Position numbers and translations under genes: made by a program. A stretch of 64,000 bases of DNA from Peribolospora baueri. Taxonomy: Eukaryota; Basidiomycota; Peribolosporomycetes; Peribolosporales; Peribolosporaceae. The notes beneath the pieces were generated by a model. The model was given only the letters and a program-made list of their open reading frames with translations. It was not told the DNA's origin and did no database searches. The stretch is from positions 97,640-161,639 of the forward strand of contig JAMDHS010000051.1 in assembly GCA_029717555.1 (NCBI GenBank), given 5' to 3'. Positions 1 through 64,000 of the stretch are shown piece after piece (the first letter of the stretch is position 1; each line of letters begins with the position of its first letter).

Positions 1-1
1 C

Positions 2-1068
2 TTTGTCCTCCGCACCGTCGCCGTCTGGGGCATGAACAAGTACATCATCTTCCCCATCGGCCTCATCTGGCTCGGCCAGAGCGCCACCTGGTTCCATTCT
101 ACCGTCTCCGTCACCACCCAATTCAGTACCACCGCCAACGCCTGCATCGTCACCGCCGAGGGCAACTGGCTCTGGGTCACCTACGCCTACACCGAAATCG
201 TGGACACCTTGACCCTCGTCCTCACCATGTACAAGCTCTTCCGCTCCGAGGGTTCCGGCACCAGGTATTCCATCGGCAGGATCTTGATCCAGCAGGGGTG
301 CGTTGCGTGTTTTTTTCGTCCCACCGTCCAATCGTACCCTCACACACCCCACCTTTCTTTCCTCCCCTCCAGTCTCATCTATTTCATCGTCAGCTTTGCT
401 GCCTCGACCTTTGCTCTTCTCATGGTTCTCTTGCGCGTGAGTGTGCTCTGGCTTCTGTTTTCAACCTCGGTCTGAGAGATCCTTTTTATCCTCCTCCCTT
501 CGTCCGTCCACCTCGCCCCTTTTCTTCCTCCCCCCTCCCAGCTCAACGACGTCCTCTACCTCATCGGCTCCCAATTCGGTCTCACCGTCTCCGGTATGGC
601 CGCCTGCCGTGCCTTTATCCATCTCTCCACCAACTCGGCCATCCACGATTCCGACGAGATTTACAGGTCACGCTCCGACGGTTTCAACAACATGAACCCC
701 GGCTACAGGCGCAGGACCGGCCTCTCCAGCAGGGGCGGCTCTGGCAGAGTCCCCGGCTTGCGCTCAGCCCATCTCAGGAGCCACGAAAGCGCTCTTGGAC
801 CCAATGGTGATGGTGCGTCCGGTGCGAGTGGCAAGGCAGTGCTTTTGGACGAGACGAACGGTGCGTTACCGCACGAGAGCCCACGATCGCAGACTTAGTA
901 TCGCTCACACCTTCTTTCCTTCCAGGTGTCAACATCACCCTCGAGCGCACCGTGCACAGGGAAGAACTCGCCGAAGTCCCCCACGCCCACTTTGCTGAAA
1001 CCGAAGACGGGTCCGAGACCGGCCCCAAGAGTACCCATCCGTTTGCCGGCTATGACCGCTCCTACTGA
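2..1068 (+). CDS. Multi-pass membrane protein, unknown function (5' partial)
   Basis: The gene enters from the left edge; its start codon is outside the window. Exons join in frame as 2..297, 373..436, 542..860 and 926..1068, with GT-AG introns and a TGA stop at 1066-1068. The visible product has several hydrophobic segments (one near the first in-window Met, one rich in W, Y and T, one reading LIYFIVSFAASTFALLMVLL and one around the Gly-Met-Ala-Ala stretch), followed by a hydrophilic Ser/Arg/Gly-rich tail of about 130 residues. The tail ends in an acidic segment beginning NITLERTVHREE. This layout (hydrophobic multi-span core, then polar cytosolic tail) resembles the large family of uncharacterised basidiomycete membrane proteins. 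I do not recognise a specific function. Confidence is high that it is a gene and low on its role. Confidence 0.7.
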
Positions 1069-1655
1069 GCCGAGTCAAGTTGCCTCACGTTGGTCGATTT
1101 TCTTCTCTCCTTCCTTCGCTCCACTTTCCCTGCACTCGTATTCCCCCCATTCCCGCATCCCCCCCCATTTATTCGGCTGGCCCTCGCATATCCCCCTCCT
1201 CTCTAGCGGACGGACGCACGAACCTCTCCGTGGACGTTATTAACGGAAACGCCAAAAAAAAAAAAGGGAAAAAAAGGCGAAAAAAGGTATAAAATCGGTT
1301 AGTCATAGGCAAATGTCCGTACCGCGGACAGGTGGCCACTTCTGGCTTGCAATAATACCACTCGTTCCCTCTCGCGTCGAGTGGAACTCGGCTGGGTTTC
1401 ACCGACGAGGACGACTTGTTGTAAAACCATACCTGCGCGTGGCGGACGGATTCGAGGATGGCAGTCTGTCAGTAATAACCGCGGCCTGCACCTGCGAGCG
1501 TGGCGCGCCCACGACGGCTCCGCTGCGTCGTGGTCTTGTCGCGCACCGCCAGGCACCATGAGGAGGAGGAAGGACGTCGAGAAGGTCTTGCGAACGCTGT
1601 TTGTCCGCCCATCAGCTCTTCGTCCTCTCCTCAACGAAGCGAAATACAAGTAGGC
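1069..1655. other. Intergenic stretch, no gene seen
   Basis: This lies downstream of the partial membrane-protein gene. It holds C/T-rich sequence and short poly-A runs around 1254-1290. The overlapping short open frames on both strands show no family signature. Confidence 0.6.
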
Positions 1656-2316
1656 TCAACGGCTCGATTCATTTTCTCGGGCACATCGTTCGTTGACGCC
1701 CAAGGGTATACGCACCGATCCCGATCCCCGCCAAAGTGTCTCGGGGTCATCATTGACTGGCCCGTACCAGCCAACGTTACCGAGCTCTGCGGCTTCCTCA
1801 ACCACTACTACCTCCGCTTCATCCCAGGGGTTTCGCACAGCGCGCATTCGACGCGCTCAAGAGAGCTTGAGAGCTCTGTTGGACTTCCGCCAACTTTTAC
1901 CGGCGATTTCATAAACGGACGGCTATTCGAGCATCATCGTCCTTCCTTCCGCTCACTCGCCTCAAGACCGCTCGCTTTTACCGAGTCTAGTCCCCGGCCA
2001 GCGTTTTCACCATCGACACGGACGCAAGCGGGGGGAGGCGATCGGGGCGGTTCCTTCAGCAGGAGCTGAAGCCTAGCGAGGGGGTTGGACGACGACGGGC
2101 CGTTCGAAATTGACCAACCGCTTCCTTCATCCGATTTGCGTACGAATCTCGGAAGCTGACCGACCAGCACCGAGCAACGCTGCTCGGCGCAGGAAAAGCA
2201 GCTGCTGGCGATCAAGCATGGCCTCAACCAACTTCCGCACCACCAGTCGCTGAAGTACTTGCGCAGCCAGAAAGAAGTGGGCAAGCGGATTCGGCGTTTC
2301 ATCAGCGGCTGAGGGC
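1656..2316 (+). pseudogene. Decayed Ty3/gypsy retrotransposon pol fragment (RT C-terminus and RNase H)
   Basis: Pieces of a Ty3/gypsy polymerase appear in order on the plus strand, but in different frames and interrupted by stops. They include KGIRTDPDP, then IIDWPVPANVTEL and a GFLN..YY.RFIPG stretch near 1750-1835, which is the reverse-transcriptase to RNase H connection. FTIDTDASG near 2005-2035 is the start of RNase H. SAQEKQLLAIKHGLNQL near 2185-2240 and QSLKYLRSQKEVGKR near 2245-2300 follow. The order and spacing match the family. I saw no LTRs, gag, protease or integrase, so this is a fragment that can no longer be expressed as one protein. Confidence 0.75.
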
Positions 2317-3931
2317 CCCTCTTCTTCGCCCCTCTGGAGGAGGAGCAACGAGCAGCAAGAAGAGCGGCCGTCCACCAGGTTAACTCTGACGACTACGCCC
2401 ACCACGAGGCGGTATGCGCGAAGCTGGACGCGCACACACCTGTTCCAGCGTACGTACGGCCTCGACCAAGGCTGGTGGCTCTGGAAAACACCAGAAGAAG
2501 GACCGCACCGCTCCGAGCGCCGGTCAGCCGCGCTCTTCACAAAGGGACATGTTGCCGTCGAGGAGTCGTCGGCTCAGTTTTTCTGAGAGAGGATACCGGT
2601 GAAGTAGGTGCCTGCCGACCATGGTTACGAGCAAGTGCGTAAGCCTCCAAGTCTATGCGGAATCCACAACCGCTCCCCTCCACTGACTGACGACTCCACG
2701 GCAAGATACCCCGTCTGAGCCGACAGCAGGGCCAACCTGGAAGCGACCTGAAACGCACCATCATATCTGTAGGTAACAGCGCCGATGACGCAATAGAACA
2801 GGGGCCTCGCGTTGCGAGAATCAGCGATGGAAGATGTAAAACAAGGAGAAAAGGGTGTTCAACGAGAAAGAAACGAGTCTTCAACGGGGAGGGAAGATAA
2901 ATCAGCGAAGAACAAAAAAAAACGAGAAAGAAACGGGTGTTCAAACAGGGAGGGAGGATAAAGCATCGAGAAGAAACGGTTCGTCAGGATTAACAAGCGA
3001 GCCGCATTCGATTCGATTCGATTCGAATGGGATCGCCGTGTGTGCCCTGATGATCAGTCCAAAGTCTATCTAAGTCGCTTCGATTCGCACGAGGGGGGAT
3101 GGATGTGACGCAAGGCAAGAAGGGCGAACGACGAACGAATGACTAACGACAAATCGAATCCGACTTTGGGAGACCGAGCGCGCTCGGTCGGCTCGGAAAG
3201 GACAAAGGAAGGATTAACTGGAAGGACGAGCGATATAGGCGCGGCGGGCGGGGCCGGCGTGGGACCGGTACAAGAATGAAGAAGGAAAAAGTGTCCGACG
3301 AGGGCGAGGGCGAAAGAAGAAGGCGGGGTTGAACCGGGTCGAATGGGCCGTGCTGTGCTCTGTTGTGTGTGTGTGAGCGGCGTTGAAAAACGGACGGATC
3401 ATGGTGGGATTGCGAAGCGAAGGGGCGGAAGGGAAAGCTCGAAGACGACGACGAGGTATGACGAGCGAGCGGGCAAGGAACACCGCTTTTGAGCCCAAGG
3501 GAAGCAGAGCCGGAATGGGACGTGGGGTCGTGAAATAGGAGCGTCCGTGTGGCGAGAGGCGAAGAGACGAGATGAAACGAGGCGAGGCGACAGGCGAAGA
3601 GATGAGGGAGACGAGGCGAGACAAGGGAAGGAAACAGCCCGGAACACAACACAACAAAACAAACAGAAAAAAATGCATGCGTGGAGTGAAGCTTAAGAGG
3701 AGAAAAAAAAAGGCGGGAATATACCGAGATCGAATAATCGTCCAAGGTCGGCGTGCGTCGGCCGAGAGATGGTCTTGTCAGGGTCGTGTCGTGACGGTCA
3801 TGGAGGCGTGTTCTGGTCGGGGAATACCGAAGGAGGCTCCGTCGGGGAAGGAAGGAGTCCGTGACGAATCGAAGAAAAAACAAGGCGAGAGAGGAAGATA
3901 GCGAAGAGCAGAGGCGGTGGCGAACGGAGGC
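2317..3931. other. Gene-free region, partly the 3' flank of the KRE6-like gene
   Basis: No conserved coding sequence was recognised. The left part holds a two-copy 60-bp-period repeat (listed separately) and an ATTCG pentamer run near 3007-3027. The right part, from about 3140, is purine-rich on the plus strand, so the minus strand shows long Ser/Pro/Arg-rich open frames. They look like composition artefacts in the 3' flank of the neighbouring minus-strand gene. Confidence 0.6.
2861..2962. repeat. Two-copy imperfect direct repeat, 60-bp period
   Basis: A roughly 41-bp unit beginning AACGAGAAAGAAACG and ending AGGGAGGATAAA-like occurs at 2861-2901 and again at 2921-2962, separated by an A-rich spacer. 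A weaker partial match precedes the first copy. No function is evident; it lies next to the decayed retroelement. Confidence 0.6.
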
Positions 3932-6900
3932 TCAACAGCCGGCGAGACTGTTCTTGGGGATCGGATACTCGGTACTGTTCCAGATGGTCAGGTTCGGGTT
4001 GTTGTACGCGTCCCAGTGGCTGTGAAAGAGAAGCGAAAGAAAAAGGCGGGACGAGGTTGAGCAAAAAAAAAAAAAAAAGCCAGCTGCGACGGAGGACCCA
4101 CCGATGGATGTAATCCGCCGTGGGATAGTCCTTAGGGTCGCAGCCCACGTTATCCTCCTGCCCATCCTTCTGGTAGAAGCGCACGTAATCGACGTTCAAG
4201 TAGGCGGGAAAGACGAGCCTCTGAAACTGGGGAGTCTGGAAGGCGGGCGAGAGAGCGAGGTTGATGACCATGGCCTTCGCGTACGGAAGGGGGGAACGGG
4301 AGGAAGACAAAAAATGAAGCACCGTCAGTAAGAAAGTAGACGCCAACGTGTTTCTCGCCTCGGACTCACCATCGGCTCTTGGCTGACGAGCCTCTGCCCG
4401 ATACCGGTAGCCCCGTTCGGGCCAACGGCACCCGCTTTGGCGGTCCACGAGGGCTGCCCGTCGACGTACCACGTCACGTACCCGTTCTCCGGATTCTCCT
4501 TATTCGGGCTAAACTCGACGCCGAGCTTGATGTAAGCGGGCGTCTGAACGGTGGATTGGTTGTAGTACTGCGCGCCGTAGCGGGTGAGGACGGAGAGAGA
4601 CTCTTGGTTGATGCCGCCGTGGTAAGTGTTCTGTACGGTGATGGCAGGGTTGTACAACACCGCGCCGGCGCTCGAGTTGTCCCAGTTGTAGCCGGCGTCG
4701 ATGGGCGCGATCTGGAGGGACTGGCTGGCGGAGCCCTCGGTGACGCCGTCAGAGTACGTCTTGACTTGGGCTTCGATCAGATCAATCTCGGGCGCGCCCC
4801 TGCCCACGTTCACGTTCGGGCCCGGATGATCCTCGCCGGGGCAGGTACAAGCGGAGACGCGCTGACCGGGGAGCCAGGACAGCTCTCCACCGTAGTCTGT
4901 CGAGCCGCTCGTCTTGGCCGCCGGCGGACCGGTTTGGTTGACCCAGGTCTGGTTGGGCAGCGTGCCGACGTCGCACGTAGAGTAGCTGTACGGCCACATG
5001 CCGTCCGTCGTCGCGCCGTAGCCCGGCCGGCCGAGGTTGCCCATCATCCACACGGCGGGCCAGAAGCCCTGCATCGCGGCCGAGCCGGGGAACTGGACGA
5101 GGGCTGGCGGTCAAAAAAAAAAAGGAAGAAGAAGAAGAAGAAGAAGAAGAAGAAGAAGAAGAAGAAGAAGAAGAAGAAGAAGAAGAAGAAGAAGAAGGTC
5201 AGCCACGGGCGGGGGGGAGATGACGCTCTGAAAAGCTCACCTTCAAAATAACCACCGGTGAAGCAAAGCTTATTCCAGCTCTGCAGCATACCACTCTGGT
5301 AGTTAAGGTTATGCTGGGCAATTTCATCGATGGTGATCACGAGTTTGCCGCCGGCCGTCGTGATGGCCTCTGGTGTATACCATTCGTAATCTTGGGTTTG
5401 GTAGTAGTGCAAGTCGACGGCTTCCCAGTAAGGATCGTCTCCCGGGTAGAACGTCCGTCCGTCGAGGTTGAATTCGTCGGAGAAGACGAGGTGGTAAGGC
5501 GTGCCGTCCTGGGCGGTAAACTTCATGGCGTGTTTGGGCGTGTCGATGTCGACGAGCTGCGGCAAGTTGGCGATGTACGGCACCTGACCCGAGGCGTTGA
5601 TGCCGCCGAGGCCAAAGCCAAAACCGATCCAGCGATGCGTCTTGTACTCGTAAATGATGGGGTAGGCGGCGAAGAGGGCGATGATGCCGGCGACGAGGAT
5701 GCACAGCACGGCCATGTTCATGAACCCTCGACCGTCCATGGTTGCGAAAGCGCCCTTGCCCTTGCCCTTGGTGTCGGGGTTGTGCAGATGGTCGTCGTCC
5801 TCTTCCTCCTTGCCGTCCCAAATGAGGGCCGTGGTGGTGGGCGTCATGAAAAATTTGGTGTCCGATGGCGAGTCGCCCATGCTCGCCAAGCTGTACCCGC
5901 TCATCATGCTGAACCGGCTCGGCGCCCAGCTCGCCTCGCGGTTCATCGGACCCGGGGTGGCGCCGGCGCCCGTGGCGCCGATGGGTCGGAGGAACTCGAC
6001 ACCTTCGCCGCTCGCTCGAGCGCTGACCGATGCGCTACTACCTCCTCCTTCGGCAGCATTGCCATTGCCATTGCCATTGCCATTGCCATTGCCATTGCCA
6101 TTGCCATTGCCGTTGCCGTTGCCGTTGCCGATGGCAAGGTTGGACTGACTGAGTCTCAAGCTGCCGGCCGTGGCAGGGCCGCCGGCGGCGGCGTGGGGCG
6201 AGCCGGGCGGGGTGAAGAGGCCGGCGAGGGTGCCCTCGGACATGTGGGAGTAGGGGCCGTAGCCTGCGCCGATGGCGCCGGTCATGAGGTCCCTCATCGT
6301 GCTGCTGCGGCCGCCTTCGAGGGTGGGGTAGTAGTCGCTCATTCGGTGGTTCATTCCCTCGCCGAGGGAGGCTATGCCGAACAGGCTCTGGGTCCGGCCG
6401 TGGTGGTGGTGGCCGCCGCCGGAGGCCGAGGACAACCCGAGGGCGATGCCGGGTGCGCTGTGTCCGGACCCGCTGGCGCTGGCGCTGTGGCTGTGCGAGG
6501 GGGAGGACTCGTCGGAGGCGTCGGTGCGGCCGTACACGAGCAAGTCGCTCGTCGGTCTCTGATACTTGGGGTTCAGCGGAGAGGGGTTGACGGGGATGGA
6601 TTTGGAACGGTCGTTGGCGAAGGAGGAGGGGAGGAGGGCCGAGAACGGCCTGGGCTGCTTGGGAGGCAGCGAGGGTGGAGCGGCGCTCGACGAGGACGAG
6701 GACGACGAGGGCGCGGCGGAGGTGGGAGATGTTCTCTGAAGATGCGAGGAGGAGGAGGAGGATGGGGCGGCGGATTGAGAAACGGAGAGCGAGGACATGG
6801 ACGACGAGGCGAGCGGCGTAGGACTCTGGGACACTGCCGGCGACGGCTGGGTGGTGCGGGCGGCGGGGGGAGGTGAGAGCTGGTCCGGGGACGAGGGCTG

Positions 6901-7254
6901 TGGTGGGACGGGAGAGACGTCGACGGAGGGCGGCACGGGCAGCGGATTGCTGGACCTCCTGGAGGAGAAGAAGGAGGAAGAGGCGGGGGTCGGTCCCAAT
7001 GGAGGGGTGCTGATGACTGACGACGGCAGGGCGGGTAAAGGGTTGTTGAGCGACGTCCGCACGGACGGCGGCGGGGAGACGGCGGTAAAGCGATCAGCGA
7101 TGGGCAGAGGGGAATAGCGGGTGCCATCGGCGGTGTTGACGTCTGCGTCGGCGGTGGTGGGCGACTCTGGTGGAGAGGAGACGGGGAGGGAGATGTAGGC
7201 GGCGGCGGAGGAGTAGAGACGGGCCTCGTCTGCGGACGGACGGGGATCGGCCAT
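3932..7254 (-). CDS. KRE6: Beta-1,6-glucan synthesis-associated GH16 membrane protein (Kre6/Skn1 family)
   Basis: The protein is about 1002 residues from exons 5241..7254, 4370..5103, 4102..4274 and 3932..4019. The first 500 residues are Ser/Pro-rich, cytosolic and disordered, with an Asn-Gly repeat near residues 375-400. One membrane segment follows near 510-535 (AVLCILVAGIIALFAAYP), giving the type II topology of Kre6/Skn1. The lumenal part is a GH16-like domain with FSDEFN, the ExDxxE active-site motif (EIDLIE, near residue 776), DYVRFYQ, VGCDP and a C-terminal NPNLTIW...YPIPKN block, all typical of the family. Family members act in the secretory pathway and are needed for beta-1,6-glucan in the wall. 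The first intron (5104..5240) holds a long AAG/CTT microsatellite. The start is the first ATG of the long frame. Confidence 0.92.
5125..5197. repeat. (AAG)n microsatellite inside KRE6 intron 1
   Basis: About 24 AAG triplets on the plus strand, read as CTT on the gene strand, are followed by a run of T just before the 3' splice site at 5104. The tract therefore forms most of the intron's polypyrimidine tract. Confidence 0.95.
6055..6129. repeat. Hexanucleotide repeat encoding an Asn-Gly tract
   Basis: Tandem CATTGC units grading into CGTTGC lie inside exon 1 of the KRE6-like gene. On the gene strand they encode alternating Gly and Asn. The unit length is a multiple of three, so length changes would keep the frame. 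Confidence 0.95.
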
Positions 7255-8928
7255 GGCGAAGGAGGGATCGGGTTAGGTGATGGTGGTGGGAGCGATGTGG
7301 GCCGACAGAAGACGGCTCGCTTTTCTCGCTCTCTGGCTCGGCTTGGCTTGGCTTGGCTAGGCTTGCACCGCCTGGCGGTCGACGACGGCGTCGATTGTAT
7401 TCGACAGCCAAAGGCGACCTGTGTACGCGCTGATACGAGCCGGCCGTGGTCTGGTCTGCTTTGTTTGCCTTACGAGGGGGCGGTGTGGCGTGTGTGGTGG
7501 AAGGGGTGGATGAGAGGGAAGACGGAGGTGGGAGGAGAGGGAGGCGATGTGGTGGGAGGGCGGGAAGAAGAGAAAAGGTGGGCGAGGCGGGAGGAAGGGG
7601 GAAGGAAGAAAGGGTGAGGGTGCCTTGCGTCTGTGGGCCGTCCCGTACGTAACGGTATGTGGTTATCGCAGATGAAGGGAGGAAAGAAAGAAAGCGCGGC
7701 AAGGGACGATGCTTGGTGGTCGCCTACACCCCGTCACGTCACCTCACGTCGCCCGGTCTGCTTCCGGGGCGGTGTGGACGGAGGGGGAGGGGGAGGGGGA
7801 GGGGGAGGCGGTCGTATGCAGTGATGGTGGTGTTGGTGGTCGTCAGTCGTCGGTCGTCGTTCGTCGCGCACAAGAGGACGGAGGAGACGGTGAACGGGGT
7901 TCAGGAGGACGGAGGGTTAATGGACGGAGGCGGAGTGGGACGAGACGAGACGACCTTGTTTGACGGAGGCGGACGTCGAAGGAGAAGGCGAGATGAGGCG
8001 AGATGAGATGGATGAGATGAGGCGAGCGCTGGCTCGAGTCGGCTTGGCTCGACGGACGACGACGAAGACGAACGACAGACGGACTGAAGGACGGAGTGAC
8101 GGACGGCCGACGACGATGGCCAGCCACGCGTGAGGGGAACGGGATGGTCGTCGTAGGCAGCGACGGCAGCGATCGTAATCGGCGCGCGGCCGATTATAAT
8201 CGACAGCCGGGCGACAATTGTAATCGACGGCCGCGCGATCGTAACGGCCAGGCGACGATTGTAATCGGCGGGTGGACCCACCGCGTGCTGGCTGCGCCTC
8301 CCTCTCGCCTCGCCTCGCGTCGCTCCAGCCAGCCGCGCATGCCGACGACCGTCGCATCCGCCGACGATCCCGACAAGACAAGACGCAACACCGCCGTCCC
8401 ATCCGAGACCCGACATGCCGCAGTCGCCGTTGTCGACGCCGCCACGTGATAAGCGAAAGCCGAAAGCCAAAAGCCAAAAAGCAAAAGCAAAGCTGCCGAA
8501 CCGCGTGTCGCCTGCCGCCGATGTGCATATCTCTCTGTCTGTCTGTCTGTCTGCCTTGTCTTCGCACAAGGCGCGACCGTACCGTGGCGGTGCTGCAACC
8601 CCAGCCAGCCATGCACGCCCTCTCCTTTCTCTGTCTGTCGGCTCCTTGTGCTCCCATCCCCAAGAAAGAGGGACACACACACAGGAAAAAAACTCGCATG
8701 CTTAACCCGTTCCTCAACAGCAGCTACTGCATATAGATAGATAGAGAGACAGGCAGATCACAACGCTGTCGGATCGGATCGGCACTAGAAGCAACGAACG
8801 AACAAGTTCCGATCGTTGCGTCGACGGCAGGAGCTGGAACTGGACGTGACGTAGTCGGGGCACCGCGCCGACGCCGACGACGTTAGAATCTACATCAACT
8901 CGGCCTGCATCCTCCCCTTGTCCGACGC
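7255..8928. other. Upstream region of the KRE6-like gene
   Basis: This 1.7 kb lies between the KRE6-like start codon and the stop of the WDR70 gene, both on the minus strand. It is rich in G/A on the plus strand, with GGGGGA repeats near 7782-7808, and it includes the palindromic repeat cluster at 8169-8271. GTCT tetramers occur near 8536-8552. No conserved coding sequence was seen; the open frames are Arg/Ser-rich shadows. Confidence 0.55.
8169..8271. repeat. Cluster of imperfect ~20-bp units with AT-rich palindromic cores
   Basis: Five related units of 17-24 bp follow one another, each with a core like GATCGTAATCG, GATTATAATC or CAATTGTAATCG set in GC-rich spacers (GGCGCGCGGC, GGCCGCGC). 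The best core, CGATTATAATCG at 8191-8202, is a perfect 12-bp palindrome. The cluster sits about 920 bp upstream of the KRE6-like start. Spaced palindromes are what multimeric DNA-binding proteins often use, but any binding here is inference. Confidence 0.6.
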
Positions 8929-11742
8929 TCATCGCCTCGACCCAGATGCAGACGCACCCCTCCCCCGTTCCTCCTCTCCCTCCTCCTCCTCGTAGTCGTA
9001 GTTCGTGTCGAACACCGGCTTCGGCTGCGTCTTCTTCCATGCTGCGTGTAGAAAAAGCGAGGCCGATCAAGACCGACCGTCTGTCAGCCAGGCACCCCCA
9101 CCATCCATCCCTAAGACGCGCTCACCCGAAGTCCATTGTGGATCCTCGTCCGCGTTCGCGTACTTGAGCAGCGCTTCCCGTGGCTATCCGATTCGATTCA
9201 GGTGCAGACAGAAACGTCAGCGCGCTCCAACACCGCGACCGAGCACCACATGGGCCGACATCGACTCACGTCTTCGAGCCTCGAATTGTCCCTGAAAATA
9301 CTCTGCACCACGTGTTGCGTCGCGCTCGACCCCACCCGTCCCCCACGCCCGGGACCCTGCATAGGCCGGAGGGGCATCTTGGTCGCCCGCGCGTCGTTGC
9401 GGAGTTTTTCGAATTTGCGCTTCTTTGCCGCTTGGCTTGCTGTTGTCTCTTCTCTGAACGCCGGTAGCGAGTGTGGGGTGATGATCGGACGGTCCAGTTG
9501 CGAGTCCAGGTCGTCTACCGCCCGCGCACGCGGCGCTTTCCCCACGCATAGCAGCGCACCTCGGATCGATGACGTGGGCGAGTAGAGCCCGTGGACCGTC
9601 CCGTCCGCCGACCCGGTGAATATCTTTCCGCGGACCGATCGCAAAGGGAGAAAAATTTCAATGACAACTCCCACCCTTCGACCGATCCGATCCCAACCCA
9701 CCTGGTTGATCCGCGAGTGCCACAACACCTTGACCACGCTGCTCTCCGACACCCCGATCGTCCGCACCACGTCCAGCGTGCTCCGATCCATCACCACCAC
9801 CTTGCCCATCCCTTCCCCTTTCCTCACCCCGACGCCCGTAAGGATGTGCCTCTCGTCCGGGCTAAAGATCACGTTCGTCTCCGCGTTGTACGACGTCAGT
9901 CCCGATCGCGTGCTCATCGGTTTCTTTAACGACCGACAGTCCCAGACTGGCACACCCACCGAGGCGAGACCTAGCCGTCAGCATTCCGCCCCCGCGAGTG
10001 AAGATAAAAGAGAACAAAAAAAAAAGGCGGCGCTCACGCTTCACCGTGTCGTCGCCGCCTCGAGTGGCAATGGTGCGATTGTCCACCGAGAACGCGATGC
10101 TCGAGATCTCCGTGTTTTTCGTATGTGCGTTCTCGACCGTCTGAGAGAGCGTTAAACGGACGTCAGCGGCCCGATTTCGGTAGCGCCGTGGAACCGGACG
10201 GGTTGCCACTCACGGCGTTCGGCCGCGTGAACGTGCCGGCGGTGCTCCACAGGTGGATCGCACCGTCCAAACAAGCTATGACGATCGACGACCCGTATCA
10301 CCGTCAGTCCGTCCGCACTCACTAACCGCGGGTGAGCCTCGTCCACAACCTCCCCCTCGCACTCACCCCCGGCGATCACCTTCGAGTCCGGACTGTACGC
10401 GCAAGCCGTCACCTTTGTTCGCGTCCCTCGCTCTTTGCTCTTTACGACGATGATCTGCTTCTGCTTCCGTTTGTTCTCCACGTCCCACAACCTACACATA
10501 CCAACCGGCGCCGCACGTCAGATCAATGTGCGCGGCAATAGGGACGGGACGGGACGGGACGGGATGCAAAGGCCAAACAGGACGGCTCACCGAATGGTGC
10601 TGTCCGCCGACGCGGTGATGAACGTCGTCCTGTCCTGTGGATGCCAAGCCGCGCTCGACAACTCGGCCACGTGGCCCCTGCCAACGTCGCGTCGGGAACA
10701 AGTCCACCGGGCGCCGGTCAGAAAAGAAAACAGGAGCGAGTCGATCACGAGCACGCGTGCGTTCTCACGTAGTATGTCGCATGTCACGAAGATAGACGTC
10801 GCCTTTCTGATAGGTGTTTCTGAAGAGAGGGTAAAGCATGGTTCAGTCAACGAAATCCTTTCCCATCCCGACCCCACGATGAGCGGGCCGGCGACAAAAG
10901 AACCCAAGCCGCTCAACATAGGATGACCGTCGCGATCATAAAGCTGCGCCTGCGACGTCCCGGAGATGACCAAAAACGAGTCACCGGTGGTGGAGAATTG
11001 AAGATCGTGGATCTGGTAGCTCCCCGCAGGCTCAAAGCTTCGAAACGGTCGAAAGCCCGAATCCATGCCGCCAAAGTCCCATAGCTTGACGTCGTAGTCG
11101 TACGAGCCCGAGGCAATCCGCGCGCCGGCTGGGTCGATGGCCAGTGCGGAAACGGTCTGCGATCGGAGTGGAGCCAAGAAAGAAGGCCACGTCGTCGGTT
11201 CCTTTGCGGCGTGAACGAGTAAAATGGGGCGCCCAACGAAAACATTACCTTTGAGTGGTCCTTCATTATGATCTCGTGAGACACTGGCAATTCGTCGCTC
11301 GGCGTCTCCGGCTCCGGTCCCAAATCCACCTCCTCATCGTCTTCCGGCGCCGCACCGCCGTTCCCTGCAGGCGGCAACGGCGGCCCGACTTCCTTGTCCT
11401 CGTCCTCGTCCTCCCCTACTCCATCTTGGTCATCCCCGTCTTCGGCCTGGTCGACGACCTTGGTGGATTCCTTCGTAGCAGGTCGCTCCGGACCTTGCTG
11501 GGGACGAGGGCCCGGAGCTGCCACTTCTTCTTCCTAATGACGTCGGCCGAGTAGATCTAGTCAACATCCGATCGCCACGACCCAGCCGATGAACACGCGC
11601 ACCTGCTCCCTCGTTCACTCACCGGTGCCTCTACCCTACGCGTCTTAGCCACTCGCCCTGAAATGTCCTGCTTCTTCTTCTGCGTCTGCTTGCCGAACGA
11701 CATGGGCATCATGGCCCGCAGAGCTTCTTCGTCCATGTCCAT
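8929..11742 (-). CDS. WDR70: WD40-repeat protein, WDR70 family
   Basis: Twelve exons (11623..11742, 11249..11533, 10918..11156, 10769..10819, 10591..10677, 10367..10491, 10214..10275, 10038..10140, 9702..9946, 9270..9623, 9126..9183, 8929..9041) join in frame to 613 residues. Family hallmarks are MPMSFGK near the N-terminus, then an acidic region, SHEIIMKDHSK, VSGSYDYDVKLWDFGGM-like text, FRPFRSFEPAGSYQIHDLQF, YDRDG, KGDVYLRDM, SADSTIRLWD, QIIVVKSK and GGDDTVKLWD. The C-terminus has PREALLKYANADEDPQW and KTQPKPVFD. WDR70 proteins are nuclear beta-propellers linked to DNA-damage responses and H2B ubiquitination. The intron at 10820..10917 uses an atypical GTTGAG donor, chosen because it restores the family spacing between YDRDG and KGD. 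The start ATG is the first before MPMSFG; an upstream exon is possible but not needed. Confidence 0.9.
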
Positions 11743-12036
11743 GTTCGCCTTGATCAGCTCCTTCCGTGCAAGGCAAATTCCTGGGCGATTCTGCTCCCGT
11801 ACCGAGTCAGGGCGATCCTTGTGGGCTTGTCAAAGGCAATGTTGAGCCTGGGAACACGGCGGTGGACAAGTGGTGGTGGCGCCGATACACGAACGTCACC
11901 CACCCAGCCGCGCGCACCGGGAACACAAGTGATCGGGATGGCCGCAGCACGTTGATCGGACCCAAGTCGTTCGAGTCTTCTCGAGGCGAGCCCATTCCGA
12001 AGGATCTCGTCGCCTCCCATCTCCTTCCCTCCAACA
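11743..12036. promoter_or_regulatory. Shared upstream region of WDR70 and NADH kinase genes
   Basis: This is 294 bp between divergent start codons. Open frames on both strands run through it, but none matches a known family. Any promoter activity is inferred from position alone. Confidence 0.45.
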
Positions 12037-14358
12037 ATGGTGCGCGCCGCCAGCGCCCTCTTCCTGGCCGACAGCCTCCTGTGCTTTGCCTTCCGACCTT
12101 TGCCCAAGCGCCATGGTGCCTTCGTCGCCCGGGCGCTGTCGTCCACGGCTGTCCACAGCCAGAGGAGGAGGATGGACGAGTTAAGAGACAAGGTTGACCT
12201 TGAGATTGAGCCGTTGGGAAGGTCGGTTCAACGGATCGAGCGAGCGCATTCGTGAGAAGGAGTTGTGGGCGCGGACCATTTCCAACGACAGGCACGAGCC
12301 ATCTTCCTTCCTTTTGGCTTTCCCCAGGCTGTCCAAGATCGTACCTCCCAAGCGCGGTCGAGAGATCACGACGCGCGTAGGCTCGACGTATGGGTAAGCG
12401 AGTGTGCGCCTCCGCTGGGCGAGGTTCTGCTCTCGAGGCCGCGCATTTCCTCAAATGTTGCACCAACGGTGCTTCTTGTATCACTTCTTCTGGCTCATTT
12501 TGGCCTCATGCCAGCGGCAATCATTCTCTTTCCTGGGTGTCGCCGCCCCGCACGGTCCTGTTCGTCAAGAAGCCCCAGGACCCGCGCACATCGGTTGCGA
12601 TGGCACAAGTGGTAGAGTGAGTATAATAAGATGGTGTGCTGCTGTCGCTTCTTTGTCTGTCTGCTCGTAAACTCACGGCCCGTCTCATCTCATCACCGTT
12701 GCGAAGACATATGCGCACGGAGTATCCGGATGTAGACATCGTTGTGGAGGAAAGCGTCTACTCGGAGTTCGTCGACCGGTATCCTTTCCTCGTGCCGTAC
12801 CGCTCTTGTAAGCGCCCATTCCTCCCCGCTCGCTTTTTTGTGCCAGTACGCTTGAGGGATCTTACTGAGGAAGACATCCATCTGGATTACCCTCCGTCGT
12901 CTACAGCTGACAAGACTCTCCTGGCCCAGAAGGTGGACTTTGTGGTCACGCTAGGCGGGGATGGCTCCATCTTGCATGTGTCGGGCATGTTCGACAGATC
13001 GGCGGTGCCTCCCGTGCTGAGCTTTAGCATGGGCACATTGGGCTTCCTCCTCCCATTTCGTGAGTCGGGCAGAGGCATTTAAAATCCTCTGTTCGATGGA
13101 TGGGGAAGCGTGGAGGACCCACCTTCCTGTTTGGATGGCTGGCTTACGACCTGCTGTCCAATCCGTCCAGATATCGACCAATTCCGCACCGCCGTCGCGG
13201 ACCTGTTCGCGTCGCGCGCATCGCTCCTCTTGCGCATGCGACTGTGTCATTCTGTGCATGGTCCGGATGGAGAGGAGTTGAGAGGTCGCGGGTGGGACGG
13301 AGGCGATCTTGGGGAGGGTCTCGGAGGTGAGCTGGCGACGACGCGCTGAGGACTGCTGCCGCCTGTGGCAGTAAGGAATGATATGAAAGAGGTCGCAGCG
13401 AGTGTCGTTTGTTGATTGGGCCTTCCTCACCCGATCCGTCCTAGGCTTTCACCTCATGAACGAGGTGTGCCTTCACCGGGGACGAAGGCCACATATGACG
13501 GTGATCGACGCGTTTGTCGATGGCGAGCACCTTACAGAGGCGATCGTGGGTTGCCGGCGGCCTCCCTCAGCTTTTTTGAAGTCCCTCAAGTGTCCTGATC
13601 CTGATCCTGTCTCCTTCATTTCCTCTTCCTTACCGTCTTCTCTTGCTCACACCCAGGCTGACGGCCTGATCATCTCCACCCCGACCGGATCCACGGCCTA
13701 CTCGCTCTCCGCCGGCGGGCCAATCGTCCACCCTTCTGTGCAATCCCTTGTGCTCACGCCCATCTGTCCGCGGAGCTTGAGCTTTAGACCGCTCCTTTTC
13801 CCCAGTGATGCTACTATCGAGTTGAAGGTGCGCAAGTAAGGCTTAAAGGTGGCTGCGAGCACGCGGAAGGAGTGGATGGGAGAGAGTCTGGCGCTTTACT
13901 CCCCCACTCAGTCTTTCGGAGATATTCTAACCCATCCTGCCCTTTCCGTGGCTTGATTCGAATGGCAGATCGCATCCAAATCTCGCTCTCCGGCTGACCT
14001 CTCCATCGACGGCCGAGAGCTCTCGACGCTTCCGCCGGACCACTCGGTGCGAGTGTGCATGTCTCCGTATCCCATTCCTTGCGTCAATCGCCCGCCGCCT
14101 CCCTCATTTCGCGAGGACGTGACAGAAACAGTCGGAAGGCGTGCCGGTGGGTTGTTGACGAGCGGAAGTGGCGGTGGGGGCGTGGCTTCTTCGAAGGTGG
14201 GAGACGACGGCACGCTAGGGGTCGATGCTCAGAAGGAGGATGCCCGGTCGAGAAACAGCGGCGATAACTGGGTGCGCGACATCAACACGCTACTCAAATT
14301 CAATGCTACTTTCGGCGGAAGAGGCAGACTGGAGCCGCCCGAGGGGGAAGGCAGGTAG
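12037..14358 (+). CDS. POS5: NAD(H) kinase, mitochondrial Pos5-like
   Basis: Exons 12037..12251, 12328..12393, 12515..12616, 12707..13059, 13171..13326, 13445..13545, 13657..13827 and 13969..14358 give 517 residues. The enzyme phosphorylates NAD(H) to NADP(H). Family motifs are [27 protein letters not shown] (the GGDG nucleotide site), [50 protein letters not shown] and [13 protein letters not shown]. The first ~45 residues are rich in Arg, Ala and Ser with no acidic residues except one Asp, and include [16 protein letters not shown], which looks like a mitochondrial presequence; this and the domain type point to Pos5 rather than cytosolic Utr1. The C-terminus carries a Gly/Ser-rich extension of about 80 residues. 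A possible 39-nt in-frame intron around 12809-12847 would shorten it to 504 residues. Start: first ATG of the open frame. Confidence 0.92.
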
Positions 14359-15781
14359 CTTGCGACAGTTGTCAGGTCCCGGTCCTTCTGACGGGCTCCT
14401 CGTTGACATGGGCCGGCGATGGAGGCACTCATCCGATAGCGTGGTTCGGCATCGATCGACTCGCCTCTTTGTTCGCTCTGTTGGCACGGGTGGATGACGT
14501 TACTGGCGCCCTTTGCTGGCTCTGTTGAAGAATCAAGATCGACCGAGCAAGAGCGCGCTCGCGAACGCGCATCATGTCGCGTCGCCGTCGCACCGCCCGC
14601 CTGTCCCTGTGCGGCGTTTTTCGTCGACCAGTCCCAAACGTGTCAAGGTTTGGGGTGCGCAGGCGACAAGACACGTCAGCCAGGGCGTAATCCTTTCTCC
14701 CTGTTCCCGCGGCGGGGTGGCTGTCGGAACGCAAGTCCGCGCGGACTAGACTTAGAGGCGTATGCGGTTCGTTTTTGGTGAACGCAGGGCGTAGCCGTGT
14801 GTGGACGAAATGGCAACAAATGAGCTGTGTTCGGCTGGAGCTGCTTCACATTGCCCAGGATGAGCTGTGTACAGCTTGGTTTTGCTTCTCTGTGGAGGCG
14901 AGAGATGAGGCTCGGTTGTGTCCGACAACGCCAGTGGAGTCGTCGGATCGGAATAACAAAAACAGACACGAACTGTAGTGATCTGATAAAGAATTTGCAA
15001 GCCCTAGTCGGCACGGGACACGCGACCAAGTTGTCCGACGCGATGTCCTCTTCGTTAACTTGAGGCTACACACTACCCCGGTCCTGCCGCCGATGCAATG
15101 ACCACTTCCTCTGCTTTTTCCTGCACACCTAGAGACGTCACTTGTCCCCGTCCTTCTCCTCGGAGCTACGTCCGCCTTGTCATGTGTCCACGCCACATAT
15201 CTAGGGGCGTGGAAGTCGTTTATCATTGTGGACCACCTTCCGTGCCGTACCGAGTGCATGTCGCTGAGAAGTCCGATTTACCGGGCGCGGCGACGCAAGG
15301 CTGCCAGAATGGGCATCATGCGTGAGCTCGACGCAGTCCACGCGATACGCACAGGATTCGGACGGCTATCAGGACGGACATTTGCAATGGACAGGTGGAT
15401 GAACGGGTTTATAGCACATGAAGGAGCGAGCGGTTTTTGAGCGACGAGGCGAAGGAAACGAAAGAGAAGCGAGCGAGCGACTGGAGGAATAGGGACAGGG
15501 ATCCTATTTGATGTCGAATCCAGGCAGCCAGGATGGAAGAATGGCGCGACTAATGTGACCGAACTGCTTGGACACGCCTTGATAACGAGAATGAGCGGGA
15601 AAATGAAGGAGAGTGGGGTGACCGACGAGGCGGGAGTGACAACTGGGTAGGCAGAAGGGTATATGCACGAACAGATATACAAGAATATGAAGCGAACAAT
15701 AGGCCGATGCAGCGACGCGCCTTATCGAATAATCTCCCCATGGTTTTTGGCCTTTCGAGCTCGGAGAACGCGTTTGGAAGC
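14359..15781. other. Gene-free stretch between convergent genes
   Basis: This 1.4 kb separates the 3' ends of the NADH kinase gene (+) and the Ca2+/H+ exchanger gene (-). Short frames on both strands have no recognisable motif and I saw no tRNA-like T-loop. It probably contains the two 3' UTRs. Confidence 0.55.
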
Positions 15782-18573
15782 TCAATGCGAGCAGTACTGC
15801 TGGAAGAAGTCCGTAGATGAGGATGGGTAAAACCAGAACGACACGGCGACAACCTTTTCAAATGAGGACGAAGGGAAGCGAAAGGTGGCGAAACGACGGT
15901 CAGCGACGCCTTCCGGCGTATACGAAATCTTCACCTGAAGCTGGACACGCACGATGTATATCATCTGACGAAGTCATAATAAGGATAGAGGCGAGAGGGA
16001 GGATGAAAGATGAGTGGCCAAGAGACAATGTCAGTCAGGTCGAAGCCGGCCGAAGCACCAATTCAAGTTTACTACGGAAAACACACCATCTGGAGGTTAA
16101 AAAAGACGACGGAAAAGAACACTCTGGTCAGCACGATGTGGTACAGTCAAAGGGGACGTGCTAACGAAACTCACCAGCTAATATTTCCAGGACACGCGTG
16201 GAGGCGAAACAAAGACGTAAAACGAATGTGAGCCAGGCAAGCTTGGCCTTGCCCGCAGAGCGTGCACCTCCACGCCGCGCAACTCACAATAAATCCTTCC
16301 ATCCAGTTTGCCCGCCCGTCTTGGATACAGTAGTTGACTGCGAGCACGGTGAAGAAGAGGATGATTGTGGAGTACGGATCGAACAGGAGCGAAAGTGGCT
16401 TTCCCGCAATCCATGCAATGACGACGAGAAGGGGCTGATCGGCAGAGATGCAGAGTGAATTCGTCAGCGCGTTTCCAAGGTCAGGGAGAGTTTGTGCGAC
16501 GGGATGAGTTGGCGAGGTACGTACAATGACGAAGAGGGCGATTTGCTGTCAAAGGCGGGGGAGAATATACTCGTCTGGTCAGGACGTTCAAAGCAACAAT
16601 GGATTTAGAGATCGTGCAGCCGCTCACAATAGAAGACCCAACAGCGACGCCCATCGAGAGATCAAGCTTGTCCTTCCAAGCGACTGTGACGGCAGTTACG
16701 TGTTCGGCCTGGAGCAGAGCGAATTTAAGCGAAGAAGCGAACCATCAGTGACGGAACACCGCGAAGTGGGATCTCAGAAGATTTGAACACGCACAGCATT
16801 GGACGCGATCGGCAAGAGGATGATGCCGGTCCAGTAGAGGTTGGCGCTCGTGTCCTGAGTGAAACCGTCGATGGCGTCAACGAGCCACTCGGCCGTCACG
16901 CCGACGAAGACGGTGACAACGACAAGGAGCATGATGGTGTAGGGGAAGTTGAGCTGAGGGGTCTCCTCTTCACCGCTCTCTTCGTCTTCGTAGAATTCGG
17001 TGTGCGTGTAGAGGGAGAAGCCGAGGTAGCCAAGGTAACTGTGGGAAATGGCACATGACAAGCTAAACGGGTCAGGGCTGGGCGACAAAGTGGCGAAGAC
17101 GGCCAACAGACTCCTCACATGAGAAGGAGGATGACCGCCGTGCCTCGGCTGAGTTTCAACAGGTCGACTCGTCTGCGAGAACGTTAAGAGGTCAGCGAAG
17201 AAGTTTGCTGATGAATGGGGAACAATTGTACTTACTCGGTAGGGTCCGGAATGTCATTCTGAAGGACGACAGCGGACAAATCGTTTAAGGAGTCAGAACT
17301 AGGAACCACCCTCAGAATGCATGATTACTCACACCGAGGGTGGCATGAAACGCGGCGGGGATAATGAGTGAGATGACGGCCATGGTCAGAAGCGACGAGT
17401 TCAGCTGAGCAGCGGTGACCTTGAACTCTTGTTCCTTGAATCGGACGCCACCGACGAAGAGGCACATGCCAAGGACGAGGAGGAGGTTGGAGAGGATGGA
17501 GCCCAGGAGGGAAGACTGCACGACGACTAGCTCGCAGTGGAAGAGAGCGATGATGGCGACGATGAGTTCCACGGCGTTGCCGAGAGACGCGTTGATAAGG
17601 CTGTTTGGAGGCCACCCTCGATCAGCATGGTGAGGTAGGCAAACGCAAGCCGATTAGAGTCAAGTGCCTCACCCCCCAAGCGTCTGACCGACCCGTATTG
17701 ACAATTCCTCCGTCGCAAAACCGAGCAGCTTGGCCAAAGGGATGATGGCCAAGAACGCGACTGCGAAGGCGAACCGAGTCCGGTCAATCATTTATCCGCC
17801 TGCAAAGCAGACGGCCGCCGGCGTGACCGAGCGGTAGACATGCGCTTACAGATGAACTCCGCCAAGGGTGAGACTTTGCTTGGGCTGAAGAAATGGCATG
17901 CCCAGGATACGGGGATGAACAGGAGCAGAACGTTAAGCCTGAGAAGTAGGGCACCATAGGCAAGGCCACGGTATACGAAGTGAGAACATCTCGCGTCAGC
18001 TCGTTCAACACAGCCCCAAATCAAGAAATGGTTGTAAGAAACGGCGGCTAACCAGGAGCATTTCACGGTGTTCACGAACGATCGCGTGTACGACGGTGCC
18101 TTGCCAATTTTCTTTTCCGGTCTGAGGAGAGTGGACATAGACCTACAGGTCGGGCATGAATGACGGGGCAGGGCATGAGGTCAACGCCAACGAGCGAGGG
18201 AGAGTGGGAGGTTGTGGAGTGCGACGAATTCTGCTCACCTCTTCAGCGCCGCGGAGTCAATCGTCACCCTCCTGGGAAGACCATGACCACCGAGCCCAGC
18301 GTCCGGGTCCGTGTCTGTTCTAAGCAATACCCCTGGCTCTTCAGCATCGGGCGGCGCAAAGTACTCGTCGATCCTGGCGCTCTTGCGACGGTTGATCGTG
18401 CCAGAAGGAGAGCGGGACGAGCTCGCACTGACGTTGCCATTGCCGTCGGCCCGGGAGAGAATATTGGTGGGCGGTTCCTCGCTGACCGCCGTGCTGCCGC
18501 CCCAGGCCGTGGTGGGCGATTCACGTTCAGGCGAGAAGCCGCCCTTTTCGACGTCGTCTACCTTCTGAGACAT
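15782..18573 (-). CDS. VCX1: Vacuolar Ca2+/H+ exchanger (CaCA family, Vcx1-like)
   Basis: Fifteen exons give 502 residues: 18239..18573, 18053..18121, 17850..17938, 17673..17760, 17333..17600, 17236..17258, 17119..17172, 16795..17038, 16628..16708, 16525..16545, 16288..16434, 16175..16177, 16087..16089, 15953..15964 and 15782..15853. The protein exchanges Ca2+ for H+ across the vacuolar membrane. After a ~110-residue polar N-terminus come about eleven membrane spans. They carry both alpha-repeat signatures, [13 protein letters not shown] and SNA-AEHVTAV, plus [22 protein letters not shown] and an acidic loop (EDEESGEEE) between the two halves. The C-terminal span reads [20 protein letters not shown] only if two 3-nt exons (Leu and Met) are included. 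The start was taken at [11 protein letters not shown]; the frame stays open for 193 codons upstream, but that text looks like 5' UTR. Confidence 0.88.
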
Positions 18574-19228
18574 GGCGGCGCTAGTTGGGTTGCGAAGGAG
18601 ACGGAACGGACGGAGATGGAGGGTGAGACGAAGCGATCGGGGATGGAGGATATACAATGTTGGAGAGGCAGGTTCGGGACGGGAAGGAGGGAGGAAGCGA
18701 GCGTTGTGCTCGAAGCAGCGCTGTAAGTTACCGTTGGTGGGCGCTGGAAAGGGGGCTCGAGTGAGGTAGTGTGTCGGAGAGGCGGTGGTGGAGGAGGACG
18801 ATGATGGACGACGGTGGGTGACGGTGAAGCGAACGGAAGGTGATGAATGTCGCTGAGCGCCAAGAGTGGAAGCGATCAAGTTCCTGTCTCTGAGCTGATT
18901 GATGGATGATGACCTGTGCCGTGCCAGCTTCTGAACGGCGCCGCGCCGGCGTGGTGGGCTTGGCACGGTAATAAGAATTTCACATTTACTTGGCACCCAC
19001 ACGACGCGACCGAGTTCGATTCCACCTGCCCCGACGAACCTTCGAAGAAGATTCGCTTTCGAAAGCCGGGCACGGAACTGGCTGGCGAACGGTGCAGAGC
19101 CCGTCCTATGCGGCGCCAGAACGTTGCCTTTCTCCAAGCCCTGGCACGGCATCCACTGCGCGTTTCAACCTCGTACGTACGGGAGCCGCAGCAGCCAAAC
19201 AAAGGCATATCGATCCTGACTACCTTCA
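18574..19228. other. Upstream region of the Ca2+/H+ exchanger gene
   Basis: This 655 bp lies between the exchanger start codon and the stop of the deaminase-like gene, both on the minus strand. It is open in the exchanger's frame, but the translation is Ser/Arg/Pro-rich and unlike the family, so I read it as promoter and leader. Confidence 0.5.
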
Positions 19229-20834
19229 CTACTGAGCGGTGAAACCAGCGCGCATGCCGTCCCGCGCGATCCTCTCCACCTCATCGTGGGTCAGGCCCAA
19301 GCCCACAGGAGCTTGGGCGAGGAGAAGGGCGTACTCGCCCACGAGAGAAGTGCGAAATGGCAGTGTGTCATCCGTCTGGCCAATGCGGGCGGTGCAGCCA
19401 GAGAGAAGGAAGGATCGGTTATCAGATCTCACTGTTGCGTGGACAGGCTCGCAGATGCCGTGGCGCCGCATCGCCCCAGCACGCGATCTCAATGGAACGC
19501 ATGCGCAGACGGAAAGCCAGCCACTCACACAGATCGCGAACGGGTGTCGACGTTCCAAAAGAAAATGGAGGTGGTGAGATTCAAGGTCAGGTACCGTCTT
19601 GCAGCTGACACAGCGCACGCAACATGCCCCGAGACATCGAGTTCGGGAAAGCCAAAAAGCCAAACGGACGAGAGGAGCAGATTCAGTCGTCCGACAATTC
19701 CGTCATCGCGGCGGTCGCCGGATTGGAGGGCACCACTCACATTAAGTTGGAGCTCAGGCAGATTTCAATAGGGGTCCTCCTCTCCAGCACCAGGTCAAGG
19801 CTCGCTTCCGCCTCTTCCTGCATGGACTGCCGGCTGGACCCACCGGCGAGCGGAAAAGTGAGCTCTTCTCCGTCTGCCCGAGCCGGGCGACGGAGTTGGA
19901 GAAAAGTGGCATGACCGAGCCGATCGGGGTAGAGAGAGAGGAGGTCACGCAGCTCGCCTGGTGGAGTATTAGGGATCTGGCGAAACATAAAGACCGACCA
20001 ACTAAGCTTCAAGGATATTTTTTTCGAAAAGCCCAAGAAGACTCGCCTCTGCGATATGGGTGGTAAACCGGAGCCCTCCCTCCTTTGCTTTCCTCAGAGC
20101 AGGTAGCAGGAGACGCACGTCGCCTTTCGAGACGTCGCCGCAAAGGTCGACGCCAACGATCTTGCTACCTTCCGCACCCGTCTGCCCCCTGAGGCTGAGC
20201 GCGAGGTCGACGACTCGATCGGCCACCTCTGGTGACATGCGACGGTCGGTCGCGACAATAAGAGCGGTACGCATTTGTGTCTCTGGCTGTCCATTCCGAG
20301 ATTGATCAAACTCTTCCATGGCCACTATCACCGATCTGAGGTACTGCTCCATGTCCATGGCCACCTTTCCAGCCTTGTCGAGCACCTCGCGCGGGGTGGT
20401 TCGCAACTCTAGGTAGAAGCATCCGTTCGCAGCAAAGTCCTCTAGCACGGCCAGCGTCGCCCGTCGTATGGCCGCGGGCGTGGAAGTGAGAGCGTAGATG
20501 GCTGGGAAGAGGCCGAAAAAGCTGCAGACAAGTCGAGAATGGGCCGGGCCAAAACACTCAACTTAGTTCAGAGAAACCAACGAGGGCAGGTCGAACGAAC
20601 TCACTCTTCGACTCTATCGAGCTCGACTCCCTCCTCAAGCTTGCGGATCCCTTCCACGATGGTCCAATCCTGTATGTTCTTCTCCGCCCTCTCCCTAGCC
20701 AGCGCTCGAAGGCATTCCAAGGGTATCGATCCATTGAGATGGGCGTGCAGCTCTGCCTTGGGTAGCTTGCGCAACCAGTCCTTGTCCTTGTCTGTGAGTG
20801 CGGCCAGTGCGAGCTGGGACGGAGAAGCCGCCAT
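19229..20834 (-). CDS. Adenosine deaminase-like protein (ADAL / N6-methyl-AMP deaminase family)
   Basis: Exons 20605..20834, 20047..20521, 19741..19976, 19529..19604 and 19229..19375 give 387 residues, normal for the ADAL family. Metal-binding and catalytic motifs are in place: LPKAELHAHLNGSI near the N-terminus (two His), THIAE (His and Glu), PDRLGHATFL (His) and CVTDD-like TDDT near the C-terminus (Asp-Asp). ELRTTPRE, DLCGD and LSSN also fit. The HAHLNGS form is typical of ADAL enzymes, which deaminate N6-substituted AMP, rather than of classical adenosine deaminase; substrate preference is inferred from family. The join HIAE-IPNTPPG requires a GC-AG intron (19977..20046). The start is at MAASPSQLALAAL; the frame is open further upstream. 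Confidence 0.9.
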
Positions 20835-21114
20835 TCTGTACAGTTCTTTGTGACGGCGAGGATGTGATTTAGAACAAATGCATTCCTGGATTGGAAGCCG
20901 TAGATGCCAGATCCGGTTCTGACCTGGAAGAAGGCTGACACGAGGCCAGACGGTGGTCAGTGAAAGTCGAAGTGAGGGGGATAGCATCTCGTATGGCCGG
21001 TGATCGTGACTTAGGGCTGCGAGACACTCATCGCGTCCAGACACGTTCGCCTGTTCACTTCCTCCTTCATTACCACCACCACCAAGTCATTGCCACACCG
21101 CACGAAATCTAAGC
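20835..21114. promoter_or_regulatory. Shared upstream region of deaminase-like and ZIP4-like genes
   Basis: This is 280 bp between divergent start codons. No specific element was identified. Promoter function is inferred from position. Confidence 0.4.
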
Positions 21115-24100
21115 ATGGTGATGCCAACAGGAAGACGTCTTTTACGACATGAAATTTCTGAGCCCGTTGAAGAGGGGGACGAGGACGGTTCACTCACGAA
21201 ATCGGACAAGCCCGTAATAGACGCCGTCAGCGAGTACCTGACGTCCATCCTGACTCTCACGCATCCACCTGCTCGTCGCTCTCTTCATTGATATTCGCGC
21301 TTAGGCCTTGAAGCTGACCCGCTGACTTACCGCCACTCGCAATCAGCGCTCTTCAAGCGCGTAGAGCCTTGTCTGAAGTATTCGGAGCGTTCCAACGCCC
21401 AGCTCCTCCTGGACCTCAAAGCGCTAGCACAATCAGCAAAAGCCGCTTCGAAATTTGAGGAGACGTGCAAACAGGGGGGCTTCGCGGAGGCTATGGACGC
21501 GGCCGGTGAGATAGTACGGAGCGTGCAAGGGACGTCTGAAGGCTCTCTCTACTGACGGTCGGAGCCGGCGTCAGGCGTCCAACTCTGGAACGCTTCGGCC
21601 TACATCCAGCGGGAGGCCACGGCCCAAGGTGAAGACGAAGAGTTCAGAAAGTTTTTTGCAGCCAGTGAGTTCCTCCGACTGCGAATTGAGAAGATCTGTG
21701 CACCATAGACGATTGTACTCAGCAAGACCTTCCCATCACCGTCTACGATAAAGTACGCGTTGCCGGAGCAGCCCTCATTGAAACGGCCTGCATGAGACCG
21801 TACGACGATGACTGTGCGTGGGAGACCGGCACATAAGGTGCACGATCAGCTGTGCTTTGTGATCTGCTCGCTCATCCAACGTTCAAACGCTTCCCGCTGG
21901 TCAGCGCTTATTCGTTTGCTCCATACGAAAAGCAAAGCCGCCGCCGCCCTCGTTGGTGAGATGCGGACATACAGCGGAAGATCCTTTACTCATACACTTG
22001 CGATTTTGCTGACACTGGAACTCGTGCAGCCGCTGGAGACAAGGGGGAAGCCAATGAGCTACTCGAGAGCATAGCAGAAGTTCGCATACAGCCCGGTTCG
22101 TATTCCTTAGGATATTCTGATGGCTCATGACCACATATTTTCAGATCCCCGGGCGGCTTGGAGAATATGCCACCACCGATCAGGGGGACGAGGAGATGCA
22201 AAAGCAGTACTGTTCGGCAATGCAGAGCTTTTTCCTGACCAGGGTCGATCTGGTAACCAACTAGTCTCCCGCTCGCAGCGCTCTCTTGGGTACAGGTCCT
22301 CTCCTAACGTTGTGTGCACCATGAATGCGGCTCACAGGCCTGGAAACAGCACAAGGAGGACGTCACGTTCTATCACCTTTCACAGGCGTGTGGTAAGTGG
22401 GCTTGCATCTGCACAGCAGCACACATGTAATTTGCTAGTACTTAATCTTCCTCCCACCTAGCCTACGAGCTTCTCAATCTGATGTCGCCGTCGGAGGTGA
22501 CGACTAGTGGCTTCGTCTCGATTTCGAACTACTTACCTTCCCTGACGAGATCTTTTGGTTTCCCCGCAGCTGGAACGCTTGGCATACAAAGTGGCGTCGA
22601 TCGGTTCTACGGCGTTCGACAGTGCGATTGGGACGCTCTCATCGTCAAATATGGCAACCGAAGAGGGACAAGGTGGAAACCCCCGGTCAGGCGCCCTCGC
22701 CTGGTCTATCAAGGTTCTCAATCTCGCCCTCCGCTTGGCAGATCATCTGGACTCCACCCGTGGCCTGACGGTATTCGAATTGAGGGTGCGGGTTTCAAAG
22801 GTTCTACGATACGTCTACTGTACTTGAAGACAATCTCTCTGTGCTTTTATCCTTAGGCAAAGGTCCTCAAGGCTCTGGGCGAGTACAGCGTCAAGACGCG
22901 CTTCTAATCTTTGCGACTGTTCTGAACGTCGTCTATGCCTCCAGCGAGAGCATATATCGAAGTTTCAGCAGATGATCCGTCGAGCCTTGCGGAAGGCGAG
23001 AAGGCAGTAGATGAATTGCTCCAAAGCTCAAGCAGAGAGCCTTATTCGGATCAGTTGGCCCAGGTATCTCCAGTCGGGCCCTGCTCTTGGGCTGGAACAC
23101 AAATTCTAACAATCCTTGCCTGTCTCCATTACAGGAGCGCCTTAGCGTCTTTTCTCTCAAACTTGAGATATTGCGCAAGCGCAGTGCCAGCGTCTTGGAT
23201 CACTTCGAGCTCGTTAATGCGATGGCCGCCAGTGTCGTTTTCGAAGAAGGAGCTTTCAACATGTGCGTGTGTGTGCAATGTGCTTTGTGCTTGAACCGCG
23301 CTTTAGTCCGAGTTGACAAAGTTGGGATCCATACAGTGTCCTCGGGCAATACCGCGACCTCAGTGAAACGCAGTGAGCAGTGATGTACCCCTGGCGTTTC
23401 TGACGAGCTTCTGTTTACAATCTGCCTCATTTTCAGACCTGACATCACTCGACACACCCTACAAGCATTTCTTAAAGGAGCCGTCGCTGCAGAGCAAGCG
23501 TCCGGGCACGCTTTCATTCCACGTCTCCTCGTCGCCATTGTCCTCCTCTCCAAACCCAAAGTACGACTGGAGGCGGCCACAAAGGAAATTCGGCAAGCTT
23601 TTGACAGTGCGTGACCTTTGGTGGTTTATTTTTGGTACGGCTACCCTTACTTTTGTCTTTGCTGAATTTCGTAGCCGTGCAAGCCGATACATCCATCGAG
23701 CTGGGTGCAGATGTAGTATTTGCTTGCCAAATGGTACGCTGAGAAGACGACAGGCTTTTCCAAGCTGGGACCAAGATCGAATGCTCAGCCGCTCTGCTCG
23801 GTCCACTCCATGTTTTCTACAGCTGCTGTGGAAAGACGCGGATACCTTTTACCACAAGGAGCGCTTTGAGCAAGCTGCGCATCTCTACTTGCTCGCCTCA
23901 CATCCCTGCTTCAAATCTGCTAACGTCAAGAACCTATCCAAATGCTACAGGCGAGTCATGGCTAATTTACGCTTTCGTCGCTCGGCCAAGACCCAATCTC
24001 TCTTCTCTCTTCCTCTTCCTCTCTCTCTCAGAAAAGCGTCACTTTGCCACGTGAAGCTGGGCGATTATGACAAGGCTGCCGACATCATTGGTCAAGCCGC

Positions 24101-26280
24101 TGCCAACGACGACGATATCGCAAATCATTACTTGGTCTTTCTCGCAGCAGCTCATCGAAACGACGAAGGCCAAGGTGAGCGTGTCAAGGTATATGAACCA
24201 GCGAGATCGAGTTGGCCGCTCACAAACTTCCACCGCGCCCAGCAATTGCTGCGATAAAGTCGATGGTTCGCGCTCCAAACTACAGCGTGAAGATGCTTTT
24301 TGGGGCCATCCAACAGGCCTACGATGCCGGCCTCAAGGACCTCCTGCTAATGATCCTTGCGCAAATTTTGGAGGATGTGCTCTCGGGCAGCGGCGAGGCG
24401 GCTGAGCTCTCGGAGGTCGACGCACTTATCTTGCTCCGTTGCATTGTCAAAGCATCTGTAGAGCTTGAAGATGAGCATCGGCGTGTGGAGCAATTAGCCA
24501 CTCACTTTAAAACAGGTGCGCCTCTCTCAGCGAACTAGTCTTGTCGTCACGAGCTAAACCACTTTAACTCTCTTTTCAGCGAGTGACCTCTTAGCAAAGG
24601 CTTTGACGTCTCCAGCGCCGTCTTCGAGCGCCGCTCTCGATGCTGCCTGGTTTTTCAAGACCGGTAAGTTGGACTTTTCCCTTGGAAATCCATCCTGGAA
24701 CGGTTCTAATTCGTATCGCCTAATCCCCTCCTGCTTGAACAGCTTACAATGTTGCCATCCAAGCGTTGATGACTTGCTCTCCCGAAGAGACGAGCAGCCT
24801 TTTCGAGGTTGCCTTAGAGGTGATTTCTACTGATGATTTTCCGTCTGCTCAGGGCGCCGTCCTGACCATGCTTGTCGACCCTCAGCTCATGAAACTCTAC
24901 CAGAACATTCCCAGCGCGCCCCATGAGCCTGAACTGAGCTCATACATGGTCTGGAGCAAGCTAGCGCAAATCGTCGGTCGGGTTTTCAACGCCCGCACAA
25001 CCGACAGTCCTGATTTGAGAGTAAGGGAATCAGCTCATGGAGAAGTTTTGACCAGGCTGACGGAGCTACATTTTTGCGTTTATAAGTCGTCCGAGTTCGA
25101 GTTGGTGATCCAAGACATCGACGAATGCAAGAGCCTACTCAGTGCTGCTTGTGAAGCCGTATCTGATGGAGCTTCCGACGATCCAGCGTTTCGCATTCGA
25201 GTGAGATGGACAGAGAAGGACGGATGACATAGATGACCATTTAACCTCTTCTGTTTTGTTCTTGGCTTGGCAGTGGGGGCTCCTAATTTTGCAACTGGAG
25301 ACCATGGTCGGACTGTCGGCGTGGGATGGGGCGCTGGCGCTCATAAATGTAAGCTGTGCCGCCGAGGCATCATTCACTTGACGAACTGAACTGATCCCGT
25401 CTGCCCGTGAACAGGAAACGCTCGTAGTCGAGGATTGCCCGACATGGGTGTTTGAGGCTCTTGTGGATATCCTCTGGCAGGAAAGCGCCTGCCCGACTCA
25501 TAGTATGTCAACGCTCTTGTACTCATACGTTGCAGCTACTAACACTGCGATTTTTTTTCATGCTCTGCCACGCAGTCCTTTCTAAAGCGTTGAAGGTGCC
25601 TATTGGACGATCTGAGCACTTCACCGAAGGTCCCTTCAAACTGACGTCGGCGTTCTCATCGCTCGCAGGTGATCCTCCGGGTCTTGCTAGCCCGCAAGTA
25701 TCTTACCTTGGAGAAGTACTCTCGCTGGTTGCGAAGCCTCATCTATCTCCTGCTCAGCGAGGGCGACTCAAACGAACGCTCGGAGGCCGCCGAGTTCGCG
25801 AAGCAAGCCCTGCTGCTCGTGCAGAGGAGCGCAACGGTATCGGCAGATTGTAGGACTACGGGGTATCCGCAAGACGAGATAGTGTGGCTGATGACTACAT
25901 GTTGGCGCACTGGGCTTGAAGCTTTCTCGTGAGTGGTGATATTTAAGGAAACGACTTGTCATTTGGATTTTGCTCCTAGTCTCGAGGATAGTAGACGTAA
26001 TGCTATGCTATATCCGAACGCAATGAGCAGGACTTCGAACTTCGCCGCTGCAAGGGAATGGTGCGAGTTAGCCATCAACTTCGCTCGTCACGAGATGGGC
26101 GGGTTCCCCTCGGCCCAAGTAAGCAGGCTCAATTACGGAACGTTTGCCTTCTCAGAAGTTCTAGCGCTCATTGCCGGTGTGGAACAATTTGAAAAGATGC
26201 AGACGGACTACGATCGCCTTCTTGACAGATTCGGCGTCACGGAAGAACAACAGGGGCATGATTTGCTCATGGGCGATTGA
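21115..26280 (+). CDS. ZIP4: Meiosis protein SPO22/ZIP4-like (TEX11 family)
   Basis: This is a long multi-exon gene for a TPR-like helical-repeat protein. Family features in order are SLIRLLHTKSKAAAALV, CAYELLNLMSP, LERLAYKVASIGSTAFD, SIKVLNLALRLADHL, LGEAYIEVSADDP, YNVAIQAL preceded by AWFFKT, LARKYLTLEKYSRWLRSLIYLLL, VWLMTTCWRTGLEAFS and AREWCELAINFARHE; the stop is at 26278-26280. Zip4/Spo22 is a meiosis-specific scaffold for crossover formation and synapsis on meiotic chromosomes. Secure internal exons include 21575..21664, 21709..21813 and 21905..21955. The intron at 22883..22948 contains an in-frame TAA that could be mistaken for the gene end; splicing it out gives the family-like LGE-AYIE join. 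The first exon junction and the junction near 22090-22145 are unresolved, so the start at 21115 (or 21121) is tentative. Confidence 0.8.
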
Positions 26281-26384
26281 TGCAGGAAGATTCAATGTAT
26301 CGAAAGTGCAAGTAGATGCGGCGTGAGATACAAAATGCAAACACATTAACCAAACCGATGCATTGAGTGTAGGGACACCTGCAT

Positions 26385-28797
26385 TCAAGCCGAGCCGAGG
26401 AAGTGTCTGAGACCGTACAAAAGCACCCTGCCTCGCTGATTACCGATGGCCACGTACTCGCTCTCTCGCGAAAAATCGAGCGATGTTACGTGGCCGAGAG
26501 GAGTACCAGAGGTAGGCCAGTTTGAAAAGATTGTGAGCGAGGGTAGGTGAACCTGAACGATGGTAACGTCCCAAAGAAGATCAGCCGATGTCAGATAGCT
26601 GATAGACGCGACAAACCGAACACCGCTACGCCTCGACTTTGCTCACCATCCTCAACGCGTCCTTCTTCGCCCTGCTGGCGATGGCGAGCACCTGTGAGTC
26701 ATGGTTGAAGCGCATGGTGGAGATGGACGTGCTCAAGTTGTCGATCGCTCGGTTCGGCTTGCGCAGAGGAGCATCGCCCGCAGAGGCGGTTGCAGGTGCC
26801 GTGAACGGGGAGGCGACGGAATCGAACATGTTAACGATGCCCATCGTCGATCTTTCCATCAAAAGAAGAGAAAACGTGGACCAGCGATAAGAATCAGTCA
26901 GAAAAAGCTCCAAACAATTGCGCCTTTCCATTCCGTCAACTCACCCTATAGCAGTATACCGCCCACTGGGGTCCACCTCCAAGCGCGTCGGCCCGAACCC
27001 TCCATCATCCCTCCACCTACTGACACATCTCCTCGAGCCGACGTCCCACACATACACCTCGCTATCCTTGCTGAGCGTAACGAGTTCTCTTCCGCCGTTC
27101 GCAAACGCAAAGTCCTCGACATGCGAGTTCATTTTAATGCTCCCTACCATCTGAGCGCCCGCTCCCGAGCTCGAGGTTGAGCCCCAGTCCATGAGGTGGA
27201 CGTAGCCGCGTCGAGAAGCAAGAGCAACTAGCGAACCATCTGGGCTGAATCTGACCTTGCTCAGATCCCTCTCCTCGTCCCCACCGCCTCCTCCTCCTCC
27301 GCTTCGCCCAATATGCCTCCCAGCATGGGCGGTACCCCACAGTCCTCGGGAGGAACGAGCGATACGACCGGATTGGAGGTCGTACGTATAGAAAAAGGGG
27401 CGTTGACCTGTGAGAAGAATAGAGTTGCCGGAAGGGTGAAAGCGTGCGCTATGGATTGGCAGGTCGGGTATAAGGATGGAGGAGAGGAGAGGGTTCCTGT
27501 TTCCGTCGATCTGTAAGAGGGGAGAGAGAAGGGAGACGCCGGAGAGAGACAGGATTGGTTCGGAACGAAGCAGGCTGCATCTGGAGACATAGAAAGCAAC
27601 GCACATGAAATAACCGCAGGTGCTTATCCATCCCAGCCGTCAAGAGCACTTGTACTTGAGGATGGAACTCCACCGAGGTGATAGCCGACTGTTTAACAGT
27701 AGCAAACGGCGACATTGACAATTCATTTGGGACATGGCATCAGCACCGAAGAAATGAGCCACCGATTCGTGGCAGTTGAGAAATGGAGAAAAGCAAAGGG
27801 GGACACTCACATCGCTAACAGCAGCCTGGTTCGCGTTTCTCAGCCTCTCTACCTCTAGAACGCCTTTCGCCAACCGACCGCCCCGCCGTCGACCCGCTCC
27901 TTCCCCATCGCGGATGATACCACCCGTTTCACGCATTAGCTGAGCCATATCTTCGTCCCCAGCCGCCACTCGACCGTCCTCGTCCACCTCTTCTTCCTCA
28001 TCCTCGTCGGAAACGAAGCTACTGGCCGGACGCTTGTCTTTACGACGCTTCGTTGCCCACGCGGGAGCTGGGTTAATCTTTTGGAACCTGAACGGGGCAA
28101 GGACGAGACGTCAGAACAAAGGAGAAACTTATTGTCACCCCCAGCGTGCACAAACGACGCATTTCCGGAGGAACAAGAATGAGGACGATGAAGACAACAC
28201 TCACTGTTTCCTCAACCTCAGCTCATACTCTCTCCCCCCCACGTCTTTCTCATCAGCCGACTCCCTCAACTTCCTAAGTCTCGATGCGCCTTTCCCAGCT
28301 TCACTCTTCCGACCAGTCAAGGAGATCGTGAGCCGCTCGTCGTCCGGGTCGTCCCAGGCCGAGCGGGAGGACTTGGCGACCGAGAGAGAGTCAAGCACGG
28401 CAGCGATTTCGGTTGAAGACCGACCTGACCCTTCCTCTTCGCCTTGGTCCTCCTCTGCTTCTCGCTCATTATCTGAACCTTCTTCCCCCTCCACGTCGCT
28501 TGCGGATCGTCCAATGCCGTCCCCGAAGGTATCAATCACGAACCCCAGCTCATCTCCTGCGCCCACCTCGCCATCGTGCTCTTCTCCGGGGCTGTATCTT
28601 GTCCCAATAGGGGTATGTCCTGCTCCAGCAAGATTGCCAAATAAGCTCGCCTCGAGCGCCAGCTCTTCCTCGTCCTTCTCCGCCGTTGGGTCCCCTCCGT
28701 CATCCGCAGCACCGAGGGGTTCAGAGGCAGCGTCGGCGGCGGAATGCGGGGCAAGAGACAGGCGGCGCCGTTTTGAAACAGGCTTGGCGGGTGGCAT
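26385..28797 (-). CDS. UTP18: U3 snoRNP / SSU processome WD40 protein Utp18
   Basis: Six exons (28205..28797, 27811..28087, 27605..27688, 26945..27510, 26647..26851, 26385..26552) give 630 residues. The N-terminal third is basic, then acidic and Ser-rich (KRRRLSL; a DEDEEEEVDED stretch). LRKQFQKINPAPAWA leads into a WD40 propeller: ITSVEFHPQVQVLLTAGMDK, LRLFHIDGNRNPLL, ARFHPSGNSILLTGQRPFFY, YDLQSGRI, SHVEDFAFANGGRELVTLSKDSEVYVWDV, YTAIGSTMGIVNMFD and NWPTSGTPLGHVTSLDFS. This matches Utp18, a nucleolar protein of the UTP-B complex acting in early 18S rRNA processing. Its stop lies 104 bp from that of the ZIP4-like gene, a tight tail-to-tail arrangement. Confidence 0.93.
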
Positions 28798-29138
28798 GGT
28801 GATGAGGGAAACAAAGGACGGAATGGAAAAAGGAGAGTCTGTCTTGTCTGTCGTCTTTCGGACGACTTGCTATCGTCTCCGCCAGAATTCTTTCCTTCCC
28901 TCTACCGCTGGCTCTGAACTTTTTTTGCTGCGGCGGCCATGCACCTTTTTACCGCTTAACTCCGTGATTCGGCAAGCTAATGAGGACGCATGAACGTTGC
29001 CTAGCGAGAAGAACGTCGTCCGTCGGAAGCTTCGCCGGCACTCAGACCTCCACACCATAAATCGTTTCTCTTCCCGCTGCCCAGCAAAAGGTCCTTATCT
29101 TAAGAGCTCCGTCTAGGACCACAACAGTCACGATCAGG
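28798..29138. promoter_or_regulatory. Shared upstream region of UTP18 and HEM3
   Basis: This is 341 bp between divergent start codons. I identified no specific element. Promoter role is inferred from position. Confidence 0.45.
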
Positions 29139-30551
29139 ATGCAGCAGGTCCATCAAAACGGCCATGCCCACCCGTCGAATGGGCACGAGCCCTCGCCAGC
29201 CGCCGACAAGTCCCGAACACTCGTCCTCGCCTCCCGGTCCTCTCAGTTGGCGCTCGTCCAGGCGAACCTCGTGCGGTCTTCGCTCTCGAAGGCCTTTCCC
29301 GAGTTTGGCTTCCCCATCACTTCCATGGCCACTAGTGGAGACATGAACCAAACCTCGCCACCGTGGGCTATCGGGGAGGGCAAAGCACTGTGGACCAAGG
29401 AGCTCCAAGACGCTCTGCTGGCTGGAAAGGTAGATGCGATCGTGCACTGTCTTAAGGACATGCCGACGACGCTACCGGATGGGTGTCGGTTAGGCGCTGT
29501 GCTCCAACGGGAGGATCCTCGCGATGCGCTTGTGGTCAAGAAAGGATTGCCTTACAAGGTGCGTGCCTTCTCTCTCAGCCCCGTCGGTCGTCCGGCTTGC
29601 TCTGACCACGCGGGAATCTTCACGATTACGTCTCCTTGCGCCCAGACACTGGAAGAGCTGCCGGAGGGGAGCGTTGTTGGAACGGGAAGCGTGCGTCGGG
29701 TGGCTCAGCTTCGCAAGGCGTATCCTGGCCTCGTGTTCTCCGACATTCGTGGAAACCTGTGAGTTCGCCCGCGTACCTCAGTTGTCTCCGTTGGCTCTCG
29801 GCTGGTCTAAATGTGCTTCCGAAAACTTGGGCTTCTATTTGCTAACCTCGGCCTGCTTCTGTACGTACTCCCAACCAGCAACACCCGATTGAAAAAGCTC
29901 GACGCGCCCGATGGTCCTTACTCCGCTCTCGTCCTCGCGGCTGCGGGTCTCGTCCGACTCTCGTGGCATGCGCGCATCACCTCGTACCTCTCCTCTCCCA
30001 TTCTTTTTCACTCGGTCGGCCAAGGGGCTCTAGCCATCGAGATCAGAGATGCTTCTTCTTCGGCACCAGGAAGCCGAGACGCTAAGATTCAAGAGATGAT
30101 TGAGAGCATGGCCGATTGGAGGTCGACGTGGAAGGCGGACGCGGAACGAAGTCTTTTGAGGGAGCTCGAGGGAGGATGTTCCGTGCCCATTGGCGTGGAA
30201 ACGTACTTTGACGATGAGGGAGACGCGGCGCCTTCGTCTGGTGCGCAGGTCGTCGCTTCCTCCCCCCCGACCGACAGTGCGACCATCCCCGATAGCGGCA
30301 CGCCGCCACTGGCCCCCGCCCCAGATCCTGTCCCTCCTACAGAAGGAGCGACACTGACGCTAAAAGCCGTCATCACCTCTCTCGACGGTCAGCGCTCCTC
30401 GTCCGTATCCGTCCATCGACACATCAAGACCAACAAGGACGCCCGCGCCCTCGGCGTCGAGGCAGCGGAGCAGCTCCGTACGATGGGGGCGACGGCGATA
30501 CTCGAGGAGGTGGAGGCTGCGAGGGCAAAAACCGGCAATGGCCGGACTTGA
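29139..30551 (+). CDS. HEM3: Porphobilinogen deaminase (hydroxymethylbilane synthase)
   Basis: Exons 29139..29558, 29646..29758 and 29879..30551 give 401 residues. The enzyme joins four porphobilinogens into hydroxymethylbilane in cytosolic heme synthesis. Visible motifs are LASRSSQLALVQ, TSGDMN, IGEGKALWTKELQDALL, HCLKDMPTTLPDG, GSVRRVAQL, DIRGNLNTRL, LAAAGLVRL, VGQGALAIE and LEGGCSVPIG, where the Cys is the attachment site of the dipyrromethane cofactor. After the ETYFDDEGD segment there is an Ala/Pro/Thr/Ser-rich insertion of roughly 45 residues before LTLKAVITSLDG, longer than in most family members. A ~20-residue polar N-terminal extension precedes the catalytic domain. Confidence 0.95.
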
Positions 30552-31134
30552 CCACTAGAAGGGTTTACGGCTCATTCAACTCTGCAGCTCGTTCGTTCGC
30601 TCATGGCAGACGACACAGGGCCTTGTCGGCCTCCGTACAATTTGTTTATTATAAATATAGACGTTATGCTTATCTCAATCATGTTTAGATTTGGTATGAA
30701 GTGAGCATTCTCCAATTAAATAACAATGGAGAATGTTTCTAATTGGTAAAAATGTCGATGTACAATGCAGATCGCGAGTCCGTATCGGGCTGGTATGCAT
30801 TCTTCGTCGCGTTTCGCGTTGTTCCATATGTCGTACATACACGATGGATGATGGTTGGATTGAGGACCTGCTTCGTCAGGACGATGTCGCTTCCTGTGTA
30901 TAATTTGCTGTTCGCGAACAAGGGATGACATACTCTAAAAGATCTTGCTCGTCGAGAGAGGCAGGAGGGAGCTGCTGACATACGTGAGGAGGGACCGAAG
31001 CGAGTCTAAACACATGAGCAACTCCTTGTCCCTTGTCCCTTGTCCGTCTTTGTGTGCTGCGGCGAATCTTTCCGCAGCAACGGCCTGATCGGCCGTGCTC
31101 TTGGGGACGCCGGCCTCCTGTCGAATACATCCTA
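30552..31134. other. Intergenic stretch between HEM3 and the DUF1640 gene
   Basis: An AT-rich patch (TTATTATAAATATAG near 30648-30662) just after HEM3 is probably its 3' end region. The rest shows no gene and is likely the promoter of the next plus-strand gene. Confidence 0.5.
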
Positions 31135-32298
31135 ATGAGCAACACCATGGCTTTTTCCGCCTCTTTGCGCGTTCCTTTTGGTGCTCGGATGGTACGGCAG
31201 GCTCTACGAGGTGAGTTATATGGACGTGGGGTTTTGTCCATTGAGACTCAGTCCATCCGTCGCAAGGAGCGAGTACCTCACACATGCGGACCTTTGCCCT
31301 GTCCTAAACTTCGACTTGCAGCTGCGAGATGGAGCCCGCGAGCGGTTGCTCACAGGTTCAGCACTCCCGCGCTATTATCTCTTGCCCCTCCTCATGACCT
31401 CGCTTCTTCACCCTATCATGTCCCCCTTGTGCGACCATTTTCCTCAACCACGACCCGCTCGGCCTTCCACTTTGACACGAACCAGTTCGTAACCAGGCTG
31501 GAAGAGGAGGGCCTGTCTCGGCAGCAGGCTGAGGGCATCATGAACGCTCTAAGCGAGGTCATCGAGGAGAGCATAGCGAATATGAGCGCGGGCCTTGTGA
31601 GCAAAGCGGAGGGAGAAAAGGTAAGGACAGAACTGGTCCACATCTATCGTCGTCTAGTCCTGACGGGCGCGCATAAGCGGATGTGTGGAGTGTAAATGAT
31701 TTATTTTTGTCTACCCTGCACGAATCTTCTCAGCAACGATATACCCAGAAGGTGAGCATGGTGACCGTATGAGACCCTCTGCCTATGATGTCAGTAACTC
31801 ATCATCTCTTTATCTCGCCCGCACGTGCACAGGTTGATTTCGCCCAGCTAAAGTCGGAGATCCAGCTGGTTGAACGGAACGACTTTCAGCTGATGAAGAG
31901 CGAAAACGAGCGGTTGCGAGCGGACGTGGAGAAGCTCAAGCAGAAGTTAAGGGAAGAGATCACTAGGACGACGGCCGGTGTCAGGCTGGACTTGAACTTG
32001 GAAAAGGGTACGCAGGCGTTTTCTCAATGCTGTGCCGCTCTTCCTGCTACGCCAAGTGAACACGTTCCTTTTCGCCACCGCTCCTACTTCAGGTCGTATA
32101 CGCGATGAGTCCTCGGTTCACGCCCTGAAGATCAAAGAGGTGGACACGCGCATCGAGTCTGAGATCGCAGGCCTGCGAACACAGATCCAGACGACAAAGT
32201 TCAACGTGCTCCAGTACCTCGTCGGTGTCGCCACCGGTGCCGGAGCATTGCTTCTCGGTAAGGTTTTGGCGAGCTCGCCCGCCGCCGCTTTCCGCTAG
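31135..32298 (+). CDS. Mitochondrial coiled-coil membrane protein, DUF1640 (Fmp32 / MCUR1-CCDC90 family)
   Basis: Exons 31135..31210, 31322..31620, 31734..31751, 31833..32007 and 32093..32298 give 257 residues. The N-terminus (MAFSASLRVPFGARMVRQALR and on to RPFSSTTTRSAFHFDT) looks like a mitochondrial presequence. The conserved core follows: FVTRLEEEGLSRQQAEGIM, VDFAQLKSEIQLVERNDF, then a long heptad-rich coiled coil, LRLDLNLEKGRIRDE-like text (GVRLDLNLEKGRIRDE) and a C-terminal membrane span VLQYLVGVATGAGALLLGKV. Family members are inner-membrane proteins linked to cytochrome oxidase assembly in yeast or calcium-uniporter regulation in animals; which applies here is not known. One exon (QRYTQK) is only 18 nt. 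A second in-frame Met lies four codons after the chosen start. Confidence 0.9.
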
Positions 32299-33459
32299 GT
32301 CTCGTATGGATCCGCCTGCAGGCCGCCGCTGACCTAGACCGCTTCAACCTCTTCGCACAGCCTATCTGCGGATGTTCAAGTGAACGCGCGATAACGCCTC
32401 TATTTGTTTGTTGTCACCGCACGATACCCATTTCCGACATCGTAGGTACTGGTTCCTGTCTCAGCTCGTCGAACATGGCTGTGTTCTTATCCCGCGCCTT
32501 CAGGGAACGCGCCTGGCTCCCTATGTTGTACTCTAGACTTGCGCTTGCGTAGATACTTCTTCATCCCACTCTTGCTGGCCCAGCATCCCGGCTGGTAAAT
32601 CTACGACGTACCATCTCCCACCTGAACAGAAAGCTGGTCTGTCTGTCTGTCTGTCATCTAAGCGGGGGCTGCTGGCGTCAGGGAGGGAACGGAGGGTGGG
32701 TCTTATTTACTTTACTTTGCCCACCGCCCCTCCTGACGATCAACTCTGTTCTGGGGACGCTCACTACTAGCCCCAGGGGGGAGCGGAGCGCCGACTCTGC
32801 GCCGCTCTCGTCGTTCATCAGCACCGATGAACCATCCATCCATCCTTTCCATGCGCCGTACTGGAGGCGCTCCCTTCGTTCGTCGACCGACCGACCGATC
32901 GTCTCTCTCACCGACGTCGCTGTCGTCGTCATCGGACCGCTTCTCAAAAGACGACCGCCGACCGGACCGGCGCGTCGCATTGTCTTCCCACCCCCCCCCC
33001 CCCCCCCGGGGAAAAAGTCGAGATGAGATGAGATGGAGATTGGCCCGGTGGGTGGGCACGAACGGAGCGCAGTCGACCTTCGCGTCTGCCGCTTCGGCAT
33101 CATTAAAGAAAGGGCGACAGGGACTAAACTAGACAATGCCGAAGAACGAAACCATGTACGGGGTTGGAAGAGGGAAAGAGGGATAGGCTAGAGTGAACAG
33201 CGGGCACATAGAGACTGGACGCGCGCGGTCGGATGGGGGATACATGGACAATAGTTACTACGCAGATAGATGCTCGACGAGACGTGTGAGACGGAAGAAC
33301 AAAAAAAAAAGCCGAGTGCAGGAATAGGGACGCCGTTGTCGACGAGGTGGAAAAGCAAAATTAGTGTGGGTGGGGCGGGTGGACGGTGCGTCGCTCGCTC
33401 AAGTGAACATGGTGTGAAGGAAGCTCGATGAGGCAGGCCATCATCTACTTTGCCGACGC
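32299..33459. other. Gene-free stretch between convergent genes
   Basis: It separates the DUF1640 gene (+) and the FAM72-like gene (-). It holds CTGT tetramers near 32637-32654 and a run of 17 C at 32991-33007. No coding sequence was recognised. Confidence 0.55.
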
Positions 33460-35619
33460 TTAGCGGCCAGCGACAGGCATGCAAAGAACTGTATCGTAGT
33501 CAAACGGCCTCGCCCTCTCTCCGGACGACACGAGGTCGCTCCAGAGGATAGGATCTCCCCTCTTCAAGACCCGCCACCGGCTCTTGTTGTCGTCCGCGTC
33601 CGCGTCGTCGTCGTCCGATGGCTTGTTGCGCCGTCGGTCGGTTTGCTGCGTCCGAGTTTGGGTGTGAGCGGCATAGGCGGCGGCTGCGGCGTCGTCAGCT
33701 TGGACTTGGACTTGAGAGTTGGAGCGAGAGTGGGCCCATGGGTCGGAGCTGTAAGTGTATGTCGTGTTGACCGTCGGCTGAGCTTCCAGGCGCGGGACGG
33801 GAGGACCGCCGTTGGGAGACGGGACCAACTGGTAGGTGTAGTACTGGGCCAGCGGTCGCATGAACCCTGCGGGAGCGGCGGACTGCTGTCGGTGATAGTC
33901 GGCATCGGACGACGACGACGCCAGACCGGTGTCCTTGCACTCCTCTTCCTCCTCTTCACCGTACTCTTCCTCTCCTCCCTCGTCCCCCGAAGCCGAACTG
34001 GTCGCATACGAGCTCCGGTCGGAAAAGATGGACGGAGGGTTAAATGAAGAGCTGGAGGCGGTGGAGGAGGATGAAGACGAGTCGCTGGAGCGCATGCCGG
34101 GGTCACTGGTCGGTCGAAGTCGGAGATGGACTTCGTGGCCAGCAGCAGCAGCAGCAGCAGCAGCACCAGCTCGACGAGCAGCCCTTGCGCCTCGTCGCGG
34201 CGACGACGCTGAGATGGGGACGGATGGCATAGGCATGGGAGGCGGACGAGCCCGCACGCCTGGCTCTCCGGGCACCCATCTCCGCTGCCTCACCTTGACT
34301 TCACCGCAGTGAAAGACGAACCGATGACCGCTGGACGCGCGTTCGTTCTTGATGACCGAGCTCGTGCAGCGAGCGCACGGGGCAATGATCGTATAGCCGA
34401 CAGCGGCGCCGCACGTGTAGCACCCGAGCGACTGGGTGAGGCACTCGCAAGTCCGCTCCGCGGGCCGGTCGGCCGGCGTGCGGGACTCGGTCGAGGGGAA
34501 GGGATAGAGCGGACCGCAGTTAACGGGCGGGGCGTCGGTGGAGTAGAGGGTGAGACTTGGCTCGAGGAGAAGAATGGCCTGCGAAGCGCAAAGGACGAAG
34601 GATGGGGGAAGTCGGTCAATACAACAGCCAGAGAACATCAGATGATGACCAGGTCCCAAATGCTCGCTCACCTTCATCCCTCGATCGCTGAGGAAAGTGC
34701 CACAGGATCTGCAGTCGAGAAGGAATACCTTGTGCTGCTGTACCCTTTCCTTCTCCCTTTCCCTCTCCGCCGACCGCGGTTGCTGCAGTCGTAGATGGTC
34801 CTGCAAGCCTTCTTGCAGCTCCTGCCGTGGCTGCTCCTGTTGTCGTCGCTGTTGCTGTTGTTGCTGCTGCTGTTGACGTTGCTGTTGCCGTTGTTGGGAC
34901 TGTTGCTGCTGCTGTTGGGACTGTCGCTGCTGCTGTTGCTGCTGCTGTTGCTGCTGCTGTTGCTGCTGCTGTTGCTGCTGCTGTTGCTGCTGCCGCTGCT
35001 GGAACTGCTGCTGTTGCTGTTGTTGTTGTTGTTGCTGCTGCTGCTGTCGCCGACGCTGAGACTGCTCCCGATCGCTCCTGACCTGGCCGTTCGGAGCCTG
35101 AATGACCGCGCGCACTCGCTGCCGGTCCTGCTCCACCCGCGCTCGCACGCGCGCCCTTGCCTCCATCTCCGCGTATCGACGGTAGAGGGCGGCCTCGTCG
35201 CGGGTGAATCCAGAGAGGGAGATGGTCTCCGTGTGGGTGGGTCGCCCGGGCGTGGCTTGGTGGTGAACGGTGAGAGGCGGCGGGGGGTTGGGGTCGGCGA
35301 AGATGGGGAACGTTGTGTGCACGGCTCCCCGAATGGGGCCGATGGCCGATGGAGGGAAGTGGACGGTGTGGGTGGTCACGGGAACATTAAGACGCTCGGG
35401 CACTGCTCGTGGATGGATGAGATCGTAAGGTAGGTGTGCCGGGTAGCCTGGAGTGATCGTCACAGTTTCCGGCGCGATGGCCGGTGTGGTTGTCGGCGTG
35501 GCTGTCGTCGTGGTCGCCGCTTGCTGTTGAGACCTGCTCATGGGGCGGAAGCCGCCGACAGACCCGTCCGTCCTGATCGAGTTCGCTTGCGCTTGTCGCT
35601 GCTCCTGCGTGTGCGTCAT
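33460..35619 (-). CDS. FAM72-domain protein with a glutamine-rich N-terminal half
   Basis: Exons 34672..35619 and 33460..34578 give 688 residues. Residues ~298-424 match the FAM72 domain: DCRSCGTFLSDRGMK, AILLLEPSLTLYSTDAPPVNCGPLYP, TCECLTQSLGCYTCG, VGYTIIAPCARC, HRFVFHCGEV and a RRWVPGEPG end. The paired Cys (CRSC, CEC, CYTC, CARC) suggest metal binding. Animal FAM72 is about 149 residues and cell-cycle linked; its biochemical role is not established. Here the domain sits between long disordered arms: an N-terminal arm with a Gln-rich coiled or prion-like tract (about residues 190-275) and a Ser/acidic C-terminal arm. The start is the first true ATG of the frame (cat at 35617-35619), just inside a possible splice acceptor (GCCCAG), so an upstream exon cannot be excluded. 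Confidence 0.82.
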   Translation of the reverse strand: MTHTQEQRQAQANSIRTDGSVGGFRPMSRSQQQAATTTTATPTTTPAIAPETVTITPGYPAHLPYDLIHPRAVPERLNVPVTTHTVHFPPSAIGPIRGAVHTTFPIFADPNPPPPLTVHHQATPGRPTHTETISLSGFTRDEAALYRRYAEMEARARVRARVEQDRQRVRAVIQAPNGQVRSDREQSQRRRQQQQQQQQQQQQQQFQQRQQQQQQQQQQQQQQQQQQQQQQRQSQQQQQQSQQRQQQRQQQQQQQQQRRQQEQPRQELQEGLQDHLRLQQPRSAEREREKERVQQHKVFLLDCRSCGTFLSDRGMKVSEHLGPGHHLMFSGCCIDRLPPSFVLCASQAILLLEPSLTLYSTDAPPVNCGPLYPFPSTESRTPADRPAERTCECLTQSLGCYTCGAAVGYTIIAPCARCTSSVIKNERASSGHRFVFHCGEVKVRQRRWVPGEPGVRARPPPMPMPSVPISASSPRRGARAARRAGAAAAAAAAGHEVHLRLRPTSDPGMRSSDSSSSSSTASSSSFNPPSIFSDRSSYATSSASGDEGGEEEYGEEEEEECKDTGLASSSSDADYHRQQSAAPAGFMRPLAQYYTYQLVPSPNGGPPVPRLEAQPTVNTTYTYSSDPWAHSRSNSQVQVQADDAAAAAYAAHTQTRTQQTDRRRNKPSDDDDADADDNKSRWRVLKRGDPILWSDLVSSGERARPFDYDTVLCMPVAGR
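34838..35056. repeat. CAG/CTG-rich trinucleotide tract encoding polyglutamine
   Basis: Imperfect CTG/TTG triplets on the plus strand, read as CAG/CAA on the gene strand, encode Gln runs broken by Arg, Ser and Phe inside exon 1 of the FAM72-like gene. The mix of CAG and CAA shows partial decay of repeat purity. Confidence 0.95.
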
Positions 35620-38600
35620 TGGCACCTGGGCAGCGAACGTGAACGTCGTCGGACAGGTTCACGGCGGGTTAGGTGGGGACGCTCGAATGGTCAGCGAGAC
35701 GCCTGGTCGAAAGCGGAGATAGGTTAAAGGCGGTAAGCGATCGACTGGTGGGGCGAATCGAAAGCGAAGGGCGGCGGTGAGAGGGCGGAGTGGATGAGGA
35801 TGTGATGCACGGAGACATCAAGGAGGAAGGGGGAGGGAGGAGGGAGGAGGGAGGAGGGAAAGAGGCGTGGCGAAATAGGGTGAGACGGGACGACGGATGT
35901 CAGCGCGTTGGGGGAGAGGGAGGTCTCAGATATATATATGACGGACATGACCTAGGGCGATCCTGGCCCGCATAGTCAGTCAGGTGACGAACGACTGCGA
36001 GACAAACAGTCGTCTATGTGGCGATACGTCCGCGCGGTCACAAAGTCACTCACGACGTGGCTGAGCGAACGAAGGGAGCGTCGAATCCGGTCCTGGGGCG
36101 CTCGCTGCGAGTCGAAGGAGAAAATAAGAGGGCGCTACAAGAGAGGAAGAAGGGGAAGATGGAGGAGGAAGGAGAAAAGAGATGAACGACGGTGCCTATG
36201 ATGTGCGGGTTGCTGCTGCTTGCTATGCTGTGGCGCGGGTGGGGCGAGTAAGTAAGACGAGGGAAGAAGTGTCGAGGCAAGAAATACAGTGGATGTCGAG
36301 AACGAGAGGGGAGAGGAGACGAAGAGGTGAGTGGAGGAAGAGAAGAAAAGAGCGGAGAGGAGAGGAGATGAGAGATGGATGGAGAGGGAGAAGGATGCCA
36401 AGCCGTGAAGGCATCTGCGCTCGATCCGTCGCTCGCCCGATCCTCTACTCGACTCGACTCGACTCGACCCCGGCCAACCGTCGAGTCGGTCCGTTAGGGG
36501 TCGAGAGCGCACGAAGGAGGAGAGAGGGAGGGAAGGGGGAGGCGGCCACACAGGTCCGATTGCGTCTCGTCCGAGGATCCCCCCGCCCGGACCCAATCTC
36601 TCGCTCGCCCACGACCAGCCAGCCCGCCAGTCCGCCGGGTCCTCTCGCAAACGCCACGCTCGCCCTCGCGTTTGATCAGATGACGACGGCGGGAAAACGA
36701 GACGAAGGAGGGAGATGATGAAACGCATACGAAACTCATACCGTGCTCAATCAATCAATCAATCAATCGGCCTGGCCTCCCAGCGCGCTCGTCTCGTCTC
36801 CTCTCGCCTGGCCCGCTATTTGTTGGCCGTTCAGCGACAGACAGAAAACAAAGAAGGCGGCGGGCGAGACGAATTGGAGCCGGGACTGGGGCTTGCCCTC
36901 CTCGGCTTCGACTCGGCTCGGCTCGGCTCGGCTCGGCTCGTGCTGTCCCGTCTCGTCTCGTATCGGCTCGCGTCGCGGGAATGAGGAGAGGAGACAACAC
37001 AGCCCGGAGACCGCCAGGGGCAAAGGTGGCTTGGCAAGGCAAGGGCTGCTGGCTGAGGCAGGCAGGCAGGGAGGAAGGGGGGAGAGGGAAGAATCGGGCG
37101 GCGGCGACGGAGGCGGAGACGGAGACGGAGACGGAGACGGAGACGGAGAAGGAGAAGGAGAAGGAGAAGGAGACTTGGACAAACATGTACGCGGCAGCCG
37201 CTGTCGCTGTGGAATGGCTCGCATCATCGCAAGCAAGAGCAGCCGCGCCGAGGCCGGCCTCGCTCGCCCTCGCCCTCGCCCTCGCACAAATCCGGTCAGC
37301 TCGGGGGCAAAGGCAAACGGCAACGGCAATGACAGCCGACCGTCCCTGTGACGCCCTCGCCCGTCATCACCCTTCCCTCGATATAATCACACATCCCGAC
37401 CGCGTGCACGCACGAGACAGAGACAGAGAGATCGAGCCGTGGACTGAAAGCTACACCTGGCCAAATTCACTCACCTCGCCTCGCCCACGTGCGCCTCGTC
37501 TCGTCCCTTTGAAGCTTCGAAAACGGGGCGACGACGCGACGCCGGTTCTGATCGGTCGGTCGAGTGGACCGGTCGCGAGGAGACGGGTGGGACACGAGTT
37601 TTTTCGCCCGTGCCGTGCCTGGCTAGCAATAGTTCACCTAACGATCCTTCCTTCCTTCCTTTTCTGCGCTCTTCCGTCCTTTCCCTATTTCCTTTCGGTG
37701 GGGTGGTCCGCGTGGGGGTGAGAGGCCTTCGCCGCTCGCTCGCACCTCCGTCCGTCCGTCCTTCGGTCAAGGCCGATAGCGAAGTGCTGGCTCGGCGAGG
37801 GAAGTGGGCAAGTCGCGGCGGGAGGCAGGAAGGGAGCTTACAAGGATGGATGGAAGGAGAGCAGTGGGTGAAAGGATAGATCGGGAAGGGGGGGTGGGGT
37901 GGGGGGGGAGGGAGGGGGGACGTTTATTAAGGAGCGCCGTGCGTCTGGAGATGAGTCGGTGAGCAACGGGGAGTAGTCTAAGCAAAGCGGGAGGGAAGGA
38001 GCGTACGGTGGTACGTATGTAGGGTAGAAATGGTGGAAGTGTCTTGTGCTGCTCGCTTGCTTGGGCGACGGACGGTGGAGAGAGAAGAGCGGAGAGGAAG
38101 GACGATCCGGGCGCATGCGAATGCGAGCTCGATGACGGTTTTTCTCATCTAGCTAGTGTGTCGGTCGGTCTGTGCTTTGATGATCTTCTTTTCTGTAGAG
38201 TGCAGGCAAGGTAGCATGCCAGTCGTTGTTCTTACGCTTAGATACATGGAGCGTGCCGTATCTCTGGGCACGCAGGAGCAAGCGAGGCAAGTCGAGGCGA
38301 GTCGAGCAAGGCAGGTCGGCCGCGAGGTGGATGATGAACGGACGCACCAGAGAGTTTCGCCTCGCCCTTCTTTCTTTCTTCCTCTCTCTCCACAAGCGCA
38401 CGCAGCCGAGCCCCGCGCCGGATCGGATGTCTCGAGCGTCGCTCGCCCCCGTCGGAGCCAGCCAGTGGCGCCGGCGGACGCCCAGCCCAACGACGGCGGC
38501 GTCACTCACTCACGTCATTGAAGTGGTCGGTCAGGCCAAGCGAGCGGTGAGACGTCGGCGAATGAATAAGGTGCGGGCGGGCGTAGAGGAAGGGGAGGGG

Positions 38601-40089
38601 AGGGGAGGGAAGGGAAGGTCGAGGCGAGAGAGAAGGGGAGGCGGAAGCGACGGCGCACGAGAAGCGTTCGGACCGAACGAAGAAAAAGGAAAAACACGCC
38701 CGATCCTGTTTCGTCAGCGGACAAGGTCTACGAGACGAGTTAGAGCGTGAACGAGGAGCGCCTAGACGGAGACGACAAGGGAAGGTGGGAACGAATGGTG
38801 CGACGCCGTCCTCCCTTCCACGCCCCTCGCTCCCATCCATCTCCTACACCGAGATAAGGACCCCCAGCTGGACGGAGACTAGGGCCCATGGCATGGCCAG
38901 CCACCGCCGAGGTGAAACCGGAGGGCTGTGGTGTCTCAGACGGGGATGACAGGAGCCAGCGGGTCGAGTTCGAGTTTCGGATTCGGAAACGATGGTTATG
39001 TGGCGAGGCGTGCTCCGTCGTTCAGCCACCGGCGCCGAGCTCGCACGACGACGACGACATTCCTCCCTCCCCATCCGGAAAACCAAAGGCAAGCAAGCGA
39101 GTGGAACGGCGCTCATTGCGTCCGCGTCTTCGTACCAGTGCACTCGGACCCTGGCACCAACCACCAACAGGGCCGGCCTACATAGATAGATACCACCCAC
39201 TTACTTCTCACGCCCGATTCATCCGGTCCGTGAGCTCGTGAGGCAGAGGCGAGGAGGACGGGGGAAAACGACCCAGCCGTTCTGTTCTCACACACATAAC
39301 AGACCATAACATACATACATACATACATACATACAGACCGGTGGGAGAGGAAAGAAGAGGAAAGCGTACGGCAATCCTCGTCTTCCTGCTGCGGGGGCGG
39401 GCACACCCTACCCTACCAAACCGCTGCTGCTGCCTGGCCGGCCATCTCACGACCGGCGAGGCGAGCACATATGTGCGCTCTGGAAAAGGGTTCTCGTCTG
39501 TTTTCCCTCTCCTCCTCAATTCGTGTTGGACCCTCCCCCCTTTCCCCTTCCTTGGACTTTGAAGCGCGCTCTCACGCTTGCTTCGTCGTTCGTGGACGAC
39601 GATCGGCAGATAGACTTCCGGTGCGGTATGGGAATGAGATAATACGTGATCCGATGGATGGATAAGAATGGACGGCGAGGCGACACGACCGAGGGAGATA
39701 ACGTGCGGCAAGGCCGTTGTCGCGGATATGGACATACAAGAAAAAATGGAGAGGGAGGGAGGGAGGGTAGTATCGGAGAGAAAAGGGAGGACGGAAGCAG
39801 GGGCAAAGTACAATCTCAGTAACAAAGGAAGGGGAGAGAAAGAGGGATCCACGGGAAGGGAGGTTTGATGGAGAAAGCTGAGCTAGAGCGGCGGAAGACG
39901 AGAAATGTCCCTTGAAGGGAAGAGAGCGGATAGGAAGCGAGCGAGTGGAGCGTCACATGGAGGAGGAAGTGTACAGAGAGGAAGATAGCTCGCTGAAAGA
40001 GAGGCAAAAAGGAAGCAAACGGGAAGGGATAACGGACGGGGACGGGCGAACATGGCGGCGGGAGTGGATTGTTCAATTATACGTGCTCA
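35620..40089. other. Long gene-free, low-complexity region
   Basis: This 4.5 kb lies upstream of the FAM72-like gene and downstream of the RING gene, both on the minus strand. I found no conserved coding sequence on either strand. It is dominated by strand-biased simple sequence: GGGAGGA repeats (35826-35860), CGACT pentamers (36447-36469), CTCGG pentamers (36908-36941), GGAGAC/GGAGAA hexamers (37107-37172), GGGAGG runs (37887-37920) and CATA tetramers (39309-39335). Open frames here translate to Ser/Arg/Pro/Glu-rich artefacts. A long leader or non-coding transcript is possible. Confidence 0.6.
37107..37172. repeat. GGAGAC/GGAGAA hexanucleotide repeat
   Basis: A run of GGAGAC hexamers grades into GGAGAA, within the gene-free region. 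It is a simple-sequence repeat with no evident function. Confidence 0.9.
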
Positions 40090-42906
40090 TCACTGCGCGC
40101 GATCGTCGTCCGAAAGGTCCGCGCCCGAGCCTGCGTTCGTCTGCACTGGCAACCGTCCTTCTTCGGTTGGGTTTTGACCAGCACCAGCACCAGCACCAGC
40201 ACCAGCACCAGCGGGCACCTCGGCGTCACCAGCACCTTCTGAAGCGGAAGCGGCCACGGTCTGCCTACTCCTCTTGTGATGGAGGCCATGCGTTTGAGCA
40301 CGAATGGCGGCGATGTATCTCGAAAACCTGGCGCGATGCTGGGAAAAGGTCCCATGTCCGTGCCCACCGTGGCCGAGCCGCGCGCCTTCCCCGTCCGCCG
40401 AGTGGCCTAGTTGCCCCTCGTCCCCCCCCGTCTCCGCCAACCCTTCCGCACTGCCGCCACCGGCTTCGGCAAAAGTTCCCCCAACGGCGTAGGAAGAGTT
40501 GCCAAACTCGGAAAAGTCCTGTCTGCACAGCGGACAGACGGCGGAGACGTTGACGAGCCACTCATCGACGCAGGCCACGTGGAAGGCGTGCTTGCCCGCG
40601 CAGGGGAGGACGCGCACGTCGTCCCCGTCTGTGAACTCGCACACGCAGATCGGGCACGTTTCCGTCGAGTCGATCTCCGATGGGTCTTCGTAGGGCGAGG
40701 AGTGCGGATGGGGTTGCTGGGAGGAGGACGAGGAGGAGGACGAGGGTTCGGCGGGAGCAGACACAGCTGCGACGACGGCCAACTTTGCCTCCTCGCGCGT
40801 CGGAGGCGACCTAGAATCGGTCGAGAGCTTCGTCCGCTCCGCGTCGTACACCTCCTGCTCGACGCCCGGCGACGAGGAAGGCGTCCTTCGCTTCTTGTGC
40901 TTTTCCCCCAAACCCTCCTCGTCCACCACGCCAGTAGCAGCGGCACCGGCAGCCTCGTCCGCTGTTCCTGTGGCGCTCACGAAGCTCCCTCCTTCCCCGT
41001 CGCCGTCGCCATCACTGCTGCCGCTCCAGTTCAATGACGTCGCGGCGGCTACGAGCGTACGGGCGCTTGCTGGATTCATGTTCGCTGAGATGGTCGGCAT
41101 CGCAGAAGTGTTCACGTTTGCGACGCCGGCGACGGCCGCAGGAGAGGCCATCGAGTTCTTGTCGTGGTCTTGGTCGGCAATATAGGTCATAGCGAGGGCT
41201 TGGAGCTCGATGTCCTCTTTGCTTATATCAACGATGTCCTTAGCTCCGTCTCCCTCGCCCGTCTCCACATGCCGTCCTCCCACACCACCAGCATCGCTGG
41301 CGCTCTTGGTCGCATCGCCATCGCGCGCTACGACGCCTGCTCCCCATTCTTCGACACGTCCAGGCGGCGCATTTCGATGATACTTGACGACGGGGAACGT
41401 ATCGAGCACGGCACGGGCGATACCGCCCACGCGCGTCTGACCGGACACCATTTCCCCATCCGGACCAAAACCGCCGGCACCGGTCGCGGCGCGAGGGCCG
41501 TAGCGCTCCGGATGGCGGATGGCGCGCACGGCACCGGTGAGGATGACGACGAGGAACATGAGCGTCACGAAACCGGTGATGGCCTGCGCATGGCGAGAAA
41601 AAACAGATCGGAATGGATGGGGAGGCAAGGACGTCCAATTAGGTCAGTTCGGCATCCGTCTATCGTTCCATCGTCCCGCCCGATACGGCCCACAGCCGCG
41701 TCACGGCCTGCGACCGACGCGAGGCCAACTCCGACTCACATAGAGCACGATCATTGCTAGACCGGTCTGGATGCCGCCACTCGGGGAGCCGCTGGGGCTC
41801 GCGCTACCGGTGGTGGTGCCGTTGTTCTGCAGCGTGAAGGTGCTGTTCATGCCTACGAGCGCCGTGATGAGATAGCCTTCTGAAGTAGTGTTGCTCATTC
41901 CCGTTATGCCTGATGGTCCCATGCGCGCGGCCGCTTCCTGTGGGGTGCAAATGCACCACGTGAAGAACAAAGTCCGGGCGGGAGGTGTCAGGAGCAGGAT
42001 AATAGGACATGGGACGCCGAGACGATCTCACCGCAGACAAATTAGAACTCACGTCGAGAAACGTCGCCGAAGCATTGAGTCGGGATGAGTTGTATGTCTG
42101 GTCCAGCGTGTCGATACGATCGAACTGTTGGTTGACGTAGCTGTAGAGGACAGAAAGAACCGTCCCGCCGTGAGCCTCGATCCAAGCTCAGGTCAATGCC
42201 TATGGCTCCGAAGGGAAGACAGAAACTTTCAAACACTCACAGCGCCGTCTTCGGGTCGGTAAAGCTGTATACGTCCAACACTTTTTCGAACTCGGGCGTC
42301 CCATCGTCGTTCGTCCCGCTGACGTAGTCCTCATCCATGAGGCAGGCAGCGCTGTACTTAGAGTAGAGCAATGCCGCGGAGGCGCCCCGATCGCGGGCGA
42401 GGGTGAAGATGTCATTGTCCATGCTGGAGGCCGTGCTGTTGTCATCGCAATTGATGAAGGCCACCCACGGCGCGTTGGTCGGATCTGAGATGGAGGGCGG
42501 GCCGGTTGTGTTGGCTTCGGTGAAGTGCAGGAAGGCGCCTCGGGCGAAAAAGGTGCTGTTGGGCATGGCAAGCTGGCAAACGAGGGAAAGTGGAGAGGAT
42601 GCGCGAGAGGATGACGTGGGTTAGAGCAAAAGGCGACATTATTTTAGTCTGACGGACCGCATTCCGCTAGCACACACTAGCCAAATACAGTCCCAGCCTC
42701 CGTCCTTTACTCACCTGCAAATTGACTGAGTGCGTATAGTGTCCGGCAGGCGGCTGCGTCCAGCCGAGCGAGAACGACCCGCCGGAGGAAAGGCCGGTGG
42801 TGTCGTTGGTGGGCATGGCGGGGATGTATGCGTCGGCGCAGCGGGGCAAGAGGAGGAACGCGACCGCCGTCGCGAGGCATGGGAGCATCGTGTGACCGAA
42901 GGCCAT
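40090..42906 (-). CDS. Membrane-bound RING-H2 E3 ubiquitin ligase with a lumenal PA-like domain
   Basis: Exons 42715..42906, 42241..42572, 42053..42140, 41740..41937 and 40090..41583 give 767 residues. Residues 1 to about 26 (MLPCLATAVAFLLLPRCADA) are a signal peptide. The next ~240 residues form an N-glycosylation-rich lumenal region (NDT, NST, NTT, NSS, NAS) with WVAFINCDD and GASAALLYS, as in protease-associated domains. A single membrane span follows (ITGFVTLMFLVVILTGAV, about 272-290). The cytosolic tail is disordered apart from a RING-H2 near residues 585-630: CPICVCEF, VLPCAGKHAFHVAC, DEWL, CPLCRQDF. The C-terminus has a Gly-Ala repeat. Such PA-TM-RING proteins act in endosomal, Golgi or vacuolar membranes on membrane cargo; location and substrates are inferred. 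Confidence 0.88.
40172..40213. repeat. AGCACC hexanucleotide repeat encoding Gly-Ala
   Basis: Six or so tandem hexamers near the 3' end of the RING gene encode an alternating Gly-Ala tract close to the C-terminus. Confidence 0.9.
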
Positions 42907-43846
42907 CGTGAGAGGAGTTGGGTAAGGGGTCGGTCGAGAAGGGCAGAAGACAGTTGGATGAGTTGGTTGGTTAGTCAAGACTCGGCGGTAAGGGATGGAC
43001 ACTGGCAAGGGATGGTTGGGGCCGATAGCGTTGGTGGTCGCCGCGCAGCGGTGAAGGAGCGAGGTGAAGATTGGGAGGGGATAACGATAGGTGGACTGGA
43101 GGTTGGACTCTCAGTCTCAGTCAGGTGAGGTGTATGCAATGTTGATGTGCTCGGTCGCTATCTATATATCGGGGACGATGACGACGGTAATGCTCGACAT
43201 AGACTGTCTCACCGACGGTGAGACGAGGCCGATCGTCGTTCCGTCGGTCAGCTTCAGCGGAGGACTATGGACATGCTCCTATGGCCGTCGCTCCTCGCTT
43301 GCTTGCTCGCTGCTTGACGGATGTTGGGCTTGGTGCTTTGCAGAGTAAGTGGGAGAGGTGTGGTAGTGATGGAAGAAGGGAACGACGGATGGGCAGGAGG
43401 GATGAGTAGGAGGAATGGTGTCGTCTCGCCGTTGCGGGGGCAATTCGATGAGGAATGAACGGAAGGAGCCGGCTCGGGGTATGAGAAGGAGGACGATGGA
43501 AGCACGAAAATGACAAGTTCGCTCGTCGCCGCTGCCGTCGTCGTCGTCGTTGTCGGTGATTGTTGTTGTTGTTGTTGTCGTCGTCGTCGTCGTCGCCTCC
43601 TCTCTGCCCGCCTCGGTCGTAACCCCTGCGACTTCAGACGGACAGACTTGGGCCGCATCACCGATGCACTCTGCTGCGGCATCCAGCCGCGATACCGTGC
43701 AGCTCCAGTCCGCTTCTTCTCGTCCAGCACGCTCTCCAATCCATCCCCATTCCTCCGCTCGCCATCCTCACCCTGCCCACACCCCCCGCTGGTGTCTGTA
43801 GAGGTCTGGCTTAGTGCGACCTCTTGGACACAGGCCAGCCAGAACC
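42907..43846. promoter_or_regulatory. Shared upstream region of the RING ligase and CLC genes
   Basis: This is 940 bp between divergent start codons. The part near the CLC start carries GTCGTC/TTGTTG triplet runs (43530-43605) that make hydrophobic-looking artefact frames. No specific element was recognised. Confidence 0.45.
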
Positions 43847-46800
43847 ATGGCGCCCCCACCCCCCTCGCCCGTCGATCACGCGGCTGCGTCCGCCGCAGCG
43901 GCGATCAGCTCGAGGCAGGCACGGGTGGACCAGGAAGAGCTGGAGGAAATCAGGCGAGTGGCTCGGTCAGCACAGGAAGGAAGACAGCTGGGCAGCACAG
44001 GCATTCGGGAACGTCGGGACTAGAGAGCCGGCGGTGTGCTGTATCGGTTCGAGCGTGTGTGGCCGTCCGAGACGCTGTGCTGAACAAACGATATCTTCTT
44101 CTTCATCACCTTGAAATGGATCAAGGCGATACGAAGACTTTACGACTATTGGTGCGCTCATGTCGCTTCTCATTACGATTGCTCACGAGCTGGGGTTATG
44201 TGGCTCACATCTTTTTGTACTCTTCCTCGTCACAGATTGGATCCAAGACTCGCACAGGGAACGTGCCCTCCGCGCGGCCCGCCAACGAGCAGCCCAAAAG
44301 CGGTTTTCCCTCTCCATCCTCCCCACTCTTTCCTCCTTACTCCGAAGACCCTCTCCCGATCCTCACTCCTCTACTTCCCTGCGCGGCCACCGCCGATCAA
44401 GATCAGCGTTCAAAAGGGCAAAGGACGACCCGCCCCATTGGTGGCCTCATCTCAACGGATGGGGGTACAGGTTCTGGCTGGCCTGGTTGGCAGCCAGAGG
44501 CGTTGGAGAGGAGATGACTAGCTGGTTCGTAACCGCTATGGTCGGTGAGTGATGAGGCTTCTTCGATGGACGAGCCGCATGGACTCGATTTCCAGCTGGT
44601 TGGGACGAGTCAAGTCGACCAGCTTCCGACGACTTTCGACCCACTTGTCTTCCTTCCCTTCCCACTTCATTTTCCCCTGCACACGCCGGCCACCCAGGCG
44701 CCCTAATAGGCATCAACATGGCCGTGATCAGCATCGTCACAGAGTGGCTCTCCGACCTCAAAATGGGCTACTGCCGCTCCAGTTGGTGGCTCAATGAAAA
44801 GTTCTGCTGCTGGGAATCATACGACTCCAAGCTCCCCGATGGCGCAGGTTCCCCCCCTGGTGGCAGCGTCACCCCCACTACCCCCGGTGGAGCGATCGTG
44901 AGGGCGATCTTGAGTGGCAGCTCTATGGGCGCTACTGCGCTTTTGCAGGGGAGAGCGGGGGAGAGCGTTGATACGTGTGAGAATTGGGTACCATGGAGCA
45001 CGTGGACGGTGCCGAGCTGGTTCTTCTACGTCGTCTTTGCGGTGAGCCTTTGTACCTCGTCAGCGAAGCATCCCTCTGCCCGCGTCTAGACCTTCGCCTA
45101 GTTCTTTGCTAAATGCACTCTTCCATCTAACGACCTTCTGTTCCCTTCATTTCAGGCCCTTTTCGCCTTCGCTTGCGCTTTCCTCGTCCGTTCCTTCGCT
45201 CCCTACGCAGCCGGATCGGGCATCTCTGAGATCAAATGCATCCTCGCCGGCTTCATCATCAACGGATACCTCGGGCCGTGGACACTCGCCATAAAGAGCT
45301 TGACGCTGGTGAGCCATTCAATTCTAACGTAGACGTCGCGAGATCGGTTTTGGGTGGGAGGAGATTGCAAAACTTTGGGTCCTTAAATGATTTCGTTTTC
45401 TCCTTTCTTTCTAGCCCCTTGCCATTGCCTCCGGCCTAAGCGTAGGCAAAGAGGGTCCCGCTGTACACGTTGCCTGCTGCATAGGAAACGTCGTCGCCAG
45501 GTTCTTTGAAAAGTTCAAGAGGAGTCAGGGTGCGTTCTAGCCGGGATCGGTTTTCGAGTAAAGCCACATTTTTGGCGGACAGCGTCCGCGCCAGTGTATG
45601 TTTCCGTTTGTTGATATCATGCGCTCTCTTCCTTCCTCCCTTGCAACGGCTGGCTCGACTCGGCTCTCGCAGCCAAGATGCGCGAAATTCTCACAGCTGC
45701 CTCAGCAGCGGGAGTGGCAGTGGCCTTCGGCTCGCCCATCGGCGGTGTCCTTTTCTCCCTTGAGGAGATGGCCATCAACTTCCCCTCCAAGACCATGTGG
45801 CGCTCCTTCCTTTGCGCCCTCGCCGGCACCGTCGCCCTCTCTGCCATGAGTCCGTACCGCACCGGAAAGCTTGTCCTGTTCCAGGTGTCATATGATCGCG
45901 GATGGCACTATTTCGAAATTTGGTTCTTCATCATCATCGGCATCTTTGGAGTGCGTCGTTCATCATCCGGTCCACTTTTTTCGCTGGCCGTGAGGAGAGT
46001 CAGCAAAGCGAAGCTCACTCGTCCTCCTCTTCGCGTGGCAGGGCCTCTACGGCGCGTTCGTGATCCGATACAACATCCAAGTCCAAGCCTTCCGCCGCAA
46101 GCATCTCGCAGCGTACGGCGTCTCCGAGGCCGTCGTCCTCGCCACGCTCACCGCCGCCGTCGGCTACTTCAACAAGTTCATCCGCATAGACATGACTGAG
46201 AGCTTGGAGGTGTTGTTCAGGGAGTGCGAAGGGGGAGGTGATTACGACAACCTTTGTCAGTGAGTACTTGTCGCCCTGTCGGATCGATCGATCGATCGAT
46301 CCACCGTTTTCGATCGCCTTCATGGGCAGTTTCTAGCGGCTTCCCACGAGCCTTACCCTCCCTCCGCGTCGCTCGCTCGTCCGCAGGACTTCGACCCAGT
46401 GGCGAATGGTCAACTCGCTCCTCCTAGCCACCGTCCTAAGAGCCTTCTTCGTCGTTGTATCCTACGGCTGCAAAGTGCCCGCCGGCATCTTCGTGCCCTC
46501 CATGGCCGTCGGCGCCACTTTCGGTCGCATGATCGGCATCATCGTCAAGGCCATCTATCGCGCTAACCCTACGTCGAGGTTCTTTGCCTCCTGCGACCCA
46601 GATATCCCTTGCATCACTCCCGGCACTTACGCGTTCTTGGGCGCCGCTGCTGCGCTGGGGTGAGTGAAAGCCCGTCAACTTACGTTTGACTGGTGGACAG
46701 GATCGTTCGCAAATTTGCTCATCCTTCTTTGCCTTCCATACACTTCGTTCCTGAACGCAGCGGCGTGACCCGAATCACAGTCGCGGTAGTCGTCATCATG

Positions 46801-48327
46801 TTCGAGCTCACCGGTGCCCTGACATACATATTGCCGACCATGGTGAGTCTGGCAGGAATCGCGCCAGGCTCCAATTCACAGACGACCCTCTTCTTGACGC
46901 GTTCCCTTCCTTCTTGAATCTCCGACGACGCCAAACTCGCACAGATCGTTCTCATGGTTACGAAAGCCGTCGGCGACTGGTACGGCAAGGGCGGCATCTC
47001 GGACAAGATGATTGTCTTCAATGGTTACCCCTTCCTCGACAAGGAGGAGCACGAATTTGGCATCCCCGTGTCCAAGGTCATGAAGGGCCAGCCAAACGTG
47101 CTCTATGCGTCCGGTATGCGCCTCGACGAGGTCGAGGCGAAGATGCGCACCACAAAGTTTAGAGGCTTCCCACTTGTCAAGGACCCGACGGATTGGACAT
47201 TACTAGGCTACTTGGGCAGGACAGAAATTCGGTTTGCTATCGGTGGGTCCCACACGGCCCTCACCCTCGGAACTCAGCTTACCTGCTCGAATTCCGATCA
47301 TTGTCCTGATCTGACCGAACGGATTTTTTGACTGGTCGCCCTTTCGCCTTTTCAGACAAGGCCAAACAGATGCGCTCGCTCCCTCCAGAGACGCAGTGCA
47401 TCTTCACGCTCACTGAAGTCAACGAGCTGCGAGACGTCGGGGACAGCAACGGCCCCCGGAGGATGGCCGGGGACGAGGACGAGGACGACGAGGACGAAGA
47501 GAGTGTTGCAGAGGACGAACAGGTGCTCCTCGAGAATGGCCTTGACGAGGCGACAAGTGACCTCCTCGACTTGGGACCATGGGTCGATCAGACGCCTTTG
47601 ACCGTCAGTCCTAAAATGGCCTTAGAGGTTGTCATGGACCTGTTTAAGAAGATGGGGTGAGTCAACCGTCCTTTTGGACTATACTCACTGGTTCGCAGAC
47701 GAGTGTGCGGCACGTCTAGGAAGCCGCGCCCAGCTGCATCTCCCTGACGCTGCTCTCGTCCCTCGGGTTGGTTCACTTCTTTTTGCCCCCCTTCCCTGCG
47801 ATACCAGCCCCCGCGTGGTCGTGGTAACGAACTTTGGCCAACTGGACGGACTCATCACGGTCAAGGATTGCCTTCGACACATCGCCGCCGAGGAGCGGGC
47901 GGCGGAGACTCGCAGTCTGGCGGAACGGCGGGAGCAGGCAGAGGCGGGTCGGGTGGCGGCGGGAGAGCTAGAGGAAGGGCTGGAGGAGCTGTGGGAGTGG
48001 GCGGGGCGGAAGATGGAGAACGTGATGGAGAGGGTACGCAGGTGGAGGGGTTTGCCGAGCCGGAGAGCCTGGACCGGTTGGCAGGCCGGCGGAAGGCGGG
48101 GCGATGGCGGAGTGCTCGGATTCGGTTCGACACGGTGGAGCGAACTGAGCTCCGGTTTTGGCTCGGGCTCTGGCGCCGGTTCACCGAGGGAAGGCGGCTC
48201 CGTATCGGACGCGCTCGGGGTCGAGACAGTCTTCGAGAACTCTGCGAGGACGTCGGAGGAGAGGAGAGAAGAGCTTTCTCAAGAGGAGGAACACGAGCAG
48301 CAGTTTGTCCTTGGCGCCGACGAGTGA
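43847..48327 (+). CDS. CLC-type chloride/proton antiporter (Gef1-like) with two CBS domains
   Basis: Thirteen exons give 1007 residues: 43847..43953, 44126..44151, 44236..44544, 44698..45041, 45156..45308, 45415..45529, 45673..45950, 46042..46259, 46387..46659, 46761..46842, 46945..47242, 47356..47656 and 47808..48327. The signature [13 protein letters not shown] lies near the N-terminus. The anion path motifs are [18 protein letters not shown] (gating Glu) and [18 protein letters not shown] carries the Glu used for proton transfer in CLC exchangers, so an antiporter rather than a channel is likely. Two CBS domains follow ([32 protein letters not shown] with [19 protein letters not shown]), separated by a very acidic loop, then a charged C-terminal tail of about 150 residues. 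Gef1-type proteins acidify and supply chloride to Golgi and prevacuolar compartments. Intron 1 is GC-AG. Confidence 0.92.
46281..46302. repeat. GATC tetranucleotide repeat in a CLC-gene intron
   Basis: Five tandem GATC/ATCG units lie inside the intron between exons 46042..46259 and 46387..46659. It is a short microsatellite. Confidence 0.85.
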
Positions 48328-48779
48328 CGCGACCCCCTCTGTCTACCCCTTCTCTCTGGATTCCCACACCTTTTACTTCGCATTCTCGTCTCATAACGAT
48401 CGTGATAAGTTTCCCTTCTGGGTTGGTTAGAACTCGTAAGACCTCCTGAGGAGATCTATAGATCTTGGGTTGTGACCGCTCGGCTTATTAGCGGTAACCA
48501 ATTCACGGGCATGTGACAGTGACCAAGATGAGCGAGCTCGGACGAACTTCTTCTGCCTTGGCCAGAAGTACAGAGACGCTCAACACCTCCCCGCTGTGAT
48601 GGGCAGAGCACGAGGGCCAGAAGGATGACGATGGTGACCGTGGTCACCTGCTCATTAGACGATACCGCGCTAACCAGGACTACCGCAGTTAATTCCCCGA
48701 ATTGCTGCTGCGTCGACCGGGGAAGGGACAGATAATAGCAGGAGGCAGCCGCCGACGGTCCTCTGCTTCCCGTCTTCCA
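48328..48779. other. Intergenic stretch upstream of the BTB gene
   Basis: This 452 bp has a short hairpin-forming stretch (AGATCTATAGATCT near 48452-48465). It holds no recognisable gene. It includes the CLC 3' flank and probably the BTB-gene promoter. Confidence 0.5.
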
Positions 48780-51012
48780 ATGCTCTCTTCCTCCTCCACG
48801 TCTCCCCGCAGTTTTGGCCCCTCCGTGCCCTCACTCTCCTCACGCCCCACCTTCCTTCGCAGAGGCGCCAGTGCTGAGGGGGGCGGCAAGGTGAAGGGAA
48901 AGCCCGATGAGGCGAAAGGCGACAAGGAGGAAGAAGAGCGCCCGCTTGAGGTGCATCCGACCTTTGGAGAGCATGCCGACTATCGTGGCACCGTTGTGGT
49001 GAAGGTCGAGAAGTCGACTTTCTACGTTCATAAGGAGTGAGTGAATCATCAAAGCGGAGTGCTCGTGGATGGAGAAAGGGTCTTGTTCATCCATATTCGT
49101 CTCCTCGCTTCTCTTTCGCCTCGCTTGCGCCAAACACGTATCCCCGTCCTTCTTTCACATATGAACATAACGTACAGCGTTGTTTATTTTATCCCCTTCT
49201 TCCAGTCCATCCTTGACGGCGACTGGCAGGAATCCCATCCATCCCTGCGATCCTCCATTGCCAGCTCCAAGGCTTTCCCCTTTGTCGACACTGGTGAGGA
49301 GAGAGGGCGGTCTGATGGGAGCGAGGACGAGACCAGTGATTTGGCAAGCCATATCGTAGGTGCCGACTGGCAGAACGATAGCATTGGGCACTCGGCGAAA
49401 GGGACCGGCGCGGTCACGGTGGGCCCTTCTTCATCAAAGACCGTCGTGGACGGCGCCCAAACCTCATCGCCATCAGATACAGCCGGTTACACTCAATCGG
49501 GACGGGATGAGGAAGAAGCGGAAGACTGCGATGAAGTCTCTCGACTTGAGGAGCGCTATCGGCGGTTAATTTCCCTAGCTACACCGCCGGGCTCTCCGTC
49601 CGGATCTCCAACAGTTCACATTTCACCGGACGGAGACGGGGACATGGAAAGGAAAGATGGGCTAGTGACAGACAGTAATGAAGCTGATCCTGGATCCAGA
49701 GGAAAGCTGCGAGCACAGCACAAAGGACGTGTAGGTGACAAAAAGGTGGATGCGATCGTCCATCTGGAGGAGGAGAAGGTGAGACTTCGTTGTGCAGTAG
49801 AATGAACAAACGCATCTGTTGACACATCCCTTTTCTGTTCTTGTGACCTTCGACCGTCTTCCCTTGTGTCTAGGCGGACATCTTCCAAGATTTTCTCTTT
49901 TTCCTTTACCCTCAGTACGCCCTCATTTCCCCCTTATTCCCCCCCTTTTTTCCCGGTGTTCGGACCGGGCTTTCCTCGAGTAACCGCCTGACCTCATCTC
50001 TGCCGTCTGTACTTTCGCACGCTCGTAGCCTCGACCTCCAAGTGACCTGGTACAACGTCGCCGGCTTGCTGCATATGAGCGATAAATTTGATGTGCCGTT
50101 GCTTAGGCGGTGAGTGGGCAGTCGCTCGTTCGTATTGGGCATGCTACAAGCAATGATGACTAGCGATGGAACGCCTTTATTTGTCTTGGCCTAGATACTA
50201 AAGCTCTTTGATCACCGCTACAGGCAAGCACTCAACTTCTTGACGGCTTCGGCGGCTGGAAGGCCGATCCAAGCCATGGCTATCGCTGGTGAGCCATTGT
50301 TTGTGCCATGTAGTTTGTCGATGATGAACGCTTCCGCTTGTTATGGGTCCATGCTCTTGCAAGCCTGAGTTCATGGCTGCTTATGTCACCACTCTTCCAT
50401 TTCTTGTATTGCTCGCTCACACCTGAAAGAGCGATATCGCCTCAATGAGCTCTACCGAGACGCTTCTCGGCACGTGTTGGACAATTACTCGAGCTGGGAG
50501 ATGGGAGAGCTGGCTATGTTGTCCAAGGAAACGTTGCTCAAACTCGAGCGGAAGTGAGTCAGGGAAGAGAAGCCGATCTGCTGTTCTCCTCGTCCTCTTC
50601 TCATATTTAACATCGACTTATGTTCCATACTACATCGACGACTCGCAGGAGGACCTGGTTTCTAGAACGCCTTCTCAAGCTCGGCCTCACCACTCCCGCT
50701 CGAGACTACATCTGCGTCTCCTCCTGCCCAGACCCCATATGGTGTGCTCGCATGCTCGACGAGAAGTGGAAGACGGCATATCAGAACACATTCAAATTTG
50801 GTGAGAGGGCCTTCTGAAGGGGTTTTTGCTTTACCTTTTTGCTTGCATCTCCCGACTAACTATTCCATCGCACGTCCTCCTCGCTCAAAGGCCCACCCCA
50901 ACCGTCCATGATCTACCGCTACCTTCGCGAGCTCGAGATATCGCCTCCCCTGCCGCACACGGCCTGTCAGCACTATGCCAAAGTGTGGATTTTGGACTTG
51001 TGTGAGTACTAA
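48780..51012 (+). CDS. BTB/POZ-domain protein with a large insertion in the fold
   Basis: Exons 48780..49036, 49178..49778, 49874..49914, 50029..50109, 50224..50288, 50430..50553, 50649..50800 and 50891..51012 give 480 residues. The BTB start is clear at residues ~65-103 (YRGTVVVKVEKSTFYVHKD, VVYFIPFFQSILDGDW). It then breaks into a Ser/acidic, low-complexity insertion of about 175 residues and resumes with ADIFQDFLFFLYPHLDLQVTWYNVAGLLHMSDKFDVPLL. The helical C-terminal part (ALNFLTASAAGRP, ERYRLNELYRDASRHVLDNYSSW, LLKLGLTTPARDYICVS, CARMLDEKW) is typical of basidiomycete BTB proteins. Such proteins often serve as adaptors or in transcription, but the role here is unknown. The chosen stop is TAA at 51010-51012, just after a GTGAGT that could instead be a donor to a further exon. 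Confidence 0.8.
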
Positions 51013-52646
51013 AGTGTTGAAGCGCCGACAGCCTTGTTCGACTCCAGACAAGCTACGGCTTCGTCTCGTCCTTGTTTGAGGACTTTGTCGTCTGTGGCTC
51101 AGTTCCCTTTGCTGAAGCTTGACGGTCGTCGTCTTCGTCTTCCCGACAATTCAGTCGACCGCATGTTCCAAATATCCCAAACGGGAAAGACTCCTCGCCA
51201 GTTCCTCAACGTGCGACTTTGACCGCCGGTGGGCTCGCCGTTTCTTTTTTTTTTTTTTCGTTTTCGCTTTTTGTCTTTCGCCCCTGTCTCGTCTCAATGC
51301 ATTTATACCGAATGAATGGTCTGCACTCGACTGCGGCCATTTTCTCCTCGCTCTTGTGCGGAGGAGCCGGGAAATGACTCATTGTCCGCGTTGGCGTGTT
51401 AGAATAAGGAGGATGCCGAACCTGGATGACGGCCGTGCCGGATGGCCGCCCGTTGCGTAGGTTCTTCTGTCGTCGCGACAGAAGGGCCCCAGCGAGCGAT
51501 GATGAGCTTTGTGGCTGATTGACTCAACGAGTGGTCGTGGACATCGGAAGCAGCTTCGATCTGCGCGACGACGAGGTGCTGACAAGCGTCGCACAGAAGA
51601 AGTCCACTTCAGATGCCCACGTGTAACCTGGAGTAATGTTGATGACACGCGCCGCCAACCAAATAAAATCTGGCAAAATCAAAGAAGTGGTGAACTTGGC
51701 CCCGCTTACCTCCGCTATGGGCTGCATGTCTCCGCTCGCTTCCATCCCTCCCCGCCACTAAGACGAGGTTAAAGAGAGGGGGAGGGCAGGCTCCGATAAG
51801 CGAGGACAGGTCATTGGCGCGCTGACTTGTCGAAATGTTTCATCATTTTGGTTGTCGATTCCAGGCGACGGCCATTTTTTTCCGGCAACGCGCTCGAAGA
51901 GGTCCGGCTCGGCTCAAATTGGATGCCGAGAGCCGGTCCTATCATATCCCGATCGACGCCATCTCTCCGGAAGGTATGGACGCAGGCAGAAGGCGCAGAT
52001 CTTGGAGAGGAAAGAAGAAGTTCTCTGCTGTCCTCCACTCACACCCGGTGGTTCCATCTCGGTTCGTCACTGCGCTTCGTCTCTCCAGTCCGCTGATAGG
52101 CGTTGTTCCCTTGCTCACGAATGTCCTCCCATGCCGGAAAGGGGCCGCACTTGCCGCACGCCGTCCCGGACTCTTGAGCTTGCGATCTGGGACGGCTGAG
52201 CGGTCCACCGCCCGCGTCGCTCAGCGGAGGTCTGGAATTCGAGAATTCGAGGCGAGGAGCGGATCTTCGTGGACAGCTGTTCCGGTGGAAGCTGATCCCC
52301 GCTCGGACACTAACCGCCCCTCGGGGAGACGGCTTACCATGTTACCGGGGACTGATCCCAAGAGGCCGGAGGAACGAGGCCTCCGTCTCCCTCTCTTCCT
52401 TTTTTTCCAGCGGACCCTGTCTCCAGCATAAATACCAGACAAGAGGGCGGCGCTCCCCTTGAGCGCCCCCCGCCACCCTTCCCTTTCCCCTCCTTCCCCT
52501 CCTCCTCCTCCTTCTCCTTCTCCTCCGTCTCTTCCGTTTGCCTTTCTACGACATTCCTTACTTTCCGTAATCTCACCATCTTCCCGCTCGTCAAGCTTTA
52601 CAAAACTATCAAAACAGCAACCTAATTTCTCATCTGTTAGGCAGTC
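51013..52646. other. Gene-free stretch upstream of the MFS transporter
   Basis: No conserved coding sequence was recognised on either strand. A run of T lies at 51244-51258. Pyrimidine-rich sequence (52480-52530) precedes the MFS start and is probably promoter and leader. Confidence 0.5.
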
Positions 52647-55078
52647 ATGGAGAGTCAAAACCATCCGCAAGACGCCCAGACGGTCAGTCCGTACCAAACC
52701 GCAACGAATGGCGGTGGCAACGGCGTCGCCGTTTCTGAGGCCGAGGACGCGGGTGCCTATCTGGTGACGTGGGACGGCCCGGATGATCCAGCTAATCCCA
52801 AGAACTACTCCAAATCACACAAATGGTGAGTCTCGTTCATCGTCTCGCTCTCGCTCACTAGTCCCTGCGTGCGGCGTGTAACCTGATAAATCGCTCCTCC
52901 TATCCTCTTCCACACGCCCAAAGGTTCCTAACCCTCTTCGCAGCTCTGCTGTGCTTCGACGTTAGTTTCGGTTCGTCCGTCATCACTGGCGATCTTCCCG
53001 GTGCGGCCGAATCGCTTCACGTCAGTGTGGAGGTGATCAACTTGACGGGTGAGTGGTGCTCGACATCTCTTGGCGCTCATCAGTTGGTGGTGTCGGCTAA
53101 GCATAATTTAACATGCCTTGTTTGGTCTGCCTCTTGCCATACCGTCAATCTGAATGACAGTCACTCTGTTCGTTTGCGGTTTTGCTTTCGGTCCAATGAT
53201 GTGAGCGATGGTCCCTCTTGTCTGCTGGCATCAGCGCTCACCCGTTGCGGCTCGGCCATCACTCACTCTGCCTCTCGTGGTATCTGTCCTCTACACTACT
53301 TAACTTTCAGCTTTGCCCCGTTGAGCGAGCTTTACGGGAGGAAGCCGATCTACATCGTCTGTGGAGGACTGTACTTCAGTGCGTAGGCCGAGCAGTGGCA
53401 TCCATCCTGCGTTTCCGCTCTTGACCGATGTTGATTGTCGTCCGCTCTCCCTCTTCTTGTATCTTCTCTCTCCCGCCAGTTTTCATTCTGCCTTGCGCTC
53501 TCGCTAAGAACGTGGGCACCATCCTTGTGTGCCGTTTGATCTCCGGACTGGCAGCCAGCGCGCCCATGACGAACGTCGGCGGCACCATCGCGGACATCTG
53601 GGACGTGGAGGAGCGCGGCTTCCCCATGTCGCTCTTCTCGTCCGTCCTTTTCATCGGTCCGGCCGCCGGACCACTTATCGGCGGGTTTGTGGGTGAGACG
53701 AAGGGATGGAGGTGGATCTACTGGGTGAGTACGGCATTCTGGAAGTAAGCAAGCGTGGTCTGGGTCGTATGCTATCGCTCTGACCGGCACGTGAGATGAC
53801 ATTTCCGATCTACCACAGATTCTCATGATCTTCACGGGCGCTTGCTGGTTGGCCACCTTCCTCACCTCTGAGACCTACGCCCCCGCTCTCCTCAAGGCCA
53901 AGGCCAAGAAGCTTCGGAAAGAGACAAAGAACGACAAGTACATGACCGAGCAGGAGATGCACCGCAAGCCTATTGCGGAGCTGGTCAAGATTGCGTTGTT
54001 TAGGCCAATGAGTGAGTGGAAGGGAAGGCTACCGCCACGTCGATCTTATAATACCATGGTTGGACCTCTGCCGACATAAACGATGCATTCCACCGGATTT
54101 CTTACTATGCACAACCAGAGCTTCTCCTCGTCGAGCCCATTTTGGATCTTTTCTCTCTCTACTTGTGCTTGGTTTACAGGTGCGTTGCTCCGAGTGCGCG
54201 AATGAAAGCTTTAGAAAGTCTTGCTGACGTTGTCATCGCACTCCAATTCAATTCGCAGCCTTCTCTACTTGTGAGCCTTTTATTTGTTAGCTAAGGGCTC
54301 CAGGTTCGCATCGACGGTAATTTCATGCTAACCATCCCCATCTTACACCATGCAGGCTCTTTTTCGCCTTTCCCCTCGTCTTCATCCCGCGTGGCTTCAA
54401 TCCCGGCCAGATCGGCCTGTGCTTCTGCTCGCTCATCGTCGGCATCCTCCTCGCTGTCTGCTACTCTTACTTCGTCCAAGAGCGTGTCTACGCTAAGGCG
54501 GCGGCGAAGAGAGGGTACAACACGCCAGAGGATCGGTTGCCCATGATGCTCCTCGGCTCGCTCACCTTGCCGGCCGGGTTGTTCATCTTTGCCTGGACGT
54601 CGCCCGCTCATATCAGCTGGGTCGGACCCATGATGGCCGGCGTCCCGATGGGAGCCAGCTTCGTCCTGCTTTACATTTCTGCGAACGCTTATGTGAGTGG
54701 GAAAGTAGGGGACGTAGCCCTGGTGGCGGCAGTTTGGATGGCGTGTTCAACTCCATGCTCCTTTGCCTTTTTCATCGTACCATTTCCCAGCTCGTCGACT
54801 GCTACCACGACGTCGCCGCCTCTGCCTTGGCCGCCAAGACGCTCCTTCGTTCCCTGTGCGGCGCCGCCGTTCCGCTGTTCGTCAGCCAGATGTACAACGC
54901 CATGCATCCTCAATGGGCCGGCTCCCTCCTCGCCTTCGTCGCTGTAGGGATGATGCCGATCCCCTTCTACTTCTACCGATACGGCCGGCAATACCGGAAG
55001 AAGTCTCAATACGCGTGGGCCGAGGACCACAAGATCGTCGCTTCTCCTGCCGTCGGCGATTCCAAGGAGACGGTGTGA
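52647..55078 (+). CDS. MFS transporter, DHA1 drug:H+ antiporter type
   Basis: Ten exons (52647..52825, 52924..53048, 53161..53200, 53311..53378, 53480..53724, 53819..54011, 54120..54180, 54259..54270, 54356..54692, 54791..55078) give 515 residues. The polar N-terminus ends in VTWDGPDDPANPKNYS, typical of fungal DHA1 proteins, and about twelve membrane spans follow. The loop motif APLSELYGRKPIYI lies between spans 2 and 3. LFRPMKLLLVEPILDLFSLYLCLVYSLLYLLFFAFPLVF and FNPGQIGL are typical of the polyamine or multidrug subgroup (Tpo1/Flu1-like). It should move small organic compounds out of the cell using the proton gradient; the substrate cannot be read from sequence. One exon (12 nt) encodes four residues within a membrane span. 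A conserved-looking cytosolic loop carries KAKAKKLRKETKND. Confidence 0.92.
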
Positions 55079-56816
55079 ATTGGGTCCGCATCTCTGTTTC
55101 TCTCTGCGTCCCCCCTTGGGGTTGATTAGGGTTAGGGTCAGGATGCATTCGCCGGGCGTTCAGAAGACCTCGCAGGCTGACAACTAACCGTCGCAGTCAC
55201 ATTGTCGACCGGAGCTCGAGTCCATTTGCGTGCAATTCATTATATATGTCAGGAACCCTTTCCCGGATCAAAGGCCGGCAAACACGCGTGAGAATTGGGT
55301 TTCCGAAGTTTCGTGTCTGAGATCCTTTCGATTTCAGGTTTGAGATGGGTGCTGGTGTCAGATCGGCTCCTGGCTCCCGGCTCCCGGCGCCCGGCGACTG
55401 GCGACCGGCAACGGGCATTTTTTTCGTGCGTTGCGCCACTCGCGGTCCACTCGACGGGGGTCGTGATGAGAACGGTAGTTCAGGCGTTCGAACAGGCGTC
55501 CGAGGACCTCTTTCATTTCGCTGCCCACCACATACAAGAAGGAGCCATCAAGGATCTGGCTTCCGCCAATTCTTCAACTTCCCTTGCAAAGCTTGTTCAA
55601 CTATAGGCCTCCCCTTCGCGTTTGTCTTTTCACCAGAGACATGAATCCATCCAGCTGACTACGCATACCGCCATCTTGAAGCGCAGAGGAGAGAACCGAT
55701 GACGGCTGGATACTTGGGATGTTCATCTCCCAGACATTTCCTTTAAGCTGCCAGGGTTGGTGGTCCCATCCACCGAAAGCGAGGCGCGGGCTCACTGGAT
55801 ATAGTAGCGGAGAGGGCGTGGAGGACGCACTTTCCCAGAAGTGTTCGTTGTATGCGGGCCCGAGGTCGTCGATGGTGTCATCGATGGGCATCGCCTCGGT
55901 CCCCAAACGTGTGATCATCAAGATGGCGAGAGAAGATGCACGCCGTGCACCGGACCAGATGGCAAACCACGAGACCCGGTGGCAGACCTCCTCCCTCGCC
56001 TCGCGCCTCGAATCGGTGTGAAAGAGGTGGCCTTCCTCGTTGCTCCTGTGCGCCAAGCCGGCCCACGTCACCAGATTGGCCATCGCGTCACGCTGCTCCT
56101 CCTTCTTCCACTTCGGTTCATCTCTGCCAACGTCTCCCCCACCTTGGGCGTTCTTCCCCGGTCTACCTCCATCATTAAGCTGTCGCCATGACCCTCACCA
56201 TTGCATCACAAAGTCGCCTAATCTCCGTACCGTTCGGCACCAAAATCGCCCTCTCGTTCCCATTATTGACATCGGGCTCGGCCTGCAACGACCAAGACCC
56301 GTCGACTTCCTCGCCAAGGATATGGCGAGTCGGACTGTTCTTGGCTTAGGCCTGTTGCCCGCTGCTGCCGCGAGGTGGTGGCAAAAGAAGCTAGAGAGAT
56401 CTCAGATTCAATTTCTCTCGTGAGCTTGTCCGAGTCTAAGATCCGGTAAAACGATGAGAGCCGCTGAAGCACGCAGGTAGAGGAAAGTTGTGCAATAAAG
56501 TTAGACATTAGAATAGGTAGTAGATGTTCCTGCTCAAGGCAGTGCGCCCCTTTGTTTGTGCTACGTGCCCAAAGAGAACTTGCTCTGATCACCGCAGTGT
56601 AGCTTGAGAACCGGGTAGTGCGTGAGTCTCCAGGCACACATGTCAAGCGCAGTCAACAACGCACTCGCTCTCAGACGAGGCGGAGAAGATTGCGTTCTTG
56701 CTCGAGGTGTCTTCACAAGACGACCGCCCCGACCGTCGATCGATTCCGGCCGTTCCTGTGGTCGGCCATCGCTCGCTGTTGCCGCAGTCGAGTGGGCCCA
56801 GGCTGATCGGTTGAAT
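55079..56816. other. Sparse region between the MFS and HFI1 genes
   Basis: This 1.7 kb has no gene I recognise with confidence. It contains one coding-like minus-strand frame (listed separately) and a two-copy TTAGGG at about 55126-55137. Confidence 0.5.
55601..56083 (-). CDS. Hypothetical protein or gene remnant, 160 aa
   Basis: The ATG-initiated frame has a balanced, Trp-containing composition unlike the Arg/Ser/Pro shadows elsewhere: SWFAIWSGARRASSL, PIDDTIDDLGPAYNEHFWE, FGGWDHQPWQLKGNVWEM. The stretch RREAREEVCHRVSWFAIWSG...PIDDTIDD faintly recalls the middle homology region of fungal Zn-cluster transcription factors, but that is weak and unconfirmed. I saw no Zn-cluster or upstream exon. 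It may be a small gene, the end of a larger spliced one, or a decayed copy. Confidence 0.3.
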   Translation of the reverse strand: MANLVTWAGLAHRSNEEGHLFHTDSRREAREEVCHRVSWFAIWSGARRASSLAILMITRLGTEAMPIDDTIDDLGPAYNEHFWESASSTPSPLLYPVSPRLAFGGWDHQPWQLKGNVWEMNIPSIQPSSVLSSALQDGGMRSQLDGFMSLVKRQTRRGGL

Positions 56817-59800
56817 ATGGCCGAGTGGGACGTTCCACCAAGGATCGAAGAAGGTCGTCAAGCCAGTCCTCGCTGTCTCTTCCACCTCCCTCTCTCCATT
56901 TCCCATCCGCGAAGCTTCGACGGCAGGCAGCCCATCGCCCCCGCGGTAGCGCACCCGCGGATGTCGCTCGCATCCCCCTCTATGCCCATTGGGCACCTGC
57001 CCCTTGCCTCTGCGCCCGGCACTGGCGGCCCACTCACCTTGGCCGGCTCGTCCGGCGGCCATACATTCCCATCCCCCTTCAAGGCCGCTGTCCTCAACTC
57101 ACACGTCCATCCATTCGGCTCGGCATCCGGTTCCAGCTCCAGAACGTCTCACGAGGTCATCACAGGCCACAATCCTGAACCGGACTTCATGTCCGACCCC
57201 TTGGACCTCAAGGAGCGCTTGGCCGAGGCGCTCGGCGAGAATGGCATGACCTACTGGACAGCTCTCGTCGCCTTCATGACCGGAAGGACGAGCAGAGATG
57301 AGTTTGAAGAGCAGGCCAGAAGCTGCCTTGAGAGGCCGGGGGATGGTGAGTTGCGGATGCCTGGGCGCCCACCTTTGTCTCGCCCATCGTACGAACCTTT
57401 TGCTGGCTGGGGCCGACCATGTATGGATGGTGCGCCGGGCTATATGACCGAGCGGAAGAGCAAGCTTACCCTTCTAGAGGTTCCGTCGATGCTCATCTAT
57501 CTCTGTCTTCCCGTCTAATTTCAACTTCAACCCGATCGGCGGTTTTCATCCAGTGCATCTGCACAACCGCTTCATCATGGCAATTCTCTTCAACGCATCC
57601 GTACCCCTCTCCCCTTCTTCCGGCGCCGGTCCGTCCAAGCGTAGGCAAATGGACGGGAGACTCAAGTCCGGATCGGCATTGGATGTCGAGGATAGGCGAA
57701 GGCTTAAGCTCAAGGCTGCCATCGCTGGCCTCGGGAAGAAGGAGCGCAAGAGGCTCAAGCTAGCTGGCACATGGCTCGATGATCTCCAAACTGCAAGCGG
57801 CAAGAAGAACAGCACCTCCAAAGGAAAGAAGGCCGTTGCCCTGGCAAAGGCCGCCGCTCTCGCAACCAACGGCGGTGATGCAGCATCCAAGGACAGGGAC
57901 GGTGAGGACGCGGACAAGCAAGCGGAGAAGGACGGGGAGACCCTAGCCGTGGAGGATCAGGAGGAGGTTTTGAGGAAAAGAGCTCGTGAAGAAAAGGAGG
58001 AGAGGGAGCGCAAGAGGAGAAAACAGGAGGAGGCCATCACTGCCATCGGGGCGCCGTCCCGATCGGACGGCGTCCTCGGCATAAATGATGTCAAAGGCAA
58101 AGTACCTGCTGGTGAATAATCCCGCCTACCCGTCTCTTTCTCCATCGATTATTGCACACTAACTCTTTCTTTCTCTGACCCGATCGTCTTCTCGCATTCC
58201 AGTCTCCCCACAAGAACTTACTCGACTACTGTCAGCGCCCCTTTGCGTGGACTCGAAGCAGCTGCCTGCTCTGGATACCTTGCGTGATCGGATGACACTC
58301 ATTTGCTACGAGAACGGCCTGACCGGAGGCGTCGCCTCCAAAACCGTTGAGATGATGTCCTTGGCTCTCGAGGTAAGGTTTCCAGCTCGACCCTCGCCAA
58401 GCCGCGTGTGATAGGCGATCTGCGTTGCTACAACTGGCAGCTTAATGTTCTCCTAATTTCTTCCTCTCCTTTTGACTTTTTCAGATGCATATCCAACATC
58501 TCTCCTCCTCGACCATCGCCAAAGTGCGCGCGAACCGTGCGACAGGTGTCAAGACGTCTTCCGGGCCTACTCTGCACCCCGCTTCGTCGAGCGGTCTCCC
58601 CTCGTCATCCAGGAGCATCGACGGCCCTTTTTCTACGGTGTCCAACTCGAGTGTCGATGTGAATGGCGGCACCATTGGACTGTTCGGCATCGGCAACGGC
58701 CCGTTCCACACATCGCCCACGCAGACCCAGCTCTCTCTTTCCTCCTCGCAACCGTCCACACAGCTTTCCTCATCGTCGCCTCCGAAAGGAAAGACGCGCG
58801 CTACGGACTCGGACGCGGTCATGACCGACCTCACCCGTCCCACTACGGCCTCCTACTCGCCCGGGGCCACCCTGGGGTCGCTCTCGTCCACCCACAATGC
58901 CAAAGCCGGCGGGCTGGGCTTCATGCCGCGGTCCGGTTCGGGTAGTGGCAAGAACGAACCGGAGCCAATGACGACGTTGACGCTGCCCGATTTCGAGTTT
59001 ATGCTGGGCCTGGCGCCCCACTCGCTCGTCGAACCTTTGGGTCTCGGCCCGCAAGAGCGCCTCTTGTCAGCTTTCGAAGAGCGGGCGGAGGTCGGGGTGG
59101 ACGAAGGAGGAGACGGCGAGGAAGGAGAGGTGGAGGACGTTAAAGGGCTGAGGAGATGGCTCGCGGAGCGGGAACGGTTACCCAGCCTTGAGGAACTCTT
59201 CTTGTCAGATCCCTCGCTCCGCACCGCTGGAGTCGCAAAGGAAGGCCCAGCGCAGAACGGCGTTGTTTCTCCCGCTCTGTCATCGTCTGCGAATCCTCTC
59301 GCCTCGAGGACTCCGACGACTGCGACGACGATGGCGGCAGGAACGACGGGAGCGGACGGTGACGCGCCCACGGCGGCTGCGCCCGCTTCTGCGAATCTTG
59401 CAGACGTACCGATGACCTCTCCGAGAAATCGGTTCATCGTCGACATGACTTTCCCTTTGCGCGTGCTAGATCGTCGAATCTTCGCCGAGGAGATGGCTAG
59501 GCGAGCTGCGGAGCGAGAGGAGGAAAAGAGAAAGGAAAGGGAGGAGAAGGAGATGAGGGGAAGAAGGTGGGCAAGTCCGAGGCGGATGGATGGAGGAAGG
59601 GGGATGGACCTTGGTTTCGGAAGAGGGTTGGGCATGGGGAGGGAGAGAAGGATGACGCTCCTCGGCGAGCAGAGAAAGGACGCTTTGCATCGTTTTCATC
59701 AGCACCCACAGCAGCAGCAACAACAGGATCGGAGCCCGTCGTCTTCTCTACAGGAATCGATGCGGGGGCAAAGCGGCAGCGGCAAGAAGAACGTCGAGCC

Positions 59801-60101
59801 GCTTCGTACAGAGTCCCAGTCGCAATCAATGGAGGAGGACAAACATGAAGGTTCTGCGTCTGAAGCTCAACAGCAGCAAGATGGCAGACGGAGCTCAGGT
59901 TCCACATCCGCTCCTGCCAGTACGGGCGCCAGCGCTGGTCATCCACCCGGTTCCGAAGGGGCCGGCGGAGGCAAGCGCGACCGCGACGGCTACCATCATC
60001 ATCACCATCACGAGCATCCTTCCGGCCATCGGCATCCCCAACACGGGGCCCTCTGGGACGTCGTCGATCCTGTCAAGCTCCTCAGCGGTGTCCTGTCTTA
60101 A
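56817..60101 (+). CDS. HFI1: SAGA complex subunit Hfi1/Ada1
   Basis: Exons 56817..57345, 57554..58111, 58203..58372 and 58485..60101 give 957 residues. The conserved region has LKERLAEALGENGMTYWTALVAFMTGRTSRDEFEEQ, then VHLHNRFIMAILFNAS, the Hfi1/TADA1 signature. A Lys/Arg-rich linker and VSPQELTRLLSAPLCVDSKQLPALDTLRDRM...CYENGLTGGVASKTVEMMSLALEMHIQHL follow; this helical part resembles the histone-fold region that pairs with Taf12 in SAGA. The long last exon is mostly disordered, with one conserved island (TLTLPDFEFMLGLAPHSL) and Gln and His runs near the end. Hfi1 is a nuclear core scaffold of the SAGA coactivator. Start uncertain: ATG 56817 is used, but a Met about 48 codons later (MSLASPSMPIG) is also plausible. 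Confidence 0.87.
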
Positions 60102-60941
60102 CGACGACGGGCTGGACAGGATGGGACCTCCGACCATTATCGCTTGTCCTCGTGCTCTCACGCCGCTTCCATTTCTCATTTCTTCGTTCCCCTTCCCCCC
60201 TTTTTCCCTTCTTTCGTCGATCATGGAGCAGTGCTGGGGTCGTACAATGTGGACGCTTGCGCGACTCATCCACCACCCCGTCTTCACTGGCGACCATGCT
60301 GACGGCGGCCGCCGTTGGGTTTCCCGCTCGTTCGTGTATTTCTAGAACTCTTCGCTCTTCATCTTTCCTTTTCTATTCGCCGTCTTCTCCCAACTAGCGC
60401 TGACAGCTTCGGCGTCGTGCCGTCATATCACCATCTCAATATCTGTGCTCCATTCGACCTGACCCTCGTCCCGATCCCCGGCATTGCTCCCTCCACTCCG
60501 TCTCCTCTCACGCCCATCCCCCCTTATTGCCTCCCAGTACACGCCTGCCCTGCCTCCTTTGCCCGGCCCCGCATGGTCGTGCCGTACCCATGCCCGTGCC
60601 CACGTCGTGTCTCCATCCATCCGTCCCTCCTCGTCTAGTCTTTCCGTGCCGTCTCGCCTCATCACTCCCCCCCCGGTCACTTTGACCTGCCTCAATGACA
60701 TTGTGCCCATGCTTTTTTTTCTTTTGTTCACAATTCGTTTCAGTCACGAGCAAGCGAGCTTGAATGGTTTCGCGTGGCCTCTCCGTACAAATCGCCGCCG
60801 GCAACAAGAACAGACGGAAGTGGGAAGGGGGCAAGAAGGGGGGGGGGGGGGTAGGCACGGGTGCGCTTGAACGAGGGCGAAGACTGAAGCGACGTTACGA
60901 GGCAGGACAGCATTTGTCTTCATGAGTGTCACCCTTCTCCC
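60102..60941. other. Gene-free stretch between convergent HFI1 and GST genes
   Basis: Pyrimidine-rich sequence follows the HFI1 stop. A G run lies at 60839-60851. No coding sequence was recognised; it probably holds the two 3' UTRs. Confidence 0.55.
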
Positions 60942-62745
60942 TCATGGCAAGCCCTTCCCCGAGTTGATAGCATCCGCGACCTGACTGGTGTTGGGCCTGT
61001 TCTCGGCGTACCTCGCGTACGAGTCGAGATATAAGTCCTCGGTGGAGCAGGTGGCCTGGAACGCCGGGTGGGCGAGCACGGCGTCGTGCCAGCGCTTGTA
61101 CCTCGAGCCGCGTTCGTTCAAGGCTGGGAGGGAGAAGGAGCGGTAGTGGACGAGGACGTTGGTGGAGCGGAACGCCCAAGGGGCGAGGGATAGGTCGACG
61201 ACGCTGAAAAAAAAAAAAGGATGGGGGAGCAAAGGATGAGGGCGGTGTCCTGTCCGAGGGCGGAGAAAGTGCACAGCAAACGACTTGACCGGGCTGGCAG
61301 TGTCCATCGTCACCCCACGGGGACTCGTGCCACACAAAGCACGTATCCCAGGCATACCTCTCCAAACCGCCGATACGGCCCCAGCACGATCCCACTGAGA
61401 TACCACTCACCCTAGCTCCTTGCCAGCGAAGAAAGGCCCATTGGGGTCCATATCTTTCGTGAAAGACTCCAGCATGGACAGGTATTCCTTGGCCCCTTCA
61501 ATTTGCTTTTCCGGCTCCTGCGCCGCGGGTCCGTGCGGGACGACGGAGAGCGAGGCGACGAGAATAGTGAAAGCGACACCGTTCGTCAGCCTCACCCGCA
61601 TCTTCACCACGACACGAACTCCGTCAAGCAGGACAGAGACGCACCTGAGCCTGAAGGTACCTATAGAAAGCAGGTACGATTTTCCGATTGATGTGATCCA
61701 CAGCGAGCCTCTGCTTGGCTTTCGCGAAAGCGTCTTCGGGAGAGATGAAAAGCGAGGGGTGCTCCTTCGAGGGCGAAAGGACGTCCTGAATATACTCCAC
61801 TATCACCTGGCGGAAAGAGATTGGACGAGAGGAGGTGACGAGGAGACGAGGGATGTGAGCGGAACCGACGTCAATGTCGGTGCTCGCCCTGGACCCTTCA
61901 CGTCCATGGTTTGGTGGCAAGGGTTCTAGCAAGCAAAACAAAGGGAGACCTCACCGAGCTTTCTCCAAGGCACTTGTTGCCTGGCAAGCGCAGCGCAGGC
62001 ACGAGGCCACGGGGGTTGACGTCGAGCAACTCTTTCTGTAGGTGAAAAGTCAAGGGGAGAAAGGCGGTCCAGGTCATCAGGGGGTCGCGCCAAGCCAAGG
62101 GAGGATGGGACTGTTGAGATGCACAGGAGAGACACTCACAGGCTTGGCATAAGGGTCCACTTCGACCTGCTCCATCGCAACGCGACGCAGACGCAGACGC
62201 AGGACAGGAAAGGACGACGAGAGAGCGGCATGAAGCGACACCGAAGCGAGAGAACGCAGAGCGTTGTCACAGCCGTGGGCGACTCACGTAGCGATAGGGC
62301 ATGTTGCAATACTCGAGCGCCGCCCAGGCGCGCTGAACGAAAGGGCAAAAGCTGAGCGGTTCCGGGGAGAGAGCAGAGCGGGGCGGGTGCGTTCCATCAT
62401 CGCTCGCTCGGTTCATCTCCGTCCTGGGGTTGAGGGAGGGGGGGCATATATCCCTGACGGACAGACTCACCAAGCGCCGTAGAGAGTCAGGCCTCCCTCC
62501 GGTTCTCCCTCGTGTTCCCTCGCCGTGTCCGCCGCTCGCCCCGTAGGCTGGCGGTGGTAGTCTGCGCCCTTTTTCCCCGGCCCCGGCCCCGTCTTGCCGG
62601 CGCCGTCTGGCTTGTTCTTCTCGGTCGCGGCGGGCATTGGCTCTTTGGAGGAGGAGATGGGGAGGACGGCGGCTGAATGTAGATTTGCCTGACCTGGGTG
62701 GATGGAGGAGCGCGATCCGAGGCGACATTTTGCGCTCGTACTCAT
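60942..62745 (-). CDS. Glutathione S-transferase (omega-like)
   Basis: Seven exons (62471..62745, 62288..62351, 62140..62166, 61955..62035, 61645..61806, 61411..61517, 60942..61203) give 325 residues. A ~75-residue polar N-terminal extension precedes the thioredoxin-like GST domain: LTLYGA, then FCPFVQRAWAALE (Cys as in omega-class active sites), MPYRYVEVDPYAKP, LLDVNPRGLVPAL and VIVEYIQDVL. The helical domain follows with FFAGKELGVVDLSLAPWAF and RYKRWHDAVLAHPAF. Omega GSTs act as thioltransferases or dehydroascorbate-type reductases rather than classical conjugators; specificity here is inferred. A 27-nt exon encodes VEVDPYAKP. The first ATG is used; MPAATEKNK further in is an alternative start. 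Confidence 0.92.
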
Positions 62746-63146
62746 TTTCCCGCGTCGGCCCCCATCGATCAGCAGGCCGCCCTGCAAGCTGACGTCACGT
62801 CAAGCGCACGGACCACCCCGCCCCGCCCGCCACCAGCTCCCCAGTCAGTCAGACTAGTCACCTGCCTCATCGACGCGCCGCTCAGAGCGCTGGTTCGGCA
62901 GATCCCCCTTGCCAGCGTGCGCGCGTTTCTCTCTCCCATTGACCTACTTCCTTCCATAGTAGCTGTACACGCGTGAGGAGCATAGTCTGGACATAAGATA
63001 AAAACAAAAAAAGGTCGACGCACGCGGTTCGTAGAGATCGCTGCTCGCGCGCCGTCGACAGACGACGAGGATATACACGGAAAGGCTTCACTTTGTACCC
63101 TGCTTCATACGTTCGTGAGCGGGCACGGTTTGTCCTCGTCCTTGTC
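62746..63146. other. Intergenic stretch upstream of the GST gene
   Basis: This 401 bp separates the GST start from the stop of the right-edge gene, both on the minus strand. No gene was seen; it is probably the GST promoter plus the 3' end of the upstream gene. Confidence 0.5.
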
Positions 63147-63949
63147 TTAGTCCTTGTCCTTGTCCTTGGCTTTGGCCTTGGATGCGGACGTGCCGGTGAC
63201 GGTGGCGGTGGGCGCGAGCGTCGCGGCGTCCAATTCGGCGACGCCGTAGTAGTCGTAGCCGCTGGTGGACCAGAAGCGAGTGGTCAGGGTGGCCGCGGGT
63301 GAAGCCGATTTGGACGGCAGCGACGGCTTGGACTTGCACTTGCACTTGAGCACGTACGGAGCACCGGTGGTGGACGCCGACGGGGATGTCGCGGAGACAT
63401 GAGCGGTTACGACTACTTCGTCGCCGGTCGAGCGTGTCTTGACGGTCCCAGAGCCTGCGAAAAGACCGGGTGCGTAGAAAGAGTCCTCGTCCGCGCTGTC
63501 GCTCTCCCACCGATCCGCGTCGTCCCAGCCGTTCGGGCCCGAGACAATGTTGTGGCGACAGAGAGAGTTGCGTCCGCCTTTGCGACCTCGTTGCCCGGGA
63601 ACGACGAGTCCGCCGCGTCCCGCCAACGTGGCTCTCGCGACGGCCATCTCCCTCCACGTGAACGAGCTGGGCTCGCCCTCCGGAACCGAGGGCCCCATCC
63701 AGTTCGACCGACCCCTGCGCCAATGATGCTCCTCCATGCTAGCCTGCGTCCGCTCCGCCGCCCATCGGTAGTGCGTCCGCCCGAGGACGCGATACAGCTG
63801 GTCGTGATCAAAGGCGGTGAGCGACCGGACGTGGAGACCGGCGTCGCCAAGGTTGGAAACGTGGGTTGCAAAGGCAACGTTGATGACCTGATTGGAGAGC
63901 GATCCGGGTATAAGGATGGAGGACGACACCTTTGCGTCTACCTTTTCCG
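63147..63949 (-). CDS. Unrecognised protein, C-terminal part (5' partial)
   Basis: A single open exon of 803 nt starts right after a good 3' splice site (pyrimidine tract then CAG at 63952-63950) and ends in TAA at 63149-63147, so at least one exon lies beyond the right edge. The visible 267 residues begin EKVDAKVSSSILIPGSLSNQ and include AFDHDQLYRVLGRTHYRWAAER, a basic Gly/Arg-rich middle, FWSTSGYDYYGVAELDAATL and a Lys/Asp repeat at the C-terminus. I do not recognise the family, and no membrane span is visible. Confidence 0.6.
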
Positions 63950-64000
63950 CTGAGGAGGGGAAGAGAAGGAAGGGGGAAAGACGTAAGCAATTAAAAAAAA

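Follow-up and report, generated by a model that had tools for sequence, protein, structure and literature searches.

The window analysed here, a stretch of 64,000 nucleotides of the Peribolospora baueri genome (22.1 Mb in 178 contigs), carries a predicted Ca2+/H+ exchanger gene of the CAX/Vcx1 family. Its coding span occupies 15782..18573 on the minus strand in a model of 15 exons and 509 amino acids. The window also holds a KRE6/SKN1 beta-glucan synthesis gene (4325-7254, minus), a RING-finger ORF (40090-41628, minus) and a SAGA-Tad1-like ORF (56622-57518, plus), and scanning the window for Rfam families and tRNAs gave zero matches. The exchanger protein matches yeast Vcx1 (4k1c) with 314.6 bits by phmmer, plant CAX1 (9vsa) with 232 bits and Bacillus YfkE (4kjr) with 189.4 bits. 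It scores 352.1 bits against TIGR00378 (cax), well above the curated cut-off of 211.15 that defines the family, and 143.9 against Pfam Na_Ca_ex, with a cut-off of 24.9. The segments SLGNAVEL and ASNAAEHV align with GNAVEL and GNAAEHV of Vcx1, with Ser in place of Gly in the second; we take GNAVE and (G)NAAEH to be the acidic motifs of the two alpha-repeats of CAX/Vcx1-type exchangers. The gene product is a predicted Ca2+/H+ exchanger of this type.

All 14 introns of the model have GT-AG borders. On the minus strand, exon 1 (18239..18573, 335 nt, start codon picked by reading) is followed by exon 2 (18053..18142, 90 nt), exon 3 (17850..17938, 89 nt), exon 4 (17673..17760, 88 nt), exon 5 (17333..17600, 268 nt), which contains the GNAVE motif, exon 6 (17236..17258, 23 nt), exon 7 (17119..17172, 54 nt), exon 8 (16795..17038, 244 nt), exon 9 (16628..16708, 81 nt), the start of which falls within the NAAEH motif, exon 10 (16525..16545, 21 nt) and exon 11 (16288..16434, 147 nt), which ends in WMEGFI. 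The four exons that complete the gene are of 3, 3, 12 and 72 nt, and all joints around exons 11 to 15 are in phase 0.

The 3' end of exon 11 reads TGG-ATG-GAA-GGA-TTT-ATT and is followed by the donor GTGAGT, which scores 10.9 bits. An intron of 110 nt (16178..16287) then leads to exon 12, the single codon CTG (Leu) at 16175..16177, with TATTAG before it and GTGAGT after it; this intron has a branch-point-like CTCAC, with its A at 16229, and is AG-free from there to the 3' splice site. The next intron, of 85 nt (16090..16174), has CTGAC with its A at 16128, and the only two AGs between CTGAC and the 3' splice site are both within 5 nt of CTGAC. Exon 13 is the single codon ATG (Met) at 16089-16087 (16087..16089), placed between CTCCAG and GTGTGT. 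It is separated by 122 nt (15965..16086; CTGAC, with A at 16035 and at 16031, and AG-free from these to the 3' splice site) from the 12-nt exon 14 (15953..15964), which has the acceptor flank CGTCAG and reads ATGATATACATC, or MIYI. The last intron (15854..15952, 99 nt; CTGAC with A at 15900) ends in the unusual acceptor GAAAAG, after which exon 15 starts at 15853 and runs to 15782 (72 nt with the stop codon). All four introns have CTGAC or CTCAC and are AG-free from about 10 nt downstream to the 3' splice site, and a similar but somewhat wider branch-point rule is passed by 44 of 66 reference introns from this genome. The initial annotation had proposed two consecutive single-codon exons at this position, and direct reading and the gene model bear out their coordinates, flanks and phases letter for letter; the joined protein also reads across both codons as claimed. 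Retention of the intron between exons 11 and 12 results in an in-frame TGA, and read-through past the CTG donor in an in-frame TAA, so both were rejected as candidates.

The case for the two codons comes in large part from the protein. The annotation held that the spacing of the family needs two residues more than exons 11 and 14 supply, and this stands: Tyr is found at position 7 after the x-Gly in Vcx1, plant CAX1 and YfkE and in the two paralogues of the same genome that were compared, on contigs C11 and C109 (the Na_Ca_ex genes on C131 and C178 lie outside the comparison). The same position is found in 79 of 80 prokaryotic loci, which are not 80 independent cases, since they are the best 80 of at least 589 relatives from an alignment-based scan of bacterial contigs and are mostly from Bacillus relatives. 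The exception, L113, departs after EGLTLLAG, with the match stopping at residue 308, and is probably a frameshift. Outside the genome itself, the relatives from the contig scans were prokaryotic only; when the fungal exchanger protein alone served as query, bacterial and viral contigs gave zero relatives, as did the viral contigs when queried with the exchanger alignment. The C11 paralogue (L005, about 3000-1150, minus) is a second CAX exchanger with introns of its own. It has a single phase-1 intron right after MEGM, close to the site of the microexon cluster without coinciding with it, and it keeps the identical Tyr spacing but has VQQED after the last helix rather than a YP end.

When the predicted C-terminus is aligned with its Vcx1 homologues, as the annotation had suggested, inclusion of both residues makes the last span gap-free against Vcx1, CAX1 and YfkE. 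Without them, a gap of two residues opens against both Vcx1 and CAX1, YfkE drops from the matches at E up to 1, and the scores fall from 352.1 to 345.3 bits for TIGR00378 (-6.8) and from 351.8 to 343.2 bits for TIGR00846 (-8.6). The simplest rival is that the microexons are unused and that exon 11 (...GGATTTATT) is joined to ATGATATACATC over one 323-nt intron, leaving 14 rather than 16 residues between Glu-Gly and Tyr-Pro. Such an mRNA would preserve the frame, its product still aligns significantly (33.9 bits with Vcx1), and only two introns would suffice here, the first of them with good sites. It would also move the Tyr from position 7 to 5, against 79 of the 80 prokaryotic loci, two paralogues and three solved relatives, and we regard it as very unlikely.

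Intron lengths and splice sites bear on the same choice. The reference set of 66 introns comprises 10 from the exchanger gene and 56 from other genes (actin, two other actin-family genes, six Hsp70-family genes and the C11 exchanger), located with a custom spliced aligner; the exchanger and actin genes of this genome match those of yeast well. G is found at +5 in 66 of 66 donors, the lowest of which scores 3.8 bits, and of the acceptors 63 end in YAG and 3 in AAG; this uniformity is flattering, because the set was hand-filtered (31 of 87 aligner introns removed) and because the aligner prefers sites that resemble the ones in the first 10 introns. Of the 66 introns, 65 measure 140 nt or less; the median is 96.5 nt. 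One reference intron, the third of the actin-related gene L028 (C168), which is presumably Arp2-like, is of 264 nt, and the other introns of that gene are short. That intron shows that a long intron does exist in this genome, as skipping both codons would require, but 323 nt exceeds all 66 reference introns. Among all GTs in the 323-nt stretch, the three best donors are exactly the predicted ones, at 16175 (11.0 bits), 16288 (10.9 bits) and 16087 (5.1 bits), with the next at 1.6 bits; if both codons were skipped, the strongest donor of the stretch would sit unused inside an intron. The acceptors of exons 13 and 14 rank as the top two of the stretch, and that of exon 12 fifth of twelve. When sites, lengths, intron prior and protein fit are summed, with a length model and densities of our own choosing and with any penalty for tiny exons excluded, the two microexons are favored over the single 323-nt intron by +8 to +12 bits, that is, -8 to -12 bits for the latter.

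Two of the predicted sites flanking the single codons are weak. The exon-13 donor GTGTGT is equalled or undercut by 2 of the 66 reference donors, with T at +4 in none of them, and the exon-12 acceptor TATTAG is equalled or undercut by 4 of the 66 reference acceptors. Further downstream, the exon-15 acceptor GAAAAG scores under all 66, although the homology demands this joint and, on inspection of the sequence, no alternative AG near 15854 would preserve it. The exchanger gene is not alone in having very small exons. The actin gene of the same genome (L026, C100, about 39.9-41.1 kb, minus) has, when yeast actin is used as the template for spliced alignment, a first coding exon of 7 nt followed by an internal exon of 14 nt, and its last exon has 6 coding nt.

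Alternative splice paths were enumerated as GT-AG chains with up to five introns of at least 45 nt that leave 16 residues between Glu-Gly and Tyr-Pro. There are 44 paths of the correct length, 38 of them free of stops and four with Tyr at position 7. Each of these requires four introns. Three of them combine the MIYI exon with two inner exons of 3 nt, and the remaining one is pieced together from slivers of 4, 5 and 5 nt. The predicted path, FILMMIYI, is the sole one of the four with G at +5 throughout its donors. Summed over its splice sites it scores 45.9 bits, 14 bits ahead of the runner-up at 31.7. Relaxing the rules gives 19 Tyr-at-7 paths with introns of at least 30 nt, 14 with GC donors at the 45-nt minimum and 80 with both, and the predicted path tops every relaxed set by the same scores. 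The three-intron paths in these sets score below 0, and GC donors add two further paths with G at +5 throughout, the better at 22.2 bits. The sequence, the frame, the best path among those enumerated, the species-like sites and the protein register are matters of observation.

How readily such a path might arise by chance was gauged with 4000 dinucleotide shuffles of the 323-nt stretch, in which the first 6 and last 12 bases were kept fixed. Under loose GT-AG rules, 2419 of the 4000 (60%) offer a stop-free two-codon filler, and therefore the letters alone prove little. Filler with G at +5 and YAG is found in 327 of the 4000, and adding introns all of 45-130 nt leaves 7, a limit of 130 nt that was set with the real maximum of 122 already known. 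Among overlapping real 323-nt segments of the window, filler with sites of the observed strength (thresholds placed at the observed minima) is found in 157 of 6207 with introns of at least 45 nt and in 1 of 6207 with introns of 45-140 nt; sites of at least 0 bits with introns of 45-140 nt give 16 of 6207. The window has no excess of signatures in which an acceptor and a donor are 3 nt apart, with 12 at spacing 3 and 4-15 at spacings of 1-30.

The spliced aligner was also applied to the stretch, with Vcx1 or YfkE as template and with splice models built on the gene's ten other introns. With Vcx1 it returns both 3-nt exons unprompted at intron costs of 10-26 half-bits, and with YfkE at the tried costs of 10, 14 and 18. 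None of 600 shuffles scores as high as the real stretch. At costs of 10, 14 and 18, the aligner puts inner exons into 503, 374 and 240 of 600 shuffles, fills of exactly 6 nt into 182, 155 and 112, and such fills with all introns of 130 nt or less into 10, 7 and 4; given these insertions, recovery by the aligner alone is not diagnostic. The aligner also produced tiny exons of 3, 4, 6 and 9 nt at the poorly constrained ends of Hsp70 genes. At a cost of 28 half-bits the ATG is lost, and at 30 both codons. That the ATG goes first, together with its weak donor, could be taken to favor a single real codon, CTG or ATG alone, with 15 residues, and the corresponding paths FIMMIYI and FILMIYI exist with G5 donors. 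Either would place the Tyr at position 6, which is found in 0 of 5 named homologues and 0 of 79 loci scored, and would need one intron of 198 or 210 nt, longer than 65 of the 66 reference introns. We consider a lone codon extremely improbable.

Other origins for the cluster were also considered. The idea that these introns arose from introner-like repeats was set aside, given that a genome-wide search, which passes over simple repeats and very common words, matched the 323-nt stretch nowhere else. Tandem duplication of an exon with its intron has no good support, since three of four intron pairs are matched by 70 to 104 of 300 shuffles. In the 3' parts of the introns between exons 11 and 12 and between exons 12 and 13 (window 16090-16287), a pyrimidine-rich block is shared, CGTCTTTGTTTCGCCTCCA in the one and CGTCTTTTTTAACCTCCA in the other. 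The score of this block is reached by 1 of 300 shuffles, with four pairs tested, and the resemblance is possibly due to chance.

Taken together, the evidence makes it likely that CTG and ATG are constitutive 3-nt exons, spliced in tandem into the exchanger mRNA, where they encode the third and fourth residues that follow Glu-Gly in the last membrane span. Both would be ultra-small microexons (15 nt or less): their GT-AG introns of 110, 85 and 122 nt fall inside the reference range of 63-264 nt, their sites fit the species when set against the 66 reference introns, with two weak but still in range, and the exons are needed for the conserved protein register. The frame alone does not need them, because 3-nt exons preserve it. 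A recursive splicing site is an acceptor AG that directly abuts a donor GT, such that zero exon bases remain. Neither codon is a site of this kind, as three bases separate acceptor and donor in both cases, and the two may still act in a manner like stepwise recursive splicing.

We infer that the RNA is actually spliced along the two-microexon path, constitutively and stepwise. The three introns around the single codons are each of ordinary length for the genome, and each has a serviceable donor together with a candidate branch point. Because introns here are short, pairing of sites across the intron is expected, and each would most likely be recognised alone, by intron definition, and removed sequentially. 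U1 and U2/U2AF would be unable to share a 3-nt exon simultaneously, and hence one intron would have to be out before assembly on the next. Since the exon bases double as positions -3 to -1 of the donor that follows, this donor should be intact in any order of removal; it would be complete both before and after the upstream intron leaves, and any particular ordering is conjectural.

The frame is preserved whether a given codon is included or skipped, and skipping could therefore yield shorter isoforms. One reading is that both codons are real and serve as optional cassettes, with four in-frame combinations and a mixture of 14-, 15- and 16-residue isoforms. It is consistent with the phase 0 of exons 12-14 and their lengths in multiples of three, with the two weak sites and with the over-representation of 3-nt multiples described for Drosophila microexons (PMC8042270). 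The strict spacing in homologues points instead to the full-length form as functional, and optional cassettes seem quite unlikely. A related proposal is a chain of two single-codon exons and a 12-nt exon, spliced in strictly ordered steps, with each 3-nt exon serving solely as the -3 to -1 bases of the donor after it. As all links keep the frame, the weakness of the ATG donor would make inclusion tunable, and the last helix could be shortened by one or two residues. This is a speculative and rather doubtful reading.

If the two exons are spliced as predicted, they are of interest in several respects. Limits on exon size probe how the spliceosome handles crowded splice sites, and a tandem pair of 3-nt exons, for which exon definition would hardly be feasible and ordered removal would be needed, would provide a natural minigene for stepwise intron definition. 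Ordinary gene-finding software is expected to miss both exons, and the annotation of a membrane transporter would then be wrong by a few residues. The combination of conserved protein spacing with a splice model for the species can flag exons that are too small for gene callers and read mappers.

The initial annotation described single-codon exons as close to the physical lower limit of splicing, but 3 nt is not that limit, given that 1-nt exons have been reported in Arabidopsis APC11 and Fusarium CYP621A. The CYP621A exon is reported with 20 orthologues and 18 SRA reads (PMC12940212). As with the exchanger, it is a fungal ultra-small exon recognised from conserved protein spacing and an intron that is too long, and it lies inside a conserved motif and is absent from most gene models. 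It differs in being one 1-nt exon rather than a tandem 3-nt pair, and in having read and orthologue support where the exchanger is argued from sequence (PMC12940212). The APC11 exon is constitutive, as is proposed for the exchanger pair, and stepwise, or recursive, removal was proposed for it: exon definition was thought very unlikely for 1 nt, and the flanking introns may leave sequentially through intron definition and recursive splicing (PMC4674806). Unlike the exchanger pair, it is a single exon and from a plant (PMC4674806). A 1-nt exon is also described for plant VPS55 (PMC8831610, PMC4674806), and work on Prp40/PRPF40A indicates that microexons also occur under intron definition (PMC11463390).

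Runs of small exons have been described as well, and a tandem pair of 3-nt exons is not among the matches listed from the open-access literature, which is no proof of its absence. Human RPS24 has consecutive exons of 3, 18 and 22 bp, and so a 3-nt exon within a run of microexons, but it is spliced alternatively under regulation by PTBP1 and just one exon of the run is of 3 nt (PMC12686416). In rice, adjacent microexons of 5 and 12 nt were confirmed by RT-PCR; as in the exchanger, two microexons adjoin, one is of 12 nt and the smaller was unannotated, whereas the smaller is of 5 nt rather than 3 + 3 and the host is a plant (PMC8831610). Mouse Ncam also has a 3-nt exon, but in an animal (PMC8042270). 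Single 3-nt and 1-nt exons are thus already known, the latter also in fungi, and what appears to be new, with good support, is the predicted pairing of two 3-nt exons in tandem.
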